Shown: positions 1 to 64,000 of the stretch, piece after piece
Layout of the letters: the number at the start of each line of letters is the position of its first letter
Position numbering within the stretch: position 1 is the stretch's first letter
Assembly: GCA_003249225.1 (NCBI GenBank)
Contig: QKJQ01000015.1
Location: forward strand, 62,001 to 126,000
Origin: Clostridia bacterium
GTDB taxonomy: Bacteria > Bacillota > Clostridia > Lachnospirales > Lachnospiraceae
Reading direction: 5' to 3'
DNA: 64,000 bases
Made by a program: the position numbers and the translations under genes
Notes under the pieces: generated by a model
Databases searched by the model: none
Seen by the model: only the letters and a program-made list of their open reading frames with translations
What the model was told of the DNA's origin: nothing

Positions 1-142
1 TTGCATACGTACCCCCATTTTCTTCTCATTCTTCAAATATTATACTTCCTACCGGTTTCTTTTGCAAAGAAATTTACCAAAACGAAAAGATCGAATGAAA
101 GCAACCGGCATACCGTAGTCTCATTCGATCTTTATCTCTTTT

Positions 143-1327
143 TTACGATTCTGTTTTAATTATTTCATATATCATGTTTCGAATTTTCGGATGGATCTCC
201 CGGTAGACGTATTCACAATCGACTGAATGCTGGGCATAAAAAACAGCCACTTTGTTCTGAGTATCAACCAGAGCATAAGCTCCTGCAGCTCCATCCCATC
301 CAAACTCACCAATCGGACTTTTTACTCCGTATCGATCAGGTTCAACAAGCGTACGCACCCCCAGTCCATAAGAATAACCCAGCTTACCAAGCTTTGCAAA
401 GTCTTCTCTGGATTCTCCCTGAAGTTCATCCTGCTTCATGCGCTCTATGGATTCCGGTGACAGGATCTGTTTCCCCTGCTTACTGGTTCCCCCATTGCAC
501 AGAGCATCAAGAAACTTTATATAATCATCCACGGTGGATACCAGTCCGGCTCCGCCACTTTCATAATTATTGGAAAGTTTAAATTTATTCTCCTGTGATA
601 TAAGTGTTGAGGTCTTACTGTCTTCATGGAAAGTAAATTGCTCAGATAAATTCTCTTTCTGGTCCGGTGTTATATCAAAACCAGTGTTTTTCATATCCAG
701 CGGTTCAAAAATATTCACTTTTAGGTACCTGCCAAGCGGCATTCCCGAAACCACTTCAATCACTGCACCCAGTACATCATGACTTAGACTGTACTGATAA
801 TGAGTTCCCGGTTCAAAGTCAAGCGGTTCCTCTGCAAGTGCTCTGATTACCTCTCTTGTTGTTGCCCCTCCCTGTGTCACCTGCAAAATCCTTTTTATCG
901 AAGGTGCTTCAAGATTATAGTTCAGTCCGGACTGCATCGTCATCAGATGCCTGATTGTCAAAGTTTGTGCTGCACAGCTGCTGAGAGAATTTGTTCTGAC
1001 TTTCAGGTCTTTATATTCTGGAAGATACGAAGCTACCGGATCTTCCAGCTGCAGAAATCCTTTTTCAATGAGCTGCATAATCGCAGTACAGGTAACCAAT
1101 TTGGAGGCAGAATAAATCCAGTAGGTATTTGCACTGGTAATTGGCTTTGTTTTTTTTGCATCTGCAAACCCGGTCATATGTCGGAAAACTGGTTCATGAT
1201 TCTGATATACCACACAGTCGCAGCCTGGTATTCCGACATTTTCCAGCGAATCAAGAAATTGAATCAGGCTTTCCTTATTCTTTGTCTGCTCCATACTCTC
1301 TCCGTTTCTTAGCGTTATTTTATGCAT
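143..1327 (-). CDS. Serine hydrolase, class C beta-lactamase-like
   Basis: 394-aa ORF with a SASK motif (YWIYSASKLVTCTAIMQLIEKG) and beta-lactamase/transpeptidase fold features (YQYSLSHDVLGAVIE). True start may be the internal Met at about 1294. Confidence 0.85.
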   Translation of the reverse strand: MHKITLRNGESMEQTKNKESLIQFLDSLENVGIPGCDCVVYQNHEPVFRHMTGFADAKKTKPITSANTYWIYSASKLVTCTAIMQLIEKGFLQLEDPVASYLPEYKDLKVRTNSLSSCAAQTLTIRHLMTMQSGLNYNLEAPSIKRILQVTQGGATTREVIRALAEEPLDFEPGTHYQYSLSHDVLGAVIEVVSGMPLGRYLKVNIFEPLDMKNTGFDITPDQKENLSEQFTFHEDSKTSTLISQENKFKLSNNYESGGAGLVSTVDDYIKFLDALCNGGTSKQGKQILSPESIERMKQDELQGESREDFAKLGKLGYSYGLGVRTLVEPDRYGVKSPIGEFGWDGAAGAYALVDTQNKVAVFYAQHSVDCEYVYREIHPKIRNMIYEIIKTES

Positions 1328-1341
1328 TTCCCAGAATTATA

Positions 1342-2553
1342 TTATCTTTCCCCACGAATCAGGTCAAGATTTCTTTTAATCAGTTCAGACCTTTGTTCTA
1401 CACAGGCTTTTGTAAAGAGCGGATCCTCCGGTGTGTTCAGTACATAATCAAGAAGCTGGTCAACCGTAGTGGTAGCTACATGGCACCTGGTATCTGATGA
1501 AGCATAGTAAAGGAACACCTCTCCATTTTCTTTTGCTACCATTCCATTGCTGAATAAAACATTTGATACATCACCGATACGTTCCTCACCCTTGGGTGCC
1601 ATAAAGAACCCTCCTGGCCGGTGCGTTACTTTCCAGGGTTCATCAAGATCGCTTAGAAAAGCATACAGCACATACCGCAGACCTGCTGCCGTATTACGCA
1701 CACCATGCGCAATGTGAAGCCAACCTTTCGCAGTCCTGATTGGCGTTGGTCCCTGTCCATTCTTTAACTCTTTGATGGTATGGTACTGTCTGTCATCGAC
1801 GATCTGCTCTTCCTCGATCTTTGCGTGTTCCATGCTGTCTGAAAGTCCCCAGCCAATTCCACCGCCGGAACCAGCATCGATAAAGCCATCCTGAGGTCTT
1901 GTGTAAAGTGCGTATTTCCCTTGTACAAATTCCGGATGCAGAACAACATTCCTTTGTTGAGGAGAAGGTGTGATCAGATCGTCCATCCGCTCCCAGGTTA
2001 TCAGATCTTTTGTACGGGCAATTCCACAGGCTGCTATGGCGCTGGACAGATCTCCAGCCGGTGCTGCCTTATCTTTACGTTCGGAACAGAAAAATCCATA
2101 GATCCAGCCGTCCTCGTGTTTTGTCAGACGCATGTCATAAATATTCGTATCCGGGTCATCAGTTTCCGGCATCCGTACCGGATAATCAAGAAAATGGAAC
2201 CCATCGATTCCGCTTTCGCTCTCTGCTACGGCAAAGAAGGATTTTCGATCATTTCCTTCCACTCTTGCGACAAGGCAGATCTTATTGTTCAATTCAATTG
2301 CACCGGGATTGAACACACAGTTCACACCCATCCGCTCCATCATATATGGATTGGTTTCAAAATTCAAATCATATTTCCAAAAGATCGGGATGTGTTCGTC
2401 GGTAAGCACCGGATATTGATAACGCTTATACACACCGTTATCTTTTTCAAGAACTTCGTTCTTTCTGTCAATAAGCCTCTGATAGTCTTCCCGAAGCATT
2501 TTCAGTCTTTTGTCAAAATTGTTTTTTTTACTATTAATTACATCACTGCTCAT
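1342..2553 (-). CDS. Glycoside hydrolase family 130 phosphorylase, probably 4-O-beta-D-mannosyl-D-glucose phosphorylase type
   Basis: 403 aa; [52 protein letters not shown] matches GH130_1 style. Confidence 0.85.
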
Positions 2554-2578
2554 AGCAAAGTTCCTTTCGCACCCCTTG

Positions 2579-2610
2579 GAGTCATACTAACTTTGAGTCA
2601 TACTAACTTT
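2579..2610. repeat. Perfect 16-bp tandem duplication (GAGTCATACTAACTTT x2)
   Basis: Direct reading; lies between the GH130 gene and the upstream permease gene. Confidence 0.9.
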
Positions 2611-2677
2611 GAATCATTCTTCCTGTTCGTTCTTTCTGTTATTGCTTATTCCATTCAGAAATATCTTCGAGAGTCTT

Positions 2678-3556
2678 TTATCCCTTCACGGCACCGGCCG
2701 CCACTCCGTCAATAATATTCCGCTGGAGGAAGCAATAAAGAATAATAATTGGAACAATTACATACACGATACAGGTACATATAAGCGTCCAGTCACTGGT
2801 ATACTGTCCAAAGAAATCATAGATTTTCAAAGGCAATGTCTTTAGTGTAGTTTTTGTCAGCATGATCTGCGGAAGATAAAAATCATTCCAGGCGGTCAGT
2901 CCACAGATTACTGTTAACGTCGAAATCACAGGCTTCATCAGCGGCATGATCAGCCGGGCATAAATAACAAAATGAGAAGCTCCGTCGATCTTTGCTGATT
3001 CTGAAATCTGAAAAGGTATCGTTTTCATAAAACTGGTCATCATAAATACGACCATAGGAATTCCGATTGCTGCATAGATAATTATCATTCCGATATAACT
3101 GTTCAGCAGCCCCAGATTTTTATATATGACATAAACAGGAATGGTTATTGTCTGTACCGGGAAAATCATCGGTATCAAGAACAATGCCGCAAAGAAACCA
3201 GCCCTCTTAAAATTCATTTTTGTAATCGCATAGGAAGCAAGCGTACCCACGAACAATTCCAGCACCAGCGAACCGGCCGTAATGACCGCACTGTTTAGAA
3301 AAGAACGGACGATAGAAGATCGTGTAAATACCGTCACATAATTTTGAAAGTTCAAAGTACTCGGCAAACTTAAGGGATGCTTCATAAAATCACTTCTCGT
3401 TTTTAAGGAAACAATCACCAGAATAAAAAACGGAACCAGAGCAATCAGGGAAAATGCACTTAAGATTATATAGTTTACAACAGAATACGCATCTTTTTTA
3501 CTTTTTTGTTTTTCTTTTGGCTCCTGGTATGGAATCGCTTTGGTCACTGAACTCAT
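2678..3556 (-). CDS. Carbohydrate ABC transporter permease (MalG/LacG type)
   Basis: 292 aa, multiple TM segments; EAA-loop-like ESAKIDGASHFVIYARLIMPLMKPV. Confidence 0.92.
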   Translation of the reverse strand: MSSVTKAIPYQEPKEKQKSKKDAYSVVNYIILSAFSLIALVPFFILVIVSLKTRSDFMKHPLSLPSTLNFQNYVTVFTRSSIVRSFLNSAVITAGSLVLELFVGTLASYAITKMNFKRAGFFAALFLIPMIFPVQTITIPVYVIYKNLGLLNSYIGMIIIYAAIGIPMVVFMMTSFMKTIPFQISESAKIDGASHFVIYARLIMPLMKPVISTLTVICGLTAWNDFYLPQIMLTKTTLKTLPLKIYDFFGQYTSDWTLICTCIVYVIVPIIILYCFLQRNIIDGVAAGAVKG

Positions 3557-4434
3557 AATACGGCATCCTCCCTTCTTCTCATAATGATCAGCTGTATCAG
3601 CGATACAATCAGAACGAACACGAACAATGCAATGGAAATCGCGGTACCATATCCCATTCGGCTGTATACAAATGCGCTGGTATACACATTGATAGCCAGC
3701 GATTCTGTTGCATGACCCGGTCCTCCACCAGTCATAATGAATGGCAGATCATAGATCTTCAACGTTCCAATCGTAGTCACAATGATATTAATCGTAAGGG
3801 ACGGAGCCATCAGCGGAAGTGTTATCTTCCAGAACTTTGCGCCTTTTCCCGCTCCATCAATGGAGCATGCTTCGTAAAGCGACCGGTCAATGGAGAGAAT
3901 ACCGGCAAGATAGATTACCATGCTCTGTCCTACCCACTGCCATACATTTACCAAGGAAATGGTATGGATCGCAACTTTCGAATCCGCAAGCCAAAGGACT
4001 TTGGAAAGCTTTTCAAGCCCAAGGGTGGAAAGCATCCCGGGTACAAATCCGCTGACCGGATCAAGCATAAGATTCCAGATAAAACCGATTGCAACCGTGC
4101 AGATTACCGTTGGAAGAAAGAGTACAGCACGGAAGAAGTTCTTACCCTTGAATTTCTCCTGAAGAAGCACTGCAAGGAAAATACCAAGAATATTTTGCAC
4201 CGTAACGATCTCAACAAAATAGATCAGATTATTCTTTAGAACATCCTGCAATTCCTTGGTCTGAAATATTTCGATATAGTTTTTGATACCAACAAAGTTG
4301 AAACTTCTGGATATCCCGTTCCAGTTCGTAAGAGATATTACGATACTGAAGATAAATGGAACAAGATAGATGAACAATACTAATAAAATCGCTGGTATCA
4401 GAAATAAATAGGGTTCTATTTTTTTATGTTTCAT
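3553..4434 (-). CDS. Carbohydrate ABC transporter permease (MalF/UgpA type)
   Basis: EAA loop YEACSIDGAGKGAKFWKITLPLMAPSL; start chosen at MKHKKIEPYLFLIPA within ORF 3553..4494. Confidence 0.9.
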   Translation of the reverse strand: MKHKKIEPYLFLIPAILLVLFIYLVPFIFSIVISLTNWNGISRSFNFVGIKNYIEIFQTKELQDVLKNNLIYFVEIVTVQNILGIFLAVLLQEKFKGKNFFRAVLFLPTVICTVAIGFIWNLMLDPVSGFVPGMLSTLGLEKLSKVLWLADSKVAIHTISLVNVWQWVGQSMVIYLAGILSIDRSLYEACSIDGAGKGAKFWKITLPLMAPSLTINIIVTTIGTLKIYDLPFIMTGGGPGHATESLAINVYTSAFVYSRMGYGTAISIALFVFVLIVSLIQLIIMRRREDAVL

Positions 4435-4565
4435 TGAATACTCCATTCGCGCGCATTTTACATAAAACAAGCAGGCCGGGGTGTCAAAGCCCACGACCCA
4501 CTTGTAATAACTATAGGAAGCTTTGGATCTAAAGGGCTATCCCCCCTTTATTCCGGCTGTAAGGA

Positions 4566-5900
4566 TTACTCCTTCATGTCCTGTGCTGCCTGTAATGCTG
4601 CTGCCATTTCATCTGCGGTTGTATCACCACTATACAGAAGCTGCATCTGTTTTAAGAATTCTGACTGTGCTCCTGAATACATCTGGTCATAGTAGAAAGG
4701 AAGAGAATCCTCTGATAAGAGCTCTGCCCACATATTGAGACTTGCATTGGAAACTCCAATTACCGGTGTCATATTTGACATAGTATCTGCAAAATACTGT
4801 GCACCTTCTGCACTTGATATGTAGTCAAGGAATAACTTGCTTTCTTCCTGGTGCTGACTGGAAGCAACGATTGACTGATACTGACCAACTTCAACGGCGC
4901 CAATATGTGCTTGCCCTGCTTTGTTCGTAGGAAGTGAAAATACTCCAACTTCAAATTCCGGTTCTCCAAGATTGATCGGACCCATGATCCATTCACCGTG
5001 TGACATCATGGCAGCCTTTTCTGTTACAAAGTAGGAAGCCGCCTGATCATAGGTTAAGCCTGCAGCTTCTGGCGAAACAGCATCGCTGGCGAAGAAGTCC
5101 TGCATTTCCTGAAGTGTTTCCACTACAACGGCATCGGTGTATTTCGCTGTTCCATTGTTAATGTTCGTGAAGATATCCGGATTCTGTCCATAGAGATTCT
5201 GCATGAATACCATACCTTCCTGTCCGGTTGTCCAGGTGTCTTTGATACCCTGTACGGTCGGTGTTACACCGGTTGCAGCGATTGCATCGCAAAGTGCAAG
5301 ATATTCTTCACGGTTGGTAGGTACGGACCATCCGTTTGCCTCGAACATTGTCTTATTGTATACAATACCAACAACATCTTCTGCAAATGGAATACCATAA
5401 ACTTTTCCAGCGGATGTTACGGAATCTATCGCTGCTGCATTGTATGCAGAAAGAAAGCTTTCTCCGGTAATGTCCTGAAGGTATCCGGCATCGATATACT
5501 GCTGATAATCGCTTGGCTTGATGGTTGTAACATCAATTCCGTCTCCCGCGAGCAGCTTGATTGCCTGTGTTTCAGAATACTCACCACCCGTATTCGAACC
5601 CATCTGGAAATCTACTGTAATCCATGGATATTTTGCTTCAAATCCATCGATCATATTCTGTGGATATTCTCCATCGGCTGACTGAACCCATGTGTAATAG
5701 GTAATCGTAACCGGAGTCTTATCTGCATCATCCGTGGCACTTGCGGGTGTTGCGGTCGCAGCATCTGTACCGGAATCTGTGGCAGCTGCTGGTGTTGCGG
5801 TTGGTGTTGAATCTGATGCTGTTGTATTGTTTCCACATCCTGCCATCAGACCAATCACAATTGCACATGTTAAAAACGCTGTAAATAGTTTCTTTTTCAT
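4566..5900 (-). CDS. Sugar ABC transporter extracellular solute-binding lipoprotein
   Basis: Lipobox signal peptide MKKKLFTAFLTCAIVIGLMAGCGNN followed by a Thr/Ala-rich linker and a family-1 SBP-like body. Confidence 0.92.
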   Translation of the reverse strand: MKKKLFTAFLTCAIVIGLMAGCGNNTTASDSTPTATPAAATDSGTDAATATPASATDDADKTPVTITYYTWVQSADGEYPQNMIDGFEAKYPWITVDFQMGSNTGGEYSETQAIKLLAGDGIDVTTIKPSDYQQYIDAGYLQDITGESFLSAYNAAAIDSVTSAGKVYGIPFAEDVVGIVYNKTMFEANGWSVPTNREEYLALCDAIAATGVTPTVQGIKDTWTTGQEGMVFMQNLYGQNPDIFTNINNGTAKYTDAVVVETLQEMQDFFASDAVSPEAAGLTYDQAASYFVTEKAAMMSHGEWIMGPINLGEPEFEVGVFSLPTNKAGQAHIGAVEVGQYQSIVASSQHQEESKLFLDYISSAEGAQYFADTMSNMTPVIGVSNASLNMWAELLSEDSLPFYYDQMYSGAQSEFLKQMQLLYSGDTTADEMAAALQAAQDMKE

Positions 5901-6028
5901 TGTATACCCCCTTGTATTTTGAATATAAAAATAATTGAATAATGAAGCAATCACTTCATTACCCAATTATAAAAGAATGCAAAAAATCCTGTGACGAATT
6001 ATTTGTCCAAAAACTAGCATTTTTTTGT

Positions 6029-7372
6029 TCACTTCCGATTCGTGCTGCTGGGAAGTGATCCGGTGTACTTTTTATAGACGCGAGTGAAATAGTTCGGATC
6101 GGTAAATCCGACCTTCGCTGCTACATCTGCAATCTTCAAATCCGTATTGTCAAGAAGATACTGTGCCTGATCCATGCGAAGCTGTACGGTATACTGTCCG
6201 ATTGTCTGACCCTCCATCTGTTTGAAGGTCCGGCTGAGGTACGAGGGCGACACATAAAAAAGACCAGCTATTTCTTCCAGCGATATATCCTGGTCAAGGT
6301 TCTTTCGTATCAGATTTGCTACCTGCTCACACAGTGTCTTACGCCCGTTATCGTTATGCTTGCTCTCCTTGCAATAGTTTTCGATCGCTGTTCCTGCTTT
6401 TTCAAGGACTTCCTCTACCGAGAAAAAGATCAATTCTGTTGTATGCCGGTTCATCTCTTCTTCCAACGCTTTCAGCACAGAAAAATTAACATAATCATTT
6501 GAATGAATAACAAGTATCATATGCGCAATGACCCCGGAAAGATTCTGATAACTGAAATCATCCGCCAGAGAATCAGAGGCACGCCGGTGCATAGCCTGGA
6601 TAATCCGCTCCGTCTGTCCCGTAAAAGCAAGGACATTGATCTTATTATCGTCAAGATCCTCATACCGGCTATCCGCTGCCTGATTCTGATACATCAGATC
6701 ATTGGATGCCGTGTGCAATGCACGCTGATACATGCTGATCATGCTGTCATCCGGCTTTTTCTTCGTGTATCCCCATAAAGCTTTATCCTTTATTCTCTTT
6801 CGTGCATTCAGAAGACTATTAATATCCGTATGACTGCTCAGCAGAAAGCAGAACAGGGAGGGATGCGTCTCCTCAATTGCAAGCCCCGGCACATCTTCAA
6901 AAATCTCCTGAAGGCTATCCATACGGAATGCTTCTTTTGTCCGTAGTATCCCAAGCACCGCCGGTGTCTCTCTGCCTGCGATTTGATTTATATCCAGTGA
7001 ACTTTTACGCTCCGATGCTGTCATAACCGCTGTGTTCAGTTCATCCGGATCGATGGGTTTTACTATATAGTTGACACTCCCGGCCTTAATTGCTTCTTTC
7101 GCATAGGCAAACTCATTGTATGCACTGACAACAATCGTCTGTATCTCCTGATAGTTCTTCTGAATCTGCTGCAACAGATAGATACCATCTTTTCCGGGCA
7201 TGCGTATGTCCGTAATCACAAGATCCGGAAGTTCTGCTGCAATAAGCTGCAAAGCTTCCTCTCCATCCTGTGCCTTGCCGACAAGGACTCCGTTGCAGTC
7301 GTCCCAGCGTATCATTCTGCATATTCCTTCCAATATTAACGGATTATCTTCCACTACAAGTATTTTAAACAT
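6029..7372 (-). CDS. Response regulator with AraC-type DNA-binding domain (YesN type)
   Basis: Receiver domain (VEDNPLILEGI...ITDIRMPGKDG) and C-terminal AraC HTH (ISLEEIAGLFYVSPSYLSRTFKQMEGQTIGQY). Confidence 0.93.
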   Translation of the reverse strand: MFKILVVEDNPLILEGICRMIRWDDCNGVLVGKAQDGEEALQLIAAELPDLVITDIRMPGKDGIYLLQQIQKNYQEIQTIVVSAYNEFAYAKEAIKAGSVNYIVKPIDPDELNTAVMTASERKSSLDINQIAGRETPAVLGILRTKEAFRMDSLQEIFEDVPGLAIEETHPSLFCFLLSSHTDINSLLNARKRIKDKALWGYTKKKPDDSMISMYQRALHTASNDLMYQNQAADSRYEDLDDNKINVLAFTGQTERIIQAMHRRASDSLADDFSYQNLSGVIAHMILVIHSNDYVNFSVLKALEEEMNRHTTELIFFSVEEVLEKAGTAIENYCKESKHNDNGRKTLCEQVANLIRKNLDQDISLEEIAGLFYVSPSYLSRTFKQMEGQTIGQYTVQLRMDQAQYLLDNTDLKIADVAAKVGFTDPNYFTRVYKKYTGSLPSSTNRK

Positions 7373-7542
7373 ATCAATTCCTCTCTGGTCGATTGATTTC
7401 TTTTAAATTTACTATTAAGAAGTTACACCCATACGAATGCACCGTTCGTACCTTTTCTGTTTACTTTTTCCCCGCAAGCACCAAGTTTATGATGAGAACT
7501 GCGCGGGCACAAACTTTTGGGATTGAAAGTTATTTTTCAAGC

Positions 7543-9318
7543 TTATTGCTGCTCCGGAATACGTATTGTAAAGGTTGTACCGGTTCCTTCGCCGGAAACG
7601 ACCTCAATTCCTGCCGCCTCACCAAATAGTAATTTTAGGCGAAGATTTACGTTTAGAATACCGATTTTCTTTGACTTCTTATGTTGCTGTAAAAGCTCCT
7701 CGCTTGGAGATGACAGCATCTTTGAAAGCATTGCCAGGTCATTTTTTTCCATGCCCCTGCCATTATCCTGAATACTGACATAGAGAACGCTTTCTTCCAT
7801 CCATGCCGTAATCATAATCAGACCACCTGATTTTTTATGGCTTATTCCGTGATGGATTGCATTTTCCACCAGCGGCTGCAGCATGAACTTGACTACATAC
7901 TGGTTCCGGCATTCCTCAGAAATCTCATATTCGATACGAAACCGGTCCTGATAGTTGATGGCCTGCAGCGTACAGTAATTCTTCACATGATTCAGCTCAT
8001 CCTGAAAAGTTACGACTTTAGAGGAATACTGCATGTTATATTGGAATATCCGCCCGAGACTTAGAATCATCTTTGAGATATCGTGTTCCCCATGAATCTG
8101 CGCCATACAGTTAATGGAATCGAGTGAATTGTATAGAAAATGAGGTGCGATCTGGGTCTGAAGTGCCTTAAACTCCGCATCTTTCTGCGCAAGAACAAGC
8201 TCTTTCTCTTTTTCAATGTGGTTCTGGATCTCTGCCTGCATGAGGTTGTAGTACATTGCGAGCTGGTTGACTTCACGAAAGGAATCGGTCGTCGGAACGA
8301 TCTCGTTGTATTGCTGGTTCCTTGCTCTGCTCATTGCCTGTTCAAGACGTTCCAGGGGCTTTGAGATCAAACGGGCAATCACAACAGCCAGTACCATAAG
8401 AACGACCGATGCTATAATACCAAGGAAGATATACAGCTTTGACATAACAGACATACGGTCATTGATCAGGGTATCATCCGGTATAACAATATAATTCCAG
8501 TCAAAATAAGAACTCTCTATCAGCAGTTGATTCGACTCCTCGGCTGAATAATGGCTGTCTTTATACGCCTCTGTCTCTGTATAGGGAATAAGGATATTAT
8601 CATGATCACTGCTGTTGTAGATAACCGTACCATCGGAACGTGTTATCAGAATAACACCATGTTCTGAATCCTGACTTTGCCCTATGATTGCAGAGAAACT
8701 CCTGTATTTCAAATCAACGATCAGATATCCGATCGTCGAACCATCTTTAAAGTTCTTTAAAACGCGGCCTACCGAAAATGCCTTGAGATTGTTCGTTGCA
8801 GAATTCGAAGATGTTCTTACCCCAAGAATCTGAAAGGTACCGTCTCCATTCTTTAGTTCCTGAATGATCTCTTCATCGGAGGGAGTCTCATTGGCAATAC
8901 TTTCAACGATCGTTGAAATATTATAACGACTGTTCATTCCATAGATCTTTATTGAACTTATATCCGTTCTGTATGTATAGATGTTCTCTGCTTCCTCACG
9001 AAAACGAATGGAATCAAGCGTAAGATTCGACAGTTCCGGATCTTCCAGCAAAATATCCTGCAGCGTGTCAGAGGAGAACAGCGCAAGAGATTCATTCCGC
9101 AGCTGTGCAAAATAAATATCAAGGTTTCGGTCAATTCCCTGTACTACAACGGTATACGTCTCATTAAAATCATCTCGTATCTCCTTCGAAATCGACCGGT
9201 ACGAATAGATGATCAGCACAAAGACCGGAATCAATGTCAAAAATACGAATGCCAGAATGATCGTCCCGGAAATGCTCTTTCCTACCTTATGTTTGCTGTG
9301 TCTGTCTCGGCTCATCAT
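7543..9318 (-). CDS. Sensor histidine kinase (YesM/LytS-like, HAMP + His_kinase)
   Basis: LQTQIAPHFLYNSLDSINCMAQ and C-terminal HATPase motifs DNGRGM and GTGTTFTIRIP. Confidence 0.93.
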   Translation of the reverse strand: MMSRDRHSKHKVGKSISGTIILAFVFLTLIPVFVLIIYSYRSISKEIRDDFNETYTVVVQGIDRNLDIYFAQLRNESLALFSSDTLQDILLEDPELSNLTLDSIRFREEAENIYTYRTDISSIKIYGMNSRYNISTIVESIANETPSDEEIIQELKNGDGTFQILGVRTSSNSATNNLKAFSVGRVLKNFKDGSTIGYLIVDLKYRSFSAIIGQSQDSEHGVILITRSDGTVIYNSSDHDNILIPYTETEAYKDSHYSAEESNQLLIESSYFDWNYIVIPDDTLINDRMSVMSKLYIFLGIIASVVLMVLAVVIARLISKPLERLEQAMSRARNQQYNEIVPTTDSFREVNQLAMYYNLMQAEIQNHIEKEKELVLAQKDAEFKALQTQIAPHFLYNSLDSINCMAQIHGEHDISKMILSLGRIFQYNMQYSSKVVTFQDELNHVKNYCTLQAINYQDRFRIEYEISEECRNQYVVKFMLQPLVENAIHHGISHKKSGGLIMITAWMEESVLYVSIQDNGRGMEKNDLAMLSKMLSSPSEELLQQHKKSKKIGILNVNLRLKLLFGEAAGIEVVSGEGTGTTFTIRIPEQQ

Positions 9319-9354
9319 ACTCCTCAGCTTTCCTGTATTTGTGCTTGCTTATAT

Positions 9355-10059
9355 TTATTCGCTGCGCTTCACCTGAGCTGGCAGTGTAGCCCCTGTTAGT
9401 GTCATTCCATTATTAAATCGTTGCGGCGCATACGTCACGCCCGGTAACTTTGCTCCTGATACACCATACTTTGGGTTATATCCGAATATATTGATGTAGG
9501 TTTTAAGATCCGAACGTTCCTGGTTCATGCATTTTAATACCTCCAGCAATGCTTTTACATCATCAATTGCCCTATGGCTGTTCTTAACCTTATTGGCAAG
9601 TCCGTATTCCGTAATTGCATTCTCCAGTTTATGCGGAAAAGCTCTTCGGTCTTTGTATACGGTCACGGTATCCAGATAATGAAAGTCTCTGCTTTTGTTA
9701 TGTCTGTTTAACATGCTAAGCAGAAATTCAGCGTCAAACTGAGCATTATGCGCAATCAGCAGAGTATCCCCCTCGACCATCTGTAAAAAATGCTCTGTCG
9801 CAAGCTTCTCCTCGATTCCTTCTGCCATAAGCATCAGGTCATTGATCCCTGTCAGTTCAACGATTTTTCCCGGAAGATACTCGCCTGCCGGCAGGCGAAT
9901 GAAATCATCCATTTCTTTTTCTATGAAAATGTTCTTCTTTGTATCTATGTTTATTTTAACGGCTGCAAGCTCTATCATCTGACAGGATTTTGGATCCAGT
10001 CCACTGGTCTCACAGTCAAAAACTATAACACTCTGGTATTGGTTGAAGATATCGTGCAT
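9355..10059 (-). CDS. 3'-5' exonuclease (DnaQ/PolC epsilon-like)
   Basis: VFDCETSGLDPKSCQMIELAAVKI, LIAHNAQFDAEFL and SHRAIDDVKALLEVL exonuclease motifs. Confidence 0.85.
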   Translation of the reverse strand: MHDIFNQYQSVIVFDCETSGLDPKSCQMIELAAVKINIDTKKNIFIEKEMDDFIRLPAGEYLPGKIVELTGINDLMLMAEGIEEKLATEHFLQMVEGDTLLIAHNAQFDAEFLLSMLNRHNKSRDFHYLDTVTVYKDRRAFPHKLENAITEYGLANKVKNSHRAIDDVKALLEVLKCMNQERSDLKTYINIFGYNPKYGVSGAKLPGVTYAPQRFNNGMTLTGATLPAQVKRSE

Positions 10060-10235
10060 GTTGGTCTCCTTTTCTGAAGTTTTTCTTAAACATCATTATA
10101 GTAGACTGCATCAAAAAAAGACAAGCTTATTTTGTAAGTTCGTCTTTTTGTTGTATCTCATTTATTCTTTCCTCTTCAATTACCTTTCATCAATCGTCAT
10201 CACTTATAAGTCTGCAACAGAAACGTTGAAACCTT

Positions 10236-11140
10236 TCAGTCCTCATGCACCTTCTCTTCCTTTCGTTCTAACACCTTTCCCTTGGTCGCAATTACCGTTC
10301 TGTACCAAAGCGCTGAGTCTTTCATAATTCTTCTCTGATTTTTATAATCAATATAAATCAGTCCAAAACGTTTATCATACCCACCCGTCCATTCGTAATT
10401 GTCCATAACAGACCAGTAACAATAACCAAGCACCGGAATTCCTTCTGTTATCGCCCGTTCCAGCGAAAGCAGATATCGATGCATAAAATCAATGCGGGCA
10501 GGATCATGAACTTTTCCATCCAGTGACTCAAAATCATAGCACGCCATTCCATTCTCTGTGATCAGAAGTGGCTTTTTATAACGCTCATAAAAAAACTTAC
10601 AGCTCCAATACATAATTTCAGGTGTAATATTCCAGTCCATCGCTGTCCGCGGGCTTCCCTGGCTGGAATAACGGTCGTACCCCCACTGATTTGCCGGAAT
10701 TGGATTTACACCGGCCTGATAAATATTATATCCATAGAAATCAAGTGGTTGCGAAATACTGTTCCACTCTTCCTCCGTAAATTTTGGCAGTTGATCCCCT
10801 AATAATTCGTTTGCTTCTTCTGAAAATGCTCCCGTAAAGATCGGATCCGACCACCATGCATTTTCAAATAAGAACATCCTGGAATCTGTACCAAAGCTTA
10901 GTCTTCTTGCTTCATCAATGACTTCTTTGTCTTCTTTTGCCGGCAGTACCACTTCCGCGGTAGGCGCATATCCTATTTTGGTATCACTGCCGCAGTTTTT
11001 CCGAATTACAGATACCGCTTTGCCATGGGCAAGCAGCACATTTCTTGTTATGTTCATCATCTCCGGCAAGTCATTCTGTTCAAATGGTGCATGAAATCCA
11101 GCACTAAGACCGCCACCCACAAAAAATCATCCGAGAACAT
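10236..11140 (-). pseudogene. GH1 beta-glucosidase remnant with large internal deletion and frameshift
   Basis: RBS (GGGAGG) plus ATG and the GH1-like N-terminus MFSDDFLW at 11140 run directly, out of frame, into mid-protein GH1 sequence GGGLSAGFHAPFEQNDLPEMMNITRNVLLAHG; the C-terminus (ITENGMACYD, HRYLLSLERAITEGIPVLGYCYWSVMDNYEW) is intact. Confidence 0.85.
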
Positions 11141-11391
11141 TGAATACCTCCCTTGATGTAGTTTATTTTTGTTTCAGCTAAATTAAATATAGTATACTGC
11201 TTCTTATTTCCACCGGTAAAGTCATGAATTGTTTTCAAATATCTTTCACCGTATTTTTTCAAATTTGTTCTCTTTACTTTCATTGACAGAACGCATTTGT
11301 ACTCTGTCTGAGGGAAGTATTGTGTACATCTAAATCCGTGTTTTATCCAAGCAGATACGTACGGTACTGCCTGTTCCACTCGTAGTTCTGC

Positions 11392-12013
11392 TTACGATTG
11401 CTCATCATCTTCTTTGGTCTGATAAAAATACGGACCGCAGGCCTCTTCATGCGTCAGCACATAGGTCCATTGGGCTGCCGGATCAAATATGTAGATATCC
11501 GATTCCTCCAATGTACTGTATTCCTTCCATAATCTCAGGTCTTCTGCACTTAGAAAATCTGCATTCTCTATCTGATAAGCGTTCTCTCCATATTGAAAGA
11601 ATACAAAGAGCAAATTCTTTCTCATTGCCTCAAATGTCTTGTCCGCTTCGTTTTTGCTCATTGCCTCTAGTAATTCAAAACTAAAAATGTGCCATCTGAA
11701 TTGTTCATTATACATTTTTGATCTGGCTTTTGCTTCCTTTGTCACAGCAGAAAGAAATAGCTCATCCCACAGCCTGCTTACTTCTTCCTTCTGGCAAGCG
11801 GTGCGTATAAGTCCTCTTACTTTCCATTTATCCCATAGTTTTTCATACTCGTACTGTCTGCAATGTATGTCATACTCCATCATCTTGTCCATAACTTCAT
11901 CAACCAGCTGATTTCGTATTTCTTTTTCATGCTCGTCACTGATTTGCTCTATCTCATGAAATAACTCATTGAGTGCGCCGTAGTCAATGATTCTTGCTGC
12001 AAGCGTCTCCATG
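11392..12013 (-). CDS. DUF4275-like hypothetical protein
   Basis: ORF 11392..12096 with likely start METLAARIIDYG; C-terminal ESDIYIFDPAAQWTYVLTHEEACGPYFYQ resembles DUF4275. Confidence 0.6.
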
Positions 12014-12222
12014 CCAATCTCCTTTCGCTCCTGTCTGTATTCAATTCTGTTCCTATCTTCTCCAGCTATATCTCCCTGCGAAAGAACTTGCTGCATCCGT
12101 TAGAAAAGAAAAAATGCTGCTGTATGTACTCGGTTAAAAATGCAGTATAAATCGCTCCCCAGACCATATCGCCTTTGTAATAGTATAGCTCCTGCTTTGC
12201 AATATCAACAAGAACCGGCACT

Positions 12223-12624
12223 TCACATTTCTTTTTCAATACGGTCAATGAGCGAGATATCCGCCGGTAACCATTCGACGGAATTGAGCTCTTCCTTCGT
12301 AAGCCACTTTGCATCTTCATGCTCATTAAGAACCAGCTCCCCAGTAATGATCTCTGCCCAAAAGCAATCCATGGAAAGATGAAATGCCGGATAATCATAT
12401 TCAATTGTCTCAATTAGATTCCCTATTGAAATCACGGTGTTAAGCTCTTCCTTAATCTCTCTTTGCAAAGCTTCTTTCGGTGTTTCCCCTTCTTCTATCT
12501 TACCACCGGGGAATTCCCAGCCGCCTTTAAAATCCCCATAACCTCGCTGGGTCGCGAAGATGACCTGGTCCCCCTTTTCATTCACTGATTTTATTACAGC
12601 CGCAACGACTCTGATTGTTTTCAT
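12223..12624 (-). CDS. NUDIX hydrolase, (d)NTP pyrophosphohydrolase / MutT-like
   Basis: 133 aa with NUDIX box GGWEFPGGKIEEGETPKEALQREIKEEL. Confidence 0.93.
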   Translation of the reverse strand: MKTIRVVAAVIKSVNEKGDQVIFATQRGYGDFKGGWEFPGGKIEEGETPKEALQREIKEELNTVISIGNLIETIEYDYPAFHLSMDCFWAEIITGELVLNEHEDAKWLTKEELNSVEWLPADISLIDRIEKEM

Positions 12625-12720
12625 CTGAACTATATCCTCTTTTCGCTTCTATACAGCGCTTTCCTAAAAAAAGTTTCTTTTACATCCGTTCCTTGCAATA
12701 CTGTTCTTTACCCTACTATT

Positions 12721-15687
12721 TTATCCTTTCACAATATACTCATAGATGTCGTCTCTGACCGGTGTGTCCAAGATCCACTCGATCTCAACGGCAGATTTTT
12801 CTGTATTTGCCATGGTAAATTCTTTCACAAATCCCGATGCATGCATCCTTCCAAGGTAGTAAAATTCTTTGGAAATCTTATCATCTTTATTCTTTCTCAC
12901 AAAAAGCTGCACATCGATCCCACGCTGCCTTGCATTTAAGAAGTTCTGCACATCTTCCGAGTCCAGACTTCTGCCGCTTTTTGAAATAGCTATTAGGCTG
13001 CTGGAACTGGTAAAATGATCTTCGTAATTTGTCGTATCACTAATTCCTTCACCTTTATCATAATTAATAAACACAGGGAATGTCTTCGTCTTTTTATCAT
13101 ACTTATACCCGCCAATGTTCAATGGAACTTCATTGGTCTCCCAGTTCAGAAGGCGGCAGGCGTCCTCATAGGTATACTTCTGATATAATACCAGATTCGT
13201 ATCCTGGTAACGATTGCTGTAATTTTGATGGTATCTGTATATGCCAAAATCGATCAGTTCTTTTACCATCTCATAAAAATCATGGTTCGCCAGCATTCTG
13301 CTAAAAGTTGTTGAAACCTTATAATCTTCATTTCCCGCATGATCAAGCTCTTTCTCTATGAACACACAGGTGTCATATGTCTTCTTCCCACCGCCGGAGG
13401 GAAATTCATTGGTCATGATGTTAATAATATTATTCTTGCAGTTCTGGTTATAGCTTACACCATACTTCGTCTGTAATGACTGCTGCAGCAGCCCCAGCAG
13501 CCCATGATTGTACTGCAGCATTCTGTTCAGAAATTCCAACTCATGCACACGTTTGCCATTTGCCAGCTTTTTTGATATAAACTCAATGACCTGCTCTTCG
13601 TCTTTTGATAAGCGTATTTTATATTCCTTTTCATACTTCATCAAAAATTTGTAATATGAACCCAGACTGTTGTTGTCAAAAATACGCAGCACATCCATTT
13701 CACCGTATTTATCAAAGTCTGCCAGTGCCGGAATATGGCCAAGCTTATTTTTGAGGGTAAGATAATTTTCCTTTAATAACTTCACGTCACTGAAATTCGC
13801 ATTATCAATCGCCTGAAAAATCTTCTTTCTGGAAACTTCATCAAAATGGACCGTGCTCGCCCCGGGAATCAGTCTCCCACCCTCCACAACGTATCTTCTT
13901 ATATTATCTTTGTTGTAACTGCGATCTCCCGAAAGCGCTATGGGAATCATAAAGTTATTCGTATAATTACCAATAAAATCAAGAATTACGACATATTCTT
14001 TATCCTCGCATTTGCGTAGTCCTCTTCCCAGCTGCTGAATAAATACAATGGGAGATTCGGTCGGACGCAGAAGAATAACCTGATTGATCTCCGGGACATC
14101 AACTCCTTCTGAAAAAATGTCCACCGAAAATATGTAATCCAAAGCATCACTGCCATTTTCTCCTGCCAGTCGTTCAATAGCACTAGCTCGAACTGCCTCC
14201 GAATCCGCACCGGACAATACGACAGTTCGCAAGCCATTTTCATTGAATTTGCCGGATAGCTCTCTCGCCTCTTCCACACGGCTGCAGAAAATCAGGCCCT
14301 TCACTCTGTCACCGCTATATCCAAAATAATTCGCATTCGTAATAACATGTTCAACTCGTTCATCGGACGTCAGGTATCTGAAATTCTTCACCATTTCATC
14401 TTTCGTATTACCCATATCGGATATGAGACTTAAATCTGTAATTCCAAAATAGTGAAACGGACAGAGCAGCTTTTCTTCCATAGCATCCTGCAAGCGTATC
14501 TCATAGGCGATCTGATAATTGAATATCTCATAGATATTGTTGCCTTCCATGAAATCGTTCCGCTTATCCGGGGTCGCTGTCATCCCAAGAGAAAACCGCG
14601 GTGTAAAATACTCCATAACTTTCTTGTAGGAATCTGCTGTTGTATGATGCGCTTCATCATATATAATGGCATCGAAATGATCTTTTGAAAAATTCTTCCT
14701 GGTTTCCTCTTTACAAAATGTCTGAATCGTTGCAAAGATGTAATCTTTATCATATTCTGCCTGTCCCAGCGAACCGGATACCATTCCCATGGAAACAGAA
14801 CCAAACACAGTACGGAATGATTTGATAGCCTGCATCGCAATCTGATTGCGATGCACCAGAAACAATACCTTTTTAAATCCTAGTTCACGCATGGCAAATG
14901 CAGAAGCATAGGTTTTTCCGGTTCCCGTTGCAGATATTAAAAGAGCTCTGTCTTCTCCAGCATCAATAATTTTTCTAAGATTTGAAATGAAACCAAGCTG
15001 CATGCTATTGGGCTTTAACCGGTACTTTTCAATTGACGGTATTTCCTCCTGTTTTGCAAGCTCTTGCTGATGCTTTATAATTTGAAATTTTTCTTTATAA
15101 CTTTCATAAAAATCATCGAATGCGAGGGCATACTTCGAGTCCCAGAATTCTTTAAATTCTGCAATTATCTCTTTTGCCATCTCGCCCTGCTCTGTAGATA
15201 CCAGTTTTGTATTCCATTCGCGATTACTTGTCAACGCTGAACTAGTTATATTCGAGCTGCCGATAATAATCCGATAGATTTCTTCTCTTTTAAAGATATA
15301 TCCTTTCGTGTGAAAGCCTTCGTTTGCAGCCTCAACATCGTACATCCGAATCGTTATATTTTTAAGTTCATTTAGCTTTTTTAATGCCTTCGGCTCACTA
15401 AAATTCAGGTAATTGGTCGTAAGGATTTCCCCCGGAATGTCTTTCTTCTCGAGCTCTTTCAGGGTCTGAAGTAACGGAGTAATCCCACTCATGGTGATAA
15501 AGGCCACGCTGATCTGGAATTGGTCGCACAATAAAAGCTCCTCCTCAAGGGATGAGAGCACTTTTTTGCCTTCCTTATGATTGTTGGAAATAAACTGCGG
15601 CTTATACGCCAGATTCGATGCAACTGTATGATCGATGTATGCTGTCTCTGCCCCAAGTCTCACTTCTTTCAGCTCTTCGTTTGTCAT
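12721..15687 (-). CDS. PLD-like nuclease domain + DEAD/DEAH superfamily 2 helicase + DUF3427
   Basis: 988 aa: N-terminal PLD-like HTKGYIF...IIGSSNITSSAL; Walker A SATGTGKT, DEAH YDEAHHTTADSY, motif VI QQLGRGLRK; C-terminal DUF3427-like FYYLGRMHASGFVKEF. Confidence 0.88.
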   Translation of the reverse strand: MTNEELKEVRLGAETAYIDHTVASNLAYKPQFISNNHKEGKKVLSSLEEELLLCDQFQISVAFITMSGITPLLQTLKELEKKDIPGEILTTNYLNFSEPKALKKLNELKNITIRMYDVEAANEGFHTKGYIFKREEIYRIIIGSSNITSSALTSNREWNTKLVSTEQGEMAKEIIAEFKEFWDSKYALAFDDFYESYKEKFQIIKHQQELAKQEEIPSIEKYRLKPNSMQLGFISNLRKIIDAGEDRALLISATGTGKTYASAFAMRELGFKKVLFLVHRNQIAMQAIKSFRTVFGSVSMGMVSGSLGQAEYDKDYIFATIQTFCKEETRKNFSKDHFDAIIYDEAHHTTADSYKKVMEYFTPRFSLGMTATPDKRNDFMEGNNIYEIFNYQIAYEIRLQDAMEEKLLCPFHYFGITDLSLISDMGNTKDEMVKNFRYLTSDERVEHVITNANYFGYSGDRVKGLIFCSRVEEARELSGKFNENGLRTVVLSGADSEAVRASAIERLAGENGSDALDYIFSVDIFSEGVDVPEINQVILLRPTESPIVFIQQLGRGLRKCEDKEYVVILDFIGNYTNNFMIPIALSGDRSYNKDNIRRYVVEGGRLIPGASTVHFDEVSRKKIFQAIDNANFSDVKLLKENYLTLKNKLGHIPALADFDKYGEMDVLRIFDNNSLGSYYKFLMKYEKEYKIRLSKDEEQVIEFISKKLANGKRVHELEFLNRMLQYNHGLLGLLQQSLQTKYGVSYNQNCKNNIINIMTNEFPSGGGKKTYDTCVFIEKELDHAGNEDYKVSTTFSRMLANHDFYEMVKELIDFGIYRYHQNYSNRYQDTNLVLYQKYTYEDACRLLNWETNEVPLNIGGYKYDKKTKTFPVFINYDKGEGISDTTNYEDHFTSSSSLIAISKSGRSLDSEDVQNFLNARQRGIDVQLFVRKNKDDKISKEFYYLGRMHASGFVKEFTMANTEKSAVEIEWILDTPVRDDIYEYIVKG

Positions 15688-16077
15688 AAATCCAGTCCCC
15701 TTTACCGCTATGGCCTTTGATATCCTTTCGATTCCTTTCGATTCTTGATCCGCTTACGCAGTTAGAATAGATAGAAAAACAAATTACTAATATCTTACCA
15801 CATTATACCAAAAATGGCAGCCAAAATTAATTATCTGCCCATTTTTTTACATGAAAACCTCAGGGAATAGCGCAAGCTCTTTTCATCGTATCCATTAATG
15901 TAATTATATATACCCCCTGAACAGTTAATACTTTTATTGACCGTTTGTATGGGCAAATAAGGACCAGCAAGCGAATTGTCTTGTCAAAGGAAATCCAATA
16001 CAAGCATTGGCTTTTTTAGCTGGAAATCAAATCGATCTTTTTATGCAATTCGCAGCATAAACTTTTGCTCTGTTTGC

Positions 16078-16106
16078 TTGCACTAATAAAAAAAATTCGA
16101 TAAAAT
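16078..16106 (+). promoter_or_regulatory. Putative sigma-A promoter of the LytTR regulator operon (TTGCAC-17-TAAAAT)
   Basis: -35 at 16078-16083, 17-bp spacer, -10 at 16101-16106. Confidence 0.5.
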
Positions 16107-16197
16107 AACTGTAATGTCTTGAAGTGATTTGGAAAGATATCCATTCTTCTGTATATCTTGGTTTTCGATAAGAAACCCGAAAAGGAAGCGTATCGCT

Positions 16198-16923
16198 ATG
16201 AAAATTTGTTATTGTGAAGATGAGCCTGCGCAGGCAAACTATCTAAAAGAAAAAATAAACCAATGGGCAAAAGTTCGCAACGTAAAATGTGAAGTGGACG
16301 TATTCTTAAGTGCAGAAGAACTGCTTTTCGAGAGAGCTGTTTTTCCTTATGACCTGATGCTATTTGACATTTCGATGAAGAAAATGAACGGCATGGAATT
16401 AGCAAAGAACATTCGAGAAAAGGATAAGGAAGTAAAGATTGTATTTCTTACTTCTGATAAAAGTTTTGTATTTGATGGCTATGAGGTCAATGCACTGCGT
16501 TATCTTATGAAACCGATCGACCAAAAGAAATTATATGATTTACTAGATTATATTGAAGAAATAAGCAAAAAAGAAACAGTATCTTATATTATTTTAAAAG
16601 CAGACCTTGAAAATATTCGCCTTGCAGTAGATGATGTCATGTATATAGAGGCCGAGGGGCATTATGTGAATATATACCAAAGAGACCGCTCCTGCCTTCG
16701 GGTAAAAGAGGGCTTTCAGCAGATCCTTCAAAAATTTAAGGAAGGCGGTGGAAGCTTCATCGCCTGTCACAGGAGTTATGCTGTGAACTTGCATAATGTG
16801 AATATGATTTCAAGAACAGAATGTAAAGTGGGCAAAGAGTTCATTTTACCTGTGAGCCGTGGTTTGTATATGGAATTGAATAAAGCCTTTATTGAATACA
16901 ATCTTCAGGCTAAAAATGTATAG
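16198..16923 (+). CDS. LytTR-family response regulator
   Basis: Receiver (MKICYCEDEPAQANYLKEK, MLFDISMKKMNGMELA) and LytTR domain (DVMYIEAEGHYVNIYQ, FIACHRSYAVNLHNV). Confidence 0.92.
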   Translation: MKICYCEDEPAQANYLKEKINQWAKVRNVKCEVDVFLSAEELLFERAVFPYDLMLFDISMKKMNGMELAKNIREKDKEVKIVFLTSDKSFVFDGYEVNALRYLMKPIDQKKLYDLLDYIEEISKKETVSYIILKADLENIRLAVDDVMYIEAEGHYVNIYQRDRSCLRVKEGFQQILQKFKEGGGSFIACHRSYAVNLHNVNMISRTECKVGKEFILPVSRGLYMELNKAFIEYNLQAKNV

Positions 16924-16989
16924 ATTCGGCAGAGGAATAACAAAGAGAAGTTTTAAGTTGACATGATGGTATAGAAAAAAGGAATTATT

Positions 16990-17721
16990 ATGGATAAAAT
17001 GTGGATATTATTATTGTTAGTGGCAGCAGGGGTAATTGTTATTTTGGGGCTTGTTTTCCTGATCCGGCGAATGTTGATTCGACATTACGAAAAAACGACA
17101 ACAAAGTTTCAGAATAAATTACTGGCAAATCAGGTAGAAGAAGTGAATCATGTGTATATGACAATGCGTGGTTGGCGGCATGATTATCATAATCACATGC
17201 AGTCTTTAAAAGCATATCTTGCGATGGATCATATTGAAGAAGCCAGGGAGTACCTGAATTCTCTGGAGAATGATTTAAATGATATCAATCTATTGTTTGA
17301 TACGGGGAATGTCGGGGTCGATGCGATCTTGAACTCGAAAGTTTCTCTGGCAATTCACGATGGGATAAAAGTTGATTATTCAGCAGAGGTTCCGGTGGAG
17401 ACGACCGTATCAAATATTGACCTTTGCGTACTTCTTGGAAATCTGCTTGATAATGCAGTCGAAGCATGTGGAAAAACCGAGAAGGAAAATCAATTCATCC
17501 GTCTGTACATTGGTCAGCTTAAGAATCAACTTTATATTTCAATCAGCAATGCAACAAATGATAAAGTCAGAAAGTTTGATGAAGAATATATTTCTAAAAA
17601 AAGAGGCAATCACGGTCATGGTCTAAAACGCATTAACCTGATCGTGGAGAAATATGAGGGGTATATAAACAGGAAGAACGAAGCAGGCGTTTTTGTAACT
17701 GAGGTCCTGCTTCCCTTATAA
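16990..17721 (+). CDS. GHKL-domain sensor histidine kinase (short, few TM segments)
   Basis: MRGWRHDYHNHMQSLKAYL H-box and LLGNLLDNAVEAC, GNHGHGLKRINLIVEKYEG ATPase motifs. Confidence 0.9.
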   Translation: MDKMWILLLLVAAGVIVILGLVFLIRRMLIRHYEKTTTKFQNKLLANQVEEVNHVYMTMRGWRHDYHNHMQSLKAYLAMDHIEEAREYLNSLENDLNDINLLFDTGNVGVDAILNSKVSLAIHDGIKVDYSAEVPVETTVSNIDLCVLLGNLLDNAVEACGKTEKENQFIRLYIGQLKNQLYISISNATNDKVRKFDEEYISKKRGNHGHGLKRINLIVEKYEGYINRKNEAGVFVTEVLLPL

Positions 17722-17729
17722 TAGAATGT

Positions 17730-17763
17730 CAATTCGTGCACGGATTTTTGCAATTCGTGTGCG
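17730..17763 (+). promoter_or_regulatory. 21-bp-spaced direct repeats, candidate LytTR regulator binding site
   Basis: CAATTCGTGCACG (17730-17742) and CAATTCGTGTGCG (17751-17763); 11/13 identical, exactly 21 bp apart, upstream of the ABC exporter gene. Confidence 0.5.
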
Positions 17764-17845
17764 TTTTTGTATGTAAATCATGTTTTTGGTGTATTTTATG
17801 TGTAGGAAAAACAAACATAAAAACTGACTGGAAAAGAGGTTCGTA

Positions 17846-19645
17846 ATGGAAATCAAGGAACAAAAGCATAGTATACCGAATAATATTATTTATCTGCTTC
17901 GCCCAATCGCAGCAAATAAGCCGCGCTATCTTTTCAATCTAGCTGCTGAAGCAGTACTTTTTGTCTTGTTGCCGCTCATGGCATCAGGAATAAGTTCGAT
18001 GGTCGTTGGAATGCTGGGGCAGGAATTAACTTTACCGATTATCGTATTGGCAATTGTTAGTGCCTTTGTCGTCTACGGGATTGTGAACTGGTTACATACA
18101 TATTTTAATACATATAATAATGCGGTCTATATTGATATGCGTATTTCTTACCATTATCAAAAACTGACAAGAAAAGTGATCGAAACTTCATTAGAACAGT
18201 CGGAAAGCAATGTTGTAAGAAAAGCACTTTCAAAAGCATTTCTTGCTATTAGCAATAATAAAATTGGTGTAGAAGGTATGCTTCGAAGCTTACAGGTATT
18301 TGTAGCAAATATCTTAGGATTGGTGGTATACGTTATAATCGTCGGAACGCTTGACTGGCGCATTGTTTCTTTACTGGTTGTATTAAGTGTTATTACAACC
18401 TTGATTGCGGGACTGACCACTAAAGTATTTAATCGAATAAAGGATAAAATAGCGGAGCAGGAACGTGTAGAACAATATATCAACCGAGTAGTCGACGATG
18501 TGGATGGCGGAAAAGATATCCGAATTATGGGATTATCGGACTGGTTGATTCATAAATATGACCAGGCAATCAAAGAAAAAAGAAAAATTCTTTTTTCCTA
18601 TGATTTCGTTTGTTTTATTGCAGATGCTGTGGAGACGATTCTTTCTGCAGCAAGAGATTTGATTTGTTATGTATATTTGATTTCCTTACTGAAAGAAGGA
18701 ATGCCAATTGCCCAGTTTGTATTCTATCTGGGATTAATCAGTGGTTTTGCCGCTTGGTTTACCCAGATTAGTAAAATGTTCATTGAAATCAAAAAAGATA
18801 GTGAACAAATCAATGATATGCGTACATTTATCGAATTGAAAAACGGTATGGAAGACATCGGCATCGTTCCTGAACAAGGTTTTGAGGAACTAAATATTGT
18901 ATTTGAACATGTTTCATATCAATATGAAGGTGCTAAAAAAGCAGTATTGAACGATATTTCTTTTCAGATGAAGCAGGGGAAGCATTTGGCTTTGGTAGGG
19001 CTCAACGGCGCTGGAAAATCGACTTTGGTCAAGCTGATGTCTGGCCTATATTTACCAACATCAGGGAATGTGTATATCAATGGAGTGAATACGAGAGAAT
19101 TGAATCGAGTCCAATACATGAAACACATTGCAGCTATTTTTCAGGATCCATTTATTATGTCTTATTCACTGGGCGAAAATATTGCTCTGGACGAAACATT
19201 TGATGAAGCTCGTGCAATGGAGGCCTTACGAATCGCAGGACTTTTGAAAAAAGTGAATACGTTACCAAAGGGTCTGCAAACTTATTTGGGAAAGGATATA
19301 GATGAGTCTGGCATTCGTTTTTCAGGAGGCGAAACGCAAAAGCTTCTTTTGGCCAGGGCAATCTACAGAAATCCGAAACTTGTTCTTTTCGATGAGCCGA
19401 CAGCTGCGCTTGATGCAATTGCTGAAAATGAAATATATGAGACCTACAGTGATGTATTAAGGGATAAATCTGCATTGTTCATTTCACATCGTCTGGCATC
19501 GACAAGGTTCTGTGATGAGATTATTCTGATAGAAAATGGACTGATTGAAGAAGTCGGAACACATGATACTTTACTAAGTAAGAACGGAAAATATGCAGAT
19601 TTATTCAGGGTACAGGCAAAGTATTACAATGAGGCGGTGAACTAA
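17846..19645 (+). CDS. ABC transporter, fused permease/ATP-binding (exporter type)
   Basis: 599 aa; Walker A VGLNGAGKSTLVK, signature RFSGGETQKLLLARA, Walker B LVLFDEPTAALD. Confidence 0.93.
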   Translation: MEIKEQKHSIPNNIIYLLRPIAANKPRYLFNLAAEAVLFVLLPLMASGISSMVVGMLGQELTLPIIVLAIVSAFVVYGIVNWLHTYFNTYNNAVYIDMRISYHYQKLTRKVIETSLEQSESNVVRKALSKAFLAISNNKIGVEGMLRSLQVFVANILGLVVYVIIVGTLDWRIVSLLVVLSVITTLIAGLTTKVFNRIKDKIAEQERVEQYINRVVDDVDGGKDIRIMGLSDWLIHKYDQAIKEKRKILFSYDFVCFIADAVETILSAARDLICYVYLISLLKEGMPIAQFVFYLGLISGFAAWFTQISKMFIEIKKDSEQINDMRTFIELKNGMEDIGIVPEQGFEELNIVFEHVSYQYEGAKKAVLNDISFQMKQGKHLALVGLNGAGKSTLVKLMSGLYLPTSGNVYINGVNTRELNRVQYMKHIAAIFQDPFIMSYSLGENIALDETFDEARAMEALRIAGLLKKVNTLPKGLQTYLGKDIDESGIRFSGGETQKLLLARAIYRNPKLVLFDEPTAALDAIAENEIYETYSDVLRDKSALFISHRLASTRFCDEIILIENGLIEEVGTHDTLLSKNGKYADLFRVQAKYYNEAVN

Positions 19646-21496
19646 ATGAAAAATGAAAACAAGCTCAGAAATAAAAAGAACAGTAATCATATGACAGTAA
19701 AAGAAATGTGGGATTTTTGTTTGTTTCAGGCAAAAGGATATCGAATTATACCAGTGATTTTAGTTCTTGGTGCTGTGACCGGAGCCTTGGTCGCTTATGT
19801 AAATAGTTTCTTTTATGCTAAAATACTGGACGATCTGATTAATCAAAACTATGATAGTGCGATAAATTTTGTGATCCTTTTAATTGTTGCCGTTATGGTA
19901 ATTCAGCTGATTGCCCATGCCAGCAATCGTATATTTGACCATTATGTGGCGCCAAGTGAGGAGGAAACGAGAAAAAGAACGGCAAGGAAAGCATTCTCCA
20001 TGGAATATGAAGAAATCGAAAAAACGGAAACCTTACAAAGTTTCCGCCGCGTACGACAAGGCGAAAACGGCCATGGCGGTATCGACCGACAGCTAAAAAC
20101 GATTTCTCTGTTTTTTACAGAATGCATAAAAGTTGTATTTGCGGGTATCTTCGTGGTTGTTCTCATGGCTAAGTCGGATTTCACCAAGGAAGGTATACTC
20201 CAATTTGGATTGTCTACCCTTACTCTCCTTCTTGCCTTTATCGGTGTTTTGGTTGCGGCAAAAATGATTTCTGAAAAAATCGGGAAATTAAATCTTGAAA
20301 TGAACCTGCAAAATGAAAAAACAAATGCGCGGGGAGCCTATGTGAGTGGACTTATGAACACCGAAAGCTATGCGCAGGATTTTCGTTTATATAATCTTGG
20401 CGATTATATTATGGGGAAATGGCGGATGATTACAAAAGTAGCAGAGGTATTTTTGAATCATGGAAGAAATGTTGGAAGCTTAAATGGGTTCGTGGCATTT
20501 ACACTTCAATTGTTAGGTGGAGTAACGTATGTATACATTGTATTAAAAGCAATTGCCGGAAGTGTTACAACGGGTGAAGTCTTGATGTATGCCGGTGCAA
20601 TCATTACGATGATGGCAAGCATTCGGCAGCTCATGAGTCATCATATGCAAATTAATTATTCGAATGAATACTTACGTACTTATGAAGAATTTATCAATCG
20701 GCCGAATATGCATTACGACGGTACATTACCAATTGAAAAAAGATCAGATCTCCGATATCAATTGGAATTTAAAAATGTTTCTTTTAAATATCCCGGAACA
20801 GAAAAATATATTTTGGAGAATCTGAACATTAGGTTCAATATCGGAGAAAAGATTGCTCTCGTTGGAAGAAACGGAGCCGGTAAAACGACATTGATTAAGC
20901 TTTTATTACGCTTATATGAACCGACAGAAGGAGCGATTCTATTAAACGGAATTAATATTTGGAAATATGATTATGAAGAATATACAAAGATCTTTTCTGT
21001 CGTATTTCAGGATTTCAAATTGTATCATTTCCCTTTGGATGAAAATATCGCAGGTTCAGAAAATGTGGATGAAGAAAAAGTAAAAAAAGTGATCGAACAG
21101 GTAGGGTTAAAGGAACGCGTGGACCGTATGAAAGACGGAATTCATACAAGACTTTATCACGAAACCGGAGATGGAGAGTCTCTCTCAGGTGGAGAAGCGC
21201 AGAAAGTTGCGATTGCAAGAGCGGTATATAAAGATGCTCCCTTTGTTATATTAGATGAGCCGACAGCAGCACTTGATCCAATTGCAGAAGCAGCGATTTA
21301 CGAGAATTTTAATGAACTTGTCGGAAATAAAACAGCCCTTTATATTTCACATCGCATGAGTAGCTGTAAGTTCTGCGATCAAGTGCTCGTTGTAGATGGC
21401 GGAAAAATAGCAGAACAGGGCAATCATGAAAAACTTCTGCGTTTAAATGGAATCTATGCAGAGCTATATAATGTGCAGGCGAAGCACTATGCGTAA
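19646..21496 (+). CDS. ABC transporter, fused permease/ATP-binding (exporter type)
   Basis: 616 aa; Walker A VGRNGAGKTTLIK, signature [15 protein letters not shown], Walker B FVILDEPTAALD; adjacent to the previous gene (heterodimer partner likely). Confidence 0.93.
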   Translation: MKNENKLRNKKNSNHMTVKEMWDFCLFQAKGYRIIPVILVLGAVTGALVAYVNSFFYAKILDDLINQNYDSAINFVILLIVAVMVIQLIAHASNRIFDHYVAPSEEETRKRTARKAFSMEYEEIEKTETLQSFRRVRQGENGHGGIDRQLKTISLFFTECIKVVFAGIFVVVLMAKSDFTKEGILQFGLSTLTLLLAFIGVLVAAKMISEKIGKLNLEMNLQNEKTNARGAYVSGLMNTESYAQDFRLYNLGDYIMGKWRMITKVAEVFLNHGRNVGSLNGFVAFTLQLLGGVTYVYIVLKAIAGSVTTGEVLMYAGAIITMMASIRQLMSHHMQINYSNEYLRTYEEFINRPNMHYDGTLPIEKRSDLRYQLEFKNVSFKYPGTEKYILENLNIRFNIGEKIALVGRNGAGKTTLIKLLLRLYEPTEGAILLNGINIWKYDYEEYTKIFSVVFQDFKLYHFPLDENIAGSENVDEEKVKKVIEQVGLKERVDRMKDGIHTRLYHETGDGESLSGGEAQKVAIARAVYKDAPFVILDEPTAALDPIAEAAIYENFNELVGNKTALYISHRMSSCKFCDQVLVVDGGKIAEQGNHEKLLRLNGIYAELYNVQAKHYA

Positions 21497-21551
21497 AGGA
21501 AACGATCAATGCAAATTTTCTTTCTATTTGTTTTTGCTTTGGACCGATTAA

Positions 21552-22484
21552 CTAATTCGCGTATATATTGGCTAAATCATGTGTTTTTCGCTTCATTTCT
21601 TCACGAATATGTGGCGGCTCCAGACATTCACATTTTGACCCGAAACTAAGAAGAATATCATAATTGTAATCATTCTCTATAAATGGAAAATCAACAAGAT
21701 AATGTTCGTCATCAGCCGGTAAAAAATGATCGTACGAACAATAATCAAGCACCCTGTCCATGACAGATTCATGAATCCGGAGTTTGATTCTTACGGTCAT
21801 AGTTTCAAAGATTTCCCGAGAGTCAAAAATTGCTTTCTGAAAATCTCTTGGCACAAATTTTTCTTCTTTCATGTGTAAGTTTGCTATACGGGATAGTCTA
21901 AATAAGCGAAAATCATTTCTTTCGTAGCAATATCCTTGGAAATACCAGTGACTGTTTTTAAATACAAGCTGATAAGGCTCTACTATACGAACAGTCTTTT
22001 TCCCGTGATGTGCCACATATTCAAAGGAAAGTAACCTGCTTTCCTGTAATGCTGTCTTGATAATCCCTAAGTATTGCTGCACGTTATTGTTTCCTATCCA
22101 TGCACTCAGATCTATGCGTACTTGGTTCGACCTTATTTCAATGTCTTTCGCCCGATCGTTTGGAATAAAGCTTTTCACTTTTGCAAGTGCGCTTATTAGT
22201 TCGTCACCACGTACCATATCCGTAAGACTGGAAAGTCCCATTAAGATAGCAGAAAGATCCGCAGACGAAAAAACATTCTTTTCAATCTTATAGTTCTGCA
22301 TGATTTCAAATCCGCCTCCAACGCCCGTAGTGGATCGGATAGGAATGCCCGCCATATTGATTGACTCTATGTCCCGGTAGATGGTACGTGGCGATACCTC
22401 AAACATTTCTGCTAACTCCTGTGCTCCGATTCGCTCTTTATTAAGAAGTATCATAATAATACTAACCAGTCTGTCGATTTTCAT
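21552..22484 (-). CDS. YafY-type transcriptional regulator (HTH_11 + WYL)
   Basis: MKIDRLVSIIMILLNKERIGAQELAEMFEVSPRTIYRDIESI and WYL-region VEPYQLVFKNSHWYFQGYCYERNDFRLFRLSRI. Confidence 0.92.
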   Translation of the reverse strand: MKIDRLVSIIMILLNKERIGAQELAEMFEVSPRTIYRDIESINMAGIPIRSTTGVGGGFEIMQNYKIEKNVFSSADLSAILMGLSSLTDMVRGDELISALAKVKSFIPNDRAKDIEIRSNQVRIDLSAWIGNNNVQQYLGIIKTALQESRLLSFEYVAHHGKKTVRIVEPYQLVFKNSHWYFQGYCYERNDFRLFRLSRIANLHMKEEKFVPRDFQKAIFDSREIFETMTVRIKLRIHESVMDRVLDYCSYDHFLPADDEHYLVDFPFIENDYNYDILLSFGSKCECLEPPHIREEMKRKTHDLANIYAN

Positions 22485-22591
22485 TTGATCTCCATCCCTA
22501 AAATTTATTTCGATTGTAGCCATACTGTTGTCAGTAATTGTACTGTACAATATAAGAAAAAACAAATCAATAAAAGAAAAGGGGACAAAAA

Positions 22592-23080
22592 ATGCAAAAT
22601 AAGGCACTCATCGTAATTGACATTCAAAACGATATTACAAAGAATTATGAGGAGATTATCGAAAACATTAATGCTGCTATTGATTGGGCTGTTGACCACA
22701 ATATTCCCGTTGTTTATATTAAACATAATAATCTATCCGCAGGAACAAGAACCTTTAAGCCAGACACTTATGGCGAAGAATTCGTCTCGGAACTAAGAAT
22801 TGTATCGAAAAATATTTTTACAAAAACAAAAGGCAACGCTCTGACAAGCGAAGAATTCTCCAAATTCATACGTGACAACGAAATCAAGGAGTTCTATATT
22901 ACTGGTGCGGATGCAATTGCCTGTGTAAAATCCACTTGTTATAATATGACCAAGGCTGGTTACATTGTTCATGTGCTTTCCGATTGTATAACCAGCTATG
23001 ATAAACGAAAAATCAAAGAAATGCTTCAATACTATGCAAGCAAGGGGTGTGATGTTGAGAAACTAACCGAAGTAATGTAA
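22592..23080 (+). CDS. Isochorismatase-family cysteine hydrolase
   Basis: ALIVIDIQNDI and EFYITGADAIACVKSTCYNMTKAGYIVHVLSDCITS. Confidence 0.9.
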   Translation: MQNKALIVIDIQNDITKNYEEIIENINAAIDWAVDHNIPVVYIKHNNLSAGTRTFKPDTYGEEFVSELRIVSKNIFTKTKGNALTSEEFSKFIRDNEIKEFYITGADAIACVKSTCYNMTKAGYIVHVLSDCITSYDKRKIKEMLQYYASKGCDVEKLTEVM

Positions 23081-23177
23081 GAACCACATTCAAAACAGTG
23101 TATCAGCTCAACTTTACCAACCTTCGTAATATGTCCTCTCTTTCTCTTGTGCTCAAGACCTACATTACACGCACCTA

Positions 23178-24020
23178 TTATAAAGTCATTAATTGTTCTG
23201 CTATTTTTGAATACTCTGGATGAGGACGATCCATATCCGAAATCAAACTCATTGTTATATTCCGCGTGGGTATAATGAGCGCTCGCTGCCCCCCAAATCC
23301 AGCAGCATAAAAATAATCTGTTTTATCCCAGGTTCCCAACCACCATCCTAAACCATAGGGCGTATTCTCCGGAAAACCACCGTTCGAATATGGCAGTATA
23401 CTCTGATTATAATATTGTTCAGAAAATAAATTTGTATGATTAATTTCTCCCTTATGCAGCATCAACTGACACAGCTCATCAAGCATGCCTATGCTCACGG
23501 ACATGTCTTGTATATTTTCACTTTGCCATATGAATTTTTTATGATTAAAATATTTTACTATTTTCGACTCAAATAAATCAACAATGTTGCATTGATATAC
23601 ATTTTCTAAAAGATACACGATAAGCTGTGGATCCGGTTTATATTTAAACCGTAAACCAGGGTCACTTTCAAAATTCAGGTCCATAACTTCATTCATATTT
23701 TGTGGAATCATTTCTCCTGGACCTGGCCATACAAGACCAGTCGTTTTGGATAATGCATGTTTTATTTTAATCTTATACCAATTACTATCAATAATCTCCT
23801 TATGATCTACATAATCAAGAATACAATCCTCTATACTATTAATTCGCCGCTCTTTTATAGCACTCCCAATTAATACAGATAAAAATGACTTAAAAACACA
23901 ACCAATTGGATATAATTGGTTGTGTTCGCTGCCTTCTTTTGATTCATTCAATATCAGTTCATTATTTTGGATTATATGAATGGCTTTAATACTTGGATAT
24001 TTATCCAGTTCAATTTTCAT
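23178..24020 (-). CDS. Serine hydrolase, beta-lactamase-like
   Basis: 280 aa; IGCVFKSFLSVLIGSAIKERRINSIEDCILDYV (S-x-x-K-like) and YGLGWWLGTW, AAGFGGQRALIIP. Confidence 0.75.
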   Translation of the reverse strand: MKIELDKYPSIKAIHIIQNNELILNESKEGSEHNQLYPIGCVFKSFLSVLIGSAIKERRINSIEDCILDYVDHKEIIDSNWYKIKIKHALSKTTGLVWPGPGEMIPQNMNEVMDLNFESDPGLRFKYKPDPQLIVYLLENVYQCNIVDLFESKIVKYFNHKKFIWQSENIQDMSVSIGMLDELCQLMLHKGEINHTNLFSEQYYNQSILPYSNGGFPENTPYGLGWWLGTWDKTDYFYAAGFGGQRALIIPTRNITMSLISDMDRPHPEYSKIAEQLMTL

Positions 24021-24203
24021 GAGAATATTCCTCCGGTATTATAGTTAAGCAAATATATAGGTACTCCTTTTTTTGATCAAATTAATTTCTGCAGAATATG
24101 GAATGTTTATACATAAACAATTATACAATACTATTCTAAAAAATCTATATCACTTTTCTAAATACCATTAAATATTCCCTCAGGCTATTACACGAAGCAT
24201 CAT

Positions 24204-24230
24204 AAAAACTGCTCAGTATTCACTGAGCAG
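24204..24230 (-). terminator. Rho-independent terminator downstream of guaA
   Basis: Minus strand CTGCTCAGTGAATACTGAGCAG followed by TTTTT. Confidence 0.8.
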
Positions 24231-24304
24231 AAAATGGTTTTGCTTTTTTCTTTATCTTCTGGACGGGTAGCACACCAAAACACTGGGCTGTAGGATTTCT
24301 GTTA

Positions 24305-25846
24305 TTACTCAAACTCTATCGTTGCCGGTGGTTTCCCCGTACAATCATACAGTACTCTATTCACGTGCTTCACTTCATTAACAATCCTCTGTGACACGAC
24401 CCCAAGTACCGGCCAAGGCAGCTCTGCCGCATCTGCAGTCATAAAATCACTTGTATTCACTGCACGAAGTGCCACAGCGTAATCGTAGGTCCTCTCATCG
24501 CCCATAACACCAACCGATCTCATGTTGGTAAGCGCTGCAAAGTACTGTCCGATATTTCTGTCAATTCCTGCTTTCTTGATTTCCTCACGGTAAATGGCAT
24601 CCGCTTCCTGAAGGATCTTGATCTTCTCTTCCGTGACATCACCGATGATACGGATAGCAAGTCCAGGACCCGGGAAAGGCTGTCTGAACACCAGGTAGTC
24701 CGGAATACCGAGCTCAAGTCCTGATTTTCTTACCTCATCTTTGAACAGATCACGAAGCGGTTCGATGATTTCTTTAAAATCAACATAGTCCGGAAGACCG
24801 CCTACATTGTGGTGGGATTTAATGACGGCGGAATCCCCCAAGCCGCTTTCTATAACATCAGGGTAAATTGTACCCTGAACAAGGTAATCAACTGTTCCGA
24901 TCTTCTTCGCTTCTTCCTCGAACACACGGATGAATTCTTCGCCTATGATCTTGCGTTTTTGTTCTGGTTCCGATACTCCGGCAAGCTTGTCGTAGAATCT
25001 CTTCTGCGCATTGACACGGATGAAGTTCAGGTCAAATTTTCCTGACTTTGAGAACACTTCTTCCACTTCATCACCTTCGTTCTTACGAAGCAGACCATGA
25101 TCCACAAAGATACAGGTCAGCTGTTTGCCCACGGCCTTTGACAGCATAACGGCTGCAACGGAGGAATCAACACCACCGGATAAAGCACAGAGAACCTTTC
25201 CATCACCAACTTTTGCACGAATCGCTTCAATCGACCGTTCCACGAACGAATCCATCTTCCAGTCACCGCTGCACTGACATACATCGAATAAGTAATTACG
25301 TAGAATAGTCGTACCTTCCTTCGTATGATTAACTTCCGGATGGAATTGCACGGTATAAAGATTTTTCTCAACATTTTCTGATGCCGCAAATGGACATGCG
25401 TCCGTTGTTCCGACGATTTTGAACCCTTCTGCCGGTTTCGACACATAATCGGTGTGACTCATCAGACAGATTGATTTGTGCGCGACATTTCCAAACAATT
25501 TTCCTGTATTATCAAAGGTAACTTCGGTCACGCCATACTCTCTGACCGGAGCTGTACTGACAACACCACCCAGCTGCGCCATCATAAGCTGCGCGCCATA
25601 GCATATTCCAAGAATCGGTATCCCTAAATCATAAATCGCTTTGTCGCAGGCCGGTGCATTTTCCCCATAAACACTGTTTGGTCCTCCGGTGAAAATGATA
25701 CCTTTCGGCGCTTTCTTCTTGATCTCCTCCAGGGGAAGCGTGTAAGGGTGAACCTCACAATAAACGTTGCACTCTCTGACTCTTCTTGCAATCAGCTGGT
25801 TGTACTGCCCGCCAAAATCAAGCACGATCACTAACTCATTCTGCAT
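24305..25846 (-). CDS. guaA: GMP synthase (glutamine-hydrolysing)
   Basis: 513 aa; GATase [12 protein letters not shown], PPi loop [18 protein letters not shown]-terminal KPPATIEFE. Confidence 0.98.
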
Positions 25847-26130
25847 GGTAATACCTTTCCTTTCTCTAATTCAATTCTGCGCAGTATCACAGCCTGCATC
25901 CGGCTGGTCTGCTCATTCCTAAACATCCGTTGTTCTTATTCAAGTAAATGCTTACTTAAAAACTACTATCTTTCAGGTGTCGTTACCTTTGTATCTGCAA
26001 TTTATACTATAAATCGATCCGAAAACACATCGCGAATACCTTAAAAATAAGGATTCATCGGGTAGACATTCTTAAATTATAAGGGATTCCCCGCGTTTGT
26101 CAAGACAAATGCTTGCAAATGCCAAAAAGT

Positions 26131-26142
26131 GAACAGTTGTTC
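26131..26142. promoter_or_regulatory. LexA/DinR SOS box upstream of uvrB
   Basis: GAACAGTTGTTC matches the Gram-positive GAAC-N4-GTTC core; 10 bp upstream of a -35 element. Confidence 0.8.
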
Positions 26143-26152
26143 GATTTATGTC

Positions 26153-26181
26153 TTGCATTTCTACTGGTAGTATGCTATGAT
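26153..26181 (+). promoter_or_regulatory. uvrBA promoter (TTGCAT-17-TATGAT)
   Basis: -35 at 26153-26158, 17-bp spacer, -10 at 26176-26181; implies a leader of roughly 425 nt. Confidence 0.65.
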
Positions 26182-26615
26182 AAGCACTACGAAATACGTT
26201 GTCTCTTCTTTATTATTAGATACGTTGCTTCAGTACATCGCAAATTCGCAAAATTGTTATTTTGTTACTGGTTCATATAAGTTCTTCGCCACCACAACCT
26301 AAATTACTCTGCCCAAATGTTACCTAATTATGTAAGCTAAATATTACTTGATTTCATCACAAAATTATATCACACAGTAACCTTACACCTTACCATTACG
26401 AACTTACACTTCACATTTATATTTCATCTTAACATTTTACTTTTGCATTTATTATTCATTTTACTTTGTGTGTTTCTTCATTCCAACACAGGTTTTCAGC
26501 TCATTGGACGTTTGTTATAAGAATTACATCTCACAAACTTCTAAGATCGAAATGTTTTTCGAGCATCTCGCTGCTATGACAAATGGATAACACTGCTTTA
26601 GAATGGGAGTTTTCT

Positions 26616-28598
26616 ATGGATCATTTTAAATTATCATCCGAATTTGAACCGACCGGAGATCAGCCGGAAGCGATCCGTGCACTGGTCGAAGGCTTTCAGG
26701 AAGGGAATCAGTTTCAGACACTGCTTGGCGTTACAGGCTCCGGTAAGACATTTACCATGGCCAATGTCATTCAGCAATTAAATCGTCCTACCCTGATCAT
26801 TGCCCATAACAAGACGCTTGCCGCACAGCTGTACGGCGAATTCAAGGAATTCTTTCCGGAGAACTCTGTTGAGTATTTTGTATCCTACTATGATTATTAT
26901 CAGCCGGAGGCTTATGTACCTTCTACTGATACATTTATTGAAAAGGACAGTGCGATCAACGACGAGATCGATAAGCTGCGCCATTCAGCGACTGCTGCCC
27001 TGACCGAACGCCGCGATGTAATAATTATCGCCAGCGTTTCCTGTATCTATGGTCTTGCCAGTCCATTTGACTATAAGAACATGACTCTGTCTTTGCGCCC
27101 GGGAATGGTCAAGGAGCGCGACGGCGTCCTAAGAAGATTGATCGACATGCAGTACCTGCGGAATGACATGGACTTCCACCGCGGTACTTTTCGTGTTCAT
27201 GGTGATGTTGTTGAGATCTTCCCGATCGCTTCCACTGAGACAGCAATACGTGTGGAGTTCTTTGGCGATGAGATCGATCGCATAACAGAGATCGATGCTT
27301 TGACCGGTGAAGTGAAAAACACACTGGAACACACCATGATTTTCCCAGCTTCCCACTATGTTGTTCCGGAAGAAAAGATGAAGTCAGCCATTCTTAACAT
27401 AGAAGAAGAGATGATCAACCGCGTACAGTATTTCAAGTCGGAGGATAAGCTCTTAGAGGCCCAGCGAATCGCAGAACGTACGAACTTTGATGTTGAGATG
27501 CTTCGTGAGACCGGCATCTGTTCCGGTATCGAGAACTATTCCATGCATCTTGCAGGTCTAACCTTTGGCTGCACACCGCACACAATGCTCGAGTATTTTC
27601 CGGAAGACTTTCTTATAATTATTGATGAATCACATATCACGCTTCCGCAGATCCGTGGTATGTATGCCGGTGATCAGGCGCGTAAGAGTGTCCTTGTCGA
27701 CTATGGTTTTCGACTTCCATCTGCGAAGGAGAACCGTCCTTTGAACTTTCAGGAATTTGAAAGTTATATTAACCAGATGATGTTTGTCTCGGCTACTCCA
27801 AGTGTTTACGAACGTGAGCATGAACTACTTCGTACAGAACAGGTCATCCGACCGACCGGACTTCTTGACCCGGAGGTCGTTGTAAAGCCTACCGAAGGAC
27901 AGATCGATGATCTGGTTGCTGAGATTAAGAAAGAGACCGACCAAAAACGCAAGGTTCTTGTAACAACTCTTACAAAACGTATGGCAGAGGACCTGACCAC
28001 TTATATGCGTGAGATTGGTATACGTGTCAAGTATCTGCATTCCGATATTGATACCCTTGAACGTTCACAGATTATACGTGACATGCGTCTTGATGTCTTT
28101 GATGTGCTTGTCGGAATCAATTTGTTACGTGAAGGTCTTGATATCCCGGAAGTAAGTCTTGTTGCTATCCTCGACGCAGATAAAGAAGGCTTCCTGCGTT
28201 CCGAGACTTCTTTGATTCAGACAATCGGACGTGCTGCAAGAAATGCCGACGGACGCGTTGTTATGTATGCGAACCACATGACCGATTCCATGGAGCGTGC
28301 GATATCAGAGACGAACCGACGCCGCGAGATCCAGAATCGTTACAACGAAGAGAATGGCATCACACCTCAGACCATTAAAAAGAAAGTCCGCGATCTGATC
28401 CGAATTACGAAGCAGGTCGAAGTGGATCCTTCACTCATGCAGAAAGAAACCGAGTCTATGACTCGAAAGGAACTGGAAGCTCATGCAAAACTTATTATCA
28501 AACAGATGAACCAGGCAGCTGCAGAACTGAACTTCGAACTTGCGGCTGAACTTCGTGACAAGATGATAGAGGTCAAGAAACAGCTGCAGGAGATGTAA
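26616..28598 (+). CDS. uvrB: Excinuclease ABC subunit B
   Basis: [58 protein letters not shown]-terminal UVR motif. Confidence 0.98.
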
Positions 28599-28735
28599 AT
28601 GCCATTCTAAAAAATAGTTCAATAATCACTGTACATTTAGCTCTCTGCGCATTAACAACTCTGTTCATTAGTATATCTGCACACCTAGATCTTTGTACAT
28701 TTTCATTGCTATGTTTTTTATCATTATGTTTTTTT

Positions 28736-28936
28736 AACACAGTATTGTACATCACTGTTCTTTACATCACTGAACTTTTTAACACAGTATTGTTCATCAC
28801 TGTACTGTACTTTACATTACTGTACTTTTTTACACCGTATTGTACATCACTGTTCTTTACATTACTGAACTTTTAACACCGTATTATACATCACTGTACT
28901 TTACATCACTGAACTTTTTAACACCGTACTTTTATC
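28736..28936. repeat. Degenerate tandem repeat (about 4 units of 43-51 bp) in the uvrB-uvrA gap
   Basis: Units of the form AACACAGTATTGTACATCACTGTTCTTTACATCACTGAACTTTTT, with internal (T)ACATCACTG sub-repeats. Confidence 0.9.
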
Positions 28937-29131
28937 ATAGTCCCACCTATATCTCTGAAAGAATAACAATACACGAAGATAAACAATAACCGTACAGCTA
29001 TTCAAAAGAAAGCAATTTTTAACACCCATGTATGTCTGGTTCAACATATATCATTACTGCTTGAACGTACATATTGTAATAAATAATTAGAATTAAGAGA
29101 ATACAAGTACCAAGATTGAAAGGAAAGAACA

Positions 29132-31966
29132 ATGGCTGATAACAAGCACTACATTAAAATCCGCGGCGCAAAGGAACATAACCTGAAGAATCTTGATGTC
29201 AATATCCCGCGTGATGAATTTGTCGTACTGACCGGCGTGTCAGGTTCAGGAAAATCCTCTCTTGCCTTTGACACCATCTATGCTGAGGGTCAGCGACGTT
29301 ACATGGAATCTTTATCTTCCTATGCAAGACAATTCCTTGGACAGATGGAGAAACCAAATGTGGAAAGCATAGAAGGATTGTCTCCGGCAATCTCGATTGA
29401 TCAGAAATCTACAAACCGAAATCCACGTTCTACTGTAGGAACTGTAACAGAAATCTATGATTACTTCCGTTTATTATATGCAAGAATAGGTATACCGCAC
29501 TGTCCGAACTGCGGAAAGGTTATATCACGTCAGACCGTCGACCAGATGGTCGATGAATTGATGGCACTGCCTGAGAGTACCAGAATACAGCTCTTAGCTC
29601 CGGTTGTCCGTGGCCGTAAAGGTGAGCATGTTAAGATCTTTGAGCAGGCAAAACGAAGTGGCTATGTTCGTGTTATGGTGGATGGACAGTTATACGAGCT
29701 ATCAGAAGAGATAAAGCTGGAAAAGAACAACAAACATAACATAGAGATCATCGTGGATCGTCTTGTAATTAAGGATGGTATCCAAAAGCGTCTCACCGAT
29801 TCAATCGAAAATGTAATGAAGCTCAGCGAGGGGCTTTTGTATGTCGATGTAGTTGATGGTGCCATGATGACTTTCAGTCAGAATTTTGCCTGTCCTGACT
29901 GTGGTATATCCATGGAAGAGATGGAGCCCCGAAGCTTTTCCTTCAACAATCCCTTCGGAGCCTGCCCTGAATGTCATGGTATAGGCTTTAAGATGGAATT
30001 TGCCGAAGAACTGATGATTCCAGATACCTCTGTCTCACTTAGTGATGGGGCAATCATTATCAACGGATGGCAATCTTCTTCTGACCCTGGCAGTTTTACC
30101 GGATCCTTATTAAAAGCTCTTTCCAAAGAATATAAGTTCAGTTTAAGGACACCATACGGTGAATTATCTGACAGCGTACGCAATATGATCATCAATGGAA
30201 CGGATGGTAAGAAGGTTAAAGTCGAATACAAAAGTCAGCGTGGTGTCGGTGTTTATGATGTGGAATTTGAAGGATTGATCCGTAATGCAGAACGCAGATA
30301 TCGCGAGACCGGTTCCGAATCGCAGAAACAGGAATACGAATCCTTTATGAGAACCACTCCATGTAAATGCTGTAATGGAAAGCGTCTGAAGCCGGAAGCT
30401 CTTGCCGTAACCGTAGGAGGCAGCAACATATCAGATCTCACAGAACTTCCAATTCGCAATCTTCATACCTTTATGATCGATCTTACACTATCCGCAATGC
30501 AGATGAAGATTGGAGAGATCATCTTAAAGGAAATTCGTTCCCGCATTGGTTTTCTTATGGATGTTGGCCTCGATTATCTGACCCTTGCACGCGCTACCGG
30601 TTCTTTATCCGGAGGAGAAGCACAGCGTATTCGTCTTGCCACACAGATTGGTTCCGGTCTTGTCGGTGTTGCCTATATACTCGACGAGCCCAGCATTGGT
30701 CTTCATCAGAAGGACAACGATAAGCTGCTCGCTACCTTAAAGAACCTAAAGAACCTCGGAAATACTTTGATTGTCGTTGAACATGACGAAGACACCATGT
30801 TTGCAGCTGATCATATCATTGACATCGGACCGGGTGCCGGTTCTCTTGGCGGTGAACTTGTTGCCGAAGGTACCGCCGAAGAGATCATGAAAGTTGAAAA
30901 CTCCATTACAGGTGCCTACCTAAGCGGACGTATTAAGATCGATGTTCCATTGAACCGAAGAAAACCAACTGGCTTCCTGACTGTTGTCGGAGCGCATGAG
31001 AATAATCTTCAGGATGTCGATGTTGACTTTCCTCTTGGCGTAATAACCTGTGTGACCGGTGTATCTGGATCCGGTAAGAGTTCTCTCGTAACCGAAGTAC
31101 TATATAAGCGCCTTGCCCGTGATCTGAACCGTGCACGATGCATTCCGGGAGCTCATAAGGACATAAAAGGTCTGGAGAATCTTGATAAGGTCATCGATAT
31201 CGACCAGTCTCCGATCGGTCGTACCCCAAGATCGAACCCTGCTACCTACACTGGCGTCTTTGATCAGATCCGCGACCTGTTTGCTTCTACCTCCGATGCT
31301 AAGACAAAGGGATATCAGAAAGGCCGATTCAGTTTCAATGTAAAGGGCGGACGTTGTGAAGCCTGTAGTGGTGACGGTATCATCAAGATCGAGATGAACT
31401 TTCTGCCGGATGTCTATGTGCCATGTGAAGTCTGCAACGGAAAACGCTATAATCGCGAGACCCTTGATGTACATTATAAGGGTAAGAATATATTCGACAT
31501 CCTTGATATGACGATAGAAGAAGCAGTAAAATTCTTTGAGAATGTTCCTTCCATTCGAAGAAAGATCGAGACGCTGAACGATGTTGGTCTCTGCTACCTA
31601 AAGCTTGGCCATCCATCGACATCGCTCTCTGGTGGTGAAGCACAGCGTATCAAACTTGCAACAGAACTAAGTAAGCGAAGCACCGGTAAGACAATTTATA
31701 TTCTGGATGAACCTACAACTGGTCTTCATTTTGCTGATGTGCACAAGCTGATAGATATTCTTCATCGGCTTGCCGATGGTGGTAATACGGTTATTGTCAT
31801 TGAACATAACCTTGATGTGATAAAGACTGCCGATTATATCATCGATTTAGGTCCGGATGGCGGAGACCGTGGTGGTACAATCATCGCAAAAGGTACTCCT
31901 GAAGAAGTAGCTGAGAATCCAGCTTCCTATACCGGCCAATACTTACGCAGATATCTTGGGAAATAA
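29132..31966 (+). CDS. uvrA: Excinuclease ABC subunit A
   Basis: 944 aa; duplicated ABC domains [35 protein letters not shown], zinc fingers, LSGGEAQRI x2. Confidence 0.98.
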
Positions 31967-32029
31967 TCAACCTGTTTTCGATCAGGTTTCTCGGCCGTAT
32001 ACATTTAGTTCACAATTAGGAGGAAGTAC

Positions 32030-32611
32030 ATGAGCAACCATTTTTATGCCATGATGTCTCGAATGAAATACATTGAACGCTGGGCCCTTATGCGTAATTC
32101 ATATCCGGAGAATATCTCCGAGCATTCACTTGAAGTAAGTATGCTGGCACATGCACTTGCCATACTTGGTAATAAGCGGCTTGGTAAAAGCCTGAATGCA
32201 GAACGTGCTGCTTTATTCGGACTTTACCATGACTCGACAGAAATCATAACAGGTGATATGCCTACTCCAATAAAATATTATAATCCCCAGATGCGTGAAA
32301 TTTTTAAAGATATAGAACAGACTGCAGCCGGAAAGCTTCTTGACTTTTTACCGGATGATCTGAAAGCTGAATACGAATCCATCTTTTTTCCAAAGGAAGA
32401 GGAAGCATATCTTTGGAAACTCGTCAAAGCAGCAGATAAACTCTCCGCTCTTGTAAAGTGCATCGAAGAAGAAAAAGCGGGCAACAAAGAGTTTTCCAGT
32501 GCATTAAAGGCTACTACAATCGCCCTTCGTGATATGAAACTCGAGGAAGTAACAATTTTTATGGAACAGTTCCTTCCATCTTATTACCTCACGCTGGACG
32601 AATTAAAATAA
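32030..32611 (+). CDS. yfbR: 5'-deoxynucleotidase YfbR-like HD hydrolase
   Basis: 193 aa; RWALMRNSYPENISEHSLEVSMLAHALA, LYHDSTEIITGDMPTPIKY. Confidence 0.85.
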   Translation: MSNHFYAMMSRMKYIERWALMRNSYPENISEHSLEVSMLAHALAILGNKRLGKSLNAERAALFGLYHDSTEIITGDMPTPIKYYNPQMREIFKDIEQTAAGKLLDFLPDDLKAEYESIFFPKEEEAYLWKLVKAADKLSALVKCIEEEKAGNKEFSSALKATTIALRDMKLEEVTIFMEQFLPSYYLTLDELK

Positions 32612-32695
32612 GTGAATCATTTTATAAGTTTCTACGAAAATATTTCATTCTTACGATACCTTAATAACAAGTATATTTTTCACTGCAACTTCACT

Positions 32696-32930
32696 CATCA
32701 GTATAAATTCAATTTCACCACAATACTATTCATCACTATAAAATCAATTTCACCACAATACTATTCATCACTATAAATTCAATTTCACACAATACCATTC
32801 ATCAGTATAAAATCAATTTCACCACAATATCATTCATCACTATAAAATCAATTTCACCACAATATCATTCATCACTATAAAATCAATTTCACCACAATAC
32901 CATTTATTACAATAAAATCATTTTCACTGC
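32696..32930. repeat. 35-bp tandem repeat array, 6 near-identical units plus a partial seventh
   Basis: Units at 32696, 32731, 32766, 32800, 32835 and 32870: CATCA(C/G)TATAAA(A/T)TCAATTTCACCACAATA(C/T)(C/T)ATT; almost no G. Confidence 0.96.
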
Positions 32931-32989
32931 AGCATAAATTAATATCAAATATATCTTTAAATCCTTTATTTATTTAAAAAATGAAGTAA

Positions 32990-33047
32990 AAAGGCAGAAG
33001 CATTGAGTGAATTCCATTTGGAATTTTCACTTATGTTTCTGCCTTTA
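32990..33047 (+). terminator. Long-stem hairpin terminator between yfbR and cheW (convergent)
   Basis: AAAGGCAGAAGCATTGAGTGAATTCC-ATTT-GGAATTTTCACTTATGTTTCTGCCTTTA. Confidence 0.8.
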
Positions 33048-33083
33048 CTATTATGCATTCCCTAACGATACGCTTTATACGTC

Positions 33084-33629
33084 TTATTCGCCAGCTTCTG
33101 CTTTTCGTTTTTCTTCGTCTTTTCTCTTTTGCTCGGCTAATTGTGCTGCAAGTAGTGCATCCTGATCCTTCTTCTTTTTTTCATTCAGAAGCATGGATAC
33201 AGAAGCAAACTGCTCTTTGTCCAGCATTTTTGTCAGATCCAATACAACGACGATGGAATTCTGATAGTTTCCTACTCTTTTAATGTACGCTTTACTGTTT
33301 TGATGTAATAAGGGTATTCCTTCTGTCTCGAAGACATCCATTGGGACAATGGAATCAACATGGTCAACCAGATAAGCGATCGTCTGACCGGCGATTGTTG
33401 AAAGAATCATTTCATAATTAGTATCCGACTTTTCTTTTCGGTTGAAAATCTCTCGAATACTAATGACTGGTATCAATTCATTTCGAAGTTCAAATACTCC
33501 TTTCATAAAGAAAGGCATACCGGGTAATGTGTTATAGGTCATGTTCTTTTCAATAGAACCGGCATTTGCAACATCTACGGCATAAACTTCACCATCGATA
33601 TGAAACAAAACATGATTATATACTGCCAT
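33084..33629 (-). CDS. cheW: Chemotaxis protein CheW
   Basis: 181 aa; LFHIDGEVYAVDVANAGSIE, LRNELIPVISIREIF, Lys/Glu-rich C-terminal extension. Confidence 0.9.
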   Translation of the reverse strand: MAVYNHVLFHIDGEVYAVDVANAGSIEKNMTYNTLPGMPFFMKGVFELRNELIPVISIREIFNRKEKSDTNYEMILSTIAGQTIAYLVDHVDSIVPMDVFETEGIPLLHQNSKAYIKRVGNYQNSIVVVLDLTKMLDKEQFASVSMLLNEKKKKDQDALLAAQLAEQKRKDEEKRKAEAGE

Positions 33630-33658
33630 CTTGCATCCTCCTTACGTTTGGGAAGGAA

Positions 33659-34778
33659 TTAGTCTTCTTTTACTACGGTGTGGGTCCATTTCAAATATGC
33701 ATTAATGAACGGATCGATGTTACCTTCCAGAACACTGCCTGCATTTGCTATTTCTGCATTCATACGGTGATCCTTGACCATGGTATATGGCTGCAATACA
33801 TAGGATCTTATCTGACTGCCGAAATTGATTTCTTTGGACTCGCCGCGTATTCCCGATTCCTTATCCATATTCTCCTGCTGTTTTAACAGATACAATTTTG
33901 CTTTCAACATCTGAAATGCTTTGTCTTTGTTCTGGTACTGAGATCTTTCATTCTGACACTGAACAACAATTCCGGTAGCTAAATGTGTTATACGTATTGC
34001 TGAAGATGTCTTGTTGACTTTCTGTCCGCCTGCACCGCTTGAACGGAATACATCGATTCTCACTTCATCGTCCTTAATATCGATATCAAGATCTTCTTCT
34101 ATATCCGGCATAACATCACAGGAAACAAAAGATGTCTGACGTTTCCCGGCTGCATTGAATGGAGATATACGTACCAGTCTGTGAACGCCTCGTTCAGATT
34201 TTAAATATCCATAAGCATTCTCACCATTGATCTGCATTGTGATCGACTTGATACCGGCTTCCTCACCTTCCAGAAAATCAAGAATCTCTACTGTAAAACC
34301 TTTTTTATCTGCCCACCGCTGATACATACGGCTCAGCATACTTGCCCAGTCACAGCTTTCCGTACCGCCTGCCCCTGCATGCAGTGTAAGTATAGCATTG
34401 GTGTTGTCATACTCCTGATCCAATAAGGTACGAAGTCGCAGTGCTTCAAAACTTTGAATAAATTGATCCAGTTCCTCTTTTATCTCACTGACCATGGAAC
34501 TGTCATTTTCATCATAACCAAGTTCAATCAGGGTTTCGATGTCCTCAAACTGTTGTTTGATTTCCCGATATTCTTCAATGGTATCCTTTAAATTCTTGAG
34601 TTCCTTCATGGCTTCCTGCGATCTGTCCGTATTATCCCAGAACCCAGGTTCCTCCATGATTCCCTCTAATTCTTCAACTCTGAGCTTTTTATTAGCCAGG
34701 TCAAAGTGAATCCCCCATCTCAAGTAATGGCTTCTCGTAACCGCCAAGTTGGAACTTGAACTGGTCTAATTCTACCAC
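33659..34778 (-). CDS. prfB: Peptide chain release factor 2, expressed by programmed +1 frameshift
   Basis: ORF body has the GGQ motif (RSSGAGGQKVNKTSSAIRITHL); upstream frame GTG VVELDQFKFQLGGYEKPLLEMGDSL ends at CTT TGA C (TGA at 34701-34703) preceded by GGGGG. Confidence 0.96.
34701..34720 (-). promoter_or_regulatory. prfB recoding site: SD-like GGGGG, CTT TGA C slip site
   Basis: Minus strand ATGGGGGATTCACTTTGACCTGGCTAAT; +1 shift gives L-D-L-A-N-K-K. Confidence 0.95.
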
Positions 34779-35023
34779 AAAATCACTTCCTCTCAAATGT
34801 ATTTCTTACTCTGTCTATACTAACTTATTCAAGTTAATTCGATTTACCTAATTAACTTTTCAACAACTCTTCACATCATTAAATGTCAAAACACATACTT
34901 TTAACTATAAAAGATGCATGCCGTATCACAGAACGAAGACACGCATGCATCTTTATTATCTGCATAAGATTATCTTCTATTAGAACAAGTTATGCATATT
35001 ATAATAACATTAAACCTGTATCT

Positions 35024-37594
35024 TTATGCTTTTCTGCCACAGCACATCTTGTATTTTTTACCGCTTCCACATGGGCAAGGATCGTTTGGATATACTTTCT
35101 CACTATCACGGCGTTTCGGAGCATTAGCAACCGTCTCATCCTTGTTGGTTCCAGTAACTTTAGCCACCTGCTCACGTTCCATCTTCTGTTCAATTCGAAG
35201 ATGCATTAATGCTTTAACTGTATCTTCTGCAATATTCCCAATCATCGCATTGAACATTTCAAATCCCTGAAGTTTATATTCCGTTACCGGATCTCTTTGT
35301 CCATATGCCTGCAGGTGAATTCCCTGTCGAAGCTGATCCATATCATCAATATGATCCATCCATTTACGGTCAATTACTCGAAGAAGAATGATACGCTCAA
35401 CTTCACGCAACTGTTCCTTATCTGGAAATTCAGCTTCTTTGGCTTCATAGTATTTTACAGCATCTTCCTTAAGCTTCTGAATCAATGCATTCCGTTTATA
35501 GGTCTCCATCTGATCTCTTGTAAGTTCAACAGGAGGCAGGGGGAAGATTGGCTGAAGAAGATTATTCAGTTCAACCAGATCCCATTCATCGGGCAGCTGA
35601 TCTTCACTGATGCAAAGACTTACATTACCTTCAATGGTCTCCGTGATCATCTTAAAGATAGAATCACGCATGCTTTCGCCGTCCAATACCTTACGACGTT
35701 CTGCATAGATGATTTCACGCTGATCGTTATTGACACGGTCAAATTCAAGCAGGTTCTTACGAATACCATAGTTGTTATTCTCTATCTTTTTCTGAGCACG
35801 TTCGATCGCGCTGCTCAGCATCTTATGTTCTATCTGCTGTCCTTCGTTCATTCCAAGTGAATTGAAGATACCCATCATTCTCTCAGAACCGAACAAACGC
35901 ATGATATCATCTTCCAATGAAATGTAGAATCTGGATTCACCAGGATCTCCCTGACGACCGGAACGACCACGCAGCTGATTATCAATACGACGTGATTCAT
36001 GACGTTCAGTACCAATAATCTTTAGACCACCGAGTTCTTTAACTCCCTCACCAAGCTTAATATCAGTACCACGGCCAGCCATATTGGTAGCAATCGTAAC
36101 AACACCCTTTTGTCCGGCATCCGCAACGATTTCAGCTTCGAGTTCATGGAATTTGGCATTCAATACTTTGTGTGGAATGTTACGTTTTTTCAGGTAAAAG
36201 CTGATTTCTTCCGATGCTTCGATCGTAATGGTACCAACCAATGCTGGCTGTCCCTTTTGATGTGCTTCCACGATCTCCTGAATAACTGCATTGATCTTTT
36301 CTTTGTGTGTACGGTAAACCGCATCTTCAAGATCTTTTCTGGCGATTGGCTTGTTGGTCGGTATCTCAATAACATCCATTCCATAAATATCACGGAATTC
36401 TTTTTCTTCTGTCAGGGCAGTACCGGTCATACCACATTTTTTATCATATTTATTGAAGAAATTCTGAAAGGTAATCGTTGCAAGGGTCTTGCTTTCACGC
36501 TTAACCTTTACATGCTCTTTCGCTTCAATCGCTTGATGAAGCCCATCTGAATAGCGTCGACCCGGCATAATACGACCGGTAAAGTCATCAACGATCAGTA
36601 CCTCATCATCCTTTACAACATAATCCTTGTCTTTCGCCATCAGGTAATGAGCACGAAGTGCAAGCACTATATTATGCTGAATCTCTAAATTCTCAGGATC
36701 AGCAAGGTTCTCGATGTTAAAGAATCTCTCAACTTTAACAACACCTTCTTCGGTAAGGTTGACATTCTTTTCTTTTTCATTAACAACGAAGTCACCTGTC
36801 TCTTCCATATCTTCTTTCATCAAAGCAGACATCTTCGTTACTTCTGTTGCTGTACCTTTGGTCAACTGTCTGGCAAGAATATCACACATCTCATAAAGCT
36901 TTGTTGACTTTCCGCTCTGACCGGATATAATCAGCGGAGTTCTTGCTTCATCAATCAAAACAGAATCGACTTCATCGATGATTGCAAAATGCAGACCGCG
37001 CATGACAAGCTGGTGTTTATAAATGACCATGTTATCACGAAGGTAATCAAACCCTAACTCATTGTTTGTACCATATGTTATATCGCAGTTATAAGCCTGT
37101 CGGCGCTCATCATTCTCCATGCCACCAAGAATACATCCAACGGTTAGGCCAAGGTATTCATGAATTTGTCCCATCCACTCAGCATCACGCTTTGCCAGGT
37201 AATCATTTACCGTAACGACATGTACCCCAAGACCTTCAAGTGCATTCAAGTATGCTGGAAATACCGATTCCAGAGTCTTTCCTTCACCAGTCTTCATCTC
37301 TGAAATACGTCCCTGATGCAATACAACAGCACCCATTAACTGTGTTCGGAAAGCAGTCTGACCAAGTACACGGAAAGCAGCTTCCCTGACAAGGGCATAG
37401 GCTTCTTCCATAATATCGTCAACCGTTTCTCCCTTTTCTAAACGACTTTTGAATTCGTTTGTTTTTGCCTGCATTTCTTCCTGAGAAAGTTTTCTCATGG
37501 ATTCTTGCATGGCTTCAATTTTATCGACCCTTGATTTTATTCTTTTTAATTCTCTCTCACTATGTGTTCCAAATATTTTATTCAGCATTTCCAT
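35024..37594 (-). CDS. secA: Preprotein translocase ATPase SecA
   Basis: 856 aa; [10 protein letters not shown]-like [38 protein letters not shown]-terminal [17 protein letters not shown]. Confidence 0.98.
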
Positions 37595-37804
37595 TGGTTG
37601 CTCATTCTCCTAAACAAAAAATTTCTTCCTAATTTCTGTCATACTATCAATCATTGTATCACCATAAACCCCATGATTCAACTAAATTTTAATTTCTTAA
37701 GAATCCATTCATGATTCGTTCATATATTGGCAGATAAAAGTAGTCCATTTGCACGTAACCCTATTTTGCCAAATAATTTATGAAAAAGTGAATGGAAACG
37801 TATA

Positions 37805-37848
37805 ATAAAAAACCCCCTTTATCAAACATAAAGATCTGATAAAGGGGG
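37805..37848 (-). terminator. Rho-independent terminator downstream of hpf
   Basis: 11-bp perfect stem CCCCCTTTATC/GATAAAGGGGG followed by TTTTTT on the minus strand. Confidence 0.9.
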
Positions 37849-37882
37849 CAAACACTATCAATTATAGCTGAACCGAATAAAT

Positions 37883-38410
37883 CTAGATCTCCGGTTCGAT
37901 TAAACCATATGTATTACCTTTTCTTTTATAAACTACATTAACTTCATCCGTCTCCGCATTACGGAATACATAAAAGTTATGTCCTAAAAGTTCCATTTGA
38001 ATGCATGCTTCTTCGGCATCCATTGGCTTCATTGCAAATCTCTTAACACGCTTAATTTCGATGCTGTCTTCTTCAAAAAAGTCTTCTTCAATAAATGCTC
38101 TGTTCAGGCCGACTGCATCCTGTTTCTGATCAATGATCTTATTCTTATATCTTTTCAGCTGACGTTCCAGTATCTCCTGTACTAAATCTATTGAAACATA
38201 CATATCTGAGCTGACTTGCTCTGCACGAAGAATGTTACCTTTAACCGGAATTGTTACTTCAATTTTCTGCCTCTCCTTCTCGACGCTCATTGTAACATGT
38301 ACTTCCGTATCTGGTGTAAAGTACTTTTCCAGTTTTCCAATCTTATCCTTTACTACGTTTTTTAATGATTCTGTCACCTCAATATTTTTTCCACTGATGA
38401 TAAAACGCAT
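37883..38410 (-). CDS. hpf: Ribosome hibernation-promoting factor, long form
   Basis: MRFIISGKNIEVTESLKNVVKDKIGKLEKYF; C-terminal VVKRFAMKPMDAEEACIQMELLGHNFYVFRNAETDEVNVVYKRKGNTYGLIEP-like. Confidence 0.95.
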   Translation of the reverse strand: MRFIISGKNIEVTESLKNVVKDKIGKLEKYFTPDTEVHVTMSVEKERQKIEVTIPVKGNILRAEQVSSDMYVSIDLVQEILERQLKRYKNKIIDQKQDAVGLNRAFIEEDFFEEDSIEIKRVKRFAMKPMDAEEACIQMELLGHNFYVFRNAETDEVNVVYKRKGNTYGLIEPEI

Positions 38411-38781
38411 ATAGATCAACTCCTTTTACCGGTATTTATCCTCAAATTTTCATTTGTGGATAGAATATTTCATAAAATAGACCAGATATCTAACTATGAT
38501 TCTGAGTTCAACCGGTTATTTTATGGTTATATTATAACACAGTTGGAGGCACCTAGCAAGGATAATTCAGCCACTACGATTCATTTTTGTTTTATGTTGT
38601 AACATTCGCTAAATGTATCGAAATATTCTTCCAATTAAAAGTACATTTTATTCTTATTCCGACAATTAGATGTCAAGCGTGACAATAAGAAATATAAGCG
38701 ATTTTCTAAAAATCACAAAGTAAACAAAACAAACTTTCGAACTTGACACTGATTTTACATACGACAGTCGTGGACATCTTT

Positions 38782-39024
38782 TGTGGATAATGTGGATAAT
38801 TCCGTGTATAACTTTGATTTTTCCAGTAAACAGGGCATTTTCTCAGTGGATAATATTCTCATTCCCTAAAGTTATCCACATGTGATCTTTTGTCAAATTC
38901 AAAATCATAATACCATTTTGTGCACTTTGTATATTTTAGCTCTTGTCAATAGTATCTTTTGCATCTTTTAATTTTTCAATTCACATATTTTTGCGTCAAT
39001 TGCTTCATTTTAATCTGTGGATAA
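38782..39024. promoter_or_regulatory. Cluster of DnaA-box sequences
   Basis: Perfect TGTGGATAA at 38782-38790, 38791-38799 and 39016-39024; perfect TTATCCACA at 38872-38880; one-mismatch AGTGGATAA at 38845-38853; weaker CGTGTATAA at 38803-38811. Confidence 0.75.
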
Positions 39025-39104
39025 GTTTTTTAATTGAACATTTTGTAGTTTACTAATACATTTGATTATTGTAAGATAGTATTTGAAAAGGAAGTGGAAA
39101 TTCA

Positions 39105-39584
39105 ATGCATAATAATAGAAATATCCTAATTGAAGTTCATCGTATCGCAATGTTCTTAAGTCTTCGTATCGTTCGTTTTTATCAATGTCTGTTTCTGATA
39201 ATATTCATTTTCGCGATACGTCTTATGGCGTATTACGTTAACGCAGCCTTCTATCTGTTAGCTGTGGTTTTTGCCATGCAGGAAATCCTCTACATACTAT
39301 ACAAAAACACAGCAAAGACAAAAGACTCCGAACCTCTTATGCCCTTACTGTGTCATAAATATAATTACATACAATCAAAGTACCTATGCAATAACATTTC
39401 ATCAACTGTAACTTATTTACTTTTACTGTTTCTGCATATTAAGTTTACCGATACTCCTGTCTTTCCTGACTGGATTACGTACACACCTCTTATCTTGCTC
39501 CTTACATCCATCGTTTTGCAGCTTATTCTATACATTCGTTACAGAATTCGAATTCACAATGATCTTATAAACGGTGCTTTTTAA
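39105..39584 (+). CDS. Hypothetical membrane protein (about 4 TM segments)
   Basis: 159 aa, hydrophobic stretches; RBS-like AAGGAAGTGG upstream. Confidence 0.6.
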   Translation: MHNNRNILIEVHRIAMFLSLRIVRFYQCLFLIIFIFAIRLMAYYVNAAFYLLAVVFAMQEILYILYKNTAKTKDSEPLMPLLCHKYNYIQSKYLCNNISSTVTYLLLLFLHIKFTDTPVFPDWITYTPLILLLTSIVLQLILYIRYRIRIHNDLINGAF

Positions 39585-39592
39585 GCTCGTCT

Positions 39593-41233
39593 TTAATCCA
39601 TAGGAAGTTTTCCCTTTCGAAATATCCTGTACTTCTCATCGAAGAGATGCTGTTCCATCGGCCGGTCGCAGTAATAACCCTGCATCATATCACATTCTGC
39701 AGATAGCAGAAATTTATGCTGCCATTCTGTCTCAACACCTTCTACCAGCACATCCATATCCAGTGCTTTTGCCATGGTTATTATATGTGTAATGATTGTC
39801 CTGTCTCTTTGCTTCCCCTCATTATCCTCAAAATTCTTAAGAAACCCTTTATCAAGCTTAAGAATATCCACCGGAAGGCGTTTTAACATGTTAAGTGATG
39901 AATACCCGGATCCAAAATCGTCCATGGAAAGAATGAATCCAGCTTGCTTCAAGTTGTTCATAACCTGTAAAAGTATATCAAGTTCATCAAATAACGCAGT
40001 TTCTGTTAGCTCGAATTCTATCAGAGCATGTGGAATATGATACTTATCAACGATAGATACAATATGTTCCACCAGATCGTTGTCATACAAATGCACACGA
40101 GACAGATTTACAGACAGTGCAACCGGCTCAACACCATCATCAAGCCACTTTCTCAGGCACAGACACACATTCTCCAACACGAACATATCTATTTTTACGA
40201 TAAATCCATTTGCTTCAAAAAGAGGAACAAAAGAATCCGGACTGATCAGTCCTTTCTGAGGGTGCATCCATCGCACCAACGCTTCCGCACCAACGATATC
40301 CTTATTTTTTGTATTGTATTTTGGCTGATAAAATACAGTGAACTGCTTGTCTTCAAAGGCTGGACGCATGTCATATTCCAGTTCATCTCTTTCCAGCTTT
40401 CTACGACGAAGTTCTTCGTTATAAAACTCTATATTATTACTAAAGAGCCTTTTGGCAGAATCCAGTGTGAGGAAAGAGTATTCCATCAATTCCTCCACAC
40501 GGTCATTCCAACGTATTCTATATACCCCACACGTAAACATAAGATTGAATATATTGCTCTTGTCTTCTGTCTGCAGATGACCCGTCGCGTCAAACATCGC
40601 CATAACACGTTGATACAAAGCTTCATCATCGGTATATCGAAGTAACATTCCAAATCTTGCGCCGGATATCCTTGTCATCAGTTCATCGGATTCAAGACGT
40701 TCACTTATCATATCTGCAACATGCTGCAATACCGAATTTCCATAGGTGTAGCCAAATATGTCATTTATATACTTAAAATTATTTATGTCAAATGTAGTGT
40801 AGGCATAATCTCTTTTTTTATCTTTTAATCTGGCTTCAATATCAATCCTATGTTTATCCTTTATAGGCAGCCCTGTCACTTCATCAAAATACGCGATTCT
40901 TCTCACTAATTTTTCATTTTTGGTTCGATATATCCAAAAATAAAAAATCATTAACATTATATCAAAAATCATCATTCCTGAGAGAATGAAAGCAACCACT
41001 TTTATCTTGTACAGACGATTCTTAATGACATCTTCTGTTGTTACGTTTACCGTTCCATCATCGCTAATAGATACAATTTGCTGTGTGTTGCTTGGTTGAC
41101 CATCACTCTTTGCAAACGACGCTGTCAGGAAGGTAAGATAACCTACTGCTGCAAAGAAAAGAACGACCAGCAGAATCACGCAGACAAGAAAGAATTTTAT
41201 TGACTTTGACTTATGTTTCATAATTTCCCTCAT
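39593..41233 (-). CDS. GGDEF-EAL domain protein, probable c-di-GMP phosphodiesterase
   Basis: Degenerate GGDEF-type domain (ISGARFGMLLRYTDD) and EAL domain (GAEALVRWMHPQKGLISPDSFVPLFEANG, SMDDFGSGYSSLNMLKRLPVDILKLDKGF). Confidence 0.92.
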   Translation of the reverse strand: MREIMKHKSKSIKFFLVCVILLVVLFFAAVGYLTFLTASFAKSDGQPSNTQQIVSISDDGTVNVTTEDVIKNRLYKIKVVAFILSGMMIFDIMLMIFYFWIYRTKNEKLVRRIAYFDEVTGLPIKDKHRIDIEARLKDKKRDYAYTTFDINNFKYINDIFGYTYGNSVLQHVADMISERLESDELMTRISGARFGMLLRYTDDEALYQRVMAMFDATGHLQTEDKSNIFNLMFTCGVYRIRWNDRVEELMEYSFLTLDSAKRLFSNNIEFYNEELRRRKLERDELEYDMRPAFEDKQFTVFYQPKYNTKNKDIVGAEALVRWMHPQKGLISPDSFVPLFEANGFIVKIDMFVLENVCLCLRKWLDDGVEPVALSVNLSRVHLYDNDLVEHIVSIVDKYHIPHALIEFELTETALFDELDILLQVMNNLKQAGFILSMDDFGSGYSSLNMLKRLPVDILKLDKGFLKNFEDNEGKQRDRTIITHIITMAKALDMDVLVEGVETEWQHKFLLSAECDMMQGYYCDRPMEQHLFDEKYRIFRKGKLPMD

Positions 41234-41412
41234 GTGTTTCCAAACTTTTATTGGAATATTATATCATTAATTTCACAATATTACAAGTTTTCAATCCAAA
41301 TTTACATTTTTTATACGTTTTTGTGAACAATCGAAAGCAATATACCATTTATTACCTTTTTAAAGGGTAAATTGCATAATAATATTAATTGTAACAATTT
41401 TAAAAACACAAC

Positions 41413-41445
41413 AAAAAAGGACTCTTTGTATTTACAAAGAGTCCC
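41413..41445 (-). terminator. Rho-independent terminator downstream of tuf
   Basis: GGACTCTTTGTAAATACAAAGAGTCC then TTTTTT on the minus strand. Confidence 0.9.
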
Positions 41446-41472
41446 ATTTTTATTCTTTTATTATCGAGTCAA

Positions 41473-42666
41473 TTACTCAATAATTCTTGCTACTTTACCT
41501 GAACCAACTGTTCTACCACCCTCACGGATAGCGAAACCAAGACCCTGCTCCATAGCGATTGGATGAATCAATTCGATTGTCATCTCAATGTTATCGCCAG
41601 GCATACACATTTCTGTTCCTTCAGGAAGGTTACAAACGCCAGTAACGTCTGTTGTTCTGAAGTAGAACTGTGGTCTGTAGTTATTGAAGAAAGGAGTATG
41701 ACGTCCACCTTCGTCTTTGTTCAGTACGTAAACCTGAGCAGCAAATTTCTTGTGGCATTTGATTGAACCTGGTTTACAAAGAACCTGTCCTCTTTCGATT
41801 TCATCTCTCTGAACACCACGGAGAAGTGCACCGATGTTATCACCTGCGCGAGCTTCGTCAAGAAGCTTACGGAACATTTCGATACCGGTAACAACAACTT
41901 TACGTGTATCTTCTTTAATACCAACGATTTCAACTTCTTCAGAAACTTTAAGAACACCACGCTCAACACGGCCTGTAGCAACTGTACCACGACCTGTGAT
42001 TGAGAATACGTCTTCGACAGGCATAAGGAAAGGCTTGTCTGTATCTCTTTCAGGATCTGGAATCCAGCTATCAACTGCTTCGAATAATTCAAGGATCTTA
42101 TCGCCCCAAGGACCATTAGGATCTTCAAGTGCTTTTAAAGCAGAACCCTGGATGATAGGTGTATCATCGCCTGGGAATTCATACTCTGTTAAAAGATCTC
42201 TGATTTCCATCTCAACGAGTTCAAGAAGTTCAGGATCATCAACCATATCACATTTGTTCATGAATACTACGATGTAAGGTACACCAACCTGACGGGAAAG
42301 AAGGATGTGCTCTTTTGTCTGAGCCATAACACCATCGGTAGCAGCAACAACGAGGATAGCACCATCCATCTGAGCAGCACCTGTGATCATGTTCTTAACG
42401 TAATCGGCATGTCCAGGGCAGTCAACGTGTGCGTAATGTCTCTTAACTGATTCATACTCAACGTGTGCTGTAGAAATTGTGATACCACGTGCTCTTTCTT
42501 CCGGTGCCTTATCGATCTGATCAAAAGCAACCTCTGCGCCAAGACCAAGTCTTGTATGAAGTGTTTTGGTAATAGCAGCTGTTAAAGTTGTTTTACCATG
42601 ATCTACGTGACCAATGGTTCCGATATTACAGTGCGGCTTGTTTCTTTCGAATTTAGCTTTACCCAT
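41473..42666 (-). CDS. tuf: Elongation factor Tu
   Basis: 397 aa; [33 protein letters not shown]. Confidence 0.99.
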
Positions 42667-42762
42667 TGTAAAGTCCTCCTTTTATTTAGCTCTGCTGAGC
42701 TTATATAATTCATTTCATTTCGGTCCTTTTGCCATTTGGCAGGAAACCGCCTCATATGCCCT

Positions 42763-42791
42763 ATTATATTTCATAATAACAATATTTTCAA
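42763..42791 (-). promoter_or_regulatory. Internal promoter for tuf (TTGAAA-17-TATAAT)
   Basis: Minus-strand -35 at 42791-42786 and -10 at 42768-42763 with 17-bp spacer. Confidence 0.6.
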
Positions 42792-42892
42792 GCATATTTT
42801 TCTCTGCAAGGTGCTTTTTTAGCACATATACAGCTTTGAGTTGTTATACTGCAAGTGTAAACATTTATTGAAAGATTGCTCTGTCAATACAA

Positions 42893-45013
42893 TTACTTTT
42901 CACCCTTGTTTGAAAGTACTTTATCCTGAACGCTCTTCGGAACCTGTTCATAGGTATTGAAGAACATGGAGTAAGCACCACGGCCCTGGGTTCTTGAACG
43001 AAGTGATGTTGAGTATCCGAACATTTCAGACAATGGAACAAATCCTCTGATCAGTTTTGTACCATTAACATCTTCTGTTGCTTCGATACGTCCACGTCTG
43101 GAGCTGATATCACCGATAACATCTCCCATATATTCGTCCGGTACAGTAACTTCAACACGCATGATCGGCTCAAGTAAAACAGGTGCACCTTTTCTCATAG
43201 CGTCTTTGAATGCCATAGAACCGGCAATCTTGAATGCCATTTCGTTGGAATCGACTTCATGATAAGAACCATCATAACAGTTCGCATGAACACCAAGTAC
43301 CTGGAATCCACCAAGAACACCGGCTTTCATTGCTTCTTCGATACCATTGCCTACTGCTGGGATATATTCTTTCGGAATAGCACCACCAACAACAGTTGAT
43401 TCAAATTCATATGCTTTTTCACCGTTAGGATCCATAGGAGTAAAGCGCACTTTACAGTGACCATACTGTCCACGTCCACCGGACTGTTTTGCATATTTAC
43501 TGTCAACTTCAACTTCTTTGGTAAATGCTTCCTTGTATGCAACCTGAGGTGCACCAACATTAGCTTCTACCTTGAATTCACGAAGAAGACGGTCTACGAT
43601 AATTTCAAGATGTAACTCACCCATACCGGCGATGATCGTCTGACCTGTTTCAACATTCGTAGAAACGCGGAACGTCGGATCTTCTTCAGCAAGTTTGGCA
43701 AGAGCTTCACCCATTTTATCCTGACCAGCTTTGGTCTTAGGTTCAATAGCAACATCGATAACAGGTTCCGGGAATACCATAGACTCAAGAATTACAGGGA
43801 ATTTTTCGTCACAGATTGTATCACCAGTCGTAGTTGTCTTAAATCCAACAGCTGCTGCAATATCACCTGAGTAAACTTTATCAAGTTCTTCTCTCTTGTT
43901 AGCATGCATCTGAAGAATACGTCCAACACGTTCTTTTTTATTCTTTGTTGCATTTAATACATAAGATCCGCTGTTCAGAGTTCCTGAATACACACGGAAG
44001 AAAGCAAGCTTTCCAACGAATGGATCAGACATGATCTTGAATGCAAGTGCTGCGAAAGGTTCTTCATCGGAAGACTTTCTAAAAATTTCATTGCCTTCAT
44101 CGTCAACACCTCTGATATCTGGGATATCGGTCGGTGCAGGGAGGAATTCAAGAACTGCATCAAGTAATTTCTGAACACCTTTGTTTTTATATGCGGAACC
44201 GCATAATACAGGAATGATTTTAACATCGATGGTAGCTTTACGAAGCGCTGCTTTTAAATCCTCAGTTGATGGCTCTTCGCCTTCTAAGTACTTTTCAAGC
44301 AATTCATCATCTGTCTCACAGATGGATTCGATCATTGCAGCTCTGTATTCATCTGCTTTGTCCTTCATGTCTGCCGGGATATCAGTGATTTCGATTTCGT
44401 CACCCTTGTCATCCAGGTACATGTATGCTTTCATTTCGAACAAATCAATGATACCTTTGAATGTATCTTCTTTACCAATAGGCAGCTGAAGTGCCACTGG
44501 GTTCTTACCAAGTCTTGATTTGATCATGTCAATTACGTTATAGAAATTTGCACCGGAAATGTCCATCTTATTAACGAAAGCCATTCTTGGTACGTTGTAT
44601 TTGTCAGCCTGACGCCAAACAGTTTCAGACTGAGGTTCAACACCACCCTTAGCACAGAATACACCAACGGCACTGTCAAGTACACGCAGGGAACGCTCAA
44701 CTTCAACGGTGAAGTCAACGTGTCCAGGTGTATCAATGATGTTGATACGATGCTCTAAAGCACCCGGAATCTTCTTATGTTCAAATTCCTGTGTCCAGTG
44801 GCAAGTCGTTGCCGCTGAAGTAATTGTGATACCTCTTTCCTGTTCCTGCTCCATCCAGTCCATGGTAGCAGTACCTTCGTGTGTATCACCGATCTTATAA
44901 TTTACACCGGTATAGTACAATATACGCTCGGTCAATGTGGTCTTACCAGCATCGATGTGCGCCATAATACCGATATTTCTTGTACGCTCTAATGGATATT
45001 GTCTTCCAGCCAA
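42893..45013 (-). CDS. fusA: Elongation factor G
   Basis: 706 aa; [25 protein letters not shown]. Confidence 0.99.
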
Positions 45014-45110
45014 GGATATCTCCTCCTATCATAGTGACTATATAGATTTCGGTATTCACATACCAGTAACAAAGCGCAAACCCCACGCCCTCTCTGCTAT
45101 GTAAATCTTC

Positions 45111-45608
<498 letters not shown>

Positions 45609-45862
45609 TTACATTGAAATACCTAAGTATCCAATATTTTCTACAGACTATTAAATCTACGGTACTCACATTACTGTGTTCATGCACAGGTTAATTTATT
45701 CTCAAATCTCACATTATCGCAGCCACTAAAAGACTCTGCTCGCATCTGATGAAATAATTAATTCCGGCATTTACAGCATGAAGCTCACTTCTGTATAGGA
45801 ACTAAGACTTCATAAGTAACTAAGTAATGGTTATCCGGTCTTAAAATCAATCCGGATAGTTA

Positions 45863-46285
45863 TTAGTTCTTCTTTTCTTTCGGTCTCTTTGCTCCGTATT
45901 TGGAACGAGCCTGACGTCTCTTAGCAACACCAGCTGTATCAAGTGTTCCTCTGACGATATGGTATCTGGTACCTGGAAGGTCCTTTACCCTACCACCACG
46001 GATCAATACAACGCTGTGCTCCTGAAGATTATGGCCTTCACCTGGGATGTAGCTTGTTACTTCAAGTCCATTGGAAAGACGAACTCTGGCGATCTTTCTG
46101 AGCGCTGAGTTAGGTTTCTTTGGAGTTGCTGTTCTAACTGCTGTGCATACACCTCTTTTTTGTGGTGAGGAAGCATCAACTGACTTCTTGTTTAAAGAGT
46201 TAAATGACTTCTGTAATGCAGGTGCAGTAGATTTTTTCTCAACTGTCTGTCTGCCTTTTCTTACTAACTGATTAAATGTAGGCAT
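45863..46285 (-). CDS. rpsL: 30S ribosomal protein S12
   Basis: [13 protein letters not shown]...[36 protein letters not shown]. Confidence 0.98.
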
Positions 46286-46401
46286 TAATTCTTTCACCTC
46301 CTGGGTAATTTCACGATGAGTGGCTGCTCATGCAGATGACTTCTGCGAAGCTTGCGACTGCCAATGCACTAAAAAAACCGCACATGAGGCGCGCAGGATA
46401 T

Positions 46402-46430
46402 ATTATACGTGCCTCGCATGCGATTGTCAA
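46402..46430 (-). promoter_or_regulatory. str operon promoter, perfect consensus (TTGACA-17-TATAAT)
   Basis: Minus strand TTGACA ATCGCATGCGAGGCACG TATAAT. Confidence 0.85.
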
Positions 46431-46457
46431 GTCTTTCTTTTGTCCTATATGCTTAAT

Positions 46458-49325
46458 TTACTGCACTGTCGCTGTCGTTCTCAAGCTGGAGCGATACTGC
46501 CAGTCAACAGAATAGATATAATACTTCTGCGTAGCAGACATCTTAGGAACGGTTATGTAGATACTCCCATCTTCATCGTAACGTATGGTCGTCTCTTTTA
46601 TCGTATAGGAAGAATTATACCATTCCGACTTCTTATATATAGAAGCTTCTCCTTTACCAACATAAACCGTTGTTCCCCGTTGTACATAAACTGTCTCACT
46701 TCCATCCACCTGACAATGCAGGATGGTCTCTCCTGCACTTGGTTCCTCCAGCAGTTCCGGCGAATTAGGCCCGGTTTTTCTGGCATAGGCAAGAGCAATA
46801 TCACTGATTTTCCCATCCTTTTCAACCCATACATTCACATTAACACCAAATCTTTGAGGCGGGACTGTTACAGAAAATGTACCCGACTCCTTTACTTGAG
46901 CTGTATACACATCGCCATCCGGTGTTTCAGCGTATACAGTAGACAACGGAACGGCGCTTCCTGTAATCGTGGTTTTTCGATTTGAAAAAAGATCCAGCAC
47001 GGGGGTATCAAGAATCGCTTCATCAATATTTGAAATTGTTATATGTTCCAGATCCATGTTGCCAAGGCTATCCATTACCAGAACACTGATCGTGGCATTT
47101 TCTGAAACCGTTATGATACCATCCGTTACATTCTCAGCCGTGAGCCACGCTGCATCATAAACATTATCAACATACTGCTTCACATACATCAAGCGCTTTA
47201 CAGTTGCTCCGCTTTGAAGTCCGGTAACTGTGACAACGACCGGAACATCCTGACACGTAGCTGCAGTCAGCCCGCTTGCCAGAACCAGATTGATTCCCTC
47301 TCCCGGCTTTTCATAGCGCCCCCAGTAATAACTAAGCCCTTTTTGCTTTTGTATGTATTTATAATACCAGCTCTTCCCTTGCACAAGACTCTTAAGTTCT
47401 GCCGATGTCCCAAGAACAAAATCATAACCATTGCCGGATGTGAACGACCAGTTATTATCCGGTTGAACATTGATCGGTCCAAATTCTGCCTGATCTTTTA
47501 TATAATCAAGTACAATTCCCTTCCCGGTATCGTAGGGATATGTATAATAAATGGAATCAGAAGATGCAGGCATAAAGGAATAACTTTCGCTTAATGCATC
47601 CATTACAATTACAAATTTCTGTGTGTCTGTCACGGCTTTTCCCTGATAAGTCAGATTCGTTATCCTTTTGTTAGCTGTAGATATGACACTGCCTTTAGAG
47701 GTATACCTTGCATCTTTCGTCAGGTCTACCTGATAACTTATTCCGTCAAAGACATAAAGCATGCTCCAGTCGTTTACATATTCTTCCTTAAGAAGTGTAG
47801 AGACCTGAGGACGGCGAAGTGTAAATTTTTTAAGCAGATCTGCAAACACAGTTCCTTGCGTTGCATATATACTCGCACTGTATTCCAGCCACTCTTTGAG
47901 TTTCTTTCCTGTTATGGTATACATATAGACGTAGCCGCTGTCTCTTGCTTCTGCAGATTCAGACAGAATTGCTGCAACATCCTTTTCATTAATACTGCCT
48001 TCCAGCGAAATATAATCTTCGCCGCTGTCAAGTGCATTCTGCGTAACTGCTATAACTGGATAATCATTATACTCAGGAAGATATTCGTGAATGTAAGAAG
48101 TTGCATAATGTATTTTCGCATTATTAATCAGCTGATAAAGACTTGTGTCCTCAACAACACAGTCTGCATTGGTCAGAACCATTCCGCTTGCCAATTCATA
48201 TTCTGTTGTATCCGCTCCGGCAATCAGCATCTGGGCATATGGTTCGAACATAGTCAGTATATCCTGATCTTCTGGTGTACTTTCTTCCACCTTTCGAAGT
48301 TCCACATCGGTATCTTCTATTGTAATGCCTTTACTCGTTATGGACAGTGTAAAATCAATTACACCAAGTGCTTCGGCATAACTTCCTGTTCCAACGACCG
48401 GCTTCCCATTCACGAGACCATTTGCTTCATCGACATTTGAATAGTATTTATACGTCCCATCATTCAAAGGGAACATTTCATGGGTATGCGCTGTTACAAC
48501 GGCATCAATATCATCAAGTGCTGCAAGCCGCGCTCCAGCCTGAACCGTAGTGTCAGAGCCGGATAGTACGCCGATACCGCCATGAATAACTGCTATGACA
48601 AGATCTGCTCCCTGAGCTTTTAACTCTTTTGCTTCTGCTGCTACATCATCGTAAATGTCCTCTCCGATAATATAACCGCTAAACCTTTGTCCCTTCGTAG
48701 ACAACGCTTCTCTCGTTGCACCAACAACACCAATGGTTATTTTTTGTTTACTTCCGTTTGTGGTCGTAACGGTTTTTGTAATCAGCTGTCCAGGTGCAAA
48801 CACGTTATTGTTATCATCGTCCCATTTTAAATTAGAAACTACGACTTTGTCAGTCATTCCGGATGTACTCAGCTGACGTATAAGATAATTCCAGTTGAAA
48901 TCAAGTTCATGATTTCCCAATGTTATAAAGTCATAATTTAATAGAGAAAATGCCTGTAGGATCGGTTGAACTTCATTTGAATAATTTTCTGCGAGATAGT
49001 CCGTCGAATAGTCATACAGAAAATCTCCTGCATCCACCAACAAGGTATTGGCAGCTCCCACTTCTGATCTCGCATTCTTGATCAGCGTCGCCACTTTACT
49101 AAACCCACTTGTCGCTTCGTATTTATCCACTTCATAATCCATACAGGTTACTTTTCCATGTATGTCACCCGTTGCAATTAATCGGAACACTGCCGTTTTC
49201 TGGGTTGCAGCAGATACCAGCGCCCCATTGTGAACGGCAAATCCCATACTTACAGTAAACAAAGCCGCTGCGAGCACGACCCTTTTACCTTTTTTTATTC
49301 TATTTTTCTTCCCATGTTTATTCAT
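46458..49325 (-). CDS. Secreted 5'-nucleotidase / metallophosphatase
   Basis: Signal peptide MNKHGKKNRIKKGKRVVLAAALFTVSMGFAVHNGA; LIATGDIHGKVTCMDYE, LLVDAGDFLYD, FITLGNHELDFN; C-terminal nucleotidase domain and extension. Confidence 0.9.
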   Translation of the reverse strand: MNKHGKKNRIKKGKRVVLAAALFTVSMGFAVHNGALVSAATQKTAVFRLIATGDIHGKVTCMDYEVDKYEATSGFSKVATLIKNARSEVGAANTLLVDAGDFLYDYSTDYLAENYSNEVQPILQAFSLLNYDFITLGNHELDFNWNYLIRQLSTSGMTDKVVVSNLKWDDDNNNVFAPGQLITKTVTTTNGSKQKITIGVVGATREALSTKGQRFSGYIIGEDIYDDVAAEAKELKAQGADLVIAVIHGGIGVLSGSDTTVQAGARLAALDDIDAVVTAHTHEMFPLNDGTYKYYSNVDEANGLVNGKPVVGTGSYAEALGVIDFTLSITSKGITIEDTDVELRKVEESTPEDQDILTMFEPYAQMLIAGADTTEYELASGMVLTNADCVVEDTSLYQLINNAKIHYATSYIHEYLPEYNDYPVIAVTQNALDSGEDYISLEGSINEKDVAAILSESAEARDSGYVYMYTITGKKLKEWLEYSASIYATQGTVFADLLKKFTLRRPQVSTLLKEEYVNDWSMLYVFDGISYQVDLTKDARYTSKGSVISTANKRITNLTYQGKAVTDTQKFVIVMDALSESYSFMPASSDSIYYTYPYDTGKGIVLDYIKDQAEFGPINVQPDNNWSFTSGNGYDFVLGTSAELKSLVQGKSWYYKYIQKQKGLSYYWGRYEKPGEGINLVLASGLTAATCQDVPVVVTVTGLQSGATVKRLMYVKQYVDNVYDAAWLTAENVTDGIITVSENATISVLVMDSLGNMDLEHITISNIDEAILDTPVLDLFSNRKTTITGSAVPLSTVYAETPDGDVYTAQVKESGTFSVTVPPQRFGVNVNVWVEKDGKISDIALAYARKTGPNSPELLEEPSAGETILHCQVDGSETVYVQRGTTVYVGKGEASIYKKSEWYNSSYTIKETTIRYDEDGSIYITVPKMSATQKYYIYSVDWQYRSSLRTTATVQ

Positions 49326-49529
49326 AACTATTGCCTCCCATTGCAAGTCACCATACTGTCAAATTTTCCGCTTTCCACCCAAAAGCCGGAATTCCCGGAT
49401 GTACCTGATTGATTAGCTGATTATAAAAAACATCCTTGTCAAATCAATGTCAAAAGTAAGTCCGAAACAACAAAGAGTTTTACAGAATAACAACAATTGT
49501 GTTGCGTAATTGTCACATTTCTCCACTAA

Positions 49530-49560
49530 AAAAGGAAGATCCACGCGCAGATCTTCCTTT
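49530..49560 (-). terminator. Rho-independent terminator (bidirectional-looking, best on minus) ending the candidate ncRNA
   Basis: Minus strand AGGAAGATC TGCGCGTG GATCTTCCT followed by TTTTTAG. Confidence 0.85.
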
Positions 49561-49832
49561 CTTTATTAATAACTTTCAAAATCTCTTACATTGTTACTAA
49601 CATTTAAAACAAAATCGTAAATACTTACTACTTGCTATTTCTTATTACTTTTTGTTACTGCTTTATTACTCAAAATGATTATAATCATTTTTGAAACACT
49701 AGCAAATAATCGTACATTTATTACTTACTGTATTATATCTCAATATTTATTTTTTCGTTTTATCTGTCAGATGAGTCTTTGGTTCATCTGCAGTTTTACA
49801 TAACCGGAGGATCTTTTATGGAACCTGTCGCC

Positions 49833-49958
49833 CTACGCTCCGGTTGATCCCAAATGGGTGGACGCTAAACTTCTTTGCGGTGCAATCCCGTAAGAAAATA
49901 ACTCCTTTCTCATTAATCGGTCATTGCTTATCTCCTGTTCTGAGTCTGCTTCGTACAA
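49833..49958 (-). CDS. Possible 41-aa small protein within the candidate ncRNA
   Basis: AAAGGGGTGATTCCA-TTG start; translation (M)YEADSEQEISNDRLMRKELFSYGIAPQRSLASTHLGSTGA*. Confidence 0.35.
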   Translation of the reverse strand: MYEADSEQEISNDRLMRKELFSYGIAPQRSLASTHLGSTGA

Positions 49959-51156
49959 TGGAATCACCCCTTTCAGGTTATTAACAGATTATCCTGTTCT
50001 ATACTTTAATCTGTTATACTTCTCTTGTTCAATGCTTACAAATAACTTTCACCTTATAACAAATATAAATTATAGGCTATTTATCTACTCCAGAACTTCT
50101 GTTTCGATTATTTCCTGCTGTCAGAATTTACTTTACAAATAATCTTTTCATATATTTTCTCTTGATAAATTATAGTGGCTACTTTTCTGTGTCTGATACT
50201 TTTATCTTTCGATAACTGTTCATTTACAGATTTCATTGTTAACTTTCGTTATCAATGGTTTCGCTTATATTTATCTCCTTGATAATGATATGAATTTTTT
50301 CATTGTCTTTCGGCAATGTATCTGTATAAGTTTTCTTTTACAGGTTCGCCTTTTCTTTATTGATTTGTTACTTTACAGGTTATTTGTGTTCGTGCTACTC
50401 CTTTTTATCTGACTTGTACTCTTATGATCAACCTGGCTTTTATTTATTTATTCTGAATTTTGTCTTTGTATTGCAATCTCAGAATTGCATATACATTGAT
50501 TTTGTTCGATGATAAATTTTAGTAGCTGGTTTCTCTTGCTTCACTCTTTTTGTTGTTCGTTCGTTATGCCTGCATATTCCTGTCTTTCAACAAGTTTATG
50601 TTCACATAATTTGCTTCAACATTAATTTGATCCACGTAACCATGACATTTGTCATGTAAAGTATTTGTCTGGCAAAGGTACCGTTTGATTCAATTACCGG
50701 GAGGTAAATGATCTTTCGGATTTTCGCAATGAACTATTAATTTGTTTGTTACAGCATCTTAAATCACAAGTTCATAACTTCTGTATCTTTCTCTATTCTT
50801 TCAGTTGCTGTTCTGTACGTTCGGCTTTCTATTTTCTGTTCTCACAGTCGATACTTTCTCCAATTTGTTTACCTTAATAATAATCATTTGATTTACTGTT
50901 TTCACAGTATTTCAATTTCATATTATTTTTTAAACTAATTTTTGATTTCTCCATTTTCTGTTCTCACAGTGTTTGTCTTCAGTTATGTAAGCTCTCATCT
51001 ATATCTACAGTTTCCTGTTTTTATAGATTTGTTTTTACACTTCCTGTTTTGCTTATTAGTATGTAACAGTAATCTGTTTTTATAGATACTTGATTCATTC
51101 TGTTATTTATGTTCAACAGATTTTTTTGTATCTAACAGTTCCTTTCTGTTAAGTAT

Positions 51157-51185
51157 ATTATACCGAGCGCCTTTTGATTTGTCAA
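51157..51185 (-). promoter_or_regulatory. Perfect consensus sigma-A promoter of the candidate ncRNA
   Basis: Minus strand TTGACA (51185-51180), 17-bp spacer AATCAAAAGGCGCTCGG, TATAAT (51162-51157). Confidence 0.85.
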
Positions 51186-51487
51186 TACATTTATACTTAT
51201 TTTCATTAATATTCACACATTGTTAATATATATGTCAGTTATCTGTTAATTAAAGAAAACATTGTTTTATTTTTAGATATTAACCATTTTTATCAAGTAT
51301 CTCCTTTTTCCCCTAACTTCTGGAATTCGCACCTCTTTTTCTCTGTCTTTCCCGTTCCGTTCCGTCTTTTTGTTCATAAAATGTTAATAAAGATTTTTGT
51401 TTCATTCCACAAAATTCTATGATATAATGCTGTTTGGTGTCTACTTTTCGGCACGATTGAAATTTATTATCTGGAGGGTCCCTGATT

Positions 51488-52603
51488 ATGGATGAACAAG
51501 CGAATACTTTTGAGGCACGTTTGAAAGAGCTTGTGGCTTTTGCCAATAACAATAAAGGTGTAATTGAAATCGATAAGGTGAATGATTTTTTTAAGGAATT
51601 AAATCTTAATGTTCGCCAGATCGACCATATATATGAATATCTGGAAGCAAGAAATATCGTAGTCCTGAATCCTCAGGATGAAGACGAACCAGATGAAGAC
51701 GCATTGCTTGAGATGTCAGATGACTCTGATATTATTAGTGATTCCGAAGATTTGTCTTCACTTTCGAGTACCATTTCTGACGATCCGGTTAAGCAGTACC
51801 TGAAAGAAATCGGAAGTTACCCTCTTCTTTCTGTTAATGAAGAAATCGAACTTGCCAAAAGAATTGCTGAAGATGATCCTGAAGCAAAACGTCTTCTTGC
51901 AGAATCCAATCTTCGTCTTGTGGTAAGTATTGCAAAGCGCTATGTTGGTCGTGGACTCTCTTTTCTCGATCTTATTCAGGAAGGAAATCTTGGTCTTATC
52001 AAAGCGGTTGATAAATTCGACTATAATAAAGGTTATAAATTCAGCACCTATGCGACCTGGTGGATTCGACAGGCGATCACACGTTCCATTGCCGATCAGT
52101 CCAGAACCATCCGTATTCCGGTCCATATGTCTGAAGTAATCAATAAAACATACCGTGTTTCCCGTACCTTACTTCAGGAATTGGGGCGTGAACCAACCGA
52201 GCAGGAACTGGCAGATGCAATGCAGCTCCCTCTTGAAAAAGTACGCGAGATCTTAAAAGTTTCCGCTGATCCGATTTCCCTAGATACTCCAATTGGCGAA
52301 GAAGATGACAGTCACCTTGGCGACTTTATTAAAGATGATACCATTACCGGTCCGGAAGATGCTGCGTCTTATGCCGTACTTCAGGATCAAATTGCAAAAC
52401 TGCTTGATACCCTTACAGAGCGTGAACAACGTGTTCTCATCCTGCGTTTTGGTCTGAAGGACGGAAGAAGCCGTACTCTTGAAGAAGTTGGACGCGAGTT
52501 CAATGTAACCAGAGAACGTATCCGTCAGATCGAAGCTAAAGCACTTCGAAAGCTGCGTCATCCAAGCCGCGCAAGAATGTTAAAAGGATATGAGTTTAAC
52601 TAA
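51488..52603 (+). CDS. rpoD: RNA polymerase primary sigma factor RpoD/SigA
   Basis: 371 aa; region 2 [34 protein letters not shown] and region 4 [33 protein letters not shown]. Confidence 0.98.
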
Positions 52604-52671
52604 TGTATTGATACGATGGGATTATCCATCCTTTTACCAGTACATTATTCACTCATGAAAGGATAAAAAGA

Positions 52672-53379
52672 ATGAAACGAATCGCCTTTATGTTCCTACG
52701 AAGCTTTTTTGTTCTACCCTATTATCTGTACAAAGTGATGAAATACCAGAACGTTAATAAATACGATGCCAAAACACGTTATGCTTTTTTACACAAGGAA
52801 GCGGCGAATGCGAACCGTCGCGGACGTGTAACCATCGAATGTCACGGAATTGAAAATCTTCCGAAAGAAAACGGATACATTATGTTTCCAAATCATCAGG
52901 GATTATTCGACGCACTGGCTATTATGGAAACACATGAACGTCCCTTTGTAACCGTGATGAAAAAGGAAGTACGGAATGTTTTTTTACTACGTAACATCAT
53001 ACAGATGCTTCAGGCTGAAATAATAGACCGTGAAGATGTACGCCAATCTCTGACTGTTATCAAGAACATGACACGTCGTGTAAAGGATAAAGAAAACTTC
53101 GTGATTTTCGCAGAAGGCACAAGAAGCCGTAATGGGAACAGAATCGGTGAATTCAAAGGCGGAAGCTTTAAAAGTGCGATGAATGCCAATTGTCCGATTG
53201 TTCCGGTTGCTCTGGTCGATTCCTATAAAGCATTCGATACAAATTCAATTAAACCGGTCACTGTTCAGATCCACTACCTTCCACCTTTGTATTATGAAGA
53301 TTATAAAGATATGAAGTCTACTGAAATCGCTGAACTTGTCTCCACAAGAATACAGAATACCATCAATTCTGCAATATAA
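52672..53379 (+). CDS. plsC: 1-acyl-sn-glycerol-3-phosphate acyltransferase
   Basis: 235 aa; FPNHQGLFDALAIM (NHxxxxD) and FAEGTRSRNG. Confidence 0.9.
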   Translation: MKRIAFMFLRSFFVLPYYLYKVMKYQNVNKYDAKTRYAFLHKEAANANRRGRVTIECHGIENLPKENGYIMFPNHQGLFDALAIMETHERPFVTVMKKEVRNVFLLRNIIQMLQAEIIDREDVRQSLTVIKNMTRRVKDKENFVIFAEGTRSRNGNRIGEFKGGSFKSAMNANCPIVPVALVDSYKAFDTNSIKPVTVQIHYLPPLYYEDYKDMKSTEIAELVSTRIQNTINSAI

Positions 53380-53384
53380 AAAAG

Positions 53385-53421
53385 GCACAATGATAATGTT
53401 TCATGAACAATATCATTGTGC
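53385..53421. terminator. Bidirectional terminator between convergent plsC and trxB
   Basis: GCACAATGATA...TATCATTGTGC flanked by A/T runs. Confidence 0.75.
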
Positions 53422-53428
53422 TTTTCGT

Positions 53429-54364
53429 TTACTTATAGACTTGGTTGATGTACCGTTCTACAGAGGTCACAGCATTTGCACCATCAGAAGACGCTGTTAT
53501 TATCTGCCGCAGCTGTTTGGTTCTGATATCACCAACTGCGAACACTCCGGGAATGTTCGTTTCACAGTCTTCACCAGCTTTCAGGTATCCAGTTTCATCG
53601 GTTTCTACCTCCGGTACAAACAATTCGGAATTTGGCTTGTTCCCAACTGCAATGAATACTCCTGACAAGGGGATGGTCTGCACTTCTTCCGTTTTAATGT
53701 TTCGTACCACAGCTCCTGTCACCATCTTGTCGCCTTGTATTTCCTCTACCACACTGTCCATAACAAGTTCAATATTTTCATAACTTTTTAAAGACGTAAC
53801 AAGTGTCTTTACTGCACGGAACTCATCTCTTCTGTGTACGATGTATACCTTCCTGCAAAGCCTTGCCAGAAAGATGGCATCTTCTACCGCTACATCGCCT
53901 CCACCAACGACCATTGTATCTTTGTTTCGAAAGAAAGCTCCGTCACAGGTTGCACAATAGGATACACCCATCCCGGCAAACTCTTCCTCGCCCTTTACGC
54001 CTAGCTTGCGATAGGCCGCACCGGTTGAAATAATAATACATTTTGTCATCAAGATCGTACCATCCTTTAGGATGATCTTTTTGTTCTTGCCGCTGTAATC
54101 GATCGATTCGATCTCACCTTCACCAAAAACTGCACCAAGACGATCACAGTGTTCCTTGAATTTTTCAGCCAGTGCAAACCCGCTGATTCCTGGAATTCCA
54201 GGATAATTATCTACTTCGTACGTATTGATAATCTGTCCGCCACACATCGGCTCTTTCTCCAGTACAAGTGTACTAAGTTCAGCTCTTGCCGCATAAATCG
54301 CCGCTGTCAGTCCTGCCGGACCTCCTCCGATAATAACAATGTCATATAAATCCTTGATCTCCAT
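53429..54364 (-). CDS. trxB: Thioredoxin-disulfide reductase
   Basis: DIVIIGGGPAGLTAAIYAARA, CATCDGAFF redox motif, GVFAVGDIRTKQLRQI. Confidence 0.96.
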   Translation of the reverse strand: MEIKDLYDIVIIGGGPAGLTAAIYAARAELSTLVLEKEPMCGGQIINTYEVDNYPGIPGISGFALAEKFKEHCDRLGAVFGEGEIESIDYSGKNKKIILKDGTILMTKCIIISTGAAYRKLGVKGEEEFAGMGVSYCATCDGAFFRNKDTMVVGGGDVAVEDAIFLARLCRKVYIVHRRDEFRAVKTLVTSLKSYENIELVMDSVVEEIQGDKMVTGAVVRNIKTEEVQTIPLSGVFIAVGNKPNSELFVPEVETDETGYLKAGEDCETNIPGVFAVGDIRTKQLRQIITASSDGANAVTSVERYINQVYK

Positions 54365-54374
54365 CACAATCCTC

Positions 54375-55469
54375 CTATAAAATTTCATTTAAGATCATAC
54401 CCGCTACACATATGGAAATACCGATAATAAGAGGTATTGTTATGTTCTCCTTAAGTGCTGGCAGGATTTTTTGTTTTTCATCCTGTTTATCGTTTTGGTT
54501 TGTTTCTGTCATATCATTCCCGGTATCCACAGAATTTTCACTTCTATCTTCTATTCTTTTTCCTGTAAGCTTTGCTACAATACCATCCCATCTGCCATTG
54601 TTTCTTGCAATGGTCTTGAATACCAGAAAGGCAAGAATTGTACATATTATTACTGGAAACGCATACAATCTTACGATCTCGGAATAGGTCAGTTCAACCG
54701 ATGTACCAAGCAGATCATTTGCCAGTGTAGGAGATGTAATATCCATCCCATCAAGCATTGAAGCTATACTGTCTGACATGGTCTGATTCCCGTTAGCAAG
54801 TGCTGTTTCATAGGTGCTCTGCAGCCAGGTGACCATCTTTGGCAGCAAGGATAACAATATAACAGACTGTGCATTTATCATAAAATGCATCAGTATTGAA
54901 GACACGAGTGAATCCGTAGCTTCTATCATAAAGGTGAAAAGAATGCCCATTACAAACGCATAAGAAAACTGATTGAAATTGCCATGCATTACACCAAATA
55001 GTACCGCACTTAACAGTGCACCTGCCAGCAATCCATTCTTTCTGTATTCATTATAAAACACACCACGATAGACTGTCTCTTCCAGAATACACGGAACAAC
55101 CGCCACCAGTAAAAGCGAAAGCCATAGGGGATTTGAAAGTACAAGACTTGACATCACGTCCCGGGTAGAATTCTCAACATACTTTAATGAAATGGCATTA
55201 ATCATTGTCATAAGCGGCATCATAAGGAAAACAAATAATATAAGCAATACGATATTCCCTGGTGCTATTTTTTTTATTCTGAGGCTGATTCTTAGCGGCT
55301 CTCTTCTATGAATCAGAAATACAATCGCCGGTAGTGCAATGGCAATCTGCCCAATCAGCAGCAGTGCTCCTGTATTGGTCGTTATTTTTTCGAACGGTAT
55401 ATACTGTAAGGTAAAGGATACGACTACAGTTATCAGAAAATACAGATTAACTTCTCTTGTTGGTTTCAT
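54375..55469 (-). CDS. CPBP-family intramembrane metalloprotease
   Basis: EETVYRGVFYNEYRK, LLSAVLFGVMHGNFNQF. Confidence 0.9.
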   Translation of the reverse strand: MKPTREVNLYFLITVVVSFTLQYIPFEKITTNTGALLLIGQIAIALPAIVFLIHRREPLRISLRIKKIAPGNIVLLILFVFLMMPLMTMINAISLKYVENSTRDVMSSLVLSNPLWLSLLLVAVVPCILEETVYRGVFYNEYRKNGLLAGALLSAVLFGVMHGNFNQFSYAFVMGILFTFMIEATDSLVSSILMHFMINAQSVILLSLLPKMVTWLQSTYETALANGNQTMSDSIASMLDGMDITSPTLANDLLGTSVELTYSEIVRLYAFPVIICTILAFLVFKTIARNNGRWDGIVAKLTGKRIEDRSENSVDTGNDMTETNQNDKQDEKQKILPALKENITIPLIIGISICVAGMILNEIL

Positions 55470-55482
55470 TTCATTACTTCCT

Positions 55483-56142
55483 TTATTCAGACAATAGTAA
55501 ACTACTAAGTTCCTCAACGGTCGACACAACATATGTCGCTCCTGCTTCTTCCAGCTCATTTTCTCTGGCATATCCAAATCGTACTCCGATGGAATCTATA
55601 CCGCATTCAATGGCTCCCTCAATGTCGTATTTACGATCACCAATCATAATAACACTGTCTTTTTCATTGTTCGTAATAGTAAGGCGGTTGAAAACCTCAC
55701 GGATGACTCCTGCTTTTGTATCTCTGACACCATCATCTACGCCACCGGTAATGCAATCAAAATATTCCGCCAATTTAAAATCTTCCATGATTCTTGTTGC
55801 CAGAAATTCAGGTTTGGATGTTGCCAGCGCCAATGTTATCCCTGAATTTTTTAAAGCTTTCAGAAGCTGCAAAATTCCATCGTAAACACGATTTTCATAA
55901 ATACCGGTAACAACAAACCGTTCACGGTACTTTTCAACTGCTTTATCAATCTGATCACCGCTAAAATAATCCATAAAAGAATTACGCAGCGGCGGACCTA
56001 TATATTTTGTTAGGTTTTCAAGATCCGGTTCGTGAATTCCTAATGCTTCCAGTGCGTATTGAAAGGATCTTGTTATCCCTTCTTTGGGATCTGTCAGTGT
56101 ACCATCCAGATCAAAAAGAATCGTTGTATATTTTTTTCCCAT
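55483..56142 (-). CDS. HAD hydrolase, phosphoglycolate phosphatase-like
   Basis: ILFDLDGTLTDPKEGITRSFQYAL; MIGDRKYDIEGAIECGIDSIGVRFGY. Confidence 0.92.
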   Translation of the reverse strand: MGKKYTTILFDLDGTLTDPKEGITRSFQYALEALGIHEPDLENLTKYIGPPLRNSFMDYFSGDQIDKAVEKYRERFVVTGIYENRVYDGILQLLKALKNSGITLALATSKPEFLATRIMEDFKLAEYFDCITGGVDDGVRDTKAGVIREVFNRLTITNNEKDSVIMIGDRKYDIEGAIECGIDSIGVRFGYARENELEEAGATYVVSTVEELSSLLLSE

Positions 56143-56328
56143 TCGATACCTGCCTTACTTTACTTTTCTTATTACTATATGAAAGTATAGCAAAGTTTTC
56201 AATGTTTGAATACCCCGTTTTCATATTCTTCTATCTTATTTTCGAAAGGTATGCTATCATGGAAAGTGGCAGAAAAACGCCTTTTGATGATTTAGATTGA
56301 TGCATAATTCATGCAGACAGGAGCTTTT

Positions 56329-57204
56329 ATGATTATTTTAGGAAAAACACAGGAACTTAAGCTGCACAAGGCAACCGATTTCGGTGTTTATTTATGTGAC
56401 CCCACGGCAAAAAAAGAAAGTCCGGAAGATATTGACCAACATACCATCCTTTCCGTCGACTCCATCCTTCTTCCAAAAGCACAGGTGCCGTCAGAAGCAA
56501 AAAACGGAGACCTGATTAACGTTTTTGTTTATAAAGATTCTAAAGACAGACCCATCGCCACAACCACCATTCCCCCTATGGAGCTTGGAACGATAGCAAA
56601 GCTAAAAGTAAAAGAAGTCAGCCAGATTGGTGCTTTTCTGGACTGGGGACTTGCAAAAGATCTTCTCCTTCCATTTAAAGAACAGGTATGGCATGTGGCA
56701 GCCGGTGAAGAAATTCTGGTCTCTCTCTACATAGATAAGAGTCAGCGATTATGCGCTACCATGAGGGTATATCCTTATCTGTCTACCGAATCCCCCTACC
56801 AGAAAGGAGACTGGGTGGATGGAATCGTCTACGAACGGATTGACTCTTTCGGCGCATTCGTAGCCATTGATGATAAATACAGTGCCCTGATTCCAAACAA
56901 GGCTCTCCATAAACCAATTGCTCCCGGAACACCTGTCCACGCAAGAATCGCCAACCGCTTGGAAGACGGAAAATTAGAACTGACACTTTCAAATCTTATT
57001 TCTGTTCAAATGACGGATGACAAAGAACTGATTTTTGCAGCGCTTGAAAAAGCGGGTGGATTTTTGCCTCTTCATGATAAGTCACAACCCTCGGATATTG
57101 AAGAAGCATTTGGTCTCAGCAAGAATGCATTCAAACGTGCCATTGGCCGCCTCATGAAAGAGGAGCGAATTACCATTGAACCTGAAGGTATACGAATCCG
57201 CTAA
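56329..57204 (+). CDS. cvfB: CvfB-like S1 RNA-binding protein
   Basis: MIILGKTQELKLHKATDFGVYLCDP; S1 domains (GAFLDWGLAKDLLLPFKEQ); C-terminal winged helix. Confidence 0.88.
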   Translation: MIILGKTQELKLHKATDFGVYLCDPTAKKESPEDIDQHTILSVDSILLPKAQVPSEAKNGDLINVFVYKDSKDRPIATTTIPPMELGTIAKLKVKEVSQIGAFLDWGLAKDLLLPFKEQVWHVAAGEEILVSLYIDKSQRLCATMRVYPYLSTESPYQKGDWVDGIVYERIDSFGAFVAIDDKYSALIPNKALHKPIAPGTPVHARIANRLEDGKLELTLSNLISVQMTDDKELIFAALEKAGGFLPLHDKSQPSDIEEAFGLSKNAFKRAIGRLMKEERITIEPEGIRIR

Positions 57205-57228
57205 CTCATTTTTGATTTTCCATAAACA

Positions 57229-57275
57229 AAGACCCTTGAACGTCTAATACTATGACAAACAAGGGTCTTTTTTAA
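57229..57275 (+). terminator. Rho-independent terminator downstream of the cvfB-like gene
   Basis: AAGACCCTTG...CAAGGGTCTTTTTT. Confidence 0.85.
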
Positions 57276-57375
57276 TTTAAATACCAATCTTTTTAGCTAA
57301 AACCAATACTAAATATTTCAGTTCAGTTACGTAATCTTTATAGCTGCAAATAATTATATATTATATGATTTTTAT

Positions 57376-57500
57376 ATCGTATAATTTTTGTATCGTATTT
57401 ACTGTATCATAGTTATTTGTATCAATAATTTTTATCCTAGTTACTTGTATCGTATTTACTGTATCATAATTATTTGTATCATATTTTTATATGTCATATG
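57376..57500. repeat. Degenerate AT-rich tandem repeat
   Basis: Two copies of CGTATTTACTGTATCATARTTATTTGTATCA with further TTTGTATC(A/G) sub-repeats. Confidence 0.75.
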
Positions 57501-57572
57501 ACCTTTTATTACGTAACTAAGATTTTATCAAGTATATCGCTTCTTTTTTCAGACGAAATATCACAATCACTA

Positions 57573-57938
57573 TCAATAGTCTTTAAGAATAGTCTCAATT
57601 GCACGGATCATTTCCTTTGCCTGAATTGGCTTTGATATCATCTGACTCAGACCAAGCGTTTGAATCTCCTCGAGCGTGTCAAAATCGCAAAGTGATGTCA
57701 CCATGATGATCTTCGCTTTCGGATCAAACTCAAGGATTTTTGCAGCCGTCTCAACACCATCCATACCAGGCATGATTATATCCAGAGTTACTACATCCGG
57801 ACGGAGTTCTTTGTACTTTTCCAGTCCTTCTTCTCCTGTTTTGCAGCCTTCCGGCGCACTAAAACCATGGTCCATAACTATCTGACGGATCTGTTTTATG
57901 ATCATTGGAGAATCATCTATTATTAGTACCGTCTTCAT
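57573..57938 (-). CDS. CheY-like response regulator
   Basis: 121 aa stand-alone receiver; VLIIDDSPMIIKQIR, VVTLDIIMPGMDGVE, MVTS...KPI. Confidence 0.93.
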   Translation of the reverse strand: MKTVLIIDDSPMIIKQIRQIVMDHGFSAPEGCKTGEEGLEKYKELRPDVVTLDIIMPGMDGVETAAKILEFDPKAKIIMVTSLCDFDTLEEIQTLGLSQMISKPIQAKEMIRAIETILKDY

Positions 57939-57981
57939 TCTGCGTTCAGCCTCCTAGTAAAACAGTTATTGTCTGCTTGGT

Positions 57982-58431
57982 CTATACTATTGTATAATTC
58001 GCCCGAAAGCGAACAATTCCATAATCACTCTCAAAACAATATCGCTTCATCTCAGTATATGTGTCCAGTGTTTCTGCCTCCGGCTCATCTGTCCATTTCA
58101 CAATTGGCGGTTTGAACCGTGCATACTTACCCAGATAATTGCTGGCGCAAGACAGCATTCTACCAAACAGTATATTAACATATTCCATCAGAATATCGTC
58201 ATAGCTGATCTCATCATCCGTCTTCATAACATCAACCACTTTATCCGCAAATTTTTTAGGGATATAAAAGACAATGTCACCAGTTATACCGCCATTCATC
58301 TTTGACCGGATGGTGTAAAGTTCTTTTTCAAATGGTTTTTCTTCAATGCTGGTAAATGTAACACCCGTGATATGCTCTGTTATGCTAACAAACGTACTGC
58401 ATAAGATCTTGTCAAGTTTACTCTCTCCCAC
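57982..58431 (-). CDS. CheX-like chemotaxis phosphatase
   Basis: 149 aa adjacent to CheY; DILMEYVNILFGRMLSCASNYLG resembles CheC/CheX E-x2-N motif. Confidence 0.75.
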   Translation of the reverse strand: MGESKLDKILCSTFVSITEHITGVTFTSIEEKPFEKELYTIRSKMNGGITGDIVFYIPKKFADKVVDVMKTDDEISYDDILMEYVNILFGRMLSCASNYLGKYARFKPPIVKWTDEPEAETLDTYTEMKRYCFESDYGIVRFRANYTIV

Positions 58432-58463
58432 GGTCTTCGCTCACCTCCAAAGAAAGATAAGAT

Positions 58464-58871
58464 TTATTCAAGGAACCTCATCCTTGCACTGGTGTCTTTG
58501 TCTTTCTTGACGGCTGGTTCTTCATGTTTTGGCATGGCATCCCCAAGACCCTGTATCATTTTCTGTTTGCAGGCACCGCAAAATCTGCCTGTTCGGATCA
58601 TCGTTCCGCAACTTTCGCATTCAATTCCAACCATGGAACCTTCTGCAAAGGTCAACTTTTCTTCTCTGACCCAGCGTTGAATCTGGCGTACCGAAACATC
58701 CATATCTTTTGATACCTGATCTATATTAGCACCCGGATTGTCATAGATATATTGTTTGACTTCGGCAAATTTATCCTCAAGCGCTTTCATACACTGAGGA
58801 CAAAACGGTGTTGAGTTTCCCAGATAGTTGAATAATTTCCCGCAGCTTTTACAATTTCTTACGTCCATATT
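58464..58871 (-). CDS. Flagellar operon protein YvyF-like (zinc-ribbon + HTH)
   Basis: NCKSCGKLFNYLGNSTPFCPQCMKALEDKFAEVKQYIYDNPGANIDQVSKDMDVSVRQIQRWV. Confidence 0.85.
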   Translation of the reverse strand, partial: NMDVRNCKSCGKLFNYLGNSTPFCPQCMKALEDKFAEVKQYIYDNPGANIDQVSKDMDVSVRQIQRWVREEKLTFAEGSMVGIECESCGTMIRTGRFCGACKQKMIQGLGDAMPKHEEPAVKKDKDTSARMRFLE

Positions 58872-58885
58872 CATACCTCCTGTAT

Positions 58886-59614
58886 TCATAATCCACGTCC
58901 CGTACAAAGACTGACAAAATAAACTGTTTTAACTCCGTTCGCAAGTAGTATCCTGGTGCAAGCTTCCATGGTGCTTCCTGTCGTGTAAATATCATCGATC
59001 AATATTACCTTTTGAAGTTCTTTTTTCAGTTGCTCTGTTCTCTTTGTTTTCCTTTCGTCAATAATAAATGCTTTCTCTAGATTTGAAAGCCGTTCAAGAT
59101 CATTTAACTGCTTTTGCGGCATTGTGTTCCGGTTTCTGATCAGATAATCTGAAATCACCGGTATTCCAAGCGCCTCACCAACACCTCTGGCCAGGACTTG
59201 TGCCTGATTGTATCCCCGGTATCTCTTTTTGGCCGGATGGACCGGAATCGGTATAAGTGCATCCGGTTGCAGTTCTTTTATAGTATTTCCAAACCTTTCT
59301 GTCATCATGCTGACGAAGAAGGCGCCAAACTCTTTTTTATTTCTGTACTTAAAATCACCGATTGCCTGTTTCATTATGTCATCATATAGAAATACTGCAA
59401 ATCCTTTTTCAAAATGATGTTTCTTTTTATAACAGTCAAAACAGTATTCTGTTTCTTCATACTCGACCGGTTTCCCACATTTCAGACAGACCGGACCTTC
59501 AAGAAAAGACAGTTTACTTTCACACTCCGGGCAGATAAGTGTTCCCTTATCTGACAGGACTTCCCTGCAGACCGGACAGCACCTTGGGTACAACAGTTCC
59601 AGCAATCTGTGCAT
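58886..59614 (-). CDS. comFC: ComF-family phosphoribosyltransferase
   Basis: CxxC zinc fingers and PRTase motif KVILIDDIYTTGSTMEAC. Confidence 0.93.
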   Translation of the reverse strand: MHRLLELLYPRCCPVCREVLSDKGTLICPECESKLSFLEGPVCLKCGKPVEYEETEYCFDCYKKKHHFEKGFAVFLYDDIMKQAIGDFKYRNKKEFGAFFVSMMTERFGNTIKELQPDALIPIPVHPAKKRYRGYNQAQVLARGVGEALGIPVISDYLIRNRNTMPQKQLNDLERLSNLEKAFIIDERKTKRTEQLKKELQKVILIDDIYTTGSTMEACTRILLANGVKTVYFVSLCTGRGL

Positions 59615-60570
59615 TATTTTTCAAACAAACATGCCGGATATTGTCCCTGATCGACAAGTGCCTGAAGGGAATTAACAACAACCTCTTTGTCTTCCTTATA
59701 TGTAACACCGAACCATTTATCATTGGTCGGTAGAACCTTCACGGTCGCCTTTTTCTGATCAACAAGCCTGCCGACAACATCAGGAAGAAGGTGTTCCGCT
59801 TTCAATGGGTTCTCACCGATCTTACCGAGGAAAGACGTAAAATCAGTTTTTAATTCCTCCAAAAAGTCTGGTGTAAAGCCCCACATATTCATTGAGACCG
59901 GACTGTTAAGCGGTACTTCAACCGGCTTATCGTTACCGTCTTTTCCAATTGCAATGTCACCTTTACGTTCAATAGCATAGGTTTCTTCAACATGATTTAA
60001 CATACCATTGCTGTCAACATCACAGGTACCTCTGGTCACGATACCGTTATCACTTAACGTGTTGCCAAGAACAAAGCCCGCCATGCAATACTGGTGCGTC
60101 GTTTTCTTATCAGCTGCTTCACAAAGGAAATCATGAATCTTTGCGAAAGCTTCTTTGCCATAATAATCATCCGCATTGATAACAAGAAATGGTTCCTTTA
60201 CTTTACCAAGACAGCTAAGCACAGCCTGACCGGTTCCCCATGGTTTTGTACGTTCTGCCGGAGCAGTAAATCCTGCCGGAAGATCGTCAAGTTCCTGGTA
60301 TACATATTCCACTTCGATTTCTTTCTCAATTCTATTTCCAATAATCTCTTTGAACGCTTCCTCAAGGTCGTGACGAATGATGAACACTACCTTATCAAAT
60401 CCTGCTTCTCTGGCGTCATAGATTGAATAATCCATAATAATCTCACCGCTTGGACCAACATGCTCCAACTGCTTTATACCGCCTCCGAAACGACTACCCA
60501 TACCTGCTGCCATTATAACCAATGCTGTTTTGCTCACTTTTCTTTCCTCCTGTTTACAAAAACTTTTCAT
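59614..60570 (-). CDS. NDP-sugar pyrophosphorylase-like nucleotidyltransferase
   Basis: TALVIMAAGMGSRFGGGIKQLEHVGPSGEIIMDYSIYDA; LVINADDYYGKEAF. Confidence 0.85.
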   Translation of the reverse strand: MKSFCKQEERKVSKTALVIMAAGMGSRFGGGIKQLEHVGPSGEIIMDYSIYDAREAGFDKVVFIIRHDLEEAFKEIIGNRIEKEIEVEYVYQELDDLPAGFTAPAERTKPWGTGQAVLSCLGKVKEPFLVINADDYYGKEAFAKIHDFLCEAADKKTTHQYCMAGFVLGNTLSDNGIVTRGTCDVDSNGMLNHVEETYAIERKGDIAIGKDGNDKPVEVPLNSPVSMNMWGFTPDFLEELKTDFTSFLGKIGENPLKAEHLLPDVVGRLVDQKKATVKVLPTNDKWFGVTYKEDKEVVVNSLQALVDQGQYPACLFEK

Positions 60571-60723
60571 TTATTTTTAAATAAAACATTTCATAGAATA
60601 ATGAATCTTCAAAAAGACCCTGGCGTTATATTTTCAGCCCGTATCTGAAAACTTCAGGTCTTATCTGGTTTAATTATACGTCACTTGCACAAAAAATGCA
60701 CGTTTTTTTTCTTGTTGCGCATA

Positions 60724-62937
60724 TTACTGGTCTTTTAAATGATAATGCAGACCGGAGTACCGCTTTTGTTCATTAATATTTTCTATCATATTCCAAACAG
60801 TATCTTTGCTTCCAATCAGTGTCACGCAGTTCTTTGCCCTCGTTACTGCTGTATATAGAAGATTCCTATGCAACAACTGACGTGGGCCTGTCAGTATCGG
60901 CAAAACTACAGCCGGATATTCACTTCCCTGTGATTTATGAATGGTGATAGCATACGCCATCTCCAGTTCATCGAGTTGTGAAAATGGATATTCTGCCAAC
61001 CTGCCTTCATCGAACTCTACGGTAATGATTTCGGCGAACAAATTGATCTCACGGATAATTCCAATGTCTCCGTTAAATACACCCGTCCCATCCTGAATTG
61101 TAATTCGATTAAAACCCAGTACTTTCCATGTCAGCTGGTAGTTGTTTTTGACCTGCATGACCTTATCTCCCTCACGGAATGTCATACCATGTGCCTCTTT
61201 TTCTGCCTTATCTTCCGATGGTGGATTCAGGTATTTTTGAAGGACCTGATTCAGGTTCTCTACTCCAAGCTCTCCTTTTCGCATTGGTGTAAGCACCTGA
61301 ATATCAAAGGAGCCGGCATTCACGTAACCAGGAAGTTTGTCTCTTACCAGGCTGACCGTCAGTCCAAGAATATCATTTACCTGCAAACGTTGCAGCATAA
61401 AGAAATCTTTGCTTTTGTTATCCATTTTAATCTGCTCTCCGGCATTGATTTTATGGGCATTTACAACAATATCACTCTCAGAAGCCTGACGAAAGATCTT
61501 GGTAAGACAGACTACATGGAATTTTTCTGATTCTATCATGTCGTGAAGCACATTTCCGGGTCCGACCGACGGAAGCTGATTGACATCACCGACAAAGATA
61601 ACACGCGTTCCAACAACAATGGCTCGCAGCAATGCATGCATCAGACTGATATCGACCATCGACATCTCATCAATGATCACTGCATCACACTCAAGCGGAT
61701 TACTTTCATCCCGTTCGAATACCATATCTCTTCCGGAGCCGTCCCCGCCTTTTCCAAGTTCCAGCATGCGATGGATCGTCCGTGCTTCATACCCTGTCGT
61801 TTCTTTCATACGCTTTGCCGCACGACCCGTCGGCGCAGCCAGCAAAATATCCATACCTTCTTCTTCGAAGAATCGGATTATGGCATTTATCGTTGTAGTC
61901 TTTCCGGTTCCGGGACCTCCGGTAAGAATAAAGAGACCGCATCGTGCGGCTTCTTCGACTGCAAGCCGCTGCATCTCATCAAGTTCTATGTCAAAGCTTT
62001 TCTGCAGCTTATCAATTCTGGCATTCACCAATGCCGGATCCGGGTTATAGATCAGATTCAGGTCATGAAGCATCCTTGCTGTATTGAGCTCCAGATAATA
62101 ATATGGCGCATGATAAATGCACTCCATACCGTCCAGGACCTGAAGTATCACTTTTTTCTCGAAGCAGCACAGATCAAGCTGGCGGCGGACCTCATTTTCA
62201 TCTACCATCAGGAGTCGTACCGCAATGCCAATCAATTCCTGTTTCGGAAGGTAGACATGTCCATTAGCCGCTGCCTGCATAAGACAATACAGAATTCCCG
62301 CTTTTACCCTGTATTCGGAATCCGAACCGATTCCTGCTTTGACAGCAATGTCATCTGCTGTCTGAAAACCGACGCCGTCCATCTCTTCCGCAAGGCGGTA
62401 TGGATTTGTCCTGATGATCTCATAGAGTTCATTCTTATAACGCTGGTAGATCTTAACGGCAAGATTTACCCCGATGCTATATTCTGCAAGGAACATGGTT
62501 GCCGATCGCAGCTCTTTTTTACCATGGAACTGCTCATAAATCTCCTGTGCCTTCTTAATACTGATTCCTTTGATCTCAGCAAGACGCTCCGGTTCATTTT
62601 CAATAATATGAAAGGTACGGTCATCAAACTTTTTAACGATTCGCGCCGCCAGCGCTTCTCCTATACCTTTGATTGCACCAGAGGCCAGATATCGTTCCAT
62701 TGATTTTGCGTTATCCGGCTGTTTTATATCATACTGGGTAACTTGGAACTGTTCACCATAGGTCGGATGTGATATATAGTTTCCTTCAAGGCTGACGTAT
62801 TCTCCTTCATTTATAAATACAAAGGTTCCAACGCAGGTTATCTCATCGTCATCGGCTGCCAGTGAAAGAACGGTATAGCCATTTTCCTGATTCCTGTATA
62901 CAATTTTCTCAACATACCCTTCCAGGCTTTCTGCCAT
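60724..62937 (-). CDS. recD2: ATP-dependent RecD2-like DNA helicase
   Basis: GLFILTGGPGTGKTTTINAII, DEMSMVDISLMHALL, YAITIHKSQGSEYPAVVLP; N-terminal OB fold and HhH region. Confidence 0.95.
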   Translation of the reverse strand: MAESLEGYVEKIVYRNQENGYTVLSLAADDDEITCVGTFVFINEGEYVSLEGNYISHPTYGEQFQVTQYDIKQPDNAKSMERYLASGAIKGIGEALAARIVKKFDDRTFHIIENEPERLAEIKGISIKKAQEIYEQFHGKKELRSATMFLAEYSIGVNLAVKIYQRYKNELYEIIRTNPYRLAEEMDGVGFQTADDIAVKAGIGSDSEYRVKAGILYCLMQAAANGHVYLPKQELIGIAVRLLMVDENEVRRQLDLCCFEKKVILQVLDGMECIYHAPYYYLELNTARMLHDLNLIYNPDPALVNARIDKLQKSFDIELDEMQRLAVEEAARCGLFILTGGPGTGKTTTINAIIRFFEEEGMDILLAAPTGRAAKRMKETTGYEARTIHRMLELGKGGDGSGRDMVFERDESNPLECDAVIIDEMSMVDISLMHALLRAIVVGTRVIFVGDVNQLPSVGPGNVLHDMIESEKFHVVCLTKIFRQASESDIVVNAHKINAGEQIKMDNKSKDFFMLQRLQVNDILGLTVSLVRDKLPGYVNAGSFDIQVLTPMRKGELGVENLNQVLQKYLNPPSEDKAEKEAHGMTFREGDKVMQVKNNYQLTWKVLGFNRITIQDGTGVFNGDIGIIREINLFAEIITVEFDEGRLAEYPFSQLDELEMAYAITIHKSQGSEYPAVVLPILTGPRQLLHRNLLYTAVTRAKNCVTLIGSKDTVWNMIENINEQKRYSGLHYHLKDQ

Positions 62938-63088
62938 GATCAACACCCTTCCTTTACCAGAACATAAAGCACTCAGACCGTTTTGAGTACTTTTTCTGCT
63001 CTATGAATTCCATAGAGCTTCTTTGTGAACAAAAAAATACGCCCCGGCCGGGCGCAGCCTGCCGAAAGCGCTTTTTTAAGTGGTACAA

Positions 63089-63421
63089 TTACTCTCTCTT
63101 CATTGAGTCGTATAACATCTGGGCAATCCCCAACTGCCCGCTGTCTGCGATCTGCTCCGCATATTCCTGATACCGCATATCGCCAAAATACTGTTCGTAC
63201 TCATTCTCATCTTCTTCTGTTGAGACGGTACTTCTCATGGATTCAATCATCTGTTCCACCAGATAAGCTTCAAAGCTTTTGCAGGCATCCATCATTTCCT
63301 CATCGGTCGCACCTGTCATCCCATCTGACAGAGTACTTTCAAGCTTTGAAGTTGATGATGTGCTTGCCGAATTGCTAATTGTACTGGATAACAGCGAATC
63401 CGAACCAATTGAAATGCTCAT
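63089..63421 (-). CDS. FlgJ-type rod-binding domain protein
   Basis: MSISIGSDSLLSSTIS...MDACKSFEAYLVEQMIESMR...YFGDMRYQEYAEQIADSGQLGIAQMLYDSM. Confidence 0.88.
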   Translation of the reverse strand: MSISIGSDSLLSSTISNSASTSSTSKLESTLSDGMTGATDEEMMDACKSFEAYLVEQMIESMRSTVSTEEDENEYEQYFGDMRYQEYAEQIADSGQLGIAQMLYDSMKRE

Positions 63422-63681
63422 TGCTTCCCCCAATTCCGCGCATCTCCTGCGCATGGCTACGTCTGTGCCAAAACAACGAACGGCACAGACCATGTGCTGC
63501 CGGAATGCACTCCCGGCCATGACCCTTGTTGCTCTTCTTGTTCCTACCCTATCTTGCAGGTATACAGCTTGCAGGCTGTACCCTGTAACACCAAAGTAAT
63601 TATGTCATACATTTTCCAGGATTTTCTGCCAGCCGACGAGTTCTGCCGCCGCTAAAATTATCCGTCAAATTATACTCACGT

Positions 63682-64000
63682 CTACTGTCTTAAATTATTT
63701 GCAAGCTGAAGCATCTCATCTGCTGCCTGAATTGCCTTCGAATTCATCTCATATGCTCTCTGGGCTACGATTAAATTTACCACTTCATCAACCGTCTGAA
63801 CGTTGGAAGCTTCCAGATAACCGGAGATTATTGAACTCTTTGTCAGTGCCGTATCCGTGCTCTCCAGTCTTGGAGACCCAGAATTGTCGGTTGCATTAAG
63901 CAAGGAATCCGATGTCTTTTCAAGTCCCGACGGATTGTTGAACTGTACCAGACCAATCTGCATGTCAGTTTTCTGAATCGTTCCGTTTGAATCCGGGTAA
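63682..64000 (-). CDS. flgG: Flagellar basal-body rod protein FlgG (5' end outside window)
   Basis: Open to the window edge; C-terminal IISGYLEASNVQTVDEVVNLIVAQRAYEMNSKAIQAADEMLQLANNLRQ. Confidence 0.92.
   Translation of the reverse strand, partial: YPDSNGTIQKTDMQIGLVQFNNPSGLEKTSDSLLNATDNSGSPRLESTDTALTKSSIISGYLEASNVQTVDEVVNLIVAQRAYEMNSKAIQAADEMLQLANNLRQ

Follow-up and report, generated by a model that had tools for sequence, protein, structure and literature searches.

A conserved DnaA-box module of Lachnospiraceae: a candidate non-origin DnaA sink of the Bacillus subtilis DnaA-box-cluster kind

In Bacillus subtilis, deletion of six DnaA-box clusters (DBCs) leads to early initiation of replication (Okumura 2012, as summarized in PMC5295017 and PMC13220808). 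One of the strongest DnaA regions of that bacterium lies downstream of gcp and ydiF, with an apparent Kd of 0.15 uM with ATP and a 16-fold preference for ATP-DnaA at 55 nM (PMC4447404). In Escherichia coli, datA and DARS2 need accessory proteins (PMC5295017), and DnaA in vivo prefers pairs of boxes 2–3 bp apart (PMC11317965). IHF is absent in B. subtilis, and according to a 2026 review it is not known whether any regulators in this bacterium keep the ADP and ATP forms of DnaA in balance (PMC13220808). The locus described here touches the question of how Gram-positive bacteria without datA, DARS, Hda and SeqA limit free DnaA.

The window, the whole stretch of 64,000 nucleotides analyzed here, comes from the draft genome of a member of the Lachnospiraceae. 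Its preliminary description reported four exact DnaA 9-mers and one single-mismatch copy at 38782-39024, including an adjacent pair at 38782-38799; all were found at those positions, and the pair corresponds to boxes III and IV (Table 1). The listed boxes are real, and the weak head-to-tail box II had been missed. The interval needs to be redrawn: the boxes at 38782, 38791 and 38845 belong to a conserved module that is shifted relative to the reported cluster and extends beyond it. The other two exact boxes are local extras, and a fixed counterpart of the inverted one was absent from the alignment of 131 modules.

Table 1. Features of the DnaA-box locus (window coordinates) and of the other exact-box clusters of the draft genome (contig coordinates)
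Feature	Coordinates	Strand	Remarks
Conserved module	38661-38853	-	boxes I-IV and two further elements
Box I, one mismatch	38845-38853	-	TTATCCACT (AGTGGATAA on +); 42 bp upstream of box II, start to start
Box II, weak	38803-38811	-	TTATACACG, then 3-bp gap GAA; conserved as TTATACACNRAG
Box III, exact	38791-38799	-	TTATCCACA (TGTGGATAA on +)
Box IV, exact	38782-38790	-	TTATCCACA (TGTGGATAA on +); abuts box III head to tail
LexA-box-like element	38724-38739	-	CGAAAGTTTGTTTTGT; TTTTG begins 82 bp from box II
Imperfect inverted repeat	38661-38676	-	TTGACATCTAATTGTC; 53 bp after TTTTG
Extra exact box	38872-38880	+	TTATCCACA; inverted; local, outside the conserved module
Extra exact box	39016-39024	-	TTATCCACA (TGTGGATAA on +); local, outside the conserved module; 81 bp before the membrane-protein gene
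hpf	37883-38410	-	ribosome hibernation promoting factor; Pfam Ribosomal_S30AE and Ribosom_S30AE_C
Likely hpf promoter	38531-38559	-	TTGCTA-17-TATAAT, extended -10; ~220 bp from the box array; consensus match only
Small membrane-protein gene	39105-39584	+	divergent; orphan
Window cluster	38782-39024		4 exact boxes; densest exact-box cluster of the draft genome
oriC cluster	C14:103165-103293		3 exact boxes
Cluster upstream of dnaB/dnaD-like and dnaI-like operon	C6:46417-46519 (L032:4418-4520)		3 exact boxes

On the minus strand, the module runs from box I through 33 bp to box II, then through 3 bp to box III and the abutting box IV, and continues with a GAA-N5-GTTTTGT element and a TTGAC...GTC inverted repeat. 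The family layout, read on the hpf strand, is box I AAAGTTATCCACA, about 32 bp, box II TTATACACNRAG including the 3-bp gap, boxes III and IV TTATCCACATTATCCACA, then GAANNNNNGTTTTGT and TTGACNTTTNNAATNGTC. Spacings within the module vary by a few base pairs across the 131 collected modules: box I mostly sits at -41 ± 1, counted from box II, and TTTTG starts 80-84 bp from box II, a tightness partly conditioned on the search, since the collection required the box II-IV pattern and TTTTG near +80. Before this filter, 127 occurrences of TTTTG among 207 pattern matches fell at four adjacent offsets, 50-53 bp past box IV, and the count never exceeded 5 at any offset outside 50-54. Alignment columns outside the elements carry almost zero information in the 131 modules; therefore, the conservation is not simple recent identity. 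As judged from the alignment, the module is a set of four predicted head-to-tail boxes in almost fixed geometry, with near-constant spacing to two further non-DnaA elements.

The draft genome (4.24 Mb, 42 contigs) contains 68 exact DnaA boxes, compared with 21 matches to the reversed pattern, indicating that the 9-mer itself is enriched. Four of the 68 represent repeated elements, because the 9-mers in the first 30 bases of contigs C1, C13, C5 and C6 lie in repeats common to contig ends (L034-L037). At least three exact boxes within 300 bp were found in only three places. When the 68 boxes were placed at random, four within 243 bp occurred in 0 of 20,000 simulations (expected number ~7e-7). 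The genome-wide scan proposed earlier thus ranks the window cluster first and finds similar clusters to be rare. The site is both rare in its genome and away from oriC, as expected of a cluster of the B. subtilis DBC kind. The cluster on contig C6 reads TTATCCACATTATGCACATTATCCACA, three abutting boxes with one more upstream, between murC and an operon with a DnaB_2-domain gene and a dnaI-like gene, which suggests DnaA control of helicase-loader genes.

The cluster had been described as not an obvious oriC, and this view holds. The dnaA gene is located on contig C14, other than the contig of the window, with boxes between rpmH and dnaA, and in the dnaA-dnaN gap weak boxes are followed by the DnaA-trio CCCCTACTACTACTACG. 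The GC skew of the window is mostly negative, apart from a positive part at 16-22 kb and values close to zero at 28-32 kb. To the left and to the right of 38.8 kb it has the same negative sign, so that the proposed skew check reveals no switch at the site. In the near-complete relatives G102 and G046, the skew changes sign at dnaA and around the middle of the chromosome (with one odd negative sample at 900 kb in G046), and the module lies in one-signed skew. In the 30 bp that follow box IV, none of the 131 modules has as many as four trio-like triplets, a number reached in the dnaA-dnaN gaps of the window's genome and of L402. A second or relict replication origin would explain why the triple-box core matches the array that precedes the DnaA-trio in some oriC2 regions, but it is scarcely credible given the lack of the trio in the modules, the lack of a skew switch in the window and at the module in both relatives, and the presence of a normal oriC at dnaA. 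The distance from module to dnaA, measured in three relatives only, is 182 kb in G102 (5% of the genome, assuming that contig C1 is the circular chromosome), approximately 984 kb in G046 (14%), and 690 kb on the same contig in G391 (15%). The segment of positive skew at 16001-22000 of the window, amid mostly negative skew, carries plus-strand genes (a response regulator and two ABC transporters) and looks like an inserted or inverted segment.

The box II-IV pattern, with up to three mismatches, matched 111 of 150 Lachnospiraceae genomes and the reversed control none; some of the matches with two or three mismatches are not full modules. The core is present in at least Roseburia, Blautia, Butyrivibrio, Anaerostipes and Hungatella among the named-genome matches listed, and a genome usually has about one canonical copy of the module. 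Approximately one quarter of the family genomes show no module, including one clade of about 14 rows, indicating that the module is not essential across the family. In that clade, almost devoid of the module, several members have what we take, by sequence reading, to be a typA-like and a PAP2-like gene before hpf. Homologues of Hpf were found in 143 of the 150 genomes, nearly all of different genera, and 130 hpf loci were analyzed with their upstream DNA. Within 700 bp upstream, 63 of these loci contained 152 exact boxes; 200 shuffled words gave a median of 0 and a mean of 1, with one outlier of 75 in which the word possibly overlaps the conserved module. The tandem box pair occurs in a common layout in 61 of the 130, in line with the conservation upstream of hpf that the preliminary description proposed to look for. 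In six loci with secA divergent from hpf, the tandem pair occurs twice upstream of hpf, 97 bp apart.

The neighbours of the 131 modules are the cell-wall/trxB side together with hpf in 45, hpf only in 39 (15 of which have secA divergent upstream), the cell-wall/trxB side only in 28, and neither in 19. A DnaA-regulated hpf promoter region that couples ribosome hibernation to replication would fit the 84 modules with hpf as downstream neighbour, a count in which hpf loci are over-represented, many having been fetched through hpf. It would also fit the hpf tree (many weak nodes) in that the linked state is found on its basal rows. However, hpf is not downstream of the remaining 47 modules, and starred branches of the tree require the unlinked label to change three times or more, so that no lasting linkage was found. 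About 14 modules have flanking genes that a simple ORF finder, wrong in a few cases, calls convergent. Many genomes without a module at hpf carry one elsewhere, and hpf genes without a module mostly have no exact boxes upstream. In the window, the putative hpf promoter (10 of 12 consensus matches, with TG before the -10) lies well apart from the boxes. Because the module is intact whether it adjoins hpf or other genes or has convergent genes on its two sides, we regard it as an autonomous element, not as an hpf promoter, and consider the coupling to hibernation improbable. The earlier suggestion of a DnaA-regulated promoter is thus not supported.

The divergent gene had no match in Pfam and no relative in the named genomes or fetched loci. 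In the same-genus locus of G039 it was not found, and the module adjoins a relative of the GGDEF/EAL gene of the window. Its place beside the module therefore looks incidental from these comparisons. A promoter for this gene was considered and rejected: the fetched loci contain no relative of the gene, and the plus-strand match at 38771-38800 is partly formed by the boxes. Promoter-like matches overall numbered 8, against 5.2 ± 2.1 expected.

The first of the two non-DnaA elements resembles a LexA box. GAAC-N4-GTT occurs in 38 of 131 modules and in 0 of 89 background GTTTTG sites in the flanks, and the relaxed core GAA-N5-GTT in 75 and 2, respectively; the window copy has GAAA. The lexA gene of the window's genome is preceded by CGAACATAAGTTTTGC and CGAACATTTGTTTTC, which the module element resembles. 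One sub-clade lacks the GAAC half and retains TTTTTGT alone. Since the window copy reads CGAAAGTTTGTTTTGT and this sub-clade keeps only TTTTTGT, we treat LexA binding as no more than a lead. Elsewhere in the window, a LexA-box-like site, CGAACAACTGTTC, lies at 26131-26143 on the minus strand, approximately 450 bp before uvrB; the pattern has 2 matches in the window versus 0.7 expected. The second element, TTGAC[AT], is found at offset 53-55 after TTTTG in 80 of the 131 modules. TTGAC was rejected as a -35 promoter element, as a -10 hexamer after it was no commoner than in the control across the 131 modules, and a search of Rfam returned zero matches for the module. These two results, together with the lack of gene-marking sequence conservation beyond the short elements, argue against a hidden transcription unit for a small RNA or small protein whose promoter would be controlled by DnaA and LexA, as in B. 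subtilis sda. Such a unit would account for the near-fixed distance of the LexA-like element and for the intactness of the module across contexts, yet we judge it very improbable.

A class-wide exact search gave matches in 15 of 291 genomes, of which 12 have a gap of exactly 3 bp; gaps of up to 23 bp (24 lengths) were allowed, and the window accounts for one of the 12. The core without the full module was present in at least Paenibacillus, Bacillus, Listeria, Selenomonas and other Clostridia among the matches listed. In Paenibacillus and Bacillus it follows what we take, by sequence reading, to be an ABC-F gene (ydiF-like), in several cases presumably near gcp/tsaD. At dnaA/dnaN of L402 and L247, this core is followed by GGACCTA and trio-like triplets. 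Eleven loci of other Clostridia contain a related array, TTATTCACARAGTTATCCACATTATCCACA, not near dnaA, in most cases with an inverted TGTGAATAA upstream; this array is possibly a sister element.

We propose that the module is probably a stand-alone, non-origin site that acts as a sink for DnaA or controls it, comparable in kind to the DnaA-box clusters of B. subtilis (probability about 0.6). The preliminary description had suggested a titration or reactivation site, with a regulated promoter as the alternative; a titration-type site appears to be the best reading of a real, rare, conserved, non-origin cluster, and the promoter has fallen away. We infer that DnaA would bind the module, form an oligomer there and be held by it, with a possible SOS link. 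As it does at oriC, ATP-DnaA would nucleate a short oligomer, here on boxes I-IV. This oligomer would be unable to open DNA, because the trio and unwinding region are missing from the module, and for that reason the module could act as a DnaA sink, or as a place where the state of DnaA changes. At a distance from dnaA of 5-15% of the genome, as measured in three relatives, the module would be duplicated early after initiation and would then lower free DnaA, which may help initiation to occur once per cycle. The LexA-like element might link this control with DNA damage; alternatively, it might be bound by a different factor that gives the complex its shape.

The rigid geometry and the extra elements are not obviously needed by a pure titration site and speak against the sink. 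They fit its main rival, a catalytic site like datA or DARS, at which an ordered DnaA complex and factors bound at GTTTTGT and TTGAC would promote ATP hydrolysis or ADP release. The non-DnaA elements at fixed distances, the copy number of about one per genome, the ori-side position in three relatives and the need of E. coli datA and DARS2 for accessory proteins (PMC5295017) are consistent with such a role. On the other hand, no Gram-positive counterpart is known (PMC13220808), sequence similarity to datA or DARS is not claimed, and the accessory factors are hypothetical; we therefore consider a catalytic site unlikely. A more elaborate scheme is likewise doubtful: a family-wide decoy origin, in which a DnaA-oligomer platform without an unwinding element is joined at near-constant distances to a LexA operator and a site for a second factor, would switch DnaA availability or nucleotide state when DNA is damaged, and would be a Gram-positive equivalent of datA/DARS. 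The open-access literature that was searched contained no description of the module. It is compact and usually single-copy, has a defined geometry and occurs in most genera of a major family of gut bacteria; it provides a concrete site at which titration and catalytic control can be tested against each other.

Comparison with known systems places the proposed sink among several types of DnaA-box array. The non-coding E. coli sites datA, DARS1 and DARS2 also lie outside oriC and control free or active DnaA via an ordered complex, a likeness that we propose for the module from its layout; in contrast to them, its boxes are all head to tail and it has no known IHF or Fis sites. The 3-bp spacing of the E. 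coli double DnaA box (PMC11317965) equals the gap between boxes II and III, whereas the module has a third box abutting the pair and further elements at fixed distance. The clostridial/Bacillus oriC2 has, in L402 and L247, three head-to-tail boxes with the same 3-bp and 0-bp gaps; unlike oriC2, the module is without a DnaA-trio, unwinding element, dnaA/dnaN or skew switch. The six non-oriC DBCs of B. subtilis are likewise intergenic DnaA-box clusters. The gcp/ydiF site of Paenibacillus and Bacillus shares the box-3 bp-box-0 bp-box core, and in B. subtilis it lies at 628 kb of 4.2 Mb, approximately 15% of the genome from oriC, similar to two of the three relatives measured; the likeness is one of core and position, and the two are compared as arrays without a claim of homology. 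The module differs from the DBCs in its location, in its four rigidly spaced boxes with a LexA-like element and an inverted repeat, and in usually having about one canonical copy. On this comparison, it is best read as a putative elaborate new variant of the B. subtilis-type DnaA-box cluster.
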